Positions 1-64,000 of a DNA stretch of 64,000 nucleotides are shown here, piece after piece. The notes beneath the pieces were generated by a model. It worked only from the letters and a program-made list of their open reading frames with translations, did not search any database and had not been told where the DNA came from. Source of the stretch: Serratia ficaria. GTDB taxonomy: Bacteria > Pseudomonadota > Gammaproteobacteria > Enterobacterales > Enterobacteriaceae. The DNA lies in NCBI RefSeq assembly GCF_900187015.1, contig NZ_LT906479.1, positions 1,302,001 to 1,366,000 of the forward strand, written 5' to 3'. Each line of letters opens with the position of its first letter. Within the stretch, counting starts at the first letter, position 1. A program made the translations under genes and the position numbers.

Positions 1-146
1 CCGACGTCAATAACCTGGGCGGTTCGGTGGGCCTGCTGGTGCAAACGCCGGCCGACGCCGGGGTGGACGAAATGCTGTCTGGCGATCTGGATACCGCCAG
101 GCTTTATGGCCAGCGCGTTGCGGGTTTCGCCGCCAAGCTGGCGTGA
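1..146 (+). CDS. 3' end of a flavodoxin-family / NAD(P)H-dependent oxidoreductase gene
   Basis: Only the last 48 codons are inside the window, read in the frame starting at base 3 and ending in TGA at 144-146. The peptide has an N-N-L-G-G-S-V-G-L-L motif followed by an acidic stretch and ends D-T-A-R-L-Y-G-Q-R-V-A-G-F. This pattern is typical of the C-terminus of flavodoxin-like FMN-binding reductases of the WrbA or NADPH-dependent FMN reductase type. The catalytic and FMN-phosphate-binding parts lie outside the window, so the exact subfamily cannot be told. No terminator directly follows the stop; the nearest lies near 300. Confidence 0.45.
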   Translation, partial: DVNNLGGSVGLLVQTPADAGVDEMLSGDLDTARLYGQRVAGFAAKLA

Positions 147-299
147 TGCCGCTCCCCTCATCCGCCGCGATGGGGGGAATATTCCCAGAGGTTTTCCTCG
201 CCCGGGCCTCCCGCCGTTCATTTTTTCTGCACAATTGGCGCGTATATTGCGATGTGTTATTAGCCCGCTTGGGCTAACACTGCATTTCGTACGAATATT

Positions 300-323
300 C
301 CCGGTTCCTAGACCGGGTTTTTT
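300..323 (+). terminator. Intrinsic terminator, rightward
   Basis: A 5-bp stem CCCGG/CCGGG with a short loop is followed by six T residues. It could end the flavodoxin-family transcript or a short RNA starting near 254. Confidence 0.6.
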
Positions 324-420
324 GTTGCTAAGGTTCACTTAAGCCTTTATCGATACACTGAACGGCAGCACAGACATGCAATGGCTGTGTCGTCACTGTC
401 AATTTGCTGTTGTTCAAGCA

Positions 421-445
421 AGCCCGCTCCGTGCGGGCTTTTTTT
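421..445 (+). terminator. Strong intrinsic terminator, rightward
   Basis: A 7-bp GC-rich stem AGCCCGC/GCGGGCT with a 5-base loop runs into a run of T. No gene lies between it and the previous terminator, so it would end a non-coding transcript of roughly 90 bases. Confidence 0.65.
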
Positions 446-782
446 GCTTCCAATTGCGCTGGCGAGTCAGTTGCAGGAAAATAATAGCCGGCAACCCGAT
501 CAAAACCATAAAGATTAATAACCATTTATTTTTTGTTGTTATTATCTTTGCGCAGGTGCGCCGTCGTTTACGCTATGCTGTCAGAGAAGCTAACCGTATT
601 TTCCGTTATGAGGCTGCGGGTTAAACTTGGGGCGTTATGGCGTAAGAAGATTCCGTTAAATAAAGGTTAATACGTTTTATTATTGATTTGTCTGGCTTTT
701 TTGGTTGAAATCTGGATTGTTCATCCCCTCATGATGCCGGGCGAGAGAGTATGCATATTATTATTCTGGTTATTATCAATAT

Positions 783-2243
783 ATGGGCACGGCGATGAGC
801 GCCAGAATAAATGCCAAACATGGCTTGCCGGTCACCGTCCAGCTGATCAATCTTTTCATGCTGGCCTTTTTGCTTTCTCTGCTGGGTATACTTACCCGGC
901 CAATAGGTTCGCTTTCCTTGTTTTGGCCGGTGAATACTATTCTGCTCGGCCTGCTACTGCGCAAACCCGCTTACGCCACGCCCCTGGGGTGGCTGACCAC
1001 CTATTTGGGCATGATCGCCGCCGATCTCAGCGCCGGCGAAGGGCTGGCTTTGGCGATGTGGCTGAACGCCTGCAACATGTCGCTGATCGCCACCGGCTAC
1101 GGCATCATGCTGATGCTGCCGCAGTCGCAGCGGCGGATGGGCAAGCCCCAGGCGATACTCTATATGTTCAGCGCCAGCCTGGCCGGCGCGGCGGTGGCGT
1201 CGACGCTGTCGATACTGCGCAACGACAGCCTGTACAACAACACCGTGGCCGTCGCCTGGCTGGCGTGGTTCAGCGAGCAGTTTTCCACCAACCTGCTGTT
1301 GCTGCCGGTGATCCTGGCGGCGCCGCGGCTGAAACAGCTGCTGAGCCTGCAGATAAACTGGCGGCTGCGCGCCGGCATGCCGCTGCTGGCGCTGTTGCTG
1401 TCCCTGGTGTTCAGCGTGTATATCGGCGGCCCCGGCGCTATCGCGTTCCCCATTCCGGCGCTGCTGTGGTGCGCGGTGCGCTACCAGCTGTTTACCGTAA
1501 CGCTGCTGACGTTACTGACCGGCATGACCGAGATCAGCAGCATCTCGGCCAATCTGATGCTGTATGAAACGCCGAACAACCACAATGCCTTCCTCGATAC
1601 CCTGATGTCCGCCCGGCTGGGGATCGCCATGCTGGTGATGGGGCCGCTGATCCTCGCCAGCTCCATCGCCGGCAACCGCAAACTGATGCGGCGGCTGGAG
1701 CACAGCGCCAATCACGATTTTTTGACCGGGGTATTGTCGCGCAGCGCGCTGACGCGCAAGGCCGGCGAATTGCTGGAGCATAAGCACCGGTCCAAAGAGG
1801 CGGTTTCGCTGCTGTTGATCGATATCGATCACTTCAAGCTGATTAACGACACCCATGGCCATGTGCTCGGCGATCAGGTGCTGGCGTCGTTCGCCCATAT
1901 CGTGCGGCGCGAGCTGCGGCACGATCAGCTGTTCGGCCGGCTGGGCGGCGAGGAGTTCGCCATCATGCTGCCGCGCGCATTGGCGGCGCAGGGCGTGGCG
2001 TTGGGCGAACATTTGCGCCAGCTGGTGGAAAAGGCCGATCTGCTGCCGGGCGGCAAAGCGCCGCAGAAGATCACCATCAGCGTCGGCGTCGCCAGCCTGG
2101 CGATGAACGAGGTGAAGTCGCTGGAGCAGCTGATGAATATGGCGGATATCGCGCTTTATCGCGCCAAGACGCAGGGGCGCAACCGGGTGGAGTCGTTCAA
2201 CGTGGTGAGCGGCAACAGCGTCGGGCACATCATGTTCCGCTAA
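783..2243 (+). CDS. MASE1-GGDEF membrane diguanylate cyclase
   Basis: The 486-residue protein has about 300 hydrophobic N-terminal residues with eight or so membrane spans, fitting a MASE1 sensor, followed by a GGDEF domain (about 320-475). The active-site motif GGEEF is at residues 388-392 and the metal-binding I-D-I-D-H-F segment is intact, so it should make cyclic di-GMP from two GTP at the inner membrane. The residues before GGEEF read R-H-D-Q rather than RxxD, so the usual product-inhibition site looks absent. ATG at 783 was chosen; ATG at 795 is also possible and neither has a strong ribosome site. The signal it senses is unknown. Confidence 0.85.
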   Translation: MGTAMSARINAKHGLPVTVQLINLFMLAFLLSLLGILTRPIGSLSLFWPVNTILLGLLLRKPAYATPLGWLTTYLGMIAADLSAGEGLALAMWLNACNMSLIATGYGIMLMLPQSQRRMGKPQAILYMFSASLAGAAVASTLSILRNDSLYNNTVAVAWLAWFSEQFSTNLLLLPVILAAPRLKQLLSLQINWRLRAGMPLLALLLSLVFSVYIGGPGAIAFPIPALLWCAVRYQLFTVTLLTLLTGMTEISSISANLMLYETPNNHNAFLDTLMSARLGIAMLVMGPLILASSIAGNRKLMRRLEHSANHDFLTGVLSRSALTRKAGELLEHKHRSKEAVSLLLIDIDHFKLINDTHGHVLGDQVLASFAHIVRRELRHDQLFGRLGGEEFAIMLPRALAAQGVALGEHLRQLVEKADLLPGGKAPQKITISVGVASLAMNEVKSLEQLMNMADIALYRAKTQGRNRVESFNVVSGNSVGHIMFR

Positions 2244-2248
2244 GCGCT

Positions 2249-2410
2249 TTAACCCTGTCGGGGTTCGAATTCGGCGCCGCAGTTAGGGCAGATCAGCATG
2301 ACTTTCTGCTGCAGCGTCGCGCATTTCTGGTGGGTGACGTAGGCGCATTTGGGGCAGGCGATTTGGGTGGAGCGGTTGATAAAGCCTTTAACGCTAGGGG
2401 TGTCAGACAT
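2249..2410 (-). CDS. Small zinc-ribbon protein (YnfU-like)
   Basis: This 53-residue protein contains two Cys pairs, C-P-K-C and C-P-N-C, about 20 residues apart, the usual layout of a zinc ribbon. It ends E-F-E-P-R. The start at 2410 (M-S-D-T-P) is preferred over an upstream in-frame codon at 2440 because the extra residues look non-coding and M-S-D is a typical N-terminus. It resembles small enterobacterial zinc-binding proteins of the YnfU type, which often lie near cold-shock genes. Its function is unknown. It converges on the diguanylate cyclase gene with a 5-base gap. Confidence 0.6.
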   Translation of the reverse strand: MSDTPSVKGFINRSTQIACPKCAYVTHQKCATLQQKVMLICPNCGAEFEPRQG

Positions 2411-2491
2411 ATCGGCGGCCTGTGTCAGGTGAAAACCCACGCTAACACAGGCAGTATCAAATAGCCCCGATTGTTTTTTATACCGACGGGC

Positions 2492-2977
2492 TTACAGGCT
2501 TTTCAGCGCTTTGACGGTTTCGTCCATATCGATCTCATGCTCGGAGAAGGTATGGGTCGCATTCTGGAAGGTGGTGATGGTCAGCATGCGCAGCGTCTGC
2601 ATGGCCTGTGGCGCGTCTTCGGACTGCGGGCGAATGCGGTTCATCAACAGGCCTACCGACAGCACGGTGTTTTCCTTGTCCACCTCGGCCTTCACCGGCA
2701 CTTCCCTGGTGAAGGTATTGAAGGACTTGATGCTGGAAATCTTGATTCTTTCGTTGGCGATGATGATGTATTTGCTCGCGGCCAGCACTTTAACCGCATA
2801 GGCGGAGGGGCCCTTGGTGTTGTTGGTCGGTTCGAAGGTCACCGCTGCGTTTTTCTTGATCAGCTCTGGGTTCTGCACTTTAATCACGTGAAAGTAACGA
2901 TTTTCCCCGTTCTCGTCGGTAATGAAGCCGAAGCCTTTGTCTTCAAAAAAAGTCGTTATCTTGCCGTTCATCGTCAT
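2492..2977 (-). CDS. Cold-shock-domain protein with unknown C-terminal domain
   Basis: The first 66 residues or so form a cold-shock nucleic-acid-binding fold. G-K-I-T-T-F-F-E-D-K-G-F-G-F-I is the RNP1-like strand, and F-H-V stands where classical Csps have the RNP2 motif V-F-V-H-F. Residues 70-161 match no family I know; they are charged, with alternating strand-like and helical stretches, and end in E-T-V-K-A-L-K-S-L. At 161 residues it is more than twice the length of CspA proteins. The start ATG at 2977 is followed two codons later by another ATG, so the true start could be either. It may bind RNA or single-stranded DNA. Confidence 0.7.
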   Translation of the reverse strand: MTMNGKITTFFEDKGFGFITDENGENRYFHVIKVQNPELIKKNAAVTFEPTNNTKGPSAYAVKVLAASKYIIIANERIKISSIKSFNTFTREVPVKAEVDKENTVLSVGLLMNRIRPQSEDAPQAMQTLRMLTITTFQNATHTFSEHEIDMDETVKALKSL

Positions 2978-3218
2978 TCTCGTAGGTTCGTTCGATACAA
3001 TATTTATGCTGCCTATGATAGCGCGGAATGCCCGTCAGCGACAGATTGCGCGCAGCGGCATTTGATCATGCGATAACGGCATTTAACGGGGTTTCCGCCA
3101 CAGGCTATTTTTCATCCTGATTTCATTCAATGCTGAAAGGGAAAATCGATGGGAATACGCCGCTGAAAAACGCCGCTTCGCGGTCTAATCTGCCGGGGCG
3201 CTGCGGCGCCCCCGCCGG

Positions 3219-4046
3219 TTACAGCACTTTGTTGAGGAAATTGACGGTGCGCTGGTGCTGCGGGTGGTTCAATACCTGGCGGGCGTCGCCCTGTTCGACC
3301 ACCTGACCGTCGACCATAAACACCACCCGATCCGCCGCCTCGCGCGCAAAGCCGATCTCATGCGTCACCACCACCAGGGTAACCCCCAGATCCGCCAACC
3401 CCTTGATCACGTCCAGCACTTCACCGACCAGCTCGGGATCGAGCGCCGAAGTCGGCTCGTCAAACAGGATCACCTTCGGGTTCAGCGCCAGCGCGCGCGC
3501 GATGGCGATGCGCTGCTGCTGGCCGCCGGACAGATGGCGCGGATAGGCGTCCGCCTTGTGGCGCAGGCCGACGGTGTCCAGCAATTCATAAGCCACCTCT
3601 TTCGCCCGTTCGCGGCGGTGGATCTTATGCACTACTGGCGCTTCGATAATGTTCTCCAGCACCGTCAGGTGCGGAAACAGGTTAAAGTTCTGGAATACGT
3701 AACCGACGTTGATGCGCTGGCGGAGGATGGCCTTTTCCTTCAGCTCGTACAGCCGATCCCCCTTGCGGCGGTAGCCGACGTAGTCGCCGTCGATGCGGAT
3801 AAAGCCTTCGTCGACGCGCTCCAGGTGATTGATCGCCCGCAACAGGGTCGACTTGCCGGAGCCGGAGGGGCCGAGGATCACCGTTACCGTGCCCGGCTGC
3901 AGCGTCAGGCTGACGTCGTCCAGCGCCTTGTGCTTGCCGAAATACTTGCTCACGTTGCTGATTTCAATCAGGCCGCGCGCCGGCACCGGGTTGACGTGGC
4001 GCACCGGTTGTTCGCGTAATGCATAATAATCAATGGCTTCAGACAT
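3219..4046 (-). CDS. Polar amino acid ABC transporter, ATPase subunit (YxeO-like)
   Basis: This 275-residue ATPase has Walker [10 protein letters not shown] at 59-67, the signature LSGGQQQR at 172-179 and Walker B ILFDEP at 193-198, with D-loop and H-loop as in the GlnQ/TcyN family. It has about 25 extra N-terminal residues compared with GltL. It powers the permease encoded 10 bases upstream. AGGAGA sits at good spacing before the ATG. It is the last gene of a leftward operon with a GNAT protein, a flavin monooxygenase and an M20 amidohydrolase. That context suggests uptake of a cystine-like or S-modified cysteine compound. A GC-rich hairpin at about 3195-3212 follows. Confidence 0.85.
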
Positions 4047-4056
4047 AGAGACTCTC

Positions 4057-4944
4057 CTAACGTTTTAGCCAGCCGGCCAGACGCTGCCACGGCGTCGGCG
4101 GCAATTCGCGCACTGCGCCCCGGGCAAAGTAGCGTTCGATGTAATATTGGATCACCGACAGCGCGGTGGTGATGAACAGGTACCAAACGGTGGCGACCAT
4201 CAGCAGCGGTATCACCTGTTGGGTGCGGTTATAGATAACCTGAATGGTGTAAAACAGTTCCGGCAGCGCCAGCACGTAGACGATCGAGGTGCCCTTCGCC
4301 AGGCTGATGATTTCGTTGAAGCCGGTCGGGATGATTGAGCGCAGCGCCTGCGGCAAAATGATGCGGAAGGTTCGGCGATAGCCGGGCAGGCCGAGCGCCG
4401 CCGCCGCTTCGTGCTGGCCGTAATCCACCCCGAGAATGCCGCCGCGGATGATCTCGGCGGTGTAAGCCGATTGCACCAGGGTCAGGCCCAGCACCGCGAC
4501 GGAAAACTGGCCGAGAATATCAATGGTCGGGTAGCTGGCGAACGCCAGCGAGGTAAAGGGGATACCCAGTGAGATAGAATCGTACAGGTATGAAAAGTTG
4601 TACAGAATGATCAGCACCAGGATCAGCGGCAGCGAGCGGAACAGCCAGATATAGCCCCAGGCCAGCGAGGCCAGCAGGTAAGATCGCGACAGCCGCGCCA
4701 GCGCCAACAGGGTGCCGAAGATGATGCTGAACAGCGTGCCGAGCAGCGTTAGCAACAAGGTTTGCCCCAGCCCGGAGAGCACTGCGGGGGCGAAGAACCA
4801 CTCGGCGAATACCGGCCATTCCCAACGTTCGTTGGCCGCTACCGATTGTATTATCGCCGCCAGAATAAACAGCGAAAACAGCGCGCCCACCAGCCGCAGC
4901 GGGTAGCGTGCGGGCACCACTTTCAATACTTCTTGTTTGGACAT
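4057..4944 (-). CDS. Polar amino acid ABC transporter, permease subunit (YxeN-like)
   Basis: The 295-residue protein has several membrane spans and the conserved cytoplasmic loop E-A-A-A-A-L-G-L-P followed by I-I-L-P-Q-A-L-R, the ATPase-coupling EAA motif of HisMQ-type permeases. A first span near residues 17-36 is followed by a periplasmic stretch before the main core. Only one permease gene is present, so the channel is probably a homodimer. AGGAGAA lies just upstream of the ATG. No substrate-binding protein is encoded in this operon, so one must come from elsewhere. Confidence 0.85.
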   Translation of the reverse strand: MSKQEVLKVVPARYPLRLVGALFSLFILAAIIQSVAANERWEWPVFAEWFFAPAVLSGLGQTLLLTLLGTLFSIIFGTLLALARLSRSYLLASLAWGYIWLFRSLPLILVLIILYNFSYLYDSISLGIPFTSLAFASYPTIDILGQFSVAVLGLTLVQSAYTAEIIRGGILGVDYGQHEAAAALGLPGYRRTFRIILPQALRSIIPTGFNEIISLAKGTSIVYVLALPELFYTIQVIYNRTQQVIPLLMVATVWYLFITTALSVIQYYIERYFARGAVRELPPTPWQRLAGWLKR

Positions 4945-4974
4945 CTCAATTCTCCTGAAACAGATAACGGGGCC

Positions 4975-5508
4975 TTAGGCGATCTTCCTCTCGGACGCGC
5001 AACAGAGCGCGTCCTCTGTTATCAGGTTTTTGCGAAACGGCAGCCGGCCATCGTAGGGCGGGCGGCTGTAGATCTCGCTGTCGATGCTCGGGTCAAACTG
5101 CGGCTGATAACCGTTGTTCAGATAGAGGCCCACCGCCTCGGGCTGGCGAAAGCCGGTGGTCAGATAAAGCTGGCGGTAGCCTTGCCCGAGCGCCAGCGTT
5201 TCCAGCTGCTGCAGCACCCGCTGCGCCAGCCCCTGGCGGCGCAGATCGCTGCGCGTCCAGATGCGCTTCAGTTCGGCGGTTTGCGGGTCATAGCGTTTGA
5301 AAGCGCCCATGGCGATCGGCGCGCCGCCGCGCAGCAGCACGATAAAGGCACCCTGCGGCGGGGCGTACAGGTCGAGCGATTCCTGCTCCTGGTCACCGAA
5401 ATAGTCACCGTAGCGCCGGCGATATTCGCCGAACAACCCCTCAATCACCGGCGCGATCAGCGGATCGTCCGGCAGCGTCTGAATAAAAACGTCATTAGCC
5501 ATCGACAT
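4975..5508 (-). CDS. GNAT N-acetyltransferase (YxeL/SnaB-like)
   Basis: This 177-residue protein has a GNAT fold with the acetyl-CoA pyrophosphate loop near R-R-Q-G-L-A-Q-R and the later L-Y-L-T-T-G-F segment. In the Bacillus yxe and ytm/snd operons an acetyltransferase of this kind N-acetylates an S-modified cysteine, the monooxygenase cleaves the C-S bond and an M20 enzyme removes the acetyl group. The gene order here supports that role, but substrate specificity cannot be read from sequence. The start at 5508 has AGGGGA at good spacing. It lies between the permease and monooxygenase genes in the same leftward operon. Confidence 0.75.
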   Translation of the reverse strand: MSMANDVFIQTLPDDPLIAPVIEGLFGEYRRRYGDYFGDQEQESLDLYAPPQGAFIVLLRGGAPIAMGAFKRYDPQTAELKRIWTRSDLRRQGLAQRVLQQLETLALGQGYRQLYLTTGFRQPEAVGLYLNNGYQPQFDPSIDSEIYSRPPYDGRLPFRKNLITEDALCCASERKIA

Positions 5509-5592
5509 GTTCCCCTAATCGTCCAGCGCAGCCGGCAATACCGTGGCGGTAAAGGTTCTCTGCATAGCGGATATCCCCGAAAAATATTCTTA

Positions 5593-6918
5593 TTATTGGG
5601 TAAAGCGGTTCAGCGGCTGTTTCAGCCCAAGGTGTTCACGCAGCGTCTCGCCGTGATAATCGCTGCGAAACAGGCCGCGCTGCTGCAGGAGCGGCACCAC
5701 CCGATCAACGAAGTGGCCGAACGAATTCGGCGTGCCGCCGCTGATGATAAAGCCGTCGGCGGCCCGGCCGTCGAACCAGCTCTGCAGGCCGTCCGCCACC
5801 GCCTCCGGCGTGCCGCCGAATACCGGGCGCGGCGAAGCGGCTTCCAGCGCCACTTGGCGCAGGGTCAGATTGCGCTCGCGCGCATTGCGCTTGATGGCGT
5901 CGGTGGTGCTGCGGAAGCTGTTCTGCCCCAGCTCGCCGATATCCGGAAAAGGCTCATCCAGCGGGTGGCGAGAGAAATCGTAATGTTCGAAGTAACGGCC
6001 GAGGTAGTTGAGGGCGTTCTCGATGCTGACCAGGCGGGCGGTCTCCCAATATTGGCGCTCGACGTCTTCCTGGTCGTCGCCGACGATCACGCTGACCCCC
6101 TGGAAGATGCGCAGGTCGTCCGGTTCGCGCCCCTGTTCCGCCAGTTGGCGCTTCACATCCTGATAAAACGCCTGCGCCAGTTCGCGGGTTTCATGATGCG
6201 TGAAAATGGCGTCGGCATGTGCGGCCGCCAACCGTTTGCCGTCTTCGGAGGCGCCGGCCTGAAACAGGATAGGGCGGCCCTGCGGGGTGCGGCCAATGTT
6301 CAGCGGCCCCTGCACCGAGAAAAACTCGCCCTGATGATTCAGGGTATGCAGCTTGCCGGCGCGGAAAAATTCGCCGCTGGTTTTGTCGCGAACGAAGGCG
6401 TCGTTTTCCCAGGAATCCCACAGCCCTTTGGCGACGTCGAGGAATTCGCCGGCGATGCGGTAACGCAGGCTGTGCTCCGGATGCGCGTCGCGCGAGAAGT
6501 TTTTGGCCGATCCTTCCAGCGGCGAGGTCACCACGTTCCAGCCGGCGCGCCCCTTGCTCAGGTGATCCAGGCTGGCGAACTGGCGGGCCACGGTAAAGGG
6601 ATCGCTGTAGGAGGTGGACAGGGTGCCGACCAGGCCGATTTTATCGGTGGCGGCGGACAGCGCGGCCAGCAGGGTCAGCGGTTCGAATCGGTTAAGAAAA
6701 TGCGGAATGGACTTCTCGTTAATATATAACCCGTCGGCCACGAACACGAAGTCGAATTTACCCTGTTCGGCCTTTTTAGCCGCAGCGATATTAAAATCGA
6801 GATTAATGCTGGCGTCGGCGGTGGCGTCCGGGTGCCGCCAGGCGGACATATTTCCCGATGCGCCATGCAGAATGGCGCCAAGGCGAAGTTGCCGTTGGGG
6901 GTTAGCGCTGTTGCTCAT
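5593..6918 (-). CDS. Flavin-dependent monooxygenase, NtaA/SnaA/DszA family (YxeK-like)
   Basis: The 441-residue protein has the features of the bacterial-luciferase-like monooxygenase family that uses reduced FMN: an N-terminal L-G-A-I-L-H-G strand, [22 protein letters not shown] and the [12 protein letters not shown] stretch. Such enzymes in the yxe and snd operons oxidise N-acetyl-S-modified cysteine and release the S-substituent. Two ATG codons compete. The inner one at 6918 (M-S-N-S-A-N) has AGGA about 8 bases upstream, while the outer one at 6927 has no spacing for a ribosome site, so 6918 was chosen. It needs a separate FMN reductase, not encoded next door. Confidence 0.8.
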
Positions 6919-7106
6919 TGCTTTCATCCTGTAATGCGCCGCAGGGGCGCGCTGCGTCTGATGTCAACACTATTGATGAGCGCTGGCGGGATGTAAAACA
7001 ACAAAACAGCATATTCAAATGTTGAAAACAGCAAATATCCAGGCGAAGAAAACAATAAACCCCGGCACGGTATTTACCGCGCCGAGGAAATAATAATTGC
7101 CGATAT

Positions 7107-8273
7107 TCAGGCGTTGCTGGTGGCTTTTTCCGTTACTGTGGCGGTTAATTGCTGCAGCGTACGTTCGGCCAGCAGTTCAAAATATTGCGAAGCCGGGAAG
7201 ATGGCCCGCTCGTCCGGATTGAAACGCGGATGATGCAGGCCGAACTCGCTGGCGGATCCGATGCTGACGAAGACCCCCGGCACGTGATGCAGGTAGAGCG
7301 CGAAGTCTTCCCCGCCCATCTGCAGGTCGGCTTCCTCCACCCGATAGCCGGCTTCGGCGGCGACGGTTTTGCTGAAGGCGGCCCAGCGCGCGTCGTTGAT
7401 GACCGCCGGCGGCCCCGGCTGCCAGCGCAACTCGGCCTGGGCGCCCAGCGAGGCGGCGACGCCGCCGATCACCTGGCGGATTTTTTCCGGCACCTGGCGA
7501 CGCACCGCGTCGCTGTGGGTGCGCACCGTGCCTTCCAGCTCCACGGTTTGCGGCAACACGTTCCAGGTATTGCCGCCTTCGATGCGGGTGACGCTGACCA
7601 CCAGCGACTCGAGGGAGCTGAAGCTGCGGCTCGGCAGCGTTTGCAGTGCGCCGACGATCTGGCCGGCGGTAACGATGGTGTCCACGCCTTGCTCCGGTTT
7701 GGCGGCGTGCGCGCCTTTGCCGGTGATCAGGATCTGGAATCGGTCGACGTTGGCGTAGAACGGCCCGGCGCGGGTGGCGAAGGTGCCGGTGGGCAGCTCC
7801 GGCGCATTGTGCAGGCCGAACACCGCGGCCACGTTATCCAATGCGCCGGCGTCGATCAGGTGCTGCGCGCCGTTGAACGTTTCCTCGGCCGGCTGGAAGA
7901 AGATGCGCACCGTGCCGGGCAGGGTGGCCTCGCGCGCCTTCAGCAGCAGCGCGGCGCCGAGCATCACCGAGGTGTGAAAATCATGTCCGCAGGCGTGCAT
8001 GACGCCGCTGTTTTGCGAGCTGAAGGGCACGCCGGAAATTTCTTCGATCGGCAGGGCGTCAATGTCGCCGCGCAGCGCGATGATCGGTCCCTGGCCGCTG
8101 CCGATCTCCGCCACCACGCCGGTTTTCAGTTCCAGCGGCAGGATGCGGATGCCGGCCTCTTGCAGCCAGCGGGTGATACGGGCGGTGGTGGCGAATTCGC
8201 GGTTGGAAAGTTCCGGGTTCTGATGCAGTTCGCGACGGTAGGCGACAATCTTCTCGGCCAGTTGGCTGGTCAT
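7107..8273 (-). CDS. M20 family amidohydrolase / N-acetyl-cysteine-type deacylase (YxeP/SndA-like)
   Basis: The 388-residue metallopeptidase-fold enzyme carries H-A-C-G-H-D-F-H at 93-100, the metal-binding D-I-D-A-L-P segment, F-Q-P-A-E-E with the catalytic Glu, and a C-terminal M-G-G-E-D-F-A, all standard for the IAA-amino acid hydrolase / N-acyl amino acid deacetylase group. It is the first gene of the leftward operon that continues with the monooxygenase, acetyltransferase and transporter genes. Its likely job is deacetylating the N-acetyl intermediate to free the amino acid. About 190 bases separate it from the monooxygenase gene. Confidence 0.8.
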   Translation of the reverse strand: MTSQLAEKIVAYRRELHQNPELSNREFATTARITRWLQEAGIRILPLELKTGVVAEIGSGQGPIIALRGDIDALPIEEISGVPFSSQNSGVMHACGHDFHTSVMLGAALLLKAREATLPGTVRIFFQPAEETFNGAQHLIDAGALDNVAAVFGLHNAPELPTGTFATRAGPFYANVDRFQILITGKGAHAAKPEQGVDTIVTAGQIVGALQTLPSRSFSSLESLVVSVTRIEGGNTWNVLPQTVELEGTVRTHSDAVRRQVPEKIRQVIGGVAASLGAQAELRWQPGPPAVINDARWAAFSKTVAAEAGYRVEEADLQMGGEDFALYLHHVPGVFVSIGSASEFGLHHPRFNPDERAIFPASQYFELLAERTLQQLTATVTEKATSNA

Positions 8274-8619
8274 AGGCTTGGCTCACAGTGGTAAATAATC
8301 ATTAACCCTAGTGCAGGGCGGGCCGAAGCAAAAAGACCATCTGGTTATATTTCATAGCGATTGCGTCTGCATCGGGCCGTCAATGCGACGTTTGGCGGGG
8401 TGCGACAGGCGTTCGACCGTTGTTTGCCGGCGTTGCCAGTGGATTGGGCTGCTGCGCAAAGCGATGGCAAGCGGTGCGGGCAATTTACAGCGCGCCATAC
8501 GGATTTTTTCACTTTTTATCGGTTTTATGTGATCCAGGTTGTGGACAAAAACCGGCCCAATTGCTGTACTGTAATGGACACACTTCTTGTGTCTTACATT
8601 CACGTTAAAGGTAAGTTTG
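8274..8619. other. Divergent intergenic region of the amidohydrolase operon and cspE
   Basis: This 346-bp region separates the leftward operon from cspE. It must hold both promoters and the cspE leader. I see no clear operator palindrome and no coding sequence, and no strong sigma-70 box could be placed with confidence. Confidence 0.5.
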
Positions 8620-8829
8620 ATGTCTAAGATTAAAGGTAGCGTTAAGTGGTTTAATGAATCCAAAGGTTTCGGCTTCATTACTCCGGAAGATGGTAGCAAG
8701 GACGTTTTCGTTCACTTCTCTGCCATCGCTAGCAATGGTTTCAAAACTCTTGCTGAAGGCCAGCGTGTAGAATTTGAAATCACGAACGGTGCCAAAGGGC
8801 CATCTGCTGCTAACGTTATCGCTATCTAA
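8620..8829 (+). CDS. cspE: Cold-shock-like protein CspE
   Basis: The 69-residue protein is nearly identical to E. coli CspE. It carries the RNP1 motif K-G-F-G-F-I-T and RNP2 V-F-V-H-F-S and ends A-N-V-I-A-I. It is a single-domain RNA and single-stranded DNA chaperone known to melt RNA hairpins, act as an antiterminator and affect chromosome condensation. The ATG at 8620 was chosen over an upstream in-frame ATG at 8587 because it gives the family-standard length and N-terminus M-S-K-I-K-G. Codon use is of the highly expressed type. A strong terminator follows directly. Confidence 0.95.
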
Positions 8830-8850
8830 GCTACAGTAGCCGAAATTCTT

Positions 8851-8879
8851 AAAACCCGCTCACCGAGCGGGTTTTTTAT
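8851..8879 (+). terminator. cspE intrinsic terminator
   Basis: The stem AACCCGCTC/GAGCGGGTT is followed by T residues, and the A-run on its 5' side could let it also act leftward on the converging efflux gene. Confidence 0.85.
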
Positions 8880-8898
8880 TGCCGTTTTTTGCCGCGCC

Positions 8899-10089
8899 TC
8901 AGGCCGGCGTTTTGCGCGCCAGCAGCCTGAACAGCAGGATGGCGATGGCGTAGCAGCCGACGATGGTCAGCGCCATCGATACGCTCGAGGTGCCGCCCAG
9001 CCCGGTAATCGGCACGCTGCAGGCGCCGAGCGCGAACATGCATACGCCGATCAGCGCCGAGGCGCTGCCCGCTTTATCCCCCTGGCTCTGCATTGCCAGC
9101 GAAGACGCGGTCGGGCCGACGATGCCGATCACCGCTACCGAGAAGAACAGCGGCACCAGCAGCAACACCAGCGGCGCCTGCAGCAGGGCGGCCAGCAACA
9201 GCAGCAGCGACGCGGCGGCGGCGAGCGTCAAACCGCCTTTCAGCACCCGGATCTCCCCCCAACGCGAACTCAGGCGGCTGGCCAGCTGCGCGGAGATAAT
9301 CAGCCCCACGCCGTTAATGGCGAAACACAGGCTGAACATCTGCGGGCTAAGGCCGTAGATCTGCTGCAGAACGAAAGGGGAGGCGCCGATATAGGCGAAC
9401 ATGCCGGCCATCACGAAGCCCTGCGTCAGGCACAGGCCCATAAACTGGCGCTGGGTCAGCAGCCCGCCCAGCGACAGCAGCATCGCCAGAATGCCGCCCT
9501 GGCTGCGGCGCTCCGGCGGCAGCGACTCGCTCAGCTTCAGGCTGGAAAGGGTGAACAGCAGCACGGCGATGGCCGCCAGCACGCCGAAGATGCCGCGCCA
9601 GTCCATAAGCTGCAGCATGGCGCCGCCCAGCACCGGGGCGACGATCGGCGCCAGGCCGTTGACCAGCATCAGCAGGGCGAAGAAGCGGGTCAGCTCATGG
9701 CCGGCATACAGATCGCGGGCGATGGCGCGTGAAATCACCGCGCCGCCGGCGCCGGCCAATCCCTGCAGCAGGCGGGCTATCAGCAACTGATCGATAGTCG
9801 GCGCCAGCGCGCACCACAGCGATGCGGCCAGCAGCAGCACCAGCGACAGCAGCAAGGGACGCATGCGGCCCAGCTTATCGCTGTAGGGGCCGAAAATCAG
9901 CTGCCCGACCCCCAGGCCGAGCAGGCCGGCGGTCAGGCTAAGCTGCGCGCTGGCGGTGGAGGTATTCAGCTCGCCGGCCATCTCCGGCAGGGCGGGCAGG
10001 TAAAGATCGGTGCACAGTGGCCCAAGTGCGGCCAGCAGGCCAAGCACTACGGCGTACACCAGACGTTGTCTGGCCAAGTGTCTGGTCAT
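8899..10089 (-). CDS. Bcr/CflA-type MFS multidrug efflux transporter
   Basis: The 396-residue protein has about twelve membrane spans. Its N-terminal G-P-L-C-T-D-L-Y-L-P-A-L-P is characteristic of the Bcr/CflA drug:H+ antiporter family, and the loop G-P-Y-S-D-K-L-G-R between spans 2 and 3 is the MFS motif A. The motif C-like region G-L-A-G-A-G-G-A-V-I-S-R follows. It probably exports toxic compounds across the inner membrane by proton exchange; the substrates are not predictable. It lies 6 bases downstream of a TetR-type regulator gene and is surely co-transcribed with it. Confidence 0.85.
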   Translation of the reverse strand: MTRHLARQRLVYAVVLGLLAALGPLCTDLYLPALPEMAGELNTSTASAQLSLTAGLLGLGVGQLIFGPYSDKLGRMRPLLLSLVLLLAASLWCALAPTIDQLLIARLLQGLAGAGGAVISRAIARDLYAGHELTRFFALLMLVNGLAPIVAPVLGGAMLQLMDWRGIFGVLAAIAVLLFTLSSLKLSESLPPERRSQGGILAMLLSLGGLLTQRQFMGLCLTQGFVMAGMFAYIGASPFVLQQIYGLSPQMFSLCFAINGVGLIISAQLASRLSSRWGEIRVLKGGLTLAAAASLLLLLAALLQAPLVLLLVPLFFSVAVIGIVGPTASSLAMQSQGDKAGSASALIGVCMFALGACSVPITGLGGTSSVSMALTIVGCYAIAILLFRLLARKTPA

Positions 10090-10095
10090 GGGGAG

Positions 10096-10692
10096 TCAAG
10101 GTTTCCTGAACAGGTGGGAGATTGCTTGCTGATACAGCTCGCGCAACAGGGTGACATCGGCTTTTTGCGTGGTAAGGATGCGGTAACCGGTGCCTTCGCT
10201 CATCACGGCGATAAACTCCACCCGCGCGGCGATTTCTTCCGCGCTGAAGTGGGGATACAGCCGCTGCAGGTTATGGCAGACGTGGCGGAACAGCCGTGCC
10301 TCCGCATCGCTGAGCATCTTGGCCACCACCGGGTTGCGCGTGGCTTCGGCCGTGACTTCCAGCATCAGCATATGGTCGGTTTCGTTTTCGCCCGGCTGCT
10401 GGAACAGGGTGCGCGCCGCCAGCGTGTCGGCGATCAGGTTGATGTGATCGCCGAGATTTTCCAGCCGCTGCATTTTATTGGCGATGATGCGGTTAACGAT
10501 TTCTTCGATGATCGCGTCTTTATTGGCAAAATAGCGATAAATCTGGCCGACGCTGAGCTGGGAGCCCTGCGCGATTTCCGCCATGCTGGCGGCGTGGAAG
10601 CCACGGTGGCGAAAGCATATTTTCGCCGCCGACACGATCTGATCCCGGCGGGCCTGCGCTTTGGCTTGCCTGCCGTCGAGAGTGGTTGCCAT
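10096..10692 (-). CDS. TetR/AcrR family transcriptional regulator of the adjacent efflux pump
   Basis: The 198-residue protein has a TetR-type helix-turn-helix at about 15-60, with S-M-A-E-I-A and Q-L-S-V-G-Q-I-Y-R-Y-F-A-N-K as the recognition region. The variable C-terminal half would bind a ligand. The frame stays open upstream to 10866, but ATG at 10692 has AAAGGA at proper spacing and gives normal family length. The start at 10752 has no ribosome site and would place the operator-like palindrome inside the gene. The regulator and pump form a two-gene leftward operon, probably self-repressed. Confidence 0.85.
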   Translation of the reverse strand: MATTLDGRQAKAQARRDQIVSAAKICFRHRGFHAASMAEIAQGSQLSVGQIYRYFANKDAIIEEIVNRIIANKMQRLENLGDHINLIADTLAARTLFQQPGENETDHMLMLEVTAEATRNPVVAKMLSDAEARLFRHVCHNLQRLYPHFSAEEIAARVEFIAVMSEGTGYRILTTQKADVTLLRELYQQAISHLFRKP

Positions 10693-10741
10693 ATCCCCGA
10701 TCCTTTGCCAACAGTGAGGGTTGTTCATTCTGGTCTGGGTG

Positions 10742-10751
10742 TGAACGTTCA
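10742..10751. promoter_or_regulatory. Candidate TetR operator
   Basis: TGAACGTTCA is a perfect 10-bp palindrome about 50 bp upstream of the regulator start, and the 9-mer GTTCATTCT occurs both at its right half and again near 10722. This is where an autoregulatory operator would be expected. Assignment is by position and symmetry only. Confidence 0.4.
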
Positions 10752-10817
10752 TTCTCAATTGTAATGCAGAAGTAGCGGCAAAGGAAATTTTAATGCGGGC
10801 AGGGCGCGTGGGAAGGA

Positions 10818-10913
10818 TCAGGCGAACAGATAGGCCTTGATAAAGGCGGCGATAATCAATACGCACAGCAGAGTGGCGATAATTTCAGCGGCGGTTTTTG
10901 GCAGGCTAAACAT
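10818..10913 (-). CDS. Candidate 31-residue single-span membrane peptide
   Basis: A short leftward ORF starts at ATG 10913 and ends in TGA at 10818. Its product begins M-F-S-L-P-K-T-A and continues with a hydrophobic helix of about 19 residues (I-I-A-T-L-L-C-V-L-I-I-A-A-F-I), ending K-A-Y-L-F-A. GGATGAGAG lies about 7-10 bases before the ATG and could serve as a ribosome site. The composition is that of small inner-membrane proteins such as YohP or AcrZ, but I do not recognise a family. It lies between the TetR-pump operon and crcB. The ORF could be chance, but the fit of span, start and ribosome site is good. Confidence 0.5.
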   Translation of the reverse strand: MFSLPKTAAEIIATLLCVLIIAAFIKAYLFA

Positions 10914-10999
10914 CAAAGGCTCTCATCCAGTCAGGGGTACTGGATGAGATTATGCGCATGCAAGATTAAGGAAACATTAAGACGGCAGGCGGGAAGACA

Positions 11000-11383
11000 T
11001 TATCGGCCGCTTACCCAGGTCACCAGCATAAACGCCAGCAGGGTCATCGCCAGCGAGCCGGCCAGGTTAAGCAGCATATTCGCCAACGCCCAGGCGAAGC
11101 GCCCATCCTGCATCAGGTACACCACCTCCAGCGAAAAGGTGGAGAAGGTGGTCAGGCCGCCGCAAAAACCGGTGGTGATCAACAGTTTCCAGCCGGCGTC
11201 CAGATGCGTCATGCGGGTAAATATGGCGATAGCCAGCCCAATGACAAAGCCGCCGACCAGGTTGACCGTCAGCGTGCCGAGCGGAATATGCGCATTAAGC
11301 GGGTTCATCTTCATGCTAACCGCCCAGCGCAATACGCTGCCGATGCCGCCGCCAATAAACACGGCCACTAAAGAACTCAACAT
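11000..11383 (-). CDS. crcB: Fluoride channel CrcB/Fluc
   Basis: This 127-residue protein has four membrane spans. It carries the G-G-I-G-S-V-L-R-W segment near the N-terminus and [15 protein letters not shown] in span 3, with the conserved phenylalanines and polar track of dual-topology Fluc channels. It exports fluoride passively as an antiparallel dimer and so protects enzymes such as enolase. The leader carries a fluoride riboswitch (11464-11516), which confirms the assignment and means expression rises with fluoride. Confidence 0.95.
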
Positions 11384-11463
11384 GGTGCATTACCCTTTCA
11401 TAAACGGGATAGAGAATACTCAGAAAGGTTCAGGCGCAATGCTACGCTCCCCTCTCTGAGAGG

Positions 11464-11516
11464 TTACGTAGACATCATCAGCCTGCAAAGGCGGTTCGGG
11501 AGGAATGTCATCTCCA
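11464..11516 (-). promoter_or_regulatory. Fluoride riboswitch (crcB motif)
   Basis: Read leftward, the RNA begins GGAGATGACATTCCTCC, then AACCGCC, then GGCTGATGATGTCTAC. These are the three conserved blocks of the fluoride-binding crcB motif in the right order and spacing, ending about 80 bases before crcB. The 3' block CTACG can also pair with CGTAG about 20 bases downstream, around a CTCTC/GAGAG stem. Ligand binding could therefore decide between aptamer and downstream hairpin. Confidence 0.9.
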
Positions 11517-11604
11517 TGGCTTTGCGCGTTTTTTTGCCGCGCAGGTGGATGTTACACCCAACCCGGCCTATTTTGTAGTATCTGCAAATATTGGAGAGTG
11601 CAAA

Positions 11605-12033
11605 ATGGAAATCAGAAACGCCGTCATGGCGGACCGGGAAGCTATCGCGGCGCTGATGGCGGCGCTGGATTACGCCGGAACCGAAGCGTTTATCGAGGCG
11701 CGCCTGGCGCAGCTGCTGGCGCATCCGGACGAAGCCGTGCTGGTGGCCGCCGATGAAGAAGGCGTGCTGGGCGTATTGTCGCTGCATTTTCTGCCGCAGT
11801 TGGCGTTGGCCGGCGATATTTGCCGCATCAGCTATTTTTGCGTGGACGATCGGGCGCGCGGGGCGGGGGTTGGCCAACGTTTACTGGCCGAGGGCGAGGC
11901 GCTGGCGCGGCGGCGCGGCTGCGATCGTCTGGAGGTGCATTGCCACAGCCGGCGTGAACGGGCGCACGCCTTCTATCAGCGAGAAGGCTTTTTTGAGGCG
12001 CCCAAGTATTTTGCCAAGTTATTAAGTGATTAA
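11605..12033 (+). CDS. GNAT family N-acetyltransferase
   Basis: The 142-residue protein is a compact GNAT domain. The acetyl-CoA loop is D-D-R-A-R-G-A-G-V-G-Q-R-L-L, and the later H-C-H-S-R-R-E-R-A-H-A-F-Y-Q-R-E-G-F is the classic end of the fold. The ATG at 11605 follows TTGGAGAG and gives the normal N-terminus M-E-I-R-N-A. The frame stays open upstream to 11545, but that part overlaps the region beside the riboswitch and lacks a ribosome site. The substrate is not predictable. It sits where E. coli has ybeM. Confidence 0.8.
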   Translation: MEIRNAVMADREAIAALMAALDYAGTEAFIEARLAQLLAHPDEAVLVAADEEGVLGVLSLHFLPQLALAGDICRISYFCVDDRARGAGVGQRLLAEGEALARRRGCDRLEVHCHSRRERAHAFYQREGFFEAPKYFAKLLSD

Positions 12034-12220
12034 GCTGGCTGGCTGAGGTCGTCAACGTCTGGCCCGCCGCGCGCCGGGTCTTTAACCGGCGGCTGTGCCG
12101 AAAGATCTCACTCTGTTACATGTTGTTGTTGTTTTAGCCCAGGGAAAGTAGCTAAATATTTGCAGGCAAGCTTTGTTTTTCTCGCTGCATACGCAGCGCT
12201 ATATGAATAAGAAGGTGAGT

Positions 12221-12436
12221 ATGGAAGGTATTAGCATTACCAAACTTCTGGTGATCGCGGTGTTGGTCATTTTACTGTTCGGGACCAGCAAACTGCGCAC
12301 GCTGGGCGCCGATCTGGGCGCGGCGCTGAAGGGCTTCAAAAAAGCGGTCGGCGACGACAGCACGCCGCCGGCAGCCAATAACGCTGCGGAAAGCCAGTCC
12401 GCCCAGCAGCAGAGCGTCGAGAAGAAAGACGTTTAA
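12221..12436 (+). CDS. tatE: Sec-independent translocase protein TatE
   Basis: The 71-residue protein has a short N-terminal membrane helix ([16 protein letters not shown]), then the amphipathic helix [20 protein letters not shown], then a polar tail. This is the TatA/E architecture, and the N-terminus M-E-G-I-S-I plus its place next to lipA fit TatE rather than TatA. It can help form the Tat pore for folded proteins. ATG 12221 was chosen because the upstream in-frame residues are not conserved and AAGGTGAG precedes this ATG. Confidence 0.93.
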
Positions 12437-12457
12437 ACCCGCCTCAGGTTGAGCAAT

Positions 12458-12490
12458 AAAAAACGGATGCCATCAGGACATCCGTTTTTT
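12458..12490. terminator. Bidirectional terminator between tatE and lipA
   Basis: The stem ACGGATG/CATCCGT is flanked by an A-run on the left and a T-run on the right, so it can end tatE rightward and lipA leftward. Confidence 0.85.
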
Positions 12491-12531
12491 GGCGTTTCCG
12501 CCGTTTGAAGCGTAACAAACTGTTACCGCTT

Positions 12532-13497
12532 TTATTTCACTTCCATCCCTTTCGCCTGCAGATCGGCATGGTAGGACGAACGAACGAACGGGCCGCAGGC
12601 CGCGTGGGTAAAGCCCATCGCCATCGCTTCTTCTTTCATCTCATCGAACTCGGCCGGGCTGACGTAACGCTGCACCGGCAGGTGGTGGCGGCTTGGCTGC
12701 AGGTACTGGCCCAGCGTCAGCATGGTGACGCCGTGGCGGCGCAGGTCGCGCATCACTTCGACGATTTCCGCATTGGTTTCCCCCAGGCCGACCATCAGGC
12801 CGGATTTGGTTGGAATATGCGGATGTGCTTCCTTAAAGCGTTCCAGCAGCTTCAGCGACCACTCGTAGTTGGCGCCCGGGCGGACCTGGCGGTAAACGCG
12901 CGGTACGTTTTCCAGGTTGTGGTTGAACACGTCCGGCGGCGTTGCGGTCAGGATCTCCAGCGCACGGTCCATACGGCCGCGGAAGTCCGGCACCAGGGTT
13001 TCTATCTTGATGGTCGGGTTCTTGGCGCGAATGGCGGCGATGCAGTCGGCAAAGTGCTGAGCACCGCCGTCGCGCAGATCGTCGCGGTCAACCGAGGTGA
13101 TCACCACGTAACGCAGGCCCATATCGGCAATGGTCTGCGCCAGCTTTTCCGGTTCGTTGGCGTCCGGGGCGACCGGGCGGCCGTGGGCCACGTCGCAGAA
13201 CGGGCAGCGGCGAGTACAGATGGCGCCGAGGATCATGAAGGTAGCGGTGCCATGGTTGAAGCACTCAGACAGGTTCGGGCAAGAGGCTTCCTCGCACACC
13301 GAATGCAGGCCGTTTTTACGCATCGCGGCTTTAATGCCCTGAATGCGCGTTGAGTCGGCAGGCAGTTTGATTTTCATCCACTCGGGTTTACGCAACAGCT
13401 CCTGCCGTTCGGTGACCACGGTTTTCACCGGGATCAGCGCCATTTTGTCTGCATCGCGGTATTTGACGCCGCGTTCCATCTGAATTGGTTTACTCAT
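12532..13497 (-). CDS. lipA: Lipoyl synthase LipA
   Basis: The 321-residue radical SAM enzyme inserts two sulfur atoms into protein-bound octanoyl groups of 2-oxoacid dehydrogenase E2 and glycine-cleavage H proteins. Cys68/73/79 in [12 protein letters not shown] hold the auxiliary 4Fe-4S cluster, Cys94/98/101 in C-T-R-R-C-P-F-C hold the SAM cluster, and the C-terminal R-S-S-Y motif is present. ATG 13497 was chosen over longer readings because it gives the E. coli N-terminus and length. The start overlaps the end of lipB by 8 bases, so the two genes are one unit. Confidence 0.97.
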
Positions 13498-14158
13498 AAT
13501 CGTGCAGGTTCCAGTTACGAAGCTCGACCCTCTGGTAGCCGAGTAAATGAACAAATTCCTGTACCAGGACTGGGTGTACGTCTTCAATGCCAACGCCGGG
13601 CGCCAGCGCGCTGACCTGCGCCATCTGCATGCCGGCGTAACCGCAGGGATTGATGCGTTGGAAGGGGGTGAGATCCATCGCCACATTCAGGGCCAGGCCG
13701 TGGAATGAGCTGCCTTTGCGGATCCGCAAACCCAACGAACAGATTTTTTGCTCACCCACGTACACGCCGGGCGCATCCGGACGGGCGCGCGATTCGATGC
13801 GAAAATGGGCGAGGGTATTGATAACGGTATCTTCTATCGCCGTGACCAGCTGGCGCACGCCAACCTTGTTGCGTTTCAGATCGATCATCACGTACATCAC
13901 CTGCTGCCCCGGACCGTGGTAGGTCACCTGGCCGCCGCGATCGCTCTGGATCACCGGAATATCGCCCGGCATCAACAGATGCTCCGCCTTACCGGCCTGC
14001 CCCTGGGTAAACACGGGCTGATGCTGCACCAGCCACAGCTCGTCGGGCGTGGTTTCGCTGCGGTTGTCGGTGAAGTTGTGCATGGCTTGGGATACAGGCT
14101 CATAGGGCTGCAACCCCAGCTGACGCAAAATGATCTTGTCTGGTTGCAAAAGAGTCAT
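13490..14158 (-). CDS. lipB: Octanoyl-[acyl-carrier-protein]:protein octanoyltransferase LipB
   Basis: The 222-residue enzyme moves octanoate from ACP to lipoyl domains, the step before LipA. Conserved parts are [12 protein letters not shown], the catalytic-lysine segment [11 protein letters not shown] and the catalytic-cysteine segment N-P-C-G-Y-A-G. Position 2 of G-S-S-F-H-G is Ser where I recall Cys in E. coli, which is outside the active site. Its 3' end overlaps lipA by 8 bases. E. coli has the regulator gene ybeF between the two; it is absent here. Confidence 0.96.
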
Positions 14159-14218
14159 CGTCAGGTTACAGAAGTGGTAAAGCCATTATACCGAGCGCCC
14201 CGGCCTGCGGCCAGCATT

Positions 14219-14345
14219 TATACCCTTCATGCTTGAAGCTGCCTCTGTGTTGGCTACGCTTTCTCACCCGAATCACTTACTTAAGTAAGCTCAGCGGGAT
14301 TCGACCGCTTGCCGCCTTGATGCAGCTCCAATCATTTTGGCTATA
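14219..14345. repeat. 127-bp palindromic intergenic repeat
   Basis: The element has terminal inverted repeats of roughly 20 bp: TATACCCTTCATGCTTGAAG at the left, with the related complement of CTCCAATCATTTTGGCTATA at the right. A central perfect palindrome CTTACTTAAGTAAG is flanked by CGAATC/GATTCG arms. It lies between lipB and ybeD and could fold into a long hairpin. I recall similar non-coding palindromic repeats between genes in Serratia and Yersinia. A shorter member with the same end sequence is at 37205-37273. Confidence 0.6.
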
Positions 14346-14417
14346 GCTGACCAAAAATGCGCAACCCGGGCAGAGGATCCGCTGTCCCGGGTCGATAAGT
14401 AGAGGTTTGTGCTGGAA

Positions 14418-14684
14418 TTACAGCACCATGCGGACAATTTCAATGTTGCCCAGCTCTTCGTACAAGGTTTCCACCTGGTCGATATGGGTCGCGTTGATGG
14501 TGATGGAAATTGAGTGGTAGTTGCCTTTGCTGCTCGGTTTAACCTGCGGGTTATAATCCCCGGGAGCATGGCGCTGCACCACTTCAACCACCTGGTCAAC
14601 CAGCTCCGGCTGCGCCAGGCCCATTACCTTGTAGGTAAACGAGCAAGGGAATTCGAGCAGTTCGTTCAGTTTGGTTTTTTGCAT
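14418..14684 (-). CDS. ybeD: UPF0250 / DUF493 protein YbeD
   Basis: The 88-residue protein is almost the same as E. coli YbeD, starting [12 protein letters not shown], with one residue more near the N-terminus. It carries the [10 protein letters not shown] motif and [10 protein letters not shown] strand of the DUF493 alpha-beta (ACT-like) fold. Function is not settled; the fold suggests an allosteric or lipoate-related role, given its conserved place between dacA and lipB. A 15-bp tandem duplication lies just upstream (14696-14725). Confidence 0.93.
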
Positions 14685-14745
14685 GTGCGCTCCAGAGTGC
14701 TGCTATGGGTAGTGCTGCTATGGGTATAGCTAATCTATAAATTAT

Positions 14746-14767
14746 AACTCCCGCCTGAGCGGGAGTT
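14746..14767 (-). terminator. Hairpin after dacA
   Basis: AACTCCCGC/GCGGGAGTT forms a 9-bp stem just downstream of the dacA stop. The following bases are AT-rich rather than a clean T-run, so termination may be partial. Confidence 0.55.
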
Positions 14768-14810
14768 AATGTTATTCAGTATATGGGGGCGATTTCGCCC
14801 GATTCAACCG

Positions 14811-16022
14811 TTAACCGAACCAATGATGGAACATCAGTTTGATGTAGTCCACGATGCGGCTGAAGAAACCGCCTTCTTTCACTTCGTTCATCACCACCAG
14901 CGGGCGCTGATCGATGGTCTTGCCGTCCAGCTGGAAGTTGATGCTGCCGACCACCTGGTTCTTCGCCAGCGGCGCGTGAATTTCCGGGGTGTTCAGCACG
15001 TAGCTGGCCTTCAGGTCTTTCATGCGGCCGCGCGGAATGGTCAGGTAAACGTCTTTGTCCACGCCCAGCTCGACGCGGTCCGCGTCGCCGAACCAGACCG
15101 GCTCGGAAGCGAACTCTTTACCGACTTTCAATGGCGCGACGGTTTCGAAGAAGCGGAAGCCCCAGGTCAGCAGTTTTTTGCTTTCGGCTTCGCGGCCCTT
15201 GTAGGTACGGCCGCCCATCACGGCGGAGATCAGCCGCATCTGGCCTTCGGTCGCCGAAGCCACCAGGTTGTAACCCGCCGCGTCGGTGTGGCCGGTTTTG
15301 ATGCCGTCGACGTTCAGGCTGTTATCCCACAGCAGACCGTTGCGGTTCATCTGGCGGATATTGTTGAAGGTGAATTCTTTTTCTTTGTAAATCGCGTATT
15401 CGTCCGGCACGTCGCGGATCAGCGCCTGGCCGATCAGCGCCATATCGCGCGCCGAACTGTACTGGCCCTGCGCGTCCAGACCGTGAACCGTCTGGAAATG
15501 GGTGTTCTGCAGGCCCAGCTTGCTGACGTAGGTGTTCATCAGGTTGACGAACGCGTCCTGGCTGCCGGCCACGTAGTCGGCCATCGCCACGCAGGCGTCG
15601 TTGCCGGACTGCAGGTTGATGCCGCGGGTCAGCTTGGAGACCGGTACGCGATCGCCGGGCTTCAGGAACATCAGCGAAGAGCCTTTGAATACCGGGTTGC
15701 CGGTCGCCCACGCGTCCTGCCCCACGGTAACCAGGTCTTCCTGGCCGATCTTGCCCGCTTTCAGCGCCTGGCCGATGACGTAGCTGGTCATCATCTTGGT
15801 CAGGCTGGCCGGATCGCGGCGCGCGTCGGCGTTCATTTCAGCCAGAACCTTGCCGGAGTTGTAATCAATCAGGATGTACGCTTCCGCATCGATCTGCGGA
15901 ACACCTGGGATCATGGTTTTGATATTAACGTCATCGGCATGCGCAACGGTAGCTGCGCTCATCGCGATAACGGTGCCGAGCGCTATGCTCTTGATTAAGC
16001 GAAAAGAAGTTACATGTTTCAT
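14811..16022 (-). CDS. dacA: D-alanyl-D-alanine carboxypeptidase DacA (PBP5)
   Basis: The 403-residue protein is the same length as E. coli PBP5. A signal peptide ends A-T-V-A-H-A before D-D-V-N-I. The active site has S-L-T-K (SxxK), S-G-N and K-T-G in the usual order. The C-terminal [13 protein letters not shown] amphipathic helix anchors it to the periplasmic face of the inner membrane. It trims the terminal D-Ala from pentapeptides and helps keep cell shape. ATG 16022 gives the right signal peptide. It is separated from rlpA by 180 bases and probably has its own promoter there. Confidence 0.97.
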
Positions 16023-16202
16023 GATCGGGACTACAACATCCGTGAGGGTAAAGTTAAAATCGAGCCACACTATAACAGATGAGATCCCGGCAGGCATTAT
16101 CCATTCATCTGACTAATTGCGCTTAATGACATTTTAGCTGCAAGAAAACGTTACAGCTAAATAAGCGTTTATCGGCCATGAATACCCGCCGGGGTTTCAG
16201 GT

Positions 16203-17282
16203 TTAGGGTGCAGCGGTGACGAAAGACTGTTGTTGCGCTTCGGTAGCCAGGCGCTGCTGCAGCTGGCTAGCCTGCTGGCGGCTGCTGAACGGGCCAAGCT
16301 GTACGCGATAGACGTTGCCGCCCGCCGCGACCTTGCCCGGCACGCCGAACTGCTGGCTCAGGCTTTGTTGCCAGCTTTGGGCGCGTTCGGCGCTGCTCAG
16401 CGCGCCGACCTGCACCACGTAGCCGCCGGCTGAGGCGACGCTGCCTGCCGCCACCGCAGTGGCGGCGACCGGTGCGGCGACCGCCGCGGCAGCGGCGGGT
16501 TCGGCTTCGGCACCTTCCAGCACGCCGGCCGGCACCGCGCTTGGCGCGCCGAGGAAGCCGCTGCGGCCGTTGCCCGCGGCCGTAGCCGGGGCATCGTCGC
16601 CGGCGTTCAGGCTGCCGTTATCGATTGGGCGCACCGCCGCGCCGTTGGCGACCGGGGTTTCCTGCTGCATCGGCGTGCCCATGCCGCTGGCGCCGAGATC
16701 CGGACGCGCCGGCAGGGCATAGCTCTGTTTCGCGACTGTGGTGCCGATGGTGCCGGGGCCGCTCAGCGTACCGTCCGGCGCCACGTTGATGAAATCAACC
16801 TTGACCTTGGTGTTGTTGGACAGGTTGAGGCGATCGGCGGCGGCTTTCGACAGGTCGATGATGCGTCCCTTGGCGTAAGGACCGCGATCGTTGACGCGCA
16901 CCACCAGCTGCCGGCCGTTGGCCAGGTTGGTGACGCGCACGTAGCTTGGCAGCGGCAACGTCGGATGCGCGGCGGTCAACGCATTGGGATCGAACTGCTC
17001 GCCCAGCGCGGTGGTGTTGCCGCTGGCTTCTTCGCCATACCAGCTGGCCAGGCCGCTCTGCGAGAAGTTCTGCGGGTCTTTCACGATGCGGTAAGTATCG
17101 CCATTAACCTTATAATCCTGCATGTTATTAGGGTTATAGGGTTCATATTGAGGCTCGACGCCGCCGATTTCCACCACCGGCCCGTTGTACGGCTGCGGCG
17201 GCGCCTGCTGTTCCGTGGTCGGGGCGGTACAGGCGGAAAGCAACACAGCCACTACGCCGACCCAAAGCCATTCCTTACGCAT
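16203..17282 (-). CDS. rlpA: Septal-ring lipoprotein RlpA (lytic transglycosylase)
   Basis: The 359-residue lipoprotein has the lipobox L-L-S-A-C at the end of its signal peptide, a double-psi beta-barrel domain (about 75-165, with G-L-A-S-W-Y-G and D-R-G-P-Y-A-K-G-R-I-I-D-L-S) and a C-terminal SPOR domain (about 285-359) that binds denuded septal glycan. The linker is Ala/Pro-rich, including a run of A-A-A-A-V-A-A-P-V-A-A. In Pseudomonas RlpA cuts naked glycan; the E. coli protein has lost that activity, so activity here is uncertain. It is the third gene of the mrdA-mrdB-rlpA set, 10 bases after mrdB. Confidence 0.93.
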   Translation of the reverse strand: MRKEWLWVGVVAVLLSACTAPTTEQQAPPQPYNGPVVEIGGVEPQYEPYNPNNMQDYKVNGDTYRIVKDPQNFSQSGLASWYGEEASGNTTALGEQFDPNALTAAHPTLPLPSYVRVTNLANGRQLVVRVNDRGPYAKGRIIDLSKAAADRLNLSNNTKVKVDFINVAPDGTLSGPGTIGTTVAKQSYALPARPDLGASGMGTPMQQETPVANGAAVRPIDNGSLNAGDDAPATAAGNGRSGFLGAPSAVPAGVLEGAEAEPAAAAAVAAPVAATAVAAGSVASAGGYVVQVGALSSAERAQSWQQSLSQQFGVPGKVAAGGNVYRVQLGPFSSRQQASQLQQRLATEAQQQSFVTAAP

Positions 17283-17292
17283 TTCTCACCCC

Positions 17293-18405
17293 TTATAAAC
17301 TTTTAGACAGCATTTTCCGATGCGTGTGGATCGACATGATGATGCCGAAGCCGGCCATCAACACGATCAGCGCCGACCCCCCGTAACTGACCAGAGGCAA
17401 AGGTACGCCAACTACCGGCAAAATGCCACTGACCATACCAATGTTAACAAACACATAAACGAAAAGAATCAGCATCAGGCCGCCGACCATCACCCGGCCG
17501 AAGGTGGTTTGCGCCTTGGCGGCGATCATCAGCCCGCGAATGATCACCAGCAGGTAGAGCGCCAGCAGCACCAATACCCCCACCAGGCCCAACTCCTCGG
17601 CCAAAACCGCGAAGATGAAGTCGGTGTGGCGTTCCGGCAGGAACTCCAGCTGGGACTGGGTGCCGTGCAGCCAGCCCTTGCCGGACAAACCGCCGGAGCC
17701 GATGGCGATCTTCGACTGAATAATATGATAGCCGGCGCCGAGCGGATCGCTTTCCGGATCCAACAGCATCATTACGCGATCGCGTTGATAGCCGTGCATC
17801 AGGAAGAACCACAGCACCGGAATAAAGGCCGCCAGCAACAGGGCGGCGACCGCGATCAGCTTCCAGCTCATGCCGGACAGGAACAGCACGAACAGGCCGG
17901 AGGCGGCGATCAGGATCGAGGTGCCCAGGTCCGGCTGCGCGGCCACCAGCAGGGTCGGCAGGAAGATCAGCACCAGCGCGATGCCGGTGTTCTTCAGCGA
18001 AGGCGGGCAAACGTCGCGGTTCATAAAGCGCGCCACCATCAGCGGCACGGCGATTTTAGCGATTTCCGACGGCTGGAAGCGCACGAAGCCCAGGTCCAGC
18101 CAGCGCTGCGCGCCTTTACTGATCTGGCCGAAGGCGTCCACCAGGATCAGCAGGATCACGCAGAAAATATACAGATAGGGCGCCCAGCTTTCGTAGACCC
18201 GCGGCGGGATCTGCGCCATCACGCCCATCACGATCAGGCCCATCACGATCTGGCCGATTTTGCGCTCCATCATGCCGATATCCTGGCCGCTGGCGCTCCA
18301 CATCACGAACGCGCTGTACACCAGCAGGGCCAGGATGAATAACAGGAACGTGGGGTCGATGTGAATTTTGGTCCAGATCGAGCCTTTTTGTTGGCTTTCA
18401 GTCAT
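17293..18405 (-). CDS. mrdB: Rod-shape SEDS glycosyltransferase RodA (MrdB)
   Basis: The 370-residue membrane protein has about ten spans and the SEDS-family features G-A-Q-R-W-L-D-L-G and F-Q-P-S-E-I-A-K-I, with the catalytic-Asp loop region and the C-terminal [10 protein letters not shown]. RodA polymerises lipid II into glycan strands in the elongasome, paired with PBP2, encoded 8 bases upstream. The loss of RodA or PBP2 makes cells round in E. coli. Confidence 0.97.
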
Positions 18406-18413
18406 GTTCTACC

Positions 18414-20309
18414 TTAATCACCTTCTACACCAGGCGGCAGCGGGGCCTCGGCTGGTAATTGCGTATTGTTGTCGCCCAGCAGGATGTGGTCGAGGATCTG
18501 ACGGGTAATCGTCCCGACCGCCGGACCGGCGCCGCCGTTTTCCAGAATGATGGCGACCGACACCGTAGGGTTGTTGTACGGCGCAAAGGCGGTCATCAGC
18601 TTATGGTCACGCAGGTGTTCTGCCAGTTTATGGGCGTTGTAGGTTTCGTAGCCGAATACCTGTGCGGTACCCGATTTCGCCGCGGCTTTGTAGGGTGCGT
18701 CCGCAAAATACTTGCGCGCCGTCCCGTTAGGGCGGTTGGCGACACCATACATGCCGTCTTTGGCTATTTCCCAGAAGCCGGAATGGATATCGCCGATCTG
18801 GGTGCTCTCTTCCTGCCGGAAGGGCACCAGGGCACCGTTGATGCGGGTGCTCTGCAGCAGATGCGGCGTTTTGACGTTGCCGTCGTTGATCAGGGTGTTC
18901 AGCGCCTTGGACATCTGGATCGGCGTAGCGGTCCAGTAGCCCTGGCCGATGCCCACCGGGATGGTGTCGCCCTGATACCACGGCTTTTTATAGCGCTTGA
19001 GCTTCCACTCGCGGGTCGGCATCAGGCCGGAACGCTCTTCGGACAAATCGATGCCGGTATATTCGCCGTAGCCGAACTTGGTCAGCCAGCTCGACAGCCG
19101 GTCGATGCCCATGTCATAGGCGACCTGATAGAAGAAGGTATCCGCGGATTCCTCCAGCGCCTTGGTGACGTTCAGGCGGCCGTGGCCCCATTTTTTCCAG
19201 TCGCGGAAGCGTTTTTCCGAGCCGGGCAATTGCCACCAGCCGGGATCGAACACCACGGTATTCTTGGTGATCACCCCGGCGCTGAGCGCCGAGACGGAGA
19301 TATAAGGCTTTACCGTCGACGCCGGCGGGTAGACCCCTTGGGTGGCGCGGTTGATCAGCGGGCGGTTCGGATCGTTCAGCAGCCCCTGATAATCCTTGTT
19401 GGAGATGCCGTCGACGAACAGGTTCGGATCGTAACTGGGGTTGGATACCATCGCCAGAATGCCGCCGGTGCGCGGATCGCTCACCACCACCGCCGCGCGG
19501 CTGCCGACCAGCAGCTGTTCGATGTAGCGCTGCAGGTTGAGATCCAGCGTCAGGTAAACGTCCTGGCCGGCGGAAGGCGGCTGTTCGTGCAGTTGACGGA
19601 TCACCCGGCCGCGGTTGTTGACCTCGACCTCTTCATAGCCGGTTTTGCCGTGCAGGGCGTCTTCATAATAGCGTTCGATGCCCAGCTTGCCGATATCGTG
19701 GGTAGCGGCGTAGTTGGCCAGCTTGCCGTCCTTGTCGAGCCGTTCGACGTCGCGATCGTTGATCTTCGAGACGTAGCCGGTGACGTGGGTGAGGGCGGAG
19801 CCGTAAGGGTAATAGCGGCGCTGGTAGCCTTTCACCTCCACGCCGGGGAAGCGGAACTGATTGACCGCAAAGCGGGCGACCTGCACTTCGTTCAACGCGG
19901 TTTTCACCGGGATCGAGACGAAGCGGCGCGAACGCTTGCGCTCTTTTTCGAAGTTGGCGATGTCTTCATCGGTCAGATCGACCACCGGCCGCAGCGCCTG
20001 CAGCGTGCCCTTCAGGTCGTCGACCTTTTCCGGCATCAGCTCCAGCTGATAGATGGTGCGGTTGAGCGCCAGCGGGGTGCCGTTGCGATCGTAGATGATG
20101 CCGCGGCTGGGCGCGATGGGCACCAGCTTGATGCGGTTTTCGTTAGAACGGGTGCGATAATCCTCAACGCGGACAATTTGCAGATTATACAGATTGGCGA
20201 TCAGGACGCCGGTCAGCGCCAGGATGCCCAAGAACGCCACCAGGGCGCGGCGTACAAACAGGGCGGATTCAGCCGTATAGTCGCGAAAAGGGTTACGTTC
20301 TATTTTCAT
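18414..20309 (-). CDS. mrdA: Penicillin-binding protein 2 (MrdA)
   Basis: The 631-residue class B PBP has an N-terminal membrane anchor (about 20-45), a PBP dimer or pedestal domain and a transpeptidase domain. Its motifs are S-T-V-K (SxxK, in P-P-A-S-T-V-K-P-Y), S-A-D and K-S-G-T-A-Q. It crosslinks peptidoglycan during elongation as the partner of RodA and is the target of mecillinam. The mrdA-mrdB-rlpA order and short gaps show one operon, probably started further upstream with rsfS and rlmH. Confidence 0.97.
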   Translation of the reverse strand: MKIERNPFRDYTAESALFVRRALVAFLGILALTGVLIANLYNLQIVRVEDYRTRSNENRIKLVPIAPSRGIIYDRNGTPLALNRTIYQLELMPEKVDDLKGTLQALRPVVDLTDEDIANFEKERKRSRRFVSIPVKTALNEVQVARFAVNQFRFPGVEVKGYQRRYYPYGSALTHVTGYVSKINDRDVERLDKDGKLANYAATHDIGKLGIERYYEDALHGKTGYEEVEVNNRGRVIRQLHEQPPSAGQDVYLTLDLNLQRYIEQLLVGSRAAVVVSDPRTGGILAMVSNPSYDPNLFVDGISNKDYQGLLNDPNRPLINRATQGVYPPASTVKPYISVSALSAGVITKNTVVFDPGWWQLPGSEKRFRDWKKWGHGRLNVTKALEESADTFFYQVAYDMGIDRLSSWLTKFGYGEYTGIDLSEERSGLMPTREWKLKRYKKPWYQGDTIPVGIGQGYWTATPIQMSKALNTLINDGNVKTPHLLQSTRINGALVPFRQEESTQIGDIHSGFWEIAKDGMYGVANRPNGTARKYFADAPYKAAAKSGTAQVFGYETYNAHKLAEHLRDHKLMTAFAPYNNPTVSVAIILENGGAGPAVGTITRQILDHILLGDNNTQLPAEAPLPPGVEGD

Positions 20310-20350
20310 CCCGCTGCTTTATTTCACTCTGTCACGGTCACCACCGGCTA

Positions 20351-20821
20351 TTATTCCCGGTGGTAAGGATGATTGGTCGTAATACTCCAGGCGCGATAGA
20401 GGCTTTCAGCCACCAGGACGCGCACCAAAGGATGCGGTAATGTCAACGGCGAGAGCGACCAGCTCTGTTCCGCCGCGGCTTTGCACGCCGGGGCCAGCCC
20501 TTCCGGGCCGCCGATCAGCAGGCTGACGTTGCGGCCGTCCTGCTTCCAGCGCTCGAGCTGCTGCGCCAGCTGCGGCGTTTCCCACGGGGTGCCGGGGATA
20601 TCCAGCGTGACAATGCGGTTGCCTTTGCCCACCGCCGCCAGCATCTGCTCGCCTTCCTTTTCCAGAATGCGTTTGATGTCGGCATTCTTGCCGCGCTTGC
20701 CCGCCGGGATTTCGGTCAGCTCAAACGGCATGTCTTTGGGAAAACGGTGCAGGTAATCCATAAAGCCGGTCTGCACCCAGTCTGGCATTTTGGTGCCGAC
20801 CGCCACCAGTTGCAGTTTCAC
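20351..20821 (-). CDS. rlmH: 23S rRNA pseudouridine-1915 N3-methyltransferase RlmH
   Basis: The 156-residue SPOUT enzyme methylates pseudouridine 1915 in helix 69 of 23S rRNA, acting on assembled 70S ribosomes. The knot region L-L-I-G-G-P-E-G and the C-terminal [16 protein letters not shown] are conserved. The start codon is GTG, chosen because it gives the family N-terminus M-K-L-Q-L-V. It follows rsfS by 3 bases. Confidence 0.96.
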
Positions 20822-20824
20822 CGC

Positions 20825-21142
20825 TTAGCTCCAGAGTTTTTCCAGCTCGTACAGGCGACGGCTCTCTTCCTGCATCACGTGCACGATCACTTCGCCCAGA
20901 TCAACCACGATCCAGTCGGAGGCTTCCTGGCCTTTCATGCCGAACAGCTCCATGCCGATGGCGCGGGATTCCTGCACCACGTGATTGGCGATCGACATCA
21001 CGTGACGGGTAGAGGTGCCGGTGCAGATGATCATGCAGTCGGTGATGCTGGATTTGCCCTGTACATCCAGAGCGATAATGTCTTGGCCTTTCAGGTCATC
21101 AATTTTATCGATGACGAAATCTTGGAGCGCTTTACCTTGCAA
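20825..21142 (-). CDS. rsfS: Ribosomal silencing factor RsfS
   Basis: The 105-residue protein binds L14 (uL14) on the 50S subunit and blocks subunit joining when nutrients run low. It matches E. coli RsfS in length and sequence, including V-Q-G-K-S-S-I-T-D and D-W-I-V-V-D-L-G. The start is an unusual TTG at 21142, supported by AGGGGG about 7 bases upstream and the family N-terminus M-Q-G-K-A-L-Q-D; no ATG gives a sensible product. E. coli has cobC next upstream, but the 189 bp between this gene and nadD hold no gene here. Confidence 0.95.
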
Positions 21143-21331
21143 AGGTTCCCCCTCGGGTGTGTTCTGTTCAGTCGGCGGCGGCGGGCCAATGCCCGCGTGC
21201 AGCTCAACCTGATGATGGTGTCGGCAGGATGCCGCTGTTGCGCCTTCTGATGACGGCCCGGCCGGCTAAGGTTTCCGGGGCTTTCAGCGGATACCTGAAA
21301 AATAGCGGCGCAGTATATCATGCGGCTCCCG

Positions 21332-21994
21332 CTAGCGATATAAACCCTGTAACTCGATATAGCGCTGCACCGAGCGCGGCAGCAGATCGTCGCAGTTCAG
21401 CCCCCGATGGCGGCGCTGGCGGATCTCGGTGGCGGAAATCTCCAGCTCCGGCGTATCGGCCAGGTAGATGTGGCCGTGCGGGCGCCGGCTCAGCGACGCG
21501 GCGTCGGTGACGCGATGGCGTTCGAGCCACTGCTGCAGCTCCGGCGTATCCATCCGGTCATTGTAGCCCGGGCGCGCCAGCACCAGCAGGTGGCATACGT
21601 CCAGCAGCGCCTGCCAGCGGTGCCATTTATGCAGCGTCAACAGCGAGTCCTGGCCAATGATAAACGCCAGCGGCTGCGCGGCGCCACGCTCTTTACGAAT
21701 CGTTTCCAACGTCTCGATGGTGTAGGAGGGGGTGGTGCGGTGCAGTTCGCGATCGTCCACCGCAAACAGCGGGTTGCCGGCGATCGCCAGCTCGACCATT
21801 TTCAGCCGCTGCTGCGCATTGGCTTCAGGCTGCGGGCGGTGCGGCGGCACGTGGTTCGGCAGCAGGGTGACCCGGTTCAGGCCCACCTCGGCGGCCAGCG
21901 CCTCAACCGGCCGCAGGTGGCCGTAGTGGATAGGATCAAAGGTGCCGCCGAACAGGGCGTGCAGTACGGTGGCGTTTGCCGGATTAGTGGGCAT
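21332..21994 (-). CDS. nadD: Nicotinate-mononucleotide adenylyltransferase NadD
   Basis: The 220-residue enzyme adenylates nicotinate mononucleotide to deamido-NAD, an essential step of NAD synthesis. It has the nucleotidyltransferase motifs [11 protein letters not shown] (HxGH) near the N-terminus and I-S-A-T-E-I-R-Q-R (ISxTxxR-like) near the C-terminus. It overlaps the end of holA by 11 bases and closes the leuS-lptE-holA-nadD unit. Confidence 0.96.
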
Positions 21995-23018
21995 CGGTAA
22001 AACTCGCAGGCAGGGGTTTGCCGCACAGCAGCATCGACAGGGTTTCCAGCTCCGGCCAAACCGACTGGCCGTAATCCTGTTTGAGGGTCAGTTCAATCTG
22101 CGTCAGCAGTTGCACCGCCTGTTGCAGCTGAGCGCCCGACAGCCGCTGCAGCGCCTGGGTAATCAGGCTGCGGCGGTTTTGCCAGACCTTGTGCTGATCG
22201 AACAGCGTGCGCAGCGGCACCGAGGCCATGCGGCGCTGCAGGGTCAGCAGCTGCAGCAATTCGCGCTGCAGGGTGCGCAGCAGGATCACCGGCTCGACGT
22301 CTTCCTGCCGCAATTGCTGCAGGATATGCCAGGCGCGCTTGCTCTTGCCCGCCAGCAGGGCGTCCAGCCAATGGAACGGCGTAAAGTGAGCGGCATCGTT
22401 AACCGCCTGTTCGACGCGCGGCAGGGTGAGTTTGCCGTCCGGATGCAGCAGAGACAGCCTTTCCAGCGCCTGCGACAGCGCCAGCAGGTTGCCTTCGTAG
22501 CAATAACACAGCAGCTGATTGGCCGCGTCGTCCAGCTCCAGCTTCAGGACCTTGGCGCGAGAAGCCACCCAGCGCGGCAGCTGAGCCTGCTCCGGCGTCT
22601 GGCAGCTGACGCAGGCGCCGTTCGGGCTGAGCGCCTTGAACCAGGCACCGTTTTCCTGCGCCTTGGTCAAACGCGGGCCGCGCAGGATCAGCAAGATATC
22701 CTCATGCAGCAGCGCAGACAGCTTGACCAGCTGTTCGCCGATCGGCGCCGTCGGGCCGTTTTCCGGGAAGATCAGCAGCAGCGTCTGGCGGCTGGCGAAC
22801 AGGCTCATCGCCTGGCAGATGCTGAAAATGGCATCCCAGTCGGTGTGGGCGTCGAGCGCAATGCTGTAGTGCTCGCTGAACTGCTGCTGTTGCGCCGCCT
22901 GGCGGATCAGATCCTGGCTTTCCTGCAGCAGCAGCGGCTCGTTGCCGCTCAATAAATAACAAGCGCGCAGCCCCTCTCGGAGCTGCGCGGCAAGTTGTTC
23001 AGGGTAAAGACGGATCAT
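21984..23018 (-). CDS. holA: DNA polymerase III delta subunit HolA
   Basis: The 344-residue delta subunit of the clamp loader opens the beta sliding clamp. The N-terminal [10 protein letters not shown] and [10 protein letters not shown] segments match the family, and its length is close to E. coli HolA (343). As in other deltas the AAA+ core lacks a working Walker A. It overlaps lptE by 4 bases and nadD by 11 bases. Confidence 0.95.
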
Positions 23019-23575
23019 TGCGCGTCGGCACTGACCGCTTTTTCACCGGCGGCAGCGGCTTTCTGCTGGGTTTCTTCTTCCGCCGCATGCACGGTCAGCA
23101 GTTTGCGCACCAGTTGCTGTGCGGCCTGCTCACGCATTTCCTGGCGAATGATATCCTGTTCGGAATCCTTGGCCAGCGCGGTCAGCGGGTTGTCGAAGAA
23201 CGAGCGGAACACTTTCACCGACAAAGGATACAGATCGTGGCCAGGGATCAGCACCTGCGCCTGTACGGTCAGCACCAGTTGGTACTCGGCGGTTTTACCG
23301 TCCTGGAAGATCGAAGCGGTGTCCTGGCTCTCGGTCGCGCCGACGATGCGCAGAGAAGGAACGTCCTTGCGCTTCGGATCTTTGACGATGGTTACGTCGT
23401 TCAGGCGCAGCTGTTCACGCACCGCACGGGTCAGCGGGCCGTAAGGGTCCGAGCTGTCCAGTATCAGCGTTTTCATTTCCTGAGGGACCTGCGTGGTGCC
23501 ACGCAGGTGAAAACCGCAGCCGGCGGTGACCAGCACCGCCAACCCCAGCAACAGCGTCAGAATACGTTGTCGCAC
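23015..23575 (-). CDS. lptE: LPS-assembly lipoprotein LptE
   Basis: The 186-residue lipoprotein has a signal peptide ending V-T-A-G-C, with lipidation at that Cys. It plugs the LptD barrel in the outer membrane and helps deliver LPS to the surface. Conserved parts are [10 protein letters not shown] and [10 protein letters not shown]. The start is GTG at 23575 with AAGGAGG about 6 bases upstream. The C-terminal 20 residues are Ala/Glu-rich. It lies 14 bases after leuS. Confidence 0.95.
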
Positions 23576-23589
23576 AACTCCTCCTTGTG

Positions 23590-26172
23590 TTAACCCACAA
23601 CCAGGTTAAGCAGTTTGCCCGGAACATAGATCACTTTACGAATAGTAACCCCGTCCAGATATTTAGCCACCAGATGTTCCTCGGCGGCGCGCGCGCGCAC
23701 CTGCTCTTCGGTTGCATCGGCCGCTACCGTGATTTTTGCGCGAACCTTGCCGTTAACCTGCACCACCACCAGCTTGGAGTCTTCGACCATCGCCTGCTCA
23801 TCGGCGATCGGCCAGGCTGCGGTGTCCACGTCGCCTTCGCCGCCCAGCGCCTGCCACAGCGTGAAGCACACGTGCGGAGTGAACGGATACAGCATGCGGA
23901 CCACCGCCAGCAGCGCTTCCTGCAGCAGGGCGCGATCCTGTTGGCTGTCCTGCGGCGCGCGCGCCAGCTTGTTCATCAGCTCCATCACGGCGGCGATCGC
24001 GGTGTTGAAGGTCTGACGGCGGCCGATATCGTCGGTCACCTTGGCGATGGTTTTGTGCAGATCGCGGCGCAGCGCTTTCTGGTCTTCGTTCAGCGCCGCT
24101 ACATCCAGCGGCGATACCGCGCCTTTCTCAACGTGATCGTAGGCCAGTTTCCAGACGCGTTTCAGGAAGCGGTTAGCCCCTTCCACGCCGGACTCTTGCC
24201 ATTCCAGCGTCATTTCCGCCGGGGAAGCGAACATCATGAACAGACGCACGGTGTCCGCGCCGTATTTGTCCACCATCACCTGCGGGTCGATGCCGTTGTT
24301 TTTCGACTTCGACATTTTGCTCATGCCAGCATAGACCAGTTCACGGCCTTCTGGATCGGTGGCTTTGATAATGCGGCCTTTATCGTCGCGTTCAACGCTG
24401 GCGTCCGCCGGAGAAACCCAAACGCGTTCGCCGCCGCTGCCGGTGTAGTAGAAGGCGTCGGCCAGCACCATGCCCTGGCACAGCAGGCGCTTGGCCGGCT
24501 CGTCGGAATCCACCAGGCCGGCGTCGCGCATCAGCTTGTGGAAGAAGCGGAAGTACATCAGGTGCATGATGGCGTGCTCGATGCCGCCGACATACTGATC
24601 GACCGGCAGCCAGTAGTTGGCGGCGGCCGGATCCAGCATCCCCTGGTCGTACTGCGGGCAGGTGTAGCGCGCGTAATACCAGGAGGATTCCATAAAGGTA
24701 TCGAAGGTGTCGGTTTCGCGCAGCGCCGGCTGGCCGTTAACGGTGGTTTTCGCCCACTCGGGATCGGCCTTGATCGGGCTGGTAATGCCGTCCATCACTA
24801 CGTCTTCCGGCAGGATCACCGGCAGTTGATCTTCCGGCGTCGGCATCACGGTGCCGTCTTCCAGCGTCACCATCGGGATTGGCGCGCCCCAGTAACGTTG
24901 ACGGGAAACGCCCCAGTCGCGCAGGCGATAGTTTACCTTGCGCTGGCCCACACCCTTGGCGACCAGTTGGTCGGCGATGGCGTTGAAACCGGCCTCGTGG
25001 TCCAGGCCGTCGAACTCGCCGGAGTTGAACAGCGCGCCTTTTTCGGTCATCGCCGCGGCGTGCACGTCAGGCTCGCTGCCGTCGAGGTTCAGGATCACCG
25101 GATTGATCGGCAGGTGATACTTGGTGGCGAACTCCCAGTCGCGCTGGTCGTGGGCCGGCACCGCCATCACGGCGCCGGTGCCGTATTCCATCAGCACGAA
25201 GTTGGCCACCCAGATCGGCAGCTTTTCGCCGCTCAGCGGGTGGATAACGAACAGGCCGGTCGGCATGCCTTTCTTCTCCATCGTCGCCATTTCCGCTTCG
25301 GCGACTTTGGTGTTGCGGCATTCTTCGATGAATTCGGTCAGCGCCGGGTTGTTGAGCGCGCCCTGCTGCGCCAACGGGTGGCCTGCGGCCACCGCCACAT
25401 AGGTGGCACCCATGAAGGTGTCCGGACGGGTGGTGTAAACCGTCAGCGTTTCGTCGCTGTCCGCCACGTTAAAGGTGATATCCACCCCTTCGGAACGGCC
25501 AATCCAGTTGCGCTGCATGGTTTTGACCTGCTCAGGCCAGCTTTCCAGCGTATCCAGATCGTTCAGCAGCTGATCGGCGTAGTCGGTGATTTTGATGAAC
25601 CACTGCGGGATCTCTTTGCGCTCGACCTTGGTGTCGCAGCGCCAGCAGCAGCCGTCGATAACCTGTTCGTTGGCCAGCACGGTCAGATCGTGCGGGCACC
25701 AGTTCACCGCGGAGGTTTTCTTGTAGACCAGGCCTTTTTCGTACAGCTTGGTGAAGAACCACTGCTCCCAGCGATAGTATTCCGGTTGGCAGGTGGCGAT
25801 CTCGCGATCCCAGTCGTAGCCGAAGCCCAGCAGTTTCAGCTGGTTCTTCATGTATTCGATGTTGTCGTAGGTCCACGGGGCCGGCGCGGTGTTGTTTTTC
25901 ACCGCAGCGCCTTCCGCCGGCAGGCCGAACGCATCCCAGCCGATCGGCTGCAGCACGTTTTTACCCAGCATGCGCTGATAGCGCGAGATCACGTCGCCGA
26001 TAGTGTAGTTACGAACGTGCCCCATGTGCAGACGCCCGGACGGGTATGGCAGCATGGATAGGCAGTAGTACTTTTCCTTGCTGGCGTCTTCGGTAACCTT
26101 GAAAGTTTGCTTCTCTTGCCAGTGAAGCTGTACGTTCGATTCTATGTCTTCTGGACGGTATTGCTCTTGCAT
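23590..26172 (-). CDS. leuS: Leucyl-tRNA synthetase LeuS
   Basis: The 860-residue class I synthetase has the same length as the E. coli enzyme. The HIGH signature is H-M-G-H in G-R-L-H-M-G-H-V-R, the catalytic K-M-S-K-S is in the second half, and the CP1 editing domain carries T-T-R-P-D-T-F-M-G. It charges tRNA-Leu with leucine. It heads the leftward unit leuS-lptE-holA-nadD. The 265-bp region upstream, shared with divergent ybeL, must hold both promoters; I see no attenuator there. Confidence 0.98.
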
Positions 26173-26437
26173 GGCGGCCGGTGGTCCTGTAGGTGTAAAC
26201 CGTTATCCCGGTCAGAGATAACGCAATGAAGATTTAGTATTCGTAGATCCGCATAGCATAGCTGATAAGACCTCCCGGCAACAACACCAAGCGCCCGACT
26301 CGACGCATTTAAAAAAACCTCGGCATGATATCGCTCACAACCTGCGGATCTCGCACTGACATCAGGCATTTACGGCTAAAATAAGAACAGGTAGCTTAAA
26401 GGCAAGCCCGGTCACGCACGTTCATCGAGGAGAGATT

Positions 26438-26920
26438 ATGAACAAGGTTGCTCAGTATTACCGCGAATTGGTGGCATCACTGACCGAACGCCTGAAGAAC
26501 GGCGAACGAGACATCGACGAATTGGTCGCCAGCGCAGAACACCGGCTGAATGAGGTGGGCGAGCTGACGCGCGAGGAAGTGCAGCAGGTCACGCAGGCGG
26601 TGCGGCGCGATTTGGAGGAGTTCGCGCGCAGCTATCAGGAGAGCCAGAATGAGTTCACCGACAGCGTTTTCATGCGGGTGATTAAGGAAAGTTTGTGGCA
26701 GGAGCTGGCGGACATCACCGACAAAACCCAGCTGGAATGGCGTGAGGTGTTCAAGGACGTCAGCCACCACGGGGTTTACCACAGCGGCGAGGTGGTCGGG
26801 CTGGGCAATCTGGTGTGTGAGCAGTGCCATCATCATCTGGCGTTCTACACGCCGGAAGTGCTGCCGCGCTGCCCGAAATGCGGCCATGACCAGTTCCAGC
26901 GCCGGCCGTTCGAGCCCTGA
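26438..26920 (+). CDS. ybeL: DUF1451 zinc-ribbon protein YbeL
   Basis: The 160-residue protein has a long helical N-terminal part rich in charged residues, probably coiled coil (about 1-100). A C-terminal zinc ribbon has C-E-Q-C and C-P-K-C pairs about 20 residues apart. It matches the conserved YbeL family next to leuS in enterobacteria. Its function is unknown. The ATG follows GAGGAGAGA, an excellent ribosome site. Confidence 0.92.
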   Translation: MNKVAQYYRELVASLTERLKNGERDIDELVASAEHRLNEVGELTREEVQQVTQAVRRDLEEFARSYQESQNEFTDSVFMRVIKESLWQELADITDKTQLEWREVFKDVSHHGVYHSGEVVGLGNLVCEQCHHHLAFYTPEVLPRCPKCGHDQFQRRPFEP

Positions 26921-26962
26921 TTGTTTTACCCCCGCGCCCGACGGCGTGGGGAGCCATCGTCA

Positions 26963-27673
<711 letters not shown>

Positions 27674-27765
27674 CTAATGCTAAGCTGTAGCGTTCAATCT
27701 CGTTTAGCCGCATATTAGAGACAAGCCTGGGGCAGTGATAGCGCAAAAATTCGCTGAGTTAAATC

Positions 27766-27800
27766 AAAAAAATTGAATGTTGGGGCGCCGGGCGCGCCCC
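27766..27800 (-). terminator. rihA intrinsic terminator
   Basis: Read leftward, GGGGCGC/GCGCCCC makes a 7-bp stem, followed after a short AT-rich stretch by seven T. It lies just past the rihA stop. Confidence 0.65.
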
Positions 27801-27805
27801 GGCGA

Positions 27806-28738
27806 TCAATAGCGTGCGACGCGTTCGGTCAGCAGCGCGATAAAGCCTTCGCGGTCGATGCCGGTCAGCACTTCCACGTTGGCCGGTTTGCCGCTCTGTT
27901 GGAAGTAATCCACCACCGTCATGCCGAGGGTATACTCCCCCTTGGTTTCTACGCCGACCCAGCGCTCTACGCTGGTGAACAGCTGTGGCGCCAGCAGCCA
28001 GGCGATGGTGCAGGGATCGTGCATCGCCGCGCCGGGCAGGCCGCGCGGGTGGCTGAGGTACAGCGGCAGGTAGAAGTCGAGCATCTCGGCCACCGCCTGC
28101 GCCACCGGATTGTCGATTTGGCGGATGCGTTCGATATCCTGCGGCAGCACCAGCGCCTGGTGGGTGACGTTGAGCCCGGCCATGGTCAGCGGCACGCCGG
28201 ACTTCAGCACCATTTCCGCTGCTTCCGGGTCGACGAAGATATTGAATTCCGCCACCGGCGTGGTGTTGCCGGCGTTCATGCCGCCGCCCATAAATACGAT
28301 GCGTTCGATGCTGCCTTTCAGCTCGGGGTGCTGCGCCAGCAGCAGGGCGATATTGGTCATCGGCCCGGTCACCACCAGGGTGATCGGCTCCGGGCCGGCG
28401 CGCAGCAGAGAGGCGATCAGCTCGACGGCGCCGTGGGCGCTCGGTTTGATGGCGGGCGTCGGCAAATGGGTGTTGCCCATGCCGGTTTTGCCGTGCACAT
28501 AGTCGGCAATCACCAGCTCGCGCATCAGCGGGCCGGAGGCGCCGGCGGCGACCGGGATGTCTTCGCGCCGCATCAGGGTCAGCAGGCCGAGCGCATTGCG
28601 CAGGGTTTTCTCCGGCGTTTGGTTGCCGGCGGAGGTGGTGATGGCGCGGACCTCCAGCTCCGGCGAGCGCAGCGCCATGGCCAGGGCGATGGCGTCGTCC
28701 AGGCCGGGATCGCAATCGATGATTATAGGGCGGGGCAT
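27806..28738 (-). CDS. rihA: Pyrimidine-specific ribonucleoside hydrolase RihA
   Basis: The 310-residue nucleoside hydrolase has the N-terminal calcium-binding D-C-D-P-G-L-D-D-A motif, M-G-G-G-M, the [11 protein letters not shown] segment and a C-terminal D-P-C-T-I-A-W-L. It cleaves uridine and cytidine to ribose and base. Assignment to RihA rather than RihB or RihC rests on strong likeness to E. coli RihA and on its conserved place next to gltL. Confidence 0.87.
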
Positions 28739-28823
28739 GGTCTATCTCCTCTGTTGTTATCCCGCGAGGATCGGATCAAAACCGGGGAGACACAAGCGCT
28801 TTTAGTGCCGGGCGGGGGGAGAG

Positions 28824-28847
28824 AATGCGCCCCGGGCGGGGCGCATT
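28824..28847 (-). terminator. Hairpin after gltL
   Basis: AATGCGCCCC/GGGGCGCATT forms a perfect 10-bp stem directly after the gltL stop. No good T-run follows, so it may stabilise the 3' end rather than end transcription sharply. Confidence 0.5.
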
Positions 28848-28855
28848 AAGCGGGA

Positions 28856-29580
<725 letters not shown>

Positions 29581-29581
<1 letters not shown>

Positions 29582-30255
29582 CAAACAGTCCTTTTCTTCA
29601 AATAGCTTACCAGCGCCGAGGCGGCGAGACTGATAACAAAGTAGACAAAGCCGGCGAACAGGATCATTTCGACCTGGGTGCCGTCGCGCTCGCCGATGGT
29701 CGAGGCGGTACGGAAGAAGTCGGCCAGGCTCAGCACGTACACCAGCGAGGTATCCTGGAACAGCACTATGCCCTGGGTCAGCAGCAGCGGCACCATGGCG
29801 CGAAACGCCTGCGGCAGGATCACCAGCTTCATGGACTGCCAGTGGGTCATGCCCAGCGCCAACGCGGCGGAGGACTGGCCGCGCGAAATGCTGATAATGC
29901 CGGCGCGGATAATTTCCGAGTAATAGGCCGCTTCAAACAGGGAAAAGGCTACCATAGCCGAGATCAGGCGAATATCGGTTTTCGGCGACAGCCCTAGAAC
30001 CTGTTGTAATAAGCTTGGAACCACCAGGTAGAACCACAGCAGCACCATCACCAGGGGCACGGAACGGAACAGGTTGACGTACAGGGTGGCGAACCAGCTG
30101 ATCGGCTTGATCGGCGACAGGCGCATCACCGCCAGGATGGTGCCCCACAGAATGCCGACGATGATGGCGGTAACGGTGATCTTCAGCGTAATCACCATGC
30201 CCTGCAGCAGATAAGGGAAACTAGGGACAATCGATGCCCAGTCAAATTCGTACAT
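29581..30255 (-). CDS. gltK: Glutamate/aspartate ABC transporter permease GltK
   Basis: The 224-residue inner-membrane protein has the HisMQ permease fold and the coupling loop [11 protein letters not shown] followed by L-P-Q-A-F-R. It pairs with GltJ. Its start overlaps the gltJ stop by one base (TAATG) and its end overlaps gltL, so the three are translated in sequence. Confidence 0.96.
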
Positions 30256-30995
30256 TATTTACTCCCCATATTGCCGGGCAACTGCACTTTCTTCTCAACC
30301 AGACGCATAAACAGCATGATCACGGCGTTGATGCCGATATAGGCCAGCGTAATGGCGGTAAAGGACTCATAGGCATGCGCGGAGTAGTCCAGCAGCTTGC
30401 CGGCCTGGGCGGCCATGTCCACCAGCCCGATGGTCGAGGCGATGGCGGAGTTTTTGACCAGGTTGAGCATCTCCGAGGTCATCGGCGGCACGATCACCCG
30501 GTAGGCGTTCGGCAGCAGCACGTAGCGGTAGGTTTGCGGCAGGGTCAGGCCCATCGCCAGCCCGGCGGCTTTCTGGCCGCGCGGCAGGGATTGAATGGCG
30601 GCGCGCACCTGTTCGCACACGCGGGCGGCGGTAAACAGCCCGAGGCACAGCATGGAGGAGACGAAGAACTGCACGTTGGGGTCGAGTTCGGTCTTGAACC
30701 ACATGCCGATGTCGAGCGGCAGCAGCTCCGGTATCACCAGATACCAAGTAAAGAACTGCACGATCAGCGGCACGTTACGAAACAGTTCGACGTAGCAGGT
30801 GCCGAGGGTGGAAAGAAAACGGTTAGGCACGGTACGCAGGATACCGAACAGCGAACCGACAAAAAAAGCGATAATCCATGCACAGACGGAGAGGGCCACC
30901 GTGACCTGAAAGCCGGACCAGATCCAGCCGAGGTAGGTGGTATTCCCAAACGGGGCCTGCTGCAGGAAGATACCCCAGTTCCAATCTATTGACAT
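30255..30995 (-). CDS. gltJ: Glutamate/aspartate ABC transporter permease GltJ
   Basis: The 246-residue protein starts M-S-I-D-W-N-W, as in E. coli GltJ, and has the permease loop A-A-G-L-A-M-G-L-T with L-P-N-A-Y-R. With GltK it forms the membrane channel. A 212-bp gap with a strong hairpin separates it from gltI, so part of the transcripts may stop after gltI. Confidence 0.95.
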
Positions 30996-31207
30996 AACAA
31001 ACTCCGTTAAGCGGACGCAGGGCGCCCCTAAGATTGATGACTTATCAGCGCCGATCGCCGCGCGGCCAGTCTTGCTGGCTTTTGTCTGCGGATGTCGGCG
31101 ATGCGCTCTGGGGAAAATGAGGGAGGGGAACGGCCCCCCTCATTCCTGTCTGTCCCAGTCATCAACAGGGCTGGTTTGGCCTGGCGGCCGTCCCAGCTCT
31201 CTTGCTA
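30996..31207 (-). ncRNA. gltI-gltJ spacer; candidate SroC-like RNA and partial terminator
   Basis: In E. coli and Salmonella the spacer between gltI and gltJ yields SroC, an RNA that sponges GcvB. Here the spacer has no gene but contains a strong leftward hairpin, ATGAGGGGGG with CCCCTCCCTCAT followed by TTTT, at about 31114-31145. That would leave a processed 3' piece of the gltI transcript. Primary sequence likeness to SroC was not established, so the call rests on position and structure. Confidence 0.35.
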
Positions 31208-32104
31208 TTAGTTCAGTGCCTTATCGTTAGGCTCTTTGAACAGTTGCTTCATGTCGTCGGACAATTCGAAGTTCATGTTGAGGTTTTTCGGTGGAATAGG
31301 CTGTTTGAACCACTTATCAAACCATTTGGCGGCCTCACCGGAGGTCTGGGCCTGGGCGATGGTGTCATCGACCAGCTTTTTGAACCCGGCATCGTCTTTA
31401 CGCATCATGCAGCCGTAGGCTTCTTTCGACTGTGGCGTGCCGAGGATTTCCCACTGATCCGGCTTCTTGGCCTTGGCGCGCTCGCCCGCCAGCAGGGCGT
31501 CATCCATCATAAAGGCTACCGCGCGGCCGCTTTCCAGGGTGCGGAAAGAGTCGCCGTGGTCTTTGGCGCTGATGATGCGCATCTTCATTTGATCCTTGTC
31601 GTTCAGCTTGTTCAGCAGCACCTCAGAGGTGGTGCCGGAAGTGACGACGACCGGCTTGCCGGCCAGGTCTTTGAAATCTTTGATGTCGGAGCCTTTTTTC
31701 ACCAGCAGGCGGGTGCCGACCACGAAAATGGTGTCGGAGAAGGCGGCCTGTTTCTGGCGCTCGACGTTGTTGGTGGTGGAGCCGCACTCGAAGTCATAGG
31801 TGCCGTTTTGCAGCAGCGGAATGCGGTTCTGCGAAGTGATCGGCAGCATTTTCACCTGCAGGCTCGGCAGGTTCAGCTTTTTCTTAACTGCTTCAACGAT
31901 TTGGTTGGAGTAATCCTGGGAGTAGCCCACAACTTTCTGTTGGTTATCGTAGTAGGAAAAAGGCACTGACGATTCGCGGTGGCCGACAACGATCACGCCG
32001 TTGTCTTTGATTTTTTTCAGCGTACCGGTCAGTTCTTCCGCATGGGCTACGTTACCTGCCATACCGATCAGCAGTAACGATAACGCCAATTTACGCATTT
32101 GCAT
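31208..32104 (-). CDS. gltI: Glutamate/aspartate periplasmic binding protein GltI
   Basis: The 298-residue protein has a signal peptide ending G-N-V-A-H-A before E-E-L-T-G. The mature part is a cluster-3 amino-acid-binding protein with G-H-R-E-S-S-V-P-F-S-Y near the N-terminus. It delivers glutamate and aspartate to GltJKL. It is the first gene of the leftward operon, and the large spacer before gltJ fits a higher gltI output. A CA-rich stretch in its leader may be a GcvB site. Confidence 0.95.
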   Translation of the reverse strand: MQMRKLALSLLLIGMAGNVAHAEELTGTLKKIKDNGVIVVGHRESSVPFSYYDNQQKVVGYSQDYSNQIVEAVKKKLNLPSLQVKMLPITSQNRIPLLQNGTYDFECGSTTNNVERQKQAAFSDTIFVVGTRLLVKKGSDIKDFKDLAGKPVVVTSGTTSEVLLNKLNDKDQMKMRIISAKDHGDSFRTLESGRAVAFMMDDALLAGERAKAKKPDQWEILGTPQSKEAYGCMMRKDDAGFKKLVDDTIAQAQTSGEAAKWFDKWFKQPIPPKNLNMNFELSDDMKQLFKEPNDKALN

Positions 32105-32481
32105 GGTCCAACTCCTTTGCTGTTGTGGTGGCTCTGACTAAAGAGCGTCAGGTTTAAAACGACTATTTGTTGCTCAAGTTATAAAGATAGTCTTAGAACT
32201 GATTGCCGTTAGAAAATAGCCGATTGTGAACGGATTGAAACTAAAATGTTTCTTTTTTTGAGACGCCACGCGCACCAAATTAATGCAATAAAATGGCGCT
32301 GCACCCCTCTGGTGCGCCCGGCGCTCCCGAATTGCGCACAAGTGCGACAAAACGTCAGTAAAAGTAAATCAGCAACAGATCACCGGAGTAATAAAGCAAG
32401 GAGTGTGCCAGAAGCGTTGATTTGGCAATGGTTTTTAGGAAAGGGGATGAAGGGGCGCAGCGGCTGCCGCGCCCCGGGGGA
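32105..32481. other. gltI upstream region
   Basis: This 377-bp gene-free region holds the gltI promoter and leader at its left and the lnt 3' end at its right. Next to the lnt stop lies a hairpin GGGGCGC/GCGCCCC (about 32455-32477). I see no other clear site. Confidence 0.4.
32118..32130 (-). promoter_or_regulatory. Candidate GcvB sRNA target in the gltI leader
   Basis: Read leftward, CACCACAACAGCA lies about 14 bases before the gltI ATG. GcvB region R1 is rich in G and U and represses gltI in Salmonella through CA-rich leader sites of this kind. Pairing was judged by composition and position only. Confidence 0.4.
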
Positions 32482-34011
32482 TCACCTGCGGCGCAGGCCG
32501 AGCATCAGCGCGATGCCGCCGAGCAGCAGGGTGACGACCCACAGCGGCGTGGCGCCAAAGCGGGCGTATGGCGTAATGCCGGTGGTTGGGGTGACCTTCA
32601 CTTCCAGCACCCGGCGAGTGAACTGCGGGAGCTCGGCGATCACCTCGCCGTTGGCGTCCACCGCGGCGGTGACGCCGTTGTTGGTGCTGCGCAACAGCGG
32701 GCGGCCCAGCTCCAGCGCCCGCATGCGCGCCATCTGGAAATGCTGCCACGGGCCGATGGAGTGGCCGAACCAGGCGTCGTTGGAAATGGTCAGCAGGAAG
32801 TTGGTATCCGGCCGGAAGTTGTCGCGCACCTGCTGGCCCAGCACGATTTCATAGCAGATGGCGGCCGTCAGGTTATAGCCGCGCACGCTCAACTGCGGCT
32901 GCACATAATCGCCGCGGCTGAAGCCGGACATCGGCAGGTTGAAGAACGGCGCCAGCGGGCGCAGCAGGTTGCCCAACGGCACAAACTCGCCGAACGGCAC
33001 CAGGTGGTGCTTGTTGTAGCGGTTTTTAGCCGGATAACGGTATGGCGTCGGCTCGCCCAGCACGATGGCGCTGTTGTACTCCTGCACGCCCTGCGGCGTG
33101 GCGCGCGCATCGACGATGCCGGTGATCAGGCTGCTGTTCTTGGCGCGCATCAGGTCGTCCATCATGGTCAGGAAGCCATTCTGGCGGGGTTCAAAGTCCG
33201 GAATGGCGGACTCCGGCCAGATAATGATCGGCGCCTTGCCCATATAGGGGCGGGTTTCGTCCAGATAGGTCTGCAGCGTGCTGACCAGGATATTGGGATC
33301 CCATTTCATCGACTGGGCGATGTTGCCTTGCACCATGGCCACGTTCACCGCCTTGTCCGGCTGCGGGGTGAACCAGTGCAGCTGGCGCAGCGGCCACGGC
33401 AGCAGCAGCAGCGCGGCGGCAATCACCGCCGGCGCGATGCGGCGCTGATTGACGGCGTACACCAGCAGGCCGGCGATCGCCATCAGCATGAAGGTGATGG
33501 CGTCCACGCCCAGCAGCGGCGCCACGCCCTTCAGCGGGCCGTTAATCTGGCTGTAGCCGAACTGCAGCCACGGGAAGCCGGTCAGCACCCAGCCGCGCAG
33601 GAACTCGGTCACCTGCCACAGCGCCGGCGCGGCGATCGCCAGCCGCCACCAGCGGGTGGCCGGCCACAGGCGCGTCAGCAGCCCGGCGAACAGCCCGGTA
33701 TACAGCGACAGATAGGCGGCGAGCAGCGCCACCAGGAAGATATTGACGGCGAACGGCATGCCGCCGAAGTCGGCGATGCTGACGTATACCCAGTTGATGC
33801 CGCTGCCGAACAGCCCGAAGCCCCAGCAGAAGCCGAGCAGGGCGGATTGTTTGGTGGTGCGGTTCAGGGTGACGGCCAGCAGGCCGAACAGGGAAACGAT
33901 GGCCGCGGGCCAGAAATCGTAAGGGGAAAACGCCAGCGTCCCGCTGGCACCAGACAACAGCGCCAGCAGGGCGCGAACCCGCTGGCGTTCAAGTAATGAG
34001 GCTTTAGCCAT
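32482..34011 (-). CDS. lnt: Apolipoprotein N-acyltransferase Lnt
   Basis: The 509-residue inner-membrane enzyme adds the third acyl chain to lipoproteins. Several N-terminal spans are followed by a periplasmic nitrilase-like domain. The catalytic triad is visible as Glu in W-P-E-S-A-I-P, Lys in [11 protein letters not shown] and Cys in A-I-C-Y-E. It lies 7 bases after corC and ends the ybeZ-ybeY-corC-lnt run. Its substrates include RlpA, LptE and ChiQ encoded in this window. Confidence 0.96.
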
Positions 34012-34018
34012 GTTGGAT

Positions 34019-34897
34019 TTAGTCTTCCAGTTTCGGTGGCGGAGAATCGTCCGGAATTTTTACATGAACCTGGATGATACGTCGACTATCGGCCATCGCA
34101 ACTTTAAATAGGTAACCTTCGATTTCAATGGTTTCCCCGCGCGCAGGCAGGTGGCCGAAGGCCTGCATCACCAGACCGCCGATGGTATCGACCTCGTCGT
34201 CGCTGAAATGAGTGCCGAAGGCTTCGTTGAAGTCTTCGATCGGCGCCAGCGCCCGTACGGTGTACATATGGCGGCTGAGCTGACGGATATCCAGATCTTC
34301 TTCGTCGTCGTATTCGTCTTCGATTTCGCCGACGATCAGTTCCAGAATGTCTTCGATAGTGACCAGGCCGGACACGCCGCCGAATTCGTCAATGACAATC
34401 GCCATGTGATAACGCTGGGAGCGGAACTCTTTCAGCATCCGGTCGACCCGCTTGCTTTCCGGCACCACCACCGCGGTGCGCAGCACCTTGTCGATGCTGA
34501 ACGGCTCGGAGTCTGCGCGCATGAACGGCAGCAGGTCCTTGGCCATCAGGATGCCTTCGATGTGATCTTTGTCTTCGCTGATCACCGGGAAGCGCGAGTG
34601 GGCGGATTCGATAATCACGTCCAGGCACTCTTCCAGCGTCTGGTTGCGCTTGAGCGTCACCATCTGGGAGCGCGGGATCATGATGTCGCGCACGCGCTGC
34701 TCGGCGATATCCATCACGCCTTCCAGCATGTCGCGGGTATCGGGATCGATCAGGTCGTTTTGCTCTGAATCACGGATCAGCTCTACCAGATCGCCACGGT
34801 TTTTGGGTTCGCCGTGGAACAGCTGGTTAAGGATAAGAGTAAAGAACCCCTTCTTGGGACTGGGGCTGTCATTGCTTTGTGAATGGTCGTCGCTCAT
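34019..34897 (-). CDS. corC: CorC/YbeX CBS-domain protein
   Basis: The 292-residue cytosolic protein has two CBS domains (about 70-190) and a C-terminal CorC_HlyC domain. The acidic stretch [10 protein letters not shown] lies between them. It has been linked to magnesium and cobalt efflux through CorA, and more recently to ribosome and rRNA quality together with YbeY and YbeZ. Its place between ybeY and lnt is conserved. A hairpin lies in the 84-bp gap before it. Confidence 0.94.
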
Positions 34898-34981
34898 GGC
34901 GTTTTAGTTAATGTCACTCATGTCAGAGTTAAGGGGCGTCAGCGACAGCCCCGCGAGGGGCTGTGAGGTAAACGGCCGACG

Positions 34982-35455
34982 TCAGACGGGGTCTTTTTCC
35001 GCCAGGTACGGATCAGGGTAGCCCAGTCCGTGCATGATTTCGGTTTCCAAAGACTCCATTTCTTCGGCTTCATCGTCTTCGATGTGGTCATACCCTAACA
35101 GATGAAGACTGCCATGGACAACCATATGCGCCCAGTGCGCCTCCAGCGCCTTGCCCTGTTCGGCGGCTTCCTGTTCAACCACCTGGCGGCAGATGATCAG
35201 ATCGCCGAGCAGCGGCAGCTCGATGCCCGGCGGGGCTTCGAACGGGAAGGACAATACGTTGGTCGGTTTGTCCTTGCCGCGGTAGGTCAGATTCAGTTCG
35301 TTGCTTTCCGCTTCGTCCACCAGGCGCACGGTCACTTCGGCCTCTGCCTGGAACTGCGGCAGCACGCCTTCCAGCCAGCGCTGGAAGGCGGCCTCATCCG
35401 GCAGGCCGTTGCCGTCTTCACAGGCGATCTGCAAGTCCAAAATCACCCGGCTCAT
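34982..35455 (-). CDS. ybeY: Endoribonuclease YbeY
   Basis: The 157-residue metalloprotein has the zinc triad His114, His118 and His124 in [11 protein letters not shown], and the [12 protein letters not shown] motif. It matures 16S rRNA 3' ends and takes part in ribosome quality control. It overlaps the end of ybeZ by 4 bases, so the two are translationally coupled. Confidence 0.96.
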
Positions 35456-36507
35456 GGCGTCTCCTGCTCGGAGGCGGCGTTCGCCTCGCGTTTACGTTGT
35501 TCGGCAATGGCGTCTTTGCGCTTTTGTTCGGCGGCTTCCCAGGCTTCATAGGCGATAACCACGCGGGCGACTACCGGGTGGCGCACCACGTCTTCGCTGT
35601 GGAAGAAGTTGAAGCTCAGCTCTTCCACGTCCGACAGCACTTCCACCGCGTGGCGCAGGCCGGATTTCTGGTTGCGCGGCAGGTCGATCTGGGTGACGTC
35701 GCCGGTGATCACCGCCTTCGAGTTGAAGCCGATGCGCGTCAGGAACATCTTCATCTGTTCGATGGTGGTGTTCTGGCTTTCATCCAGAATGATAAAGGCG
35801 TCGTTCAGCGTGCGGCCGCGCATGTAGGCCAGCGGCGCAACTTCGATCACGTTGCGCTCGATCAGCTTCTCCACGCGCTCGAAGCCCAGCATTTCGAACA
35901 GGGCGTCGTACAGCGGGCGCAGATAAGGGTCGACCTTCTGGCTCAGATCGCCCGGCAGGAAGCCGAGCTTCTCGCCGGCCTCCACCGCGGGGCGGGTCAG
36001 CAGAATGCGGCGGATTTCCTGGCGCTCCAGCGCGTCCACCGCGGCGGCGACCGCCAGATAGGTCTTGCCGGTGCCGGCCGGGCCGATGCCGAAGGTAATG
36101 TCGTGGTCGAGAATATTGGCGATGTACTGCGCCTGGTTCGGCGTGCGCGGCTTCACCATGCCGCGCTTGGTCTTGATGGTCACCGCCTTGCCGTAGTCCG
36201 GCACGCTTTCGGCGACCTGTTCCAGCACCCGGCTTTCTTTGATCGCCAGGTGAATTTGCTCCGGATCGATATCCGGGATCGCGCCGCGGATCGGCGCGGT
36301 ATCCACGTACAGATGGCGCAGGATATCGGCGGCGGCCACCACGCACGGGTTCTTGCCGACCAGCTTGAAACGGTTGTCGCGGCGGTTGATTTCGATGCCC
36401 AACCGGCGCTCGAGCTGTTTGATGTTGTCATCAAACGGGCCGCACAGGCTGAGCAAACGCTTGTTGTCTGCGGGCTCTAACAAAATTTCTTGTGTTGCGA
36501 CGTTCAA
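35452..36507 (-). CDS. ybeZ: PhoH-like ATPase YbeZ
   Basis: The 351-residue protein has Walker A G-P-A-G-T-G-K-T at 142-149 and Walker [10 protein letters not shown], the PhoH family pattern. It has been shown to partner YbeY in RNA metabolism. The start is TTG at 36507, with GAGGA at proper spacing and the family N-terminus M-N-V-A-T-Q-E-I. It is the first gene of the ybeZ-ybeY-corC-lnt run. The 276-bp upstream region to yjdM probably holds the promoter. Confidence 0.94.
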
Positions 36508-36731
36508 ACTAATCCTCTAGGTCACATCGGGCCTGGTTGATGTCACGTTAATCCCCGTCGTCTTTCAAGCCGCAGGTAACAACGCTGCAAACCGAAATTT
36601 ACGGGGGATGCCTGTCGTTGGTCAGGGCGAACCTGAGTGCTCTTTCTTGAATTATTCATGGTGCGCCGCACTGGCGCAAGTTTACCCATGATCTATCTGT
36701 GCGCCGACGGCGTAATTCAAGGGTGGGAAGG

Positions 36732-36758
36732 AAAAAACGCGGCCAGCCGGGGCCGCGT
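36732..36758 (-). terminator. yjdM intrinsic terminator
   Basis: The stem ACGCGGCC/GGCCGCGT read leftward is followed by six T, just downstream of the yjdM stop. Confidence 0.8.
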
Positions 36759-36783
36759 CATCGCAGGGAAAGCCGGGCGGGGA

Positions 36784-37119
36784 TCAGTTCTTCTTCACGA
36801 ACTCGGATTTCAGCTTCATCGGGCCGAAACCGTCGATTTTGCAGTCGATGTTGTGATCGCCTTCCACCAGGCGGATGTTCTTCACCTTGGTGCCGATCTT
36901 CAGCATCGAAGAGCTGCCCTTGACCTTCAGATCCTTGACCACGGTCACCGCGTCGCCGTCCGCCAGCAGGTTGCCGTTGGCGTCTTTGACGATCAGCGCG
37001 TCCGCGTCTTCCGCCGGCGCGCTGTCGCTCCACTCGTGGGCGCATTCAGGGCAGACAAACATCGCGTTGTCCTGATAGGTGTATTCGGAATTGCACTTCG
37101 GGCAGTGTGGCAGTTGCAT
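36784..37119 (-). CDS. yjdM: PhnA/YjdM family protein
   Basis: The 111-residue protein matches E. coli YjdM (formerly PhnA). An N-terminal zinc ribbon has C-P-K-C and C-P-E-C pairs, and a C-terminal SH3-like domain ends K-S-E-F-V-K-K-N. Despite the name it is not needed for phosphonate use, and its role is not known. ATG 37119 was chosen over upstream readings because M-Q-L-P-H-C-P-K-C is the family start and GAGGC precedes it. In E. coli the gene lies far from miaB, so this is a local insertion relative to that order. Confidence 0.9.
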
Positions 37120-37204
37120 GTTATGTCGCCTCTTAAATAGAAAAAAGAACATCAACGGGCGCAAGCGCCCGCCGGAGAAATAATGTATTTGTGCTGGATG
37201 CCAT

Positions 37205-37273
37205 CCCAAATAATTGGCGTTGCATCACAACAAAACCAACGGTTTGTTGTGATGCAGCTTCAAGTATGAAGGG
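37205..37273. repeat. 69-bp palindromic repeat overlapping the miaB stop
   Basis: The element has a perfect 13-bp stem GCATCACAACAAA/TTTGTTGTGATGC with an 8-base loop, flanked by related ends (CCCAAATAATTGG and CTTCAAGTATGAAGGG). The right end matches, as complement, the left end of the repeat at 14219-14345, so both belong to one family. Its right end covers the last four sense codons and stop of miaB. Confidence 0.6.
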
Positions 37274-38696
37274 AGGGCTGGTAAATGCCGACGCCCAGCG
37301 CGTTCTCTTTGCGGGTACGGGCGATCACCGACTGCGGGGATTCATGTACGCGCAGATCCATCTGCTGCTCGGTGCGCACCACTGCGCCGCGCAGCGAGTT
37401 GGTCAGCACCTCGGTAATTTCCACATCGACGAATTGGCCGATCATGTCCGGCGTGCCTTCGAAGTTCACCATACGGTTGCATTCGGTGCGCCCGGCCAGC
37501 TCCATCAGGCTCTTGCGCGAAGTGCCTTCCACCAGAATGCGCTGCACGGTGCCCAGCATGCGGCGGCTGAACTGCAGCACCTGCTGATTGATGCGATCCT
37601 GCAGGATATACAGCCGCTGTTTTTTCTCTTCTTCGCTGACGTCGTCCACCATATCCGCCGCCGGGGTGCCCGGGCGCGACGAGTAGATGAAGCTGAAGCT
37701 GGCGTCGAAGTTGATCTCGGCGATCAGATTCATGGTCTGCTCGAAATCGGCCTGGGTCTCGCCCGGGAAGCCGATGATGAAGTCAGAGCTGAGTTGAATA
37801 TTCGGCCGCGCCTTGCGCAGCTTGCGAATGATCGCCTTGTACTCCAGCGCGGTATGCGCGCGCTTCATCATGGTCAAAATGCGGTCCGAGCCGCTCTGCA
37901 CCGGCAGATGCAGGAAACTGACCAGCTCCGGCGTATCTTCATATACCGCGATGATGTCGTCGGTGAATTCGATCGGGTGGCTGGTGGTGAAGCGGATGCG
38001 ATCGATGCCGTCGATGGCCGCCACCAGGCGCAGCAGTTCGGCGAACGAACAGATGCCGCCGTCGTAGGTGGCGCCGCGGTAGGCGTTGACGTTCTGGCCA
38101 AGCAGGTTCACTTCACGCACGCCCTGCGCCGCCAGCTGGGCGATTTCGAACAACACGTCGTCGCTCGGGCGGCTGACTTCCTCGCCGCGGGTGTAAGGCA
38201 CCACGCAGAAGGTGCAGTACTTGTTGCAGCCTTCCATGATGGAAACGAAGGCGGTCGGGCCTTCGGCGCGCGGCTCGGGTAGGCGGTCGAATTTCTCGAT
38301 TTCCGGGAAGCTGATGTCGACCACCGGGCTGCGGGTGCCCTGCACGTGGTTGATCATTTCCGGCAGGCGGTGCAGGGTCTGCGGGCCGAACACCACGTCG
38401 ACGCAGGGCGCGCGGCTGCGGATCAGTTCGCCTTCCTGCGAAGCCACGCAGCCGCCCACGCCGATGATCAGCGCCGGGTTTTTCTCTTTCAGCAGTCTCC
38501 AGCGTCCCAGCATGGCGAAAACTTTTTCCTGCGCCTTTTCACGAATGGAGCAGGTGTTCAGCAGCAGCACGTCCGCGTCTTCGGCGTTTTCGGTCCACTC
38601 GAAGCCGTGCGTGCTGTTCAACAGGTCGGCCATTTTTGATGAATCGTATTCATTCATCTGGCAGCCCCAGGTTTTGATATGTAGTTTTTTCGTCAT
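37260..38696 (-). CDS. miaB: tRNA-2-methylthio-N6-dimethylallyladenosine synthase MiaB
   Basis: The 478-residue radical SAM methylthiotransferase modifies A37 of tRNAs reading UNN codons. It has the N-terminal cluster cysteines (in W-G-C-Q-M-N-E, C-S-I-R and G-G-C-V), the SAM cluster C-N-K-Y-C-T-F-C and a C-terminal TRAM domain. E. coli MiaB has 474 residues and ends Y-Y-Q-P. Here the product continues S-L-H-T after Y-Q-P, with the extra codons and stop lying inside a palindromic repeat. Confidence 0.96.
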
Positions 38697-38893
38697 TGAC
38701 TTGCCATTACTCAGTGCGGAGCGAAAGTTGCGTTACGCGACATGCAGGACGCGTATTGTAATCATTTGGCGCCGCGGTGACCAGCGCGGGGAAAACGGCA
38801 TGCGACCTGAAGCCGAATCAAAAATCCGGTACACTGCTGGGAAACGCCATGCCGGGTGGGATGGCGATAATTCACAAAGAAAACATAGCCAAT

Positions 38894-40075
38894 ATGAAGA
38901 CATCTCTAGAACGGTATGACGCAGTGGTGGTGGGCGGCGGCATGGTCGGCGCGGCGGCCGCGCTGGGGCTGGCGCAGGCGGGTTGGACGGTGGCGCTGCT
39001 GGAACATCAGGCGCCGCAGGCATTCGACGCGCAAAGCCCGCCGGATCTGCGCATCTCCGCCATCGGCTGCACCTCGGTGGGGCTGCTGAAGCAGCTGGGC
39101 GCCTGGCCGGCGGTGCAGGCGATGCGCATGGCGCCGTACCGCCGGTTGGAAACCTGGGAATGGGAATCGTCGCGCGTGGCGTTCGATGCGGCGTCCCTCG
39201 GCCTGCCGGAGCTGGGATTCATGGTCGAAAACCGCGTGCTGCAGCTGGCGCTGTGGCAACGGCTGCAGCAGTGCCCCAACCTGACGCTCCGCTGCCCGGC
39301 CCGGCTGCAGTCGCTGCAGAGGGTTGACGAACATTGGCAGCTGACGCTCGACGGCGCAGAGACGCTTGAAGCGCGTCTGGTGGTCGGCGCCGACGGCGCG
39401 CAGTCGCAGGTGCGCAAGCTGGCCGCCATCGGCACCAACGGCTGGCAATACCGCCAGTCATGCATGCTGATAACCGTGGATACCGGCGCGCCGCAGCAGG
39501 ACGTCACCTGGCAGCGGTTTTTCCCGTCGGGGCCGCGCGCCTTTCTGCCGCTGTACGATCAATGGGCTTCGCTGGTGTGGTACGACAGCCCGCAGCGCAT
39601 CCGCCAACTGCAGGCGATGCCGCCGGCGCAGCTGGAGCGTGAAATCGCCGCGGCTTTCCCGGCGCGGCTGGGGCCGGTCAAGGTGCACGCCGCCGGTTCT
39701 TTCCCGCTGGCGCGCCGCCATGCGCAGCGCTACGTGTTGCCGGGGCTGGCGTTAGTGGGGGATGCGGCGCATACCATCAACCCGTTGGCCGGGCAGGGCG
39801 TCAACCTGGGCTATCGCGACGTGGACGCCTTGCTGAACGTGTTGAGCGAAGCGCGGGAGCAGGGCGAAGACGGCAGCAGCGAGTCCGTACTGCTGCGCTA
39901 TCAGCGCCGCCGCCGCACCGACAATCTGCTGATGCAGAGCGGCATGGATCTGTTCTACACCGCGTTCAGCAATAATCTGGCGCCGTTGAGCGTGGCGCGC
40001 AACTTCGCGCTGATGGCGGCGCAGCGGGCCGGCAAGCTGAAGGAGCATGCGTTGAAATACGCGCTGGGCTTATAA
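38894..40075 (+). CDS. ubiF: 3-demethoxyubiquinol 3-hydroxylase UbiF
   Basis: The 393-residue FAD monooxygenase performs the last ring hydroxylation of ubiquinone synthesis. It shows V-V-G-G-G-M-V-G (FAD dinucleotide fold, about 12-19), V-G-A-D-G-A-Q-S (DG motif) and G-D-A-A-H-T-I-N-P-L-A-G-Q-G (GD motif). ATG 38894 gives the usual N-terminus M-K-T-S-L-E-R-Y-D. It is divergent from miaB and ends at a terminator shared with the opposing tRNA operon. Confidence 0.95.
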   Translation: MKTSLERYDAVVVGGGMVGAAAALGLAQAGWTVALLEHQAPQAFDAQSPPDLRISAIGCTSVGLLKQLGAWPAVQAMRMAPYRRLETWEWESSRVAFDAASLGLPELGFMVENRVLQLALWQRLQQCPNLTLRCPARLQSLQRVDEHWQLTLDGAETLEARLVVGADGAQSQVRKLAAIGTNGWQYRQSCMLITVDTGAPQQDVTWQRFFPSGPRAFLPLYDQWASLVWYDSPQRIRQLQAMPPAQLEREIAAAFPARLGPVKVHAAGSFPLARRHAQRYVLPGLALVGDAAHTINPLAGQGVNLGYRDVDALLNVLSEAREQGEDGSSESVLLRYQRRRRTDNLLMQSGMDLFYTAFSNNLAPLSVARNFALMAAQRAGKLKEHALKYALGL

Positions 40076-40128
40076 CGGAAACGGGTTCAGCCAGCTGGAC
40101 CCGTTCGCCTCGCCGAATGACAGACAGC

Positions 40129-40153
40129 AAAAAGCCCGCCGAAGCGGGCTTTT
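40129..40153. terminator. Bidirectional terminator between ubiF and the tRNA operon
   Basis: AAAAGCCCGC/GCGGGCTTTT forms a symmetric stem with A and T runs on both sides, ending ubiF rightward and the tRNA transcript leftward. Confidence 0.9.
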
Positions 40154-40160
40154 CTAAATG

Positions 40161-40235
40161 TGGCTGGGGTGCCAGGATTCGAACCTGGGTATGCTGGTAT
40201 CAGAAACCAGAGCCTTACCGCTTGGCGACACCCCA
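40161..40235 (-). tRNA. glnV: tRNA-Gln (CUG)
   Basis: A 75-nt cloverleaf with encoded CCA. The acceptor starts TGGGGTG, the anticodon loop reads TTCTGAT with CTG, and the T loop is TTCGAATC. It is the last tRNA of the operon. E. coli has two CUG glutamine tRNAs here; this window has one. Confidence 0.97.
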
Positions 40236-40240
40236 ATAGT

Positions 40241-40317
40241 TGGTGGCTACGACGGGATTTGAACCTGTGACCCCATCATTATGAGTGATGTGCTCTAACC
40301 AGCTGAGCTACGTAGCC
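40241..40317 (-). tRNA. metU: tRNA-Met (CAU), elongator
   Basis: A 77-nt cloverleaf with CCA encoded, acceptor GGCTACG and anticodon CAT, matching elongator tRNA-Met of E. coli metT/metU. In its T loop it reads TTCAAAT where the other copy (40674-40750) reads TTCGAAT. Confidence 0.97.
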
Positions 40318-40358
40318 GATGTTACTATCTACTTATTTGATCTGCAAGCAGTTTGTTA

Positions 40359-40433
40359 TGGCTGGGGTACCTGGATTCGAACCAGGGAATGCCGGTATCA
40401 AAAACCGGTGCCTTACCGCTTGGCGATACCCCA
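40359..40433 (-). tRNA. glnW: tRNA-Gln (UUG), first downstream copy
   Basis: A 75-nt cloverleaf with CCA, acceptor TGGGGTA and anticodon TTG between CCGGT and ACCGG arms. It is identical in the mature part to the neighbouring copy at 40478-40552. Confidence 0.97.
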
Positions 40434-40477
40434 CCTGCTGACAAATCTTATGCTGAACACCCCTTCCCGAAGGAATA

Positions 40478-40552
40478 TGGCTGGGGTACCTGGATTCGAA
40501 CCAGGGAATGCCGGTATCAAAAACCGGTGCCTTACCGCTTGGCGATACCCCA
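40478..40552 (-). tRNA. glnU: tRNA-Gln (UUG), second copy
   Basis: A 75-nt cloverleaf with CCA and anticodon TTG, the same mature sequence as 40359-40433. The tandem pair fits the E. coli glnU-glnW order. Confidence 0.97.
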
Positions 40553-40581
40553 TCAACATAGGCATCGACGATGAAGAGAAA

Positions 40582-40666
40582 TGGTGCGGGAGGCGAGACT
40601 TGAACTCGCACACCTTGCGGCGCCAGAACCTAAATCTGGTGCGTCTACCAATTTCGCCACTCCCGC
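40582..40666 (-). tRNA. leuW: tRNA-Leu (UAG)
   Basis: An 85-nt class II tRNA with a long variable arm and CCA, acceptor GCGGGAG and anticodon TAG, matching E. coli leuW in sequence and position. Confidence 0.97.
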
Positions 40667-40673
40667 AAAAATA

Positions 40674-40750
40674 TGGTGGCTACGACGGGATTCGAACCTG
40701 TGACCCCATCATTATGAGTGATGTGCTCTAACCAGCTGAGCTACGTAGCC
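40674..40750 (-). tRNA. metT: tRNA-Met (CAU), elongator, first gene of the operon
   Basis: A 77-nt cloverleaf with CCA and anticodon CAT. It is the promoter-proximal tRNA of the leftward metT-leuW-glnU-glnW-metU-glnV operon. Confidence 0.97.
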
Positions 40751-40923
40751 ATCTTTTTTTGCTTTGCCTTCATCGGCGTTGCGGGGCGCATTATGCGTAT
40801 ATGACCGATTTGCGTCAACAAGTTTTTTCCCGAAAAAGCGGGCAGAAGTGCCGTTTGTCTGGGTTGTGAACATTATGGCGATAAAAGCATCAATTCAGGC
40901 AATTGTCGGTAGAAAACATCAAC

Positions 40924-40948
40924 AAAAAGGCGGGCCGAAAGGCCCGCC
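40924..40948 (-). terminator. asnB intrinsic terminator
   Basis: GGCGGGCC/GGCCCGCC stem with GAAA-type loop; read leftward it is followed by five T. It lies just past the asnB stop. Confidence 0.85.
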
Positions 40949-40970
40949 CGGGTGATAAACCGCAGCGCGA

Positions 40971-42635
40971 TTATTGGTAGGCGGACTGGTGCACGCCAAC
41001 TGCACGACCAGAAGGATCGTCCATCTTCTTGAACGATTCGTCCCACTCGATGGCCTTGGCCGAAGAACAGGCCACCGACGGGCCGCCAGGCACGCATTCG
41101 GCCGCGCTCGGCAGCGGGAACAGCTCTTCGAAAATTTCGCGGTACAGATAGCCTTCTTTCGAGGTCGGCGTGTTGTACGGGAAGCGGAAACGTGCGGTTT
41201 CGAGCTGTTGATCGCTGATCTGCTGCGCAGCGACCTCTTTCAGCGTGTCAATCCAGCTGTAACCCACGCCGTCGGAGAACTGCTCTTTCTGGCGCCAGGC
41301 CACGCTGGCCGGCAGATAGGACTCAAAACATTCGCGAAGGATATGCTTTTCCATTTTGCCATTGCCGCACATCTTGTCTTTCGGGTTGATGCGCATCGCC
41401 ACGTCGAGGAATTTCTTGTCCAGGAACGGCACGCGGGCTTCCACCCCCCAGGCGGACATCGCCTTGTTGGCGCGGGCGCAGTCGAACATGTGCAGCGCCA
41501 GCAGTTTGCGCACCGTCTCGTCGTGGAATTCGCGCGCGTCCGGCGCCTTGTGGAAGTACAGGTAGCCGCCGAACACTTCGTCCGCCCCTTCGCCGGACAG
41601 CACCATCTTGATGCCCATCGCTTTGATCTTGCGCGACATCAGGTACATCGGCGTGGAGGCGCGGATGGTGGTGACGTCGTAGGTTTCGATGTGATAAATC
41701 ACGTCGCGGATGGCGTCCAGGCCTTCCTGCACGGTGAAGTGGATCTCGTGGTGCACGGTGCCCAGATGGTTAGCCACTTCCTGCGCGGCGCGCAGATCCG
41801 GCGATCCTTCCAGACCGACGGCGAAGGAGTGCAGCTGCGGCCACCAGGCTTCGCTGCGTTCCTGATCTTCCACCCGGCGCGCGGCGTATTTCTTGGTGAT
41901 CGCCGAGATCACCGAAGAATCCAGCCCGCCGGACAGCAACACGCCGTAAGGCACGTCGGACATCAGGTGGCTTTTCACCGAGTCTTCCAGCGCGGTGCGC
42001 AGGGCGTTGGCGTCGGTCAGGTTGTCTTTGACGTTGTCGTAGTCGAACCAGTCGCGCTGGTAATATTCGCGGATCTCGCCGTCCTGGCTCCACAGGTAGC
42101 TGCCGGCCGGGAATTCCTTGATGGTGCGGCACACCGGCACCAGCGCTTTCATTTCAGAGGCGACATACAGGTTGCCGTGTTCGTCGTGGCCCATGTACAG
42201 CGGGATGATGCCCAGGTGATCGCGGCCGATCAGGTAGGCGTCTTTCTCGGTATCGTACAGGGCGAAGGCGAACATGCCCTGCAGGTCGTCGAGGAAGTCC
42301 GGGCCTTTTTCCTGATACAGCGCCAGGATCACTTCACAGTCTGAACCGGTCTGGAACTCATAACGCTCGCTCAGCCGTTGGCGCAGCGCCTGGTGGTTAT
42401 AGATTTCGCCGTTGACCGCCAGAACGTGGGTGTGCGCGGCGTTGTACAGCGGTTGGGCGCCATTGTTGACGTCGACGATCGACAGGCGCTCGTGCGCCAG
42501 AATGGCTTTATCGCTGGCGTAAACGCCGGACCAGTCCGGGCCGCGATGGCGCATCAGACGCGACAGCTCCAGCGCTTTTTTACGCAGTTCAACGGGATCG
42601 GACTTCAGATCGAGCACACCGAAAATAGAACACAT
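40971..42635 (-). CDS. asnB: Asparagine synthetase B (glutamine-hydrolysing)
   Basis: The 554-residue enzyme makes asparagine from aspartate, ATP and glutamine. Cys2 in M-C-S-I-F-G is the N-terminal glutaminase nucleophile, and the synthetase domain has the pyrophosphate loop L-S-G-G-L-D-S-S. Length and C-terminus (G-V-H-Q-S-A-Y-Q) match E. coli AsnB. The tRNA operon lies upstream of ubiF on its left, and the chitinase gene replaces the direct asnB-nagD neighbourhood seen in E. coli. Confidence 0.97.
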   Translation of the reverse strand: MCSIFGVLDLKSDPVELRKKALELSRLMRHRGPDWSGVYASDKAILAHERLSIVDVNNGAQPLYNAAHTHVLAVNGEIYNHQALRQRLSERYEFQTGSDCEVILALYQEKGPDFLDDLQGMFAFALYDTEKDAYLIGRDHLGIIPLYMGHDEHGNLYVASEMKALVPVCRTIKEFPAGSYLWSQDGEIREYYQRDWFDYDNVKDNLTDANALRTALEDSVKSHLMSDVPYGVLLSGGLDSSVISAITKKYAARRVEDQERSEAWWPQLHSFAVGLEGSPDLRAAQEVANHLGTVHHEIHFTVQEGLDAIRDVIYHIETYDVTTIRASTPMYLMSRKIKAMGIKMVLSGEGADEVFGGYLYFHKAPDAREFHDETVRKLLALHMFDCARANKAMSAWGVEARVPFLDKKFLDVAMRINPKDKMCGNGKMEKHILRECFESYLPASVAWRQKEQFSDGVGYSWIDTLKEVAAQQISDQQLETARFRFPYNTPTSKEGYLYREIFEELFPLPSAAECVPGGPSVACSSAKAIEWDESFKKMDDPSGRAVGVHQSAYQ

Positions 42636-42879
42636 ACCACTCTCCTAACGACTTTTTTGACTGTGATGTTGTTTTTGCTGTTATGGGCAGCATTGCCGGT
42701 TTATCAATGACGAGCCGGCGTTGCCGCGCTGTGTTTATGAAAATGCGTCAAAAGCCGCGGGGGATGCAAGCGTTTTAACGTGGCGCTGAAAAATAGTTGT
42801 CAGGGGGGATGCGTTTTTTAGCGGATTTTCAGTTAATGGCGTTAAAAATTATCGATTGTTCAATTTTTTCCGTAATGGA

Positions 42880-42910
42880 TGAGTTGCCGGCCAATTTTAC
42901 CGGCAACTCA
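42880..42910. terminator. Hairpin after the chitinase gene
   Basis: TGAGTTGCCGG/CCGGCAACTCA forms a perfect 11-bp stem 10 bases past the chitinase stop. T-rich sequence follows only after a gap, so this may be a weak terminator or an mRNA-stabilising hairpin. Confidence 0.5.
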
Positions 42911-42920
42911 TTGCCGACTA

Positions 42921-44366
42921 TCAGACGGTCGGTTGCCACAGGGTGAAGGCGACGTCCGGCGTCCAGCCGGCGTTAGACGTATGCGCCTGCAGGCAGGCAT
43001 ACTTTTTGCCGTTATAGCTCACCCGGTCGCCGGCTTTATAGCCGTGGTTATTCTGCCACTCGGCCACGCCCGGATCGGGCGGCGTGCCGCCGTCGGCGGT
43101 TTTCACCGCCAGCGCGCCGCTCGGCAGCGAGGTATTGCCCTCGCCGTCGGTGGCGGTGACAAAATAGCTGTACTGGGTAGCCGGCGTCAGGCCGCTGTCC
43201 TGCAGCGACAGGCCGGCGGTTTGGCCAATGGCGGCGCCGTTGCGATAAACGCTGTAGTGGCTTATCGGTTTGGCGCCGGCGGCGGCGCGCCAGTTCAGCG
43301 TCAGCGAGCTCGAGGTGAGGGCGCTGGCGCTCAACGCCGTGGGCGCCTCAGGCTTTCCCGGCAGCGGCGGGGTGACTCCGCCCTGGATCAGTGCGGCGTA
43401 ACGGGTTTTGAATTCCCAGCCGTAGGCCACGCCGGCCTTGCTTTTGCCGTTGTCCCAGTTCACCGACCAGGTCATCAATCCCTTGATCGACAGATTTTTG
43501 GCGTCGAGCCGCGCAAAGGCGTTGTAGACCGCCTGTTTGTCGACCACATAGCCGGTGGCTGCGGCGTCGTTGTTGCTCGGCAGGCCGATGACGAATTTCG
43601 CCGCCGGGATTTTGGTGTAGCCGCGGGTGCCGGTCACCAGACTTTCCGTCAGGTAGTACAGGAAGTCTTCCTTCATGGCGTCGTTGTTTTGGGTGATCCA
43701 GGCGTTGAGCTCATCCACCCAGATGCCGTCGCCGCCCTGGTTATAATATTGCGGCGCGATAAAGTCATAATATCCCTCAAGCGCGTTAATATAATCGAGA
43801 TAGCTGCCGTTGGTGCGCAAATAAGGGAATTCCGGCGCCATGCTGACAATAAAGTTTTTGCCTTGTGCGGCGTAGTGCGCTTTTACCTTTTTCAACGCGG
43901 CCGGCAATACGGTTTTATTGTTGGCCGCGCCAATGGCCGCCTGTTCCAAATCGATATCCAGCCCGTCGAAGCCGTAAGTTTCCACCAGGCGGATAATTTC
44001 ATTGGCCAGCGGCTCTTCGTCGCCGGTTTTCAGTTCGATATGCGCATCGGCGCCGCCCAGAGAAATCAGCACCGCGCGCCCCTGGCCGTTCAGCACCCCT
44101 ACCTGGCGGCGGAATTCGGCGTCGGACAGGTTGTACGGCTTGAAGGTCGGGATGCCCTGGCCCTTCATAAAGGCGACCGCCACCACGTTGTACTCGGGCG
44201 GGATGTCGGTCAGGTTCATATTGGCGAACTGGCCTTGCTGATAACCGTCGCTGGCGCCGGCGGCCCAGTTATGCCAGAAACCCATCATGATTTTTTTGTT
44301 GGCCATGTCCGGCATGGCGGCTGCGTCGTCTGCGGCTTGCGCATTGATAATATTATGGGTGCTCAT
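42921..44366 (-). CDS. chiC: ChiC-type family 18 chitinase
   Basis: The 481-residue protein has a GH18 catalytic domain (about 24-320) with D-G-L-D-I-D-L-E at 134-141, so Glu141 is the acid, then a fibronectin III domain (about 335-415) and a CBM5/12 chitin-binding domain (about 425-481, with W-Q-N-N-H-G-Y-K-A-G-D-R-V). This is the S. marcescens ChiC layout, a non-processive endochitinase that releases GlcNAc oligomers. There is no Sec signal peptide; known ChiC leaves the cell by the ChiWXYZ holin-endopeptidase route. ATG 44366 has GAGG upstream. In S. marcescens I recall chiC near chiB and cbp21, so this may be a paralogue or a relocated copy. Confidence 0.88.
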   Translation of the reverse strand: MSTHNIINAQAADDAAAMPDMANKKIMMGFWHNWAAGASDGYQQGQFANMNLTDIPPEYNVVAVAFMKGQGIPTFKPYNLSDAEFRRQVGVLNGQGRAVLISLGGADAHIELKTGDEEPLANEIIRLVETYGFDGLDIDLEQAAIGAANNKTVLPAALKKVKAHYAAQGKNFIVSMAPEFPYLRTNGSYLDYINALEGYYDFIAPQYYNQGGDGIWVDELNAWITQNNDAMKEDFLYYLTESLVTGTRGYTKIPAAKFVIGLPSNNDAAATGYVVDKQAVYNAFARLDAKNLSIKGLMTWSVNWDNGKSKAGVAYGWEFKTRYAALIQGGVTPPLPGKPEAPTALSASALTSSSLTLNWRAAAGAKPISHYSVYRNGAAIGQTAGLSLQDSGLTPATQYSYFVTATDGEGNTSLPSGALAVKTADGGTPPDPGVAEWQNNHGYKAGDRVSYNGKKYACLQAHTSNAGWTPDVAFTLWQPTV

Positions 44367-44546
44367 AGTGGCCTCGTTATTTTTGGGGTAAGAGTATTTC
44401 CACACGCCGCCGATACGGTTATTGGCGGGGCGTAAATACATAGTGCGGTTTTTTAACGAGGGGAGAATGAAACCTTTGGCGGCCAATAATAAATTAAATT
44501 CAAACGGAAGGGCGAATGGGCAGGGCGGCCGGCGCCGCCGCCGCCA

Positions 44547-45299
44547 TTAAAAGATATTGATATCGGCGACCGAAGGGAAAATATAGCTCGGGCGGAACGG
44601 CATGGTTTCGACGTCGTTCAGCGTGGAGACGCCGGACAGCACCAGCACGGTTTCCAGACCGGCCTGGAAGCCCGCCAGGATATCGGTACGCAGGTTGTCG
44701 CCGACGATCACCGTTTCTTCCGAATGCGCCTGCATTTTGTTCAGCGCGGCGCGGATGATCCACGGGCTGGGCTTGCCGACGTAAAACGGCTTGCGGCCGG
44801 TGATCTTTTCGATCGGGGCGCACAGCGCGCCGCAGGCCGGCGTAAAGCCGTGGCCATGGCTGTCGGGATTGGTGGCGATAAAGCGCGCGCCGTTGTTCAC
44901 GAAGTAGGCGGCCTTGTGCATCATGTCCCAGTTGTAGGAACGGGTTTCGCCGACGATCACGAAGTCCGGGTTGATGTCGGTGATGGTGAAACCGGCCTTG
45001 TACAGTTCGTGGATCAGCGCGCCTTCGCCCACCACATAGGCTTTCTTGCCTTCCTGACGGCGCAGGAAATCGGCGGTGGCCATCGCCGAGGTGTAAAACG
45101 CGCTTTCCGGCACCTCAAGGCCGGCGGCGGCGAAGCGGTTCGCCAGATCCTGCGCGGTCTGCGACGGATAGTTGGTCAGCACCACCAGCGGCATGCCCTG
45201 TTCCTGAATGCGCGCCAGGAACAGATCGGCGCCGGGAACCGGCGTGTTGTCATGCAGCAGCACGCCGTCGATATCACATATAACGTTCTTGATTGTCAT
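44547..45299 (-). CDS. nagD: Nucleotide / sugar-phosphate phosphatase NagD
   Basis: The 250-residue HAD-family enzyme starts with the D-I-D-G-V-L-L nucleophile motif (D-x-D) and has the C-terminal G-D-N-L-R-T-D-I-L-A-G motif. It dephosphorylates UMP, GMP and related compounds in vitro and is thought to clear byproducts of amino-sugar metabolism. It is the last gene of nagBACD, 66 bases after nagC. Confidence 0.95.
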   Translation of the reverse strand: MTIKNVICDIDGVLLHDNTPVPGADLFLARIQEQGMPLVVLTNYPSQTAQDLANRFAAAGLEVPESAFYTSAMATADFLRRQEGKKAYVVGEGALIHELYKAGFTITDINPDFVIVGETRSYNWDMMHKAAYFVNNGARFIATNPDSHGHGFTPACGALCAPIEKITGRKPFYVGKPSPWIIRAALNKMQAHSEETVIVGDNLRTDILAGFQAGLETVLVLSGVSTLNDVETMPFRPSYIFPSVADINIF

Positions 45300-45365
45300 T
45301 GTTGCTGTTTCTCATGATTGCGGCAGGCAAAAAGCGACGATAGCACACCTGCCAGAAGCGGCGGA

Positions 45366-46586
45366 TCAGCTTTCCAGCAATCGCTGCAATAGCACGCCGT
45401 TGAGCATCGCCCGCTTGGCCAGGGCGAAAGCGCCGATCGCCGAGCGATGATTGAGTTCGGAGGTGACCACCGGCAGATTTTTGCGGAAGTCCTTCAGCAC
45501 CTGGGTGTTGATGCAGCTTTGGATCGCCGGCAGCAGCACTTTTTCCGCCTCGGTGATTTCACCGGCGATCACCACCTTCTGCGGGTTGAACAGGTTGATG
45601 GCGATGGCCACCGCCTTGCCCAGGTAGCGGCCGACGTGTTCGATCACTTCGCCGGCCAGCAGGTCGCCGCGGTTGGCGGCCTTGCAGATGGCGGCGATGC
45701 TGCAGTCGTCCAGCGTCAGCTTGCTCGGGTAGCCCTGCGTCAGCAGCTGACGCACCCGGTGCTCGATCGCCGCATTGGCGGCCACGGTTTCCAGGCAGCC
45801 GAAGTTGCCGCAGTGGCAGCGCTCGCCCAGCGGATCGATCTGGATATGGCCAATCTCGCCGACGTTGCCGTTGTTGCCGAGGAAGATCTGGCCGTTGACG
45901 ATGATGCCGGCGCCGGTGCCGCGGTGCAGGCGCACCAGAATAGAGTCTTCGCAATCGCGGGTGGCGCCAAAATAGTGTTCCGCCAGCGCCAGGCTGCGGA
46001 TATCGTGGCCAACGAAGCTGGTGACGTTAAAGCGCTGCTGCAGGTTGTCCACCAGCGCCCAGTTGTTGACGCTGATGTGCGGCATGTAGCGCACCACGCC
46101 CAGCGCAGGATCCACCAGGCCGGGCAGGATCACCGCAATGGCGATCAGCTCGCGCAGCTTGCGCTGGTTGCTCTCGATAAACTGCGCGATGGCGGCGAAC
46201 AGCGCGTTTTCCAGCGTTTCCTGGGTGCGCTCCGGCAGCGGGTAGTGTTCCTCGCCCAGCGATTTGCCGCTCATGTCGTACAGGGTAATGGTGGCGTCGT
46301 GGCGCCCGAGGCGCACGGCGACGGTATGGAAATGACGGGTTTCGGAAACGATGGAGATGGCGCGGCGGCCGCCGGTGGAGGCTTGCTGATCGACTTCCTT
46401 GATCAGCCCGCGCTCCAACAGCTGGCGAGTAATTTTAGTGACGCTGGCGGGCGCTAGCTGGCTGAGTTCGGCAATCTGAATGCGCGAGATCGGACCCTGC
46501 TGGTCGATCAGGCGATAAACTGCCGCGCCGTTGAGTTGTTTGACTAAGTCAACATTCCCTATCTGTGCTTGTCCGCCGGTGCTCAT
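45366..46586 (-). CDS. nagC: N-acetylglucosamine repressor NagC
   Basis: The 406-residue ROK-family regulator has an N-terminal winged helix-turn-helix (about 20-80, with S-R-I-Q-I-A-E-L-S-Q-L-A) and a C-terminal sugar-kinase-like domain with the zinc motif C-H-C-G-N-F-G-C-L-E. It represses nagE, nagBACD and chitin genes until GlcNAc-6-phosphate binds. ATG 46586 was chosen over the TTG one codon upstream. Candidate operators lie at nagB/nagE and chiP within this window. Confidence 0.96.
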   Translation of the reverse strand: MSTGGQAQIGNVDLVKQLNGAAVYRLIDQQGPISRIQIAELSQLAPASVTKITRQLLERGLIKEVDQQASTGGRRAISIVSETRHFHTVAVRLGRHDATITLYDMSGKSLGEEHYPLPERTQETLENALFAAIAQFIESNQRKLRELIAIAVILPGLVDPALGVVRYMPHISVNNWALVDNLQQRFNVTSFVGHDIRSLALAEHYFGATRDCEDSILVRLHRGTGAGIIVNGQIFLGNNGNVGEIGHIQIDPLGERCHCGNFGCLETVAANAAIEHRVRQLLTQGYPSKLTLDDCSIAAICKAANRGDLLAGEVIEHVGRYLGKAVAIAINLFNPQKVVIAGEITEAEKVLLPAIQSCINTQVLKDFRKNLPVVTSELNHRSAIGAFALAKRAMLNGVLLQRLLES

Positions 46587-46613
46587 CAATAATTTTACTC
46601 GCTGTTCATTGAA

Positions 46614-47753
46614 TTAAACCTCGTTACCGTTAACGAGCGTTTTGGTGATGTTAAAATCACCGGTAAAGGCGGTCAGGTTAGCCACTTTGCCGGCTTCAAT
46701 GGTGCCCAGCAGGCGGTCAACGCCGATCGCGCGCGCCGGATACAGCGTCGCCATGCGCAGCGCTTCGTCGAGCGCGATGCCGATGTGTTCCACGCTGTTC
46801 CGCACCGCTTCGATCATGGTCAGCGCAGAGCCGCTCAGGGTGCCGTTTTCATCCACGCACAGCCCGTCACGATAGTATATTGTTTTACCGGCGAAAATAA
46901 ATTGGTCAATATCGGCTCCCGCCGGAGCGGTCGCGTCGGTGACCAGCACCAACTTATCACCTTTCAGGCGTTTGGCGTTACGGATACTCGCCCAGGCCAC
47001 GTGATGGCCGTCGGCGATGATGCCGGTATAGACCTCCGGCGTGTCGAAGATCGCGCCCATCAGCCCCGGTTCGCGGCCGGTGATGTACGGCATGGCGTTG
47101 TACAGGTGGGTGGCGAAGCTGATGCCGGCGGCGAAGCCGGTGCGGGCCTGATCGTAGGTGGCGTTCGAGTGGCCGGCGGAGACGATGATGCCGGCCTCGG
47201 TCAGCTGCTTGATAAAGTGCGGCTCCACCATTTCCGGCGCCAGCGTCACTTTGGTTATCACGTCGGCGTTGGCGCACAGGTAGTCGATCATTTCCCGGGT
47301 CGGCTTGCGGATAAACGCCGGGTTGTGGGTGCCTTTTTTCACCGGGCTGAGGTATGGCCCTTCCAGGTGCAAACCGAGCGCCTGGTTACGGTGCTTTTTC
47401 AGATAAGCGCGCATCACTTCGATGCTGTGCTTCATAAATTCGTCGCTGCTGGTGATCAGCGTCGGCAGATAGCTGGTGCAGCCGGACTTTTCGTTGGCGC
47501 GCTGCATGATCTCCAGCGTGTCTTCCGAAATGGCCTCCAGCGAATCGTTGAACTGTACGCCGCCGCAGCCGTTCAGCTGCACGTCGATCAGTCCGGGGGC
47601 CAGGATAGCGCCACCCAGATCGCGCGTTTCGATGCCGGCGGGCAATTCGGCCACCGGGCAGACTCTTTCAATCAGCCCATCAGCGATAATCACTGCATGG
47701 TCATCAAGTACGTCGTGGCCGGTAAAAATCCGGCCTTGGGTTAAAGCGAACAT
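46614..47753 (-). CDS. nagA: N-acetylglucosamine-6-phosphate deacetylase NagA
   Basis: The 379-residue amidohydrolase removes acetate from GlcNAc-6-phosphate. It has the G-H-S-N-A-T motif and [10 protein letters not shown] with the catalytic Asp, and the N-terminal half holds [12 protein letters not shown] 47753 with AGGGGG upstream was chosen over a longer reading. It lies 18 bases after nagB and 27 bases before nagC. Confidence 0.96.
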
Positions 47754-47771
47754 CGTAGCCCCCTGCAAAGA

Positions 47772-48572
47772 TTAAAGACTCTTAACGCTTTCCGCTTCTA
47801 ACTCGCGGAAGTATTTAACGGTTTTGACTTTCAGTTCCATGGTGGCCGGTTCGTCGCATACCACCACCGCCTTGGCGTGCAGCTGCAGGCAGCTGATGGT
47901 CCACATGTGGTTGATATTGCCTTCCACTGCGGCTTCCAGCGCCTGGGCCTTGGCGTGGCCGGTCACCAGAATCATCACTTCTTCCGCATCCAGCAGCGTG
48001 CCCACGCCGACGGTCAACGCATATTTCGGCACCAGGCTGACGTCGCCGCCGAAGAAGCGCGAGTTGGCGATGCGGGTGTCCTCGGTCAGCGTTTTGATGC
48101 GGGTGCGCGAAGCCAGTGAAGACGCCGGCTCGTTGAACGCGATGTGGCCGTCGATGCCGACGCCGCCCATAAACAGGTTAATTTTACCGTAAGACTTGAT
48201 CTTCTCTTCATACTGGCGGCATTCGGCGTCGACGTCGGCGGCGTTGCCGTTCAGCAGGTTGATATTTTCACGTGGGATATCAACGTGATCAAAGAAATTA
48301 CGGTACATGAAGGTATGATAGCTTTCCGGGTGTTCCTGCGGCAGGCCAACGTATTCATCCATGTTGAAAGTCACAACATGCTTAAAGCTTACTTCACCTG
48401 CTTTGTGCATCGCAATCAGATGTTTGTACGCTTCCAGCGGCGTGCCGCCGGTTGGCAGGCCGAGGACAAACGGACGCTCTGCGGTTGGCTTGAATGCGTT
48501 GATGCGTTGAACGATATGGCGGGCGGCCCATTTGCCGACTTGTGCGGTATCTTTCAGTGGGATAAGTCTCAT
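47772..48572 (-). CDS. nagB: Glucosamine-6-phosphate deaminase NagB
   Basis: The 266-residue enzyme converts glucosamine-6-phosphate to fructose-6-phosphate and ammonia. It has the E. coli length and segments F-N-M-D-E-Y-V-G-L and [11 protein letters not shown] with the active-site Asp/His/Glu, and the L-P-T-G-G-T-P phosphate loop. It is the first gene of nagBACD and is read away from nagE. Confidence 0.97.
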
Positions 48573-48679
48573 CTAACACCTCTTTGGGTAAGTAAACTAA
48601 AGCTATACTGTACGGGCCTGATGGAGAGTCCTAAGCGTAAACCAGCTTTATGATTCTCGCGTGAATCGTCCGTCCAGTT

Positions 48680-48701
48680 GATTTTTTGAATGATAAAATA
48701 A
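48680..48701. promoter_or_regulatory. Candidate NagC operator (nagB side)
   Basis: An AT-rich imperfect palindrome, TTTTTTGAATGATAAAATAAG, lies about 110 bp before nagB. It resembles the nagB-side NagC box I recall from E. coli and is about 95 bp from the other candidate box, a spacing that in E. coli allows a repression loop. Confidence 0.5.
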
Positions 48702-48745
48702 GTTTTGTGTGATGGCTAGCAATCTGGCAGTTTAAGACTACTTTT

Positions 48746-48763
48746 TGGTGATATAAATCACAA
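48746..48763. promoter_or_regulatory. Candidate CRP site between nagB and nagE
   Basis: TGGTGATATAAATCACAA is a near-consensus CRP palindrome (TGTGA-N6-TCACA with one change) midway between the two NagC boxes, as in the E. coli nag intergenic region. Confidence 0.6.
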
Positions 48764-48774
48764 AAAAGGAGGTT

Positions 48775-48797
48775 TTAATTTGCGATACAAAATAATT
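48775..48797. promoter_or_regulatory. Candidate NagC operator (nagE side)
   Basis: The core TTTGCGATACAAA inside an AT-rich flank fits the NagC operator pattern and lies where the E. coli nagE box is found, about 110 bp before nagE. Confidence 0.55.
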
Positions 48798-48907
48798 TTT
48801 TTACACTCCGCATGAGTGATACGTGCCATGCGTTTTTTCTAAAAGGTAGTGAGAGCGTCAAATAAACTACTAATAGGGTCCGTCCGCGGACGACATAGGG
48901 GGAAAAG

Positions 48908-50944
48908 GTGAACATTCTTAGTTATTTGCAAAAAGTGGGGCGGGCCCTGATGGTGCCGGTCGCCACGCTGCCCGCCGCCGCCATCTTGATGGGGATCGGG
49001 TACTGGATCGACCCTGTCGGTTGGGGCGGCGACAACGCGCTCGCCGCTTTCTTCATTAAGTCCGGCTCCGCCATCATCGACAATATGTCGGTGCTGTTCG
49101 CCATCGGCGTGGCCTACGGCATGTCGAAAGACAAGGACGGCGCCGCCGCGCTGACCGGCTTCGTCGGTTTCCTGGTGTTGACCACCCTTTGTTCGCCGGC
49201 CGCCGTGTCGATGATTCAAAAAATCCCTCTCGATCAGGTCCCGGCCGCGTTCGGCAAAATCCAAAACCAGTTCGTCGGTATTCTGGTGGGCATCATCTCC
49301 GCCGAGATCTACAACCGCTTCAGCAGCGTTGAGCTGCCGAAGGCGCTGTCGTTCTTCAGCGGACGCCGCCTGGTGCCGATCCTGATCTCCTTCCTGATGA
49401 TCCTGGTGGCCTTTATCCTGATGTACATCTGGCCGGTCATCTTCAACGGTCTGGTGAGCTTCGGCGAATACATTCAGAAAATGGGCTCCGTCGGCGCGGG
49501 CATTTACGCCTTCTTCAACCGTCTGCTGATCCCGGTCGGTCTGCACCATGCGCTGAACTCGGTGTTCTGGTTCGACGTGGCCGGCATTAACGATATCCCT
49601 AACTTCCTCGGCGGCCAGCAGTCTATCGAAGCCGGCAAGGCGGTGGTGGGCATCACCGGCCGTTATCAGGCGGGCTTCTTCCCGATCATGATGTTCGGCC
49701 TGCCGGGTGCGGCGCTGGCCATCTATCACTGCGCGCGTCCGGAAAACAAAGCCAAAGTGGCGGGCATCATGTTGGCCGCCGCCTTCGCCGCCTTCTTCAC
49801 CGGCATCACCGAACCGCTGGAATTCTCCTTCATGTTCGTGGCGCCGGTGCTGTACGTGATCCACGCCGTGCTGACCGGGATTTCGGTCTTCATCGCCGCC
49901 AGCATGCACTGGATCGCCGGTTTCGGCTTCAGCGCCGGCCTGGTGGATATGGTGCTGTCGTCGCGCAACCCGCTGGCGACCCACTGGTACATGCTGATCC
50001 CGCAGGGCCTGGCGTTCTTCGTTATCTACTATCTGGTGTTCCGCTTTACCATCAACAAGTTCAACCTGATGACCCCGGGCCGTGAACTGGCGGTAGCCGG
50101 CGACGAAACCGACGGTTACGACGTCAACGTCGATACCCAGACCGGTAAAGACGAAAACGAAACCACCACCCTGGCGCGTCGCTACGTGGGCGCCATCGGC
50201 GGTTCCGACAACCTGACCGGCATCGACGCCTGCATCACCCGTCTGCGCCTGAACGTGAAAGACTCCGCGTTGGTGAATGACGCGCTGGCGAAACGCCTGG
50301 GCGCATCCGGCGTGATCCGCCTGAACAAACAGAGCGTACAGGTGATTGTCGGCACCCGCGCCGAACTGATCGCCAGCGCCATGCGCAACGTGGTCGCCGC
50401 CGGCCCGGTCGCGGCCGCCGCCGCTCCAGCCGCTGCGCCGGCCGCAGAAGCCAGGCCGCAGGCGGTGCCTAATGCGCCTAAAGCGGCCTTCGAAACGCTG
50501 GTGGCGCCGGTGACCGGTGAAGTGGTGGCGCTCGATCAGGTGCCTGACGAAGCCTTCGCCAGCAAAGCGGTCGGCGACGGTCTGGCGATCCGCCCGACCG
50601 ACAAGACCGTGGTGGCGCCGGCCGACGGCACCGTGGTGAAAATCTTCAACACCAACCACGCGTTCTGTCTGGAAACCGACAAGGGCGCCGAGATCGTGGT
50701 GCACATGGGCATCGATACCGTGGCGTTGAACGGCCAGGGCTTCAAACGTCTGGTGGAAGAGGGCGCGGAGGTGAAAGCCGGCCAGCCGATCCTGGAGTTG
50801 GATCTGGAGTACCTGAACGCCAACGCGCGTTCGATGATCAGCCCGGTGGTGGTCAGCAATTCCGACGACTATGCCGGCCTGGCGGCGCTGGCGAGCGGCT
50901 CCGTAGTCGCCGGCCAGACCACGCTGTTCGAGATCCAGAAGTAA
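48908..50944 (+). CDS. nagE: PTS N-acetylglucosamine transporter NagE (EIICBA)
   Basis: The 678-residue protein takes up GlcNAc and phosphorylates it. A membrane EIIC domain (about 1-380) is followed by an EIIB domain with phospho-Cys near residue 442 in D-A-C-I-T-R-L-R-L, an Ala/Pro-rich linker (about 490-520) and an EIIA domain with the phospho-His near residue 599 in V-V-H-M-G-I-D. The start is GTG at 48908 with AGGGGG about 8 bases upstream. It is about 30 residues longer than E. coli NagE. It is divergent from nagB and shares NagC/CRP control. Confidence 0.96.
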   Translation: MNILSYLQKVGRALMVPVATLPAAAILMGIGYWIDPVGWGGDNALAAFFIKSGSAIIDNMSVLFAIGVAYGMSKDKDGAAALTGFVGFLVLTTLCSPAAVSMIQKIPLDQVPAAFGKIQNQFVGILVGIISAEIYNRFSSVELPKALSFFSGRRLVPILISFLMILVAFILMYIWPVIFNGLVSFGEYIQKMGSVGAGIYAFFNRLLIPVGLHHALNSVFWFDVAGINDIPNFLGGQQSIEAGKAVVGITGRYQAGFFPIMMFGLPGAALAIYHCARPENKAKVAGIMLAAAFAAFFTGITEPLEFSFMFVAPVLYVIHAVLTGISVFIAASMHWIAGFGFSAGLVDMVLSSRNPLATHWYMLIPQGLAFFVIYYLVFRFTINKFNLMTPGRELAVAGDETDGYDVNVDTQTGKDENETTTLARRYVGAIGGSDNLTGIDACITRLRLNVKDSALVNDALAKRLGASGVIRLNKQSVQVIVGTRAELIASAMRNVVAAGPVAAAAAPAAAPAAEARPQAVPNAPKAAFETLVAPVTGEVVALDQVPDEAFASKAVGDGLAIRPTDKTVVAPADGTVVKIFNTNHAFCLETDKGAEIVVHMGIDTVALNGQGFKRLVEEGAEVKAGQPILELDLEYLNANARSMISPVVVSNSDDYAGLAALASGSVVAGQTTLFEIQK

Positions 50945-51007
50945 CGGGTTTTACCTGAGCAGTGCCCGGGGTGTTCACGCGTCATGACGGCGTTCACCCT
51001 TATTTTG

Positions 51008-51040
51008 GCGGGAAGAGAGCAATCTCTTCCCGCTTTTTTT
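51008..51040 (+). terminator. nagE intrinsic terminator
   Basis: GCGGGAAGAG/CTCTTCCCGC-type stem followed by seven T, about 65 bases past the nagE stop. Confidence 0.85.
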
Positions 51041-51182
51041 ATCTGTGCGCGCCCCATTAGGGGGCGTTGCGCGATGGCGGTGCAGCACGGCGCATTTTTC
51101 GTGAAACAAACGGTTGTTTCCGGGCGTGGCTTGTTGGATCATAGGCGGTTATGTGTAGCGCTTTGCATTGAGGAATAGTGAA

Positions 51183-52847
51183 ATGAGTGAGGCTGAAGCC
51201 CGCCCAACCAATTTTATCCGTCAGATCGTCGATGAAGATCTGGCGTCAGGGAAACATACGTCGGTCCATACCCGTTTCCCGCCGGAGCCTAACGGCTACC
51301 TGCATATCGGCCACGCCAAATCCATTTGCCTGAACTTTGGCATCGCCAAAGACTATCAGGGTCAGTGCAACCTGCGTTTCGATGACACCAACCCGGTGAA
51401 AGAAGACATCGAGTTCGTGGATTCGATCAAGCACGACGTGGAGTGGCTGGGCTTCGAGTGGAGCGGCAACGTCCGTTACTCTTCCGATTATTTCGACCAG
51501 CTGCACCAGTATGCGGTGGAGCTGATCGCCAAGGGGCTGGCCTACGTCGACGAACTGTCGCCTGAGCAGATCCGCGAATACCGCGGCAGCCTGACCTCGC
51601 CGGGCAAAGACAGCCCGTACCGCGGCCGCAGCGTGGAAGAAAACCTGGCGCTGTTCGAGAAAATGCGCAACGGCGAATTCGCCGAGGGCACCGCCTGCCT
51701 GCGCGCCAAGATCGACATGGCTTCGCCGTTTATCGTGATGCGCGATCCGGTGCTGTACCGCATCAAGTTCGCCGAACACCACCAGACCGGCAACAAATGG
51801 TGCATCTACCCGATGTACGATTTCACCCACTGCATTTCCGATGCGCTGGAAGGGATCACCCATTCGCTGTGTACCCTGGAGTTCCAGGACAACCGCCGTC
51901 TGTATGACTGGGTGCTGGATAACATCTCCATTCCTTGCCACCCGCGCCAGTACGAGTTCTCGCGCCTCAATCTTGAATACGCCATCATGTCGAAGCGCAA
52001 GCTGAACCTGCTGGTGACCGAGAAGATTGTCGAAGGCTGGGATGATCCGCGCATGCCGACCGTATCCGGCCTGCGTCGCCGCGGCTACACCGCCGCTTCG
52101 ATCCGCGAGTTCTGCCAGCGTATCGGCGTGACCAAGCAGGACAACAACGTCGAAATGGTGGCGCTGGAATCCTGCATCCGCGACGATCTGAACGAGAACG
52201 CCCCGCGCGCCATGGCGGTGCTGGATCCGGTGAAAATCGTCATCGAGAACATGCGCGAAGGCGTGGAGCTGGTCACCATGCCAAACCACCCGAACAAGCC
52301 GGAGATGGGCAGCCGCGAAGTGCCGTTCAGCCGCGAGATTTATATCGACCGCGCCGACTTCCGCGAAGAAGCCAACAAGCAGTACAAGCGTCTGGTGCTG
52401 GGCAAGGAAGTGCGCCTGCGCAACGCCTACGTGATCAAGGCCGAGCGGGTCGAAAAGGACGCCGAAGGCGAAATCACCACCATCTTCTGCAGCTACGACG
52501 CCGAGACGCTGAGCAAGGATCCGGCCGACGGGCGCAAGGTGAAGGGCGTGATCCACTGGGTTTCCGCCGCGCACGCGCTGCCGGCCGAGATCCGCCTGTA
52601 CGATCGCCTGTTCAGCGTGCCGAACCCGGCGGCGGCGGAAGACTTCCTCGCCACCATCAACCCGGAATCGCTGATTATCAAGCACGGCTTCGTCGAGCCG
52701 AGCCTGGCGACGGCGCAGCCGGAGAAAGCCTATCAGTTCGAGCGCGAAGGCTATTTCTGCGCCGACAGCCGTTACTCTTCGGCCGAGCATCTGGTGTTCA
52801 ACCGCACCGTCGGCCTGCGCGACACCTGGGCTAAAATTGGGGCCTGA
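51183..52847 (+). CDS. glnS: Glutaminyl-tRNA synthetase GlnS
   Basis: The 554-residue class I synthetase has the E. coli length. The HIGH motif is H-I-G-H in [11 protein letters not shown], and the second motif M-S-K-R-K is near residue 270. It charges tRNA-Gln, two types of which are encoded at 40.1-40.6 kb. ATG 51183 gives [10 protein letters not shown] and was chosen over a longer frame. The 3' terminator overlaps the left end of a large inverted-repeat element. Confidence 0.98.
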
Positions 52848-52893
52848 GCCTTAACGTCGTCCCGGTAATGCATGGAAGCGCAGCTTAGGCTGT

Positions 52894-52929
52894 AATGCCA
52901 GTCAGTTAAGCCTGACTGGCATTTTTTTA
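52894..52929 (+). terminator. glnS intrinsic terminator
   Basis: ATGCCAGTCAG/CTGACTGGCAT makes a stem of about 11 bp followed by seven T. Its 5' arm is shared with the left terminal inverted repeat of the 884-bp element. Confidence 0.85.
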
Positions 52930-53072
52930 TCCAATTTCTGTACGCTCCGTGCAGGCGGAATTGCCGTAAATACCCTGCATTTCTCTGCTACCGCAATGTA
53001 CGGCAATTGGAGGGGCCGAAGGCGCGACCCCTCCACCCGCGCCTTCGCTTAACACCGTCTGCCCTGCGGGAA

Positions 53073-53152
53073 TTACTCGGCCCGTCCTGGGCCTCGCCCC
53101 TTCGGGGCCGCTGCAAGCAGCGTTCAAATCTGCTCCCGGCAGATTTGTCCTC
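53073..53152 (+). repeat. Left inner repeat unit, conserved 80-bp core
   Basis: This core holds three successive hairpins: GCCCC/GGGGC, GCTGC/GCAGC and AAATCTG/CAGATTT. It matches the complement of 53500-53579 at 76 of 80 positions. Likeness continues more weakly to about 53233, through a further hairpin AACCGGCC/GGCCGGTT. Confidence 0.75.
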
Positions 53153-53499
53153 GCTGCACCCGCGTTGTCGGGCGGGTCGGCTACGACAAACGTCCCTGTT
53201 AGTCTCGCCTCAACCGGCCTTCCCTGGCCGGTTGCCCCTGACAACGCCGTCTTGCTCGGCAGCCGGCGATGCGCGCCCAAGGTCAACACCCGAATCTGCA
53301 GCCACCGGGCAACTTGTCCCCTCCGTTTGATATTGCGTTATGGAAGACAGTGAAAATGATGGGATGAGCACGATGTTAGGCGCCCTTGAAGACGCCGAAC
53401 GCAGGAGCGGCGCATAGGCGAAACCGCCAAGGACGGCGGTTTCAGGCGAGACAGGCAGGGACGCCTGTCGTAGCCGGCCATGATGCGCTGAGACGGAGG

Positions 53500-53579
53500 G
53501 AGGACAAATCTGTCAGGAACAGATTTGAACGCTGCTTGCAGCGGCCCCGAAGGGGCGAGGCCCAGGATGGGCCGAGTAA
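53500..53579 (-). repeat. Right inner repeat unit, conserved 80-bp core
   Basis: The inverted partner of 53073-53152. In the weaker extension (53421-53442) the last hairpin reads AAACCGCC/GGCGGTTT, so the stem is kept while the sequence differs from the left unit, a sign that folding matters. Confidence 0.75.
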
Positions 53580-53885
53580 CGTTGGCACAGCCAACCGTCT
53601 GATTGGGCAAAGGCGCGGGTTGCAAGGGGCCGCGCCCACGGTCCCTTGCTCGGTCGAGGCGCGTGATCCTCATGGCGCATCTCCCCTTTATCGACCGAAA
53701 ATTTCACGGACGCCTGCAGAAAACGCTAACTGACAAGCATTACAGCTTAGGCTGCGCTTTTTTTATTTCATCAGCCGGTATTGTTTTTCGCGCTTTATTT
53801 TCCTTTCTGCCGCTTCATTCCCCTTCGTCATTTTAATCATCAATTGCTTGATACATGGCGTGATTTGCATAATCCTTTTTTATAT

Positions 53886-53900
53886 ATTCGCGATGCGAAT
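53886..53900. promoter_or_regulatory. Candidate NagC operator, distal to chiP
   Basis: ATTCGCGATGCGAAT is a perfect inverted repeat with a 3-base centre in an AT-rich flank. It fits the high-affinity NagC operator pattern (TTCGC-N3-GCGAA) known for chiP and chb in E. coli. Confidence 0.65.
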
Positions 53901-53912
53901 TAATGTCATTTG

Positions 53913-53924
53913 GAGAGCGCTCTC
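53913..53924. promoter_or_regulatory. 12-bp perfect palindrome, possible LacI-family operator
   Basis: GAGAGCGCTCTC is a perfect palindrome with a central CG step (AGCGCT), the shape of many LacI/GalR-family operators. It lies 12 bases from the distal NagC-type site. No LacI-family gene is in the window, so the binder is unknown. Confidence 0.4.
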
Positions 53925-54116
53925 ATATTTTTTCTTCTGGCTGACAATATTTAACGGGCTGAAACCATTAATCGTCTTTGGTTGACCTGATATTGATTTT
54001 TATTCTGATTTTATTGAATTTTTTATTCAACACTCTGTTTGCACAATGTCGTAACAAAATCTCATCGATATGTGCTCCTTGTCATAGTTTGACAAATCTC
54101 TGTCATTTTTCATTTG

Positions 54117-54138
54117 ATAATTCGCGACGCGAAAAATA
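54117..54138. promoter_or_regulatory. Candidate NagC operator, proximal to chiP
   Basis: The core TTCGCGACGCGAA (54121-54133) lies in an AT-rich flank about 150 bp before the chiP ATG. It has the same layout as the distal site, 231 bp away, which would allow looping. Confidence 0.65.
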
Positions 54139-54265
54139 GTCTGTCTGTAGCAATAAGTGCTGTGGGGATTCAACCCTGCGGCGATATTTTTTACCCGGTT
54201 GGGTTTTTTATTAGCGGTCGCGCAGGGCAGTGGTAAACACAGGCGGCTGCAACTTTTAAAGTTAA

Positions 54266-54283
54266 GTCAAAGAGGAATTTCAT
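54266..54283 (+). promoter_or_regulatory. ChiX sRNA pairing site and chiP ribosome-binding site
   Basis: GTCAAAGAGGAATTTCAT immediately precedes the chiP ATG and includes its ribosome site AGAGGA. It is the exact complement of the chiP-pairing stretch of E. coli ChiX as I recall it, so ChiX would block translation unless chitin-induced decoy RNA removes it. The chiX gene itself is not in the window. Confidence 0.75.
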
Positions 54284-55687
54284 ATGGGTACGCACGGTGC
54301 TCAGCGTAAAACGCTGGCGCTCGCTGTCGCGGGCGCGCTGTTGGGAACAGGGTTTGCCATGGCCCCTGGGGCGAAAGCCGCAGGGTTTATCGATGATTCC
54401 ACGCTGACCGGCGGCATTTATTACTGGCAACGTGAGCGTGACCGCAAAGATCTCGACCCGACCAGCGACGATTACAATAAATACACCACCAACCTGTCGC
54501 ACTCCACCGCCAACCTGAGCCTGGACTTCGCCTCGGGCTACGCCTGGGACATGTTCGGTCTGGACGTCGGGGCCTTTACCGCTATCGAGCTGGCCGAGTC
54601 CAGCGCCAGCGGCCACCCGAATGAAATCGCCTTTTCCTCGAAAAACCGGACCTACGACGAAGACTATTCCGGCGATAAAGGCGGCATCAGCCTGTATAAA
54701 GCCGCCGGTAAATTCAAATACGGCCCGATCTGGGCGCGCGCCGGTTACATCCAACCCAGCGGCCAGACGCTGATCGCCCCGCACTGGAGCTTTATGCCGG
54801 GAACCTATCGCGGCGCGGAGGCGGGCGCCAACTTTGACTACGGCGACGCCGGCGCTCTGAGCTTCTCCTACATGTGGGCGGACAAATACAAGGCGCCGTG
54901 GCATATCGAGATGGATGACTTCCGCCAAAACGATAAAACAACCGGCGTCTCCTATCTGCACTCTTTGGGCGCCAAGTACGACTTCAAAAACGATCTGGTG
55001 TTGGAAGCCGCCTTTGGTCAGGCGGAAGGCTATGTGAATCAGTATTTCACCAAGGCATCCTACAAATTCGACCTGCTGGGCAATCCGCTGACCACCAGCT
55101 ACCAGTTCTACGGTGCGGAAGACCGCATCGGCGACAAGAACGATCCGAACAGCATCTACGACGGCCTGGCCTGGCTGCAGGCACTGACCTTCGGCTATAC
55201 CACCGGTCAGTTCAACTGGCGTCTGGAAGGCACCATGGTCAAGGCGGAAGGCAATCAGGGCTTCTTCCTGCAGCGCATGACGCCGACCTACGCCTCTTCC
55301 AACGGCCGCCTCGACGTGTGGTGGGATAACCGCTCCGACTTCAACGCCAACGGCGAGAAGGCGGTCTACGCCGGCGTGATGTACGACCTGAGCAACTGGA
55401 ACCTGCCGGGCATGGCGGTCGGCGGCTCCTACGTCTACGCCTGGGACGCCAAGCCGAGCACCAACCCGATTTACGATCAGAGCCAGCGCCTGAAAGAGAG
55501 CGCCTGGAGCCTGGACGCGCTGTACACCATCCAGGAAGGGCGCGCCAAAGGCACGCTGCTCAAGCTGCACTACACCCAATACGATAACCACACCAATATC
55601 CCGAGCTGGGGCGGCGGTTACGGCAACATCTTCCAGGACGAGAAAGACGTCAAATTTATGGTCATCGCGCCATTCACCATTTTCTGA
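54284..55687 (+). CDS. chiP: Chitoporin ChiP
   Basis: The 467-residue OprD-family outer-membrane barrel admits chitooligosaccharides. A signal peptide ends about residue 32 (G-A-K-A before A-G-F-I-D-D). The rest is strand-like with many aromatic residues and ends V-I-A-P-F-T-I-F, a terminal Phe fitting BAM recognition. It heads the chiP-chiQ-chitobiase unit and is controlled by NagC-type operators and ChiX. Confidence 0.95.
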
Positions 55688-55734
55688 TGCGTTCCCCGGC
55701 GATTGCGCCGGGGCAACTGAACGGGAATATAACG

Positions 55735-56061
55735 ATGAAAAAAATCATGCTGATATTGGCCGCCGCCGCTGCGCTGAGCGCCTGCGCGCAACCGGCCGCG
55801 CCGCCGGAAGACGCCAAACTGAAACAGGCCTACAGCGCCTGCATCAATACCGCAGAGGGATCGCCGGAAAAACTGCAGTCGTGCCGGGCGGTGCTGAACG
55901 TGCTGAAGCAAGAGAAACGGCACCGGCAGTTCGCCGAGAAAGAAACGGTGCGGGTGATGGATTATCAGAACTGCCTTCAGGCGGTGCACAGCGGCAACGG
56001 TCAGGCGTATGACGCCAGGTGCGGCAAGATTTGGCAAGAGATCCGCGACAACAACAATTAA
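55735..56061 (+). CDS. chiQ: Lipoprotein ChiQ
   Basis: The 108-residue protein has a signal peptide with lipobox L-S-A-C, then a small helical domain with Cys pairs (S-A-C-I, Q-S-C-R, N-C-L, R-C-G-K) that could form disulfides. It is the conserved partner of chiP in enterobacteria (E. coli YbfN); its function is unknown. It lies 47 bases after chiP and 11 before the chitobiase gene. Confidence 0.92.
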
Positions 56062-56072
56062 GGATGAAGCAG

Positions 56073-58730
56073 ATGAACCGATTCAAACTGAGTGCGCTTG
56101 CCGCGCTGACGGCAACCCTTGGGCTGTTTGGCGGCGCGGGGAATGCGCTGGCCAATCAGCAGCTGGTGGATCAACTGAGCCAGCTGAAGCTGAATGTGAA
56201 AATGGTCGACAACCGCGCCGCCGACGGCGGCCTGGACTGCGCCGCGTTGGGCGCCGACTGGGCGGCGTGCAATCGGGTATTGATCACCCTGAGCAACGAC
56301 GGCCAGGCGATCACCGGCGGCGACTGGGCGATTTATTTCCACAGCGCGCGCCAAACCCTGCAGGTGGATAACGAACAATTCAGGATAACGCACCTGACCG
56401 GCGATCTGTACAAACTGGAGCCGACCGCGACGTTCAGCGGTTTCCCGGCAGGGCAGGCGGTGACCATCCCGATCGTCGCCGAATACTGGCAACTGTTTAA
56501 AACCGATTTCGTACCGCGCTGGTACGCCGCGTCCGGCGACGCCAAACCGAAAATTCTGCGCAATACCGATACCGAAGATCTGAGCCGCTTCGTGGCGCCC
56601 TTTACCGGCGACCAGTGGAAGCGCACCAAGGACGACAACAACGTTCTGATGACGCCGGCTTCGCGCTTTATCAACAACGCCGCGCTGAAAACCCTGCCGG
56701 CCGCCGCGCTGCGCGGCCAGATTGTGCCGACGCCGCGGGAGGTGAAGGTGCATCCGCAGGATGTCGACCTGAGCAAGGGCGTGGCGCTGGATTTGAGCGC
56801 GCTGGCCAAACCGGCGGCCGAGGCCGTAGGCCAGCGCTTCGCGCTGCTGGGCGTGGCCGCTAACGCGCAGGGCTATCCGATCAACACCGCGATCCAACCG
56901 GGCAGGTTCAAAGGCCCGCTGGCGGTGTCGGGCGCCTATGAGCTGAAAATCGGCAGGCAGGAAGCGCGCGTGATCGGCTTCGATCAGGCGGGGGTATTCA
57001 ACGGGCTGCAGTCGATCCTGTCGCTGGTGCCGAGCGATGGCGGCAGCGACATCGCCACGTTGGACGCCAAAGACGCGCCGCGTTTCCCGTATCGCGGCAT
57101 CTTTCTCGACGTGGCGCGCAACTTCCATCATAAAGACGCGGTGCTGCGCCTGCTGGATCAGATGGCGGCCTACAAGCTGAATAAATTCCACTTCCACCTG
57201 AGCGACGACGAAGGCTGGCGCATCGAAATCCCGGGCCTGCCTGAACTGACCGACGTCGGGGGCCGGCGCTGCCACGACCTGAGCGAAACCGCCTGCCTGC
57301 TGCCGCAGTATGGCCAGGGGCCGGAGGCATACGGCGGCTTCTTCTCCCGGCAGGACTATATCGACATCGTCAAATACGCGCAGGCGCGCCAGATTGAGGT
57401 GATCCCGGAAATCGACATGCCGGCGCACGCGCGCGCGGCGGTGGTTTCCATGGAGGCGCGTTACAAAAAACTGCATGCGGCGGGCAAAGAGCGCGAGGCC
57501 AACGAGTTCCGCCTGGTCGATCCGACCGATACTTCCAACACGACTTCGGTGCAGTACTTCAACCGCCAGAGCTATCTGAACCCGTGCCTGGACTCCTCCA
57601 AACGCTTTGTCGACAAGGTGATCGGCGAGATTGCCCAAATGCATCGAGAGGCCGGCCAGCCGTTGAACACCTGGCATTTCGGCGGTGACGAAGCGAAAAA
57701 TATTCGCCTGGGGGCGGGGTATACCGATCGCCTGAAACCTGAAGCGGGCAAGGGCATAATCGACCAGAGCAAGGAAGACAAGCCCTGGGCGAAATCCCGG
57801 GTGTGCCAGGCGATGATCGAAGACGGCAAGGTGGCCGATATGGCGCATCTGCCGAGCTACTTCGGGCTGGAGGTCAGCCAACTGGTGAAGGCGCACGGCA
57901 TCGGCAGAATGCAGGCCTGGCAGGATGGCCTGAAAGATGCGCAGGACGCCGGCGCGTTCGCCACGCCGCGCGTGGGCGTGAACTTCTGGGACACCCTGTA
58001 CTGGGGCGGTTTCGACAGCGCCAATGACTGGGCGAACAAGGGCTACGAGGTGATCATCTCCAACCCGGATTACGTTTATATGGACTTCCCTTACGAGGTG
58101 AATCCGGACGAGCGCGGTTATTACTGGGGCACCCGCTTCAGCGACGAACGGAAGATGTTCAGCTTCGCGCCGGACAACCTGCCGCAGAACGCCGAAACCT
58201 CGGTGGACCGCGACGGCAATCGCTTCACCGCCAGAAGCGACAAACCCTGGCCGGGCGCCTACGGCATCTCCGCCCAGCTGTGGAGCGAAACCCAGCGCAC
58301 CGACCCGCAAATGGAATACATGATCTTCCCGCGTTCGCTGTCGGTAGCCGAACGCGCCTGGCATCGCGCCTCCTGGGAGCAGGATTACCGGGCCGGCCGC
58401 GAGTACCGGGGCGGGAAAACGCACTTTGTCGACGGCAAGGCTCTGGATCAGGACTGGCTGCGCTTCGCCAACCTGCTCGGCCAGCGCGAGCTGGCCAAGC
58501 TGGACAAGGGCGGCGTCAGCTATCGCCTGCCGGTGCCGGGCGCGCGCGTCACCGGCGGCAAGCTGGAGGCGAATATCTCTCTGCCGGGGCTGGGCATCGA
58601 GTACTCCACCGACGGCGGTAAGCAATGGCAGCGCTATGACGCCAACGCCGGGCCGGCGGTCTCCGGCGAGGTGCTGGTGCGTGCGGTCAGCCCGGACGGC
58701 AAGCGTTACAGCCGCGCCGAGAAGGTTTAA
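56073..58730 (+). CDS. chb: Chitobiase (N,N'-diacetylchitobiase, GH20 beta-N-acetylhexosaminidase)
   Basis: The 885-residue protein has the exact length of S. marcescens chitobiase. A signal peptide (to about 27) is followed by a CBM-like domain, a GH20b domain, the GH20 TIM barrel (about 340-780) and a small C-terminal Ig-like domain. Catalytic Asp539-Glu540 lie in H-F-G-G-D-E-A-K-N. It splits chitobiose and other small oligomers into GlcNAc in the periplasm, after ChiP entry and before NagE uptake. ATG 56073 with AAGGA upstream gives 885 codons; an ATG three codons earlier is possible. E. coli has no such gene here. Confidence 0.96.
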
Positions 58731-58836
58731 GCCGGCTGATGCGGCCCGCTGCGTGTCGGCGGCGGGCCGAGGGTGAAGTGAGAGAAGTCGGTGGAGTTAC
58801 GCCGCTGCAATTGTGGTATTTCGTCAAGTGAACCTT

Positions 58837-58861
58837 CCCCGGCGCTGCCGGGGCTTTTTTT
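58837..58861 (+). terminator. Chitobiase intrinsic terminator
   Basis: CCCCGGC/GCCGGGG stem followed by seven T, rightward. Confidence 0.85.
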
Positions 58862-58878
58862 CCCGCCGGCGACGGGCA

Positions 58879-58902
58879 CAAAAAAACCGCCCTGAGGCGG
58901 TT
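58879..58902 (-). terminator. fur intrinsic terminator
   Basis: ACCGCC/GGCGGT stem read leftward and followed by seven T, just past the fur stop. Confidence 0.85.
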
Positions 58903-58918
58903 GTTCAATCCCGGAGGA

Positions 58919-59365
58919 TTACTTGGCGTCGTGCAGCGTATCGTCTTCGCGGCAGTCACCGGTTTCACAGTGGCCGTACAGGTACAGGCTGTGGTTGGTG
59001 AGTTTGATGCCGTGTTGCTTGGCGATGTCGCGCTGACGCGCTTCGATCGATTCATCTCTGAATTCGATCACTTTGCCGCAGTCCAGGCAGATCAGGTGAT
59101 CGTGGTGGTGCTGCTGGGTCAGTTCGAATACGGACTTGCCGCCTTCGAAATTGTGACGAGTCACAATGCCCGCATCATCAAACTGGTTCAGCACGCGGTA
59201 AACCGTCGCCAGTCCGATTTCTTCGCCCATATCTATCAGTTTTTTATACAAATCTTCCGCACTGACGTGATGGCATTCCGGATTTTGCAGTACTTCCAGG
59301 ATTTTGAGTCGCGGAAGCGTGACTTTTAAGCCGGCCTTCTTCAATGCGGTGTTGTTGTCAGTCAT
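58919..59365 (-). CDS. fur: Ferric uptake regulator Fur
   Basis: The 148-residue iron-responsive repressor has a winged helix-turn-helix N-terminal half and a dimer domain. It shows the metal-binding H-H-H-D-H at 86-90 and Cys93/Cys96 (C-L-D-C). Its length equals E. coli Fur. The gene follows fldA in the same direction with 330 bp between. Chitin genes end just before it on the other strand. Confidence 0.98.
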   Translation of the reverse strand: MTDNNTALKKAGLKVTLPRLKILEVLQNPECHHVSAEDLYKKLIDMGEEIGLATVYRVLNQFDDAGIVTRHNFEGGKSVFELTQQHHHDHLICLDCGKVIEFRDESIEARQRDIAKQHGIKLTNHSLYLYGHCETGDCREDDTLHDAK

Positions 59366-59695
59366 GCGGATTCAGTCCTGTTACTATGCTAATCAAGTTG
59401 AGGCGTTCTCGCCTGTGGCATCGGTCGGCACAAAGAGTTAATTGCGTCTCATTATAGAACCGGTTGCCCTAAATGGAAACCGCCGGTTGTTAACAAAGAT
59501 ATAATTGCACTATTGCATGGTACACATGCAACGCCTTGATGGATGGGATAAACCGATATCTCAGTCTACCGTGACGATGTGGGAAGTTACCAATATGTAG
59601 CTTCTATTGCAGCAATCCATGCTGCCGATGACGGCCCTGCTGGCCACACTATGCACTTTGCAGGGCCTTTGTTCAACCTTTAGGCAACAATGGCC
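59366..59695. other. fldA-fur intergenic region
   Basis: This 330-bp region must hold the fur promoter and leader. An 8-bp stem GGCCCTGC/GCAGGGCC (59633-59667) after fldA may end or stabilise the fldA transcript. In E. coli a small translated frame (uof) lies just before fur; here only a 10-codon frame is seen, too weak to call. No clear Fur box was found by eye. Confidence 0.4.
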
Positions 59696-60235
59696 TCAGC
59701 CGACGATGTCGGCCAGGCTCAGTTCTTCGACGATCTGTTTGACCCAGGCTTCGACACGTTCGTTGGTCAGCTCCGGTTGGCGATCTTCGTCGATAGCCAG
59801 GCCGATGAAGTGGTCGTCGTCCGCCAGGCCCTTGGACGCTTCGAAATGGTAGCCCTTGGTTGGCCAGTGGCCGACGATGGCGGCGCCGTGGGGTTCGATG
59901 ATGTCGCGGATGGTGCCCATCGCATCACAGAAGTATTCCGCGTAGTCTTCCTGGTCGCCGCAGCCGAACAGCGCAACCAGCTTGCCGTTGAAGTCGACTT
60001 CTTCCAGCGTCGGGAAAAAGTCATCCCAGTCGCACTGCGCTTCACCGTAGTACCAGGTTGGGATACCCAGCAGCAGGATATCGAAACCTTCCAGATCCTC
60101 TTTGCTGCTTTTGGCGATGTCGTGCACTTCAGACACCTCGTCGCCAAACTGTTTCTGGAGAATTTTCTGGATCATTTTGGCAATGTTTTCGGTATTGCCA
60201 GTGTCGCTGCCAAAGAAAATGCCTACAGTAGCCAT
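59696..60235 (-). CDS. fldA: Flavodoxin 1 FldA
   Basis: The 179-residue long-chain flavodoxin binds FMN. The phosphate loop G-S-D-T-G-N-T-E at 9-16 and the isoalloxazine segments P-T-W-Y-Y-G and G-C-G-D-Q-E-D-Y are conserved. It carries electrons to enzymes such as MetH, IspG/IspH and radical SAM proteins, among which LipA and MiaB are encoded here. ATG 60235 gives the family start. It has three residues more than E. coli FldA, in the loop after Q-K-I-L-Q-K. Confidence 0.97.
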   Translation of the reverse strand: MATVGIFFGSDTGNTENIAKMIQKILQKQFGDEVSEVHDIAKSSKEDLEGFDILLLGIPTWYYGEAQCDWDDFFPTLEEVDFNGKLVALFGCGDQEDYAEYFCDAMGTIRDIIEPHGAAIVGHWPTKGYHFEASKGLADDDHFIGLAIDEDRQPELTNERVEAWVKQIVEELSLADIVG

Positions 60236-60498
60236 ATCGCGTATAACCTTTAAATTCAATTAATTGCATTACACGATGTTAGTGCTGACCCCGCTAACAC
60301 CGATTAAAATGATGCCATGGCAAAAGCCGGCCGCCGCAGTGGCGGGCGCCGTGTGGGCGCGGTCTCTTGCCGGTAAACGCCTATCATGCCAGAAATTTAC
60401 CCCGGGGTTTTATCGCATTTATGCGATGCCGGAGGAGAGTAAAACGGTGTTGATCCGGCGTCATCCTTAACGCCGCGCCGCATGTGCGGCCGAAGAGA

Positions 60499-60786
60499 TC
60501 AATGTTCTGGCTGTTCTTCCGCCAGCTGCGCCAGCAGCATTTGCTCAATGAGCTCGCTGCGGCTGATATTGCGCTGTTCCGCCAGTTTGTTCAGGGCGTC
60601 CACCGCATCCGCGTTGATTTTCAACTCCACGCGCCGCAATCCACGTACTTTATCGCGCCGCAGCTGATTGCGCTTATTGATTCTAAGCTGTTCATCGCGG
60701 GATAGCGGGTTGGTTTTCGGGCGCCCCGGACGGCGTTCATCTGCGAACAGATCCAGCGTCGTGCGATCCGTTTGTTCTTTTGCCAT
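60499..60786 (-). CDS. ybfE: LexA-regulated-family protein YbfE
   Basis: The 95-residue protein has the YbfE pattern R-P-G-R-P-K-T-N-P-L-S-R-D-E-Q and a C-terminal ribbon-helix-helix-like segment (V-E-L-K-I-N-A-D-A-V-D-A-L-N). It could bind DNA. In E. coli the gene is LexA-controlled, but I see no clear LexA box upstream of it here. Function is unknown. Confidence 0.9.
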   Translation of the reverse strand: MAKEQTDRTTLDLFADERRPGRPKTNPLSRDEQLRINKRNQLRRDKVRGLRRVELKINADAVDALNKLAEQRNISRSELIEQMLLAQLAEEQPEH

Positions 60787-60993
60787 AGGTAGCGGTACTG
60801 CAAGGAAGTTTGCATCAAAAAGCGTTTTACACGCTTCCGGACGATTCGGTTAACACACTTCGGGCCAATAAACCCTAACCCAAATTCACCCCCGGACTGG
60901 CGTTAGCGAACACGCTGGGCAGGGCGGCAAAATTATAGCGCGCCATATTACCCCAGCAGATAGAGCAACGACAATGCTTAACTGAGCCGAAAG

Positions 60994-61025
60994 CGCGCTA
61001 AGCCGTTATCTTTAGCGCGTTTTTT
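60994..61025 (+). terminator. Rightward intrinsic terminator with no matching gene
   Basis: CGCGCTAA/TTAGCGCG makes an 8-bp stem followed by six T, pointing right. Both neighbouring genes are read leftward, so no annotated transcript would use it in this sense. In the leftward sense only a short CTTT follows. Confidence 0.6.
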
Positions 61026-61044
61026 CGCCAGCGACGGGCGTTTG

Positions 61045-61806
61045 TCAGGCTTCGCCGAGAAAACGGTGGATGGCGCGCAGCACCGCTTCCGGTTTTTCGG
61101 CGTGCACCCAGTGCCCGGTTCCCGCCACCACGTGCGCGCGGGCCAGCGGGAACTGGCGCGCGATGTCGGCGCGGTAACCGTCCTGCACGTAGGGCGACAG
61201 CCCGCCGCGGATGAACAGCGTCGGGTGCGGCCAGGCGGGCACCTCCTGCCAGCCGGTGACGTTTTCGTACTGCGCGATCAACACCGGCAGGTTGAAACGC
61301 CATTCGCCGTTGTGGAAGGATTTCAGCAGAAACTGGATCACCCCTTCTTCCTGCAGATAATCGCGCATCAGCTGGGCGGCCTGTTGGCGCTGGGTAATGC
61401 CGGCGGCGCTCACGGCCTTCAGCGCGGCGAAAATCTCATCGTGGCGGCGGGTGCGGTAATCCACCGGCGCCACGTCGATGACGATCAGCTTGTCGATGCG
61501 CTCCGGCGCAATGGCGGTCAGCGCCATCGCCGCTTTGCCGCCCATCGAATGGCCGATGACGATGACTTTCTCCAGCTGCAGGTCGTCGAGCAGCGTCAGC
61601 AGATCCTGCGCCATGGCCGGGTAGGTCATCTCTGCGGAACGCGGCGACAGGCCATGGTTGCGCAGATCGACCTTGATGACGCTGTGGCGCCGGTTCAGGT
61701 CGCGCGCCAGCACGCCCAGGTTGTCCAGATTGCCGAACAGGCCGTGGATCAGCAGCACCGGCAGGGCGTCCGACTCGGCGGCCAGCAGTTGATAATGTAA
61801 TTTCAT
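61045..61806 (-). CDS. ybfF: Alpha/beta-hydrolase esterase YbfF
   Basis: The 253-residue serine hydrolase has the oxyanion strand I-H-G-L-F-G-N-L-D-N, the nucleophile elbow G-H-S-M-G-G and the catalytic His near the end in G-H-W-V-H-A-E-K-P. The E. coli enzyme hydrolyses acyl-CoA and related esters. Two starts are possible, 61818 (M-N-F-A-M) and 61806 (M-K-L-H-Y). Neither has a good ribosome site; 61806 is preferred because it matches the E. coli N-terminus. Confidence 0.92.
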   Translation of the reverse strand: MKLHYQLLAAESDALPVLLIHGLFGNLDNLGVLARDLNRRHSVIKVDLRNHGLSPRSAEMTYPAMAQDLLTLLDDLQLEKVIVIGHSMGGKAAMALTAIAPERIDKLIVIDVAPVDYRTRRHDEIFAALKAVSAAGITQRQQAAQLMRDYLQEEGVIQFLLKSFHNGEWRFNLPVLIAQYENVTGWQEVPAWPHPTLFIRGGLSPYVQDGYRADIARQFPLARAHVVAGTGHWVHAEKPEAVLRAIHRFLGEA

Positions 61807-62041
61807 GGCGAAGTTCATGCTGAGAGAGATTCAGATTAGGGTATCATGATTGAATCGCACGATGAATAACGCGGAGTTGAGCGATGCAGCTTGAAGTACG
61901 ACGGGAATAGGTATTAGTCTGCATTTTCCGTTTGGCGACACTTAGTGGTGTTCGCCCCCGCGCTTTTAACCTTATAATCCCATGGCTTGAATGCAGGATC
62001 TGGCTTCAGGTTCTAAGTAGAAAAAACAGTACTGGATAAAG

Positions 62042-62581
62042 ATGAAAACTATTGAAGTCGACGAAGAGCTTTACCGTTATATTGCCAGCCACACGCAACA
62101 CATCGGTGAGAGCGCGTCCGATATTTTACGCCGCATGTTGAAATTTACCGCAGGCCAACCGGTACGCTCCGTACCCGCCGCCGGCGCTCAGTCCGCCGAG
62201 TTGGAAAAGGCGGCGCCCGCGCAGCGCCCGCGCGATCGCGTGCGCGCCGTGCGTGAGCTGCTGCTGTCGGATGAGTACGCCGAGCAGAATAAGGCCGTTA
62301 ACCGTTTTATGCTGGTGCTGTCCACGCTCTATACCCTCGATGCCGCCGGCTTTGCCGCCGCCACCGATGCGTTGCACGGCCGTACCCGCACCTACTTTGC
62401 CGGCGATCAGCAAACCCTGCTGGCCAACGGTACGCATACCAAGCCGAAACACGTTCCGGGCACCCCTTATTGGGTGATTACCAATACCAATACCGGCCGC
62501 AAACGCAGCATGATTGAACACATCATGCAGGCCATGCAGTTCCCGGCGGAACTGATAGAGAAAGTTTGCGGCACCGTCTAA
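62042..62581 (+). CDS. seqA: Replication initiation regulator SeqA
   Basis: The 179-residue protein binds hemimethylated GATC and holds new origins inactive after initiation. The N-terminal oligomerisation part M-K-T-I-E-V-D-E-E-L-Y and the C-terminal DNA-binding part H-V-P-G-T-P-Y-W-V-I-T-N-T-N-T-G-R-K are conserved, joined by a variable linker (about 38-65). It lies 74 bases before pgm and is probably co-transcribed with it. Confidence 0.97.
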   Translation: MKTIEVDEELYRYIASHTQHIGESASDILRRMLKFTAGQPVRSVPAAGAQSAELEKAAPAQRPRDRVRAVRELLLSDEYAEQNKAVNRFMLVLSTLYTLDAAGFAAATDALHGRTRTYFAGDQQTLLANGTHTKPKHVPGTPYWVITNTNTGRKRSMIEHIMQAMQFPAELIEKVCGTV

Positions 62582-62655
62582 TTTAGCGAACAGCCCGTCA
62601 TGCTGGCCGTGCGACATATTGCCCGGCCACTGGCAGGGATGAGGGAGATAGGTCG

Positions 62656-64000
62656 ATGGCGAATAGTCCACGTGCCGGGCAGCCCGCCCGGCAAAGCGAT
62701 TTGATCAACGTAGCCCAGCTTACGTCGCAGTACTATGTGCTGCAGCCGGAAGCGGGCAACGCCGCCCACGCGGTGAAATTCGGGACATCCGGTCACCGCG
62801 GCAGCGCGCTGCGCCACAGTTTTAATGAAGCGCACATTCTCGCCATCGCGCAGGCGATCGCCGAAGTTCGCCGTCAGCAGGGCACTACCGGTCCGTGCTA
62901 CGTCGGCAAGGATACCCATGCGCTGTCGGAGCCGGCCTTCATTTCGGTGCTGGAAGTGCTGACCGCCAACGGCGTCGACGTGGTCGTGCAGGAAAACAAC
63001 GGCTTCACGCCAACGCCGGCGGTATCGCACGCCATCCTGTGCCACAACCGCCAGGGCGGGGCGCAGGCCGACGGCATCGTCATTACCCCTTCCCATAACC
63101 CACCGGAAGACGGCGGCATCAAGTACAACCCGCCGAACGGCGGCCCGGCCGACACCAACCTGACCTCGGTGATTGAAAAGCGCGCCAACGAACTGCTGGC
63201 GCAGCAGTTGAAGGGCGTTCAGCGTCAGTCGCTGGACAAGGCCTGGAACAGCGGCCATCTGCACGCCAAAGATCTGGTGCAGCCGTACGTTGAAGGGCTG
63301 GTCGACGTCGTCGACATGCCCGCCATCCAGCGCGCCGGCCTGAAGCTGGGCGTGGATCCGCTCGGCGGCTCCGGCATCGCTTACTGGCAGCGCGTGGCCG
63401 AGCATTACCAGCTGGACCTGACGCTGGTGAACGATTCCATCGATCAGACCTTCCGCTTTATGCATCTGGATCACGACGGCATCATTCGCATGGATTGCTC
63501 TTCCGAGTCGGCGATGGCCGGGCTACTGGCGCTGCGCGACAAGTTCGATTTGGCGTTCGCCAACGATCCGGATTACGACCGCCACGGCATCGTGACGCCG
63601 AAGGGCCTGATGAACCCGAACCATTATCTGGCGGTGGCCATCAACTACCTGTTCCAGCATCGCCCGCAGTGGGGCGCCGACGTGGCGGTAGGCAAAACGC
63701 TGGTGTCCAGCGCGATGATCGACCGCGTGGTGGCCGACCTCGGCCGCAAGCTGGTGGAAGTGCCGGTCGGTTTCAAGTGGTTCGTTGACGGCCTGTTCGA
63801 CGGCAGCTTCGGCTTCGGCGGCGAAGAGAGCGCCGGGGCATCGTTCCTGCGCTTCAACGGCACGCCGTGGTCGACCGACAAGGACGGCATCATCATGTGC
63901 CTGCTGGCGGCGGAAATCACCGCGGTTACCGGCGAGAACCCGCAGCATCATTACGACGATCTGGCCAAGCGCTTTGGCGCGCCAAGCTATAACCGCATCC
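62656..64000 (+). CDS. pgm: Phosphoglucomutase Pgm, 5' part
   Basis: The first 448 codons of an alpha-D-phosphohexomutase are present; the gene runs off the window (about 547 residues expected). The catalytic phospho-Ser is residue 146 in I-T-P-S-H-N-P, the metal loop is D-P-D-Y-D-R-H-G, and the sugar-binding G-G-E-E-S-A-G-A-S is present. It swaps glucose-1- and glucose-6-phosphate for glycogen, trehalose and UDP-glucose supply. ATG 62656 follows a purine-rich GGGAGATAGG. Confidence 0.96.

Follow-up and report, generated by a model that had tools for sequence, protein, structure and literature searches.

The element in positions 52893..53742 of the window (the whole stretch of 64,000 nucleotides of Serratia ficaria which we have analysed) is a composite MITE of 850 bp, to which no strand is assigned. 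Its terminal repeats, a 12-bp target duplication, the comparison of 36 copies and an uninterrupted site in relatives establish, at the level of sequence comparison, that it is a non-autonomous transposable element of IS4 type, inserted at the apex of the glnS terminator hairpin. It contains two kinds of structured modules, A and B, with GGA in hairpin loops. We consider this anatomy as a whole (a mobile element, a target at hairpin apices, the IS4 type and nested modules of RNA type) as almost certain. We also lean, less strongly, towards a further interpretation: the element would be a mobile carrier of CsrA-type RNA modules and possibly a mobile regulatory RNA. A preliminary description of the region had suggested either a non-autonomous mobile element or a paired structured RNA repeat. 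The former can now be named as an IS4-type MITE with a target duplication of 11–12 bp, the latter is supported by covariation in both modules, and the two readings are compatible: the structured modules are the cargo of the mobile element.

Site and boundaries of the element

The host genome has 5.2 Mb in a single contig. The element lies between an open reading frame which ends at 52847 and another one which starts at 54284, named glnS and chiP in the preliminary description. There the element was placed in 52876..53759 (884 bp) from its inverted repeats, which we reproduce exactly, with 29 paired positions out of 33 in the ends and 76 out of 80 in the cores. Its extent has to be reduced to the 850 bp given above, as shown by the terminal repeats and the target duplication; the outer portion of these 33-bp ends belongs to the host and consists mainly of CAGCTTAGGCTG. 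These ends are in fact a mixture of a 16-bp terminal repeat and the 12-bp sequence CAGCTTAGGCTG, which is found as a direct repeat on both sides and owes its palindromic form to its position at the tip of the glnS terminator hairpin, AAGCGCAG-CTTAGG-CTGCGCTT. The left copy of this duplication (52881..52892) corresponds to the hairpin apex and is uninterrupted in the related locus L191; the right copy (53743..53754) is followed by the 3' arm of the old terminator and its T run. Neither copy has a strand assigned. The left end had been described as fused with the glnS terminator; it appears so because the element has been inserted into the apex of that terminator.

The true terminal inverted repeats are TAATGCCAGTCAGTTA on the left (52893..52908, plus strand) and TAATGCTTGTCAGTTA, read inward, on the right (53727..53742, minus strand), alike at 14 of 16 positions. 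A repeat search gives the inverted arms as 53073-53155/53497-53579 (83 nt, 94%), 53175-53233/53421-53479 (59 nt, 78%) and 52876-52908/53727-53759. The hairpins said to be kept with changed sequence, AACCGGCC/GGCCGGTT against AAACCGCC/GGCGGTTT, are present, and the stems of the two arms differ by compensatory pairs. A coding role was set aside: the open reading frames across the element are short and found on both strands, the longest closed one having 120 amino acids. As far as examined there is no conserved protein among them. Group IIC introns likewise insert at terminators, but a group II intron was rejected here: in 52000–54500 there is no group II match at E up to 1 and no long reading frame, and a target duplication is present.

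Copies and target sites

The element is not unique to this genome, since 26 of the 41 genomes searched (its own included) match part of the 884 bp. Among the loci fetched we found 40 candidate pairs of terminal repeats; four were false, which leaves 36 copies in nine genomes. Similarity of the flanks puts 13 of them in five orthologous groups, so that the copies represent 28 sites. The S. ficaria genome has the copy of the window, a second one in 2178546–2179248, in the terminator behind a gene which we take to be kdsA, and short ones near 2203062 and 3828857; there is also a weak match to a single end near 5111531.

Relatives were compared in search of empty sites and target duplications, as the preliminary description had proposed, and both were found. 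The glnS site was inspected in 29 loci; 5 of them are unreadable at the gene end and none of the 24 readable ones has an insert. In L191 the same terminator is uninterrupted: an ungapped block of 47 bases, 43 of them identical, crosses the joined flanks of the window copy. Target duplications are perfect in 16 of the 36 copies, with a length of 11–12 bp; 7 copies have one mismatch and 13 are worse. When the targets of the 16 perfect cases are rebuilt, all of them turn out to be hairpins, with stems of 8–14 bp and a centre at most 2 bp away from that of the duplication. These cases correspond to 14 sites, since L043, L053 and L067 are orthologous. As a background, a stem of at least 8 bp is found at 1.4% of 20,000 random positions of the window. 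On one strand or the other, 13 of the 16 target hairpins have a T-rich 3' end, with 6 T or more in 13 nt. The three exceptions form one orthologous group, so that the resemblance to an intrinsic terminator holds for most targets but not for every one. The combination of a hairpin-apex target with a duplication of 11–12 bp is also of specific interest for the biology of transposition.

Gene ends appear on both sides of 29 of the 36 copies, apparently convergent, according to an ORF test which is crude in a GC-rich genome. The same test was too crude for any conclusion about the orientation of the copies relative to the interrupted gene. In the open-licence literature, searched by title or abstract start, we found no report of this MITE or of RrB modules in MITEs.

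Relationship with IS4

Another genome of the genus (G021) has an insertion sequence of 1412 bp whose ends are TAATGCCGATCAGTTAAG and TAATGCTTGTCAGTTAAG, one of which is identical to the right terminal repeat of the element. Its target is palindromic and is duplicated over 11–12 bp in the five copies measured. The 439-amino-acid product matches the NCBIfam model 'IS4 family transposase' with 275 bits and is 53% identical to InsG of E. coli. The kind of ends, the type of target and the duplication are thus common to this insertion sequence and to our element. In E. coli K-12, one end of IS4 is identical to the left end of the element over its first 18 bases and the copy inspected has a target duplication of 12 bp; unlike our copies, it shows by eye no evident hairpin at the target. 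Terminal repeats of IS4 type and a duplication of 11–12 bp are shared with IS4-family insertion sequences and MITEs in general. The element differs from them by the absence of a transposase, by its composite inverted and structured cargo and by its insertion at hairpin apices. It has no transposase gene of its own, as no closed reading frame exceeds 120 amino acids, and its genome has no match to PF01609 (DDE_Tnp_1) from which a partner transposase might come; 9 of the 30 genomes of the genus have one. The partner could have been lost from this genome.

A 1.9 Mb genome of the same genus (G006) has at least 73 DDE_Tnp_1 matches among 177 candidates, of which 73 were scored. Those listed have in-frame stops, mostly TAG, in nearly every case: it is a case of mass insertion-sequence decay in a small genome.

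Size classes and orientation

By size the 36 copies comprise 8 short (225–295 bp), 3 intermediate and 25 full ones. Judged also from their sizes, 11 of the full copies have no module B, 12 have one and 2 have two, the window copy among the latter; the alignment of the 25 full copies agrees for the rows listed. Module B is found at either of two symmetric sites, one in each arm. Orthologous sites, with flanks 88–99% identical over about 480 bp, may differ by one module B (L053/L041, L058/L042, L059/L016 and L057/L044) or by the entire middle (L067/L043, L065/L059 and L066/L056). Since module B is variable at orthologous sites, the inner pairing of 76 out of 80 positions corresponds to two copies of a cassette-like unit placed on inverted arms. 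The short forms read like products of a deletion between AGGGGCC repeats. In one of them, of 295 bp (L007, G000:C1:2203062-2203357), only the 3' tail of module B is left, as would result from a deletion of the middle. Opposite orientations of the element occur at two orthologous sites: one is represented by the pairs L041/L043, L041/L067, L043/L053 and L053/L067, the other by L056/L066.

Module B

Module B has a length of 78 bp and forms four hairpins. It is found in the left arm in 53072..53149 (minus strand), a site which is empty in other copies, and in the right arm in 53503..53580 (plus strand), where it is missing from the sister copy L002. Both arms match our model R1, in whose training set they are included. 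R1 was built from an alignment of 26 copies, selected among the 43 hits of the fetched loci; E. coli rrnB is not among these 26 rows. The four hairpins are preserved in 95.0% of the cells and 11 of the 25 pairs have changed on both sides; shuffles give 4.1 and none of 500 reaches the observed value. R1 hits 94 of 247 genomes drawn from the order and 94 of 229 drawn from the class (84 of 196 genera), the S. ficaria genome being counted in both. In the 117 distinct matches GGA is present in loop 1 in 112 cases and in loop 4 in 100, against 15 in loop 2 and 10 in loop 3, two loops which are only a partial control, as the model itself favours GGA.

The spacer between T1 and T2 of E. coli rrnB matches R1 with 64.6 bits, 80 nt after the 5S gene, and the rRNA trailer of the S. 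ficaria genome with 81.9 bits. To judge from sequence and secondary structure, module B is homologous to RrB of E. coli. It has the hairpin architecture with GGA loops of the RrA/RrB/RrF tRNA-linked repeats (TLRs) which follow the rRNA operons of this species. It differs from them by its location after glnS and inside a MITE, outside any rRNA or tRNA operon, and by its presence in one or two copies, which form an inverted pair when there are two. Given this location, we call it an RrB homolog and not a TLR proper. PMC8144298 counts the rrnB unit as one of 22 in E. coli, first described in 1978 and with a function thus far unknown as of 2021. It reports that RrB-short binds CsrA with an overall KD of about 100 nM, with no shift in the tested range for a mutant in three GGA, that RrB also binds Hfq, and that its deletion or overexpression has modest effects only. 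The same paper gives CsrA scores below 0.01 to the 19 other E. coli repeats of this kind.

We also studied the surroundings of 58 R1 loci outside the S. ficaria genome, which are the best matches and not a random sample. In 25 of them the match is preceded by a tRNA, tmRNA or 5S gene of the same strand, at a distance of 47–95 nt (median 79). Of the others, 3 are located upstream of a stable-RNA gene with the same direction, a single one faces such a gene of the opposite strand, another is at a greater distance, and the remaining 28 have none in the flanks covered. The genes followed are those of tRNA-Ser, Lys, Gln, Glu, Arg and Pro, tmRNA and 5S, both in the order and in the wider class. The strand of module B has been assigned because of this position after stable-RNA genes. 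Counting G-U against A-C pairs was tried for the same purpose and gave only a slight excess (63 against 44; shuffles 254 and 265). In a tRNA-Lys cluster of the S. ficaria genome R1 also matches two of the three RtT (RF00391) with 44.5 bits (L184 1501-2101, G000:C1:1409344 and 1409777); these relatives have kept the fold and lost GGA from their loops.

Another Rfam entry close to module B is AaHKsRNA22 (RF02902, Aggregatibacter sRNA 22), whose model can be aligned with it from end to end. The scores, 37.4 bits for the left arm and 37.1 for the right one, are below the gathering score of 39.8; the relative L122 reaches 40.1. We found no paper with the term AaHKsRNA22 in the open-licence literature, and the literature searched gave no function for this entry or for TwoAYGGAY.

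Some tRNA-linked loci have a peculiar organization. In L133, L151, L162, L166, L177 and others, module B appears by eye inside the T-loop-like part of a repeated tRNA 3' end (ggttc-GAC...AAT-cc plus the acceptor end). In several of them the inverse complement of the tRNA 3' end precedes module B, so that a palindrome is formed. In L163 (1391-1579, minus strand) the R1 match overlaps a match to group II intron D1-D4 (RF02001), with another group II match (RF01998) nearby.

Module A

Module A is a tandem pair of hairpins with GGA loops, found in 53175..53237 (left arm, minus strand) and in 53417..53479 (right arm, plus strand). Both match model R2, which includes them in its training set. They also match the TwoAYGGAY RNA motif of Rfam (RF01731), with 32.1 bits for the left arm and 36.2 for the right one. 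The tandem pair of GGA-loop hairpins is the feature in common; unlike the motif proper, module A is located in a mobile element and scores below the gathering value of 43. TwoAYGGAY and CsrB belong to the same Rfam clan, CL00106. A table in PMC2864571 includes TwoAYGGAY as a candidate RNA.

The loci fetched from the genus contain 57 hits of module A (23 distinct), with GGA in the first loop of all 57 and in the second loop of 56. In an alignment of 13 arrays from both arms the stems are kept at 98.4% of the cells. The pairs changed on both sides, 6, are little more than in shuffles (4.9), and pair types are not above shuffles, because the arms form only two groups; shuffles are exceeded by the number of cells with changes on both sides (33 against 13.4). 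R2 finds module A in 15 of the 30 genomes of the genus, mostly as inverted pairs about 230–240 nt apart, and in 6 further genomes among 247 drawn from the order, from 6 other genera. A set of 16 matches (14 distinct, two from the S. ficaria genome) has changes on both sides at 16 of the 19 pairs, compared with 9.3 in shuffles, and none of 500 shuffles reaches this number; the alignment has been fitted to the structure of the model and helix 3 is paired in just 77.8% of the cells. All 16 matches have GGA in both loops, with the second hairpin of L232 not properly aligned. It should be taken into account that both R1 and R2 contain GGA, hence the searches favour it. Among the untrimmed first loops 13 of 15 fit CANGGANG, which we take to be the CsrA/RsmA consensus.

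An exact 36-base pattern of module A is present in 19 stretches of the named genome collection, all of them from Serratia. R2 found nothing above chance in E. coli rrnB and csrB, in the rrn trailer of the S. ficaria genome or in L009-L012. Two genomes of other genera, G237 (L228, L235, L238 and L241) and G087 (L229, L236 and L239), have repeats with pairs of GGA hairpins like those of module A, in surroundings unlike the Serratia MITE.

Folding and transcription

Each module A and each module B contributes two GGA loops, which gives four per strand in the window copy, and either strand has one A+B array of such loops in its 3' half. Counted in the window sequence alone, four loops per strand are not above dinucleotide shuffles (means 2.2 and 2.1, maximum 6); the case therefore rests on the comparison between copies.

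The full-length RNA is predicted to fold arm to arm. For the plus strand the energy is -500.5 kcal/mol, against -368.5 when spans are limited to 120 nt; for the minus strand the values are -512.2 and -364.9. In the equilibrium fold of the window copy this pairing hides three of the four GGA sites of the modules on each strand. Only the first hairpin of module A would remain open (0.70–1.00), together with some GGA outside the modules. In full transcripts of the 25 full copies the loops predicted as open are 45 of 48 for A1, 0 of 50 for A2, 2 of 5 for B1 and 12 of 15 for B4; in their 3' halves the numbers become 48 of 48, 44 of 50, 5 of 5 and 15 of 15. These loops were located by pattern, which missed some copies, above all for B1. 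Module B is hidden only in the two copies which have it on both arms. The window copy is one of them and may therefore be the least active form. The exposure of these sites would be influenced by folding during transcription or by processing.

A scan of the element found no sigma-70-like promoter, and the three terminator-like sites of the scanned region are not above the shuffle mean of 2.4. The same scan gave the hairpin of the left end (52894..52923, plus strand), with a 12-bp stem and a T run. It reads away from glnS, so that this gene should still terminate. Tandem hairpins with GGA loops are also found in the CsrB/RsmB sRNAs (RF00018), members of the same clan as TwoAYGGAY. CsrB differs by its number of CsrA motifs, put at about 18 in PMC8144298, whereas here each strand has 4 module sites and the search for a promoter was negative. 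Neither R1 nor R2 matches E. coli csrB. Six E. coli stretches with intergenic regions which PMC8144298 calls CsrB-like were also tried. R1 has no match there up to E = 1 and R2 has none either, its three matches (E 0.31–0.74) being found in L188, L009 and L010; a connection with these regions was therefore abandoned.

Possible function and alternative explanations

If the element is a carrier of CsrA-type modules, its copies, placed in terminators at the 3' ends of genes, would be transcribed either through leaky termination or from their far side. The result would be a 3'-UTR or an antisense RNA with GGA hairpins. Such hairpins might bind CsrA (RsmA) and either titrate it weakly, as RrB may do, or tether it to that transcript. 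We give about even chances to the binding of CsrA by transcripts of such copies. In the window copy the left-end hairpin probably restores the termination of glnS, so that the interior of the element is probably little read. The copy at 2178546 has the opposite orientation, and there the upstream gene would read into the element.

Several of the same observations agree with a purely selfish composite MITE, in which the modules would be passengers captured from TLR/RrB-like and TwoAYGGAY-like repeats, GGA would look conserved through recent shared ancestry and RNA would hardly be made. Insertion into terminators does little harm, the more so as the left end brings a new terminator-like hairpin; no promoter was found; long-range folding hides GGA sites; 29 of 36 copies apparently lie between convergent gene ends, by the crude ORF test; module B and the entire middle vary between orthologous copies, and 8 of 36 copies are short (225–295 bp). 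What this explanation does not account for are the module A matches from other genera, which have compensatory changes in the stems and retain GGA in otherwise different surroundings. Drift in a passenger would not spare the loops, a point which is weakened by the use of GGA-containing models to find the A and B matches. We consider a purely selfish origin as rather doubtful.

The hairpins could also act as structures without CsrA, by protecting 3' ends, by insulating transcription or as a DNA cruciform which aids transposition. This would agree with the very stable local and long-range folding, with copies at the 3' ends of genes and with the opposite orientations at two orthologous sites, but it leaves unexplained why GGA is present in both loops of module A in 16 of 16 matches and why, in module B, it is found in loops 1 and 4 (112 and 100 of 117) so much more often than in loops 2 and 3 (15 and 10 of 117). 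We therefore regard it as quite improbable. An origin as a remnant of a chromosomal inversion, one of the proposals of the preliminary description, or as a chance pair of repeats can practically be dismissed: the nested inverted symmetry would fit and two orthologous sites do hold the element in opposite orientations, but the element is multicopy, and the target duplications and the uninterrupted sites in relatives refute it.

TLRs, TwoAYGGAY and AaHKsRNA22 become linked by the element, since two modules with GGA hairpins are found side by side in a Serratia MITE. If the binding of CsrA is true, the element provides a route for spreading CsrA sites by transposition.

Module B in a second repeat

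Module B is also contained in a second repeat, which has a length of about 150 bp and the ends TATACYCTA...TTGCAG and CTGCAACTTGAA...GGGTATA. It is present in E. coli (L009, L010 and L012), in a Salmonella plasmid (L011) and in loci of the genus such as L004, L030 and L032. When 31 hits of module B were scanned for these ends, some had both, some had one and some had none. We assume that this is the RSA repeat. It carries module B like our MITE, but its ends are unrelated and it is far smaller.

A wider proposal can be made, which we put forward as tentative: transposons of Enterobacterales would be mobile carriers of CsrA-binding RNA. The GGA modules of RrB/TLR trailers and of TwoAYGGAY-like repeats would have been captured by at least two unrelated families of MITEs. 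The Serratia family, inserted at terminator apices, would place CsrA sites readable from either strand in the 3' ends of genes, changing the Csr output or the transcript which hosts them.

Two different B modules in tandem are found in each of two E. coli repeats (L009 and L010), located between rpiA and argP in one case and upstream of gyrA in the other. In L009 they occupy 2889-2962 and 3001-3080, the same as in L010, and their stems differ by compensatory changes. In the Salmonella plasmid module B lies between ybtP and ybtA, in a yersiniabactin cluster (L011 3010-3087). A search of PLSDB with a 201-bp A+B query matched 170 plasmids, of which 168 are from Salmonella and 146 are typed as conjugative.
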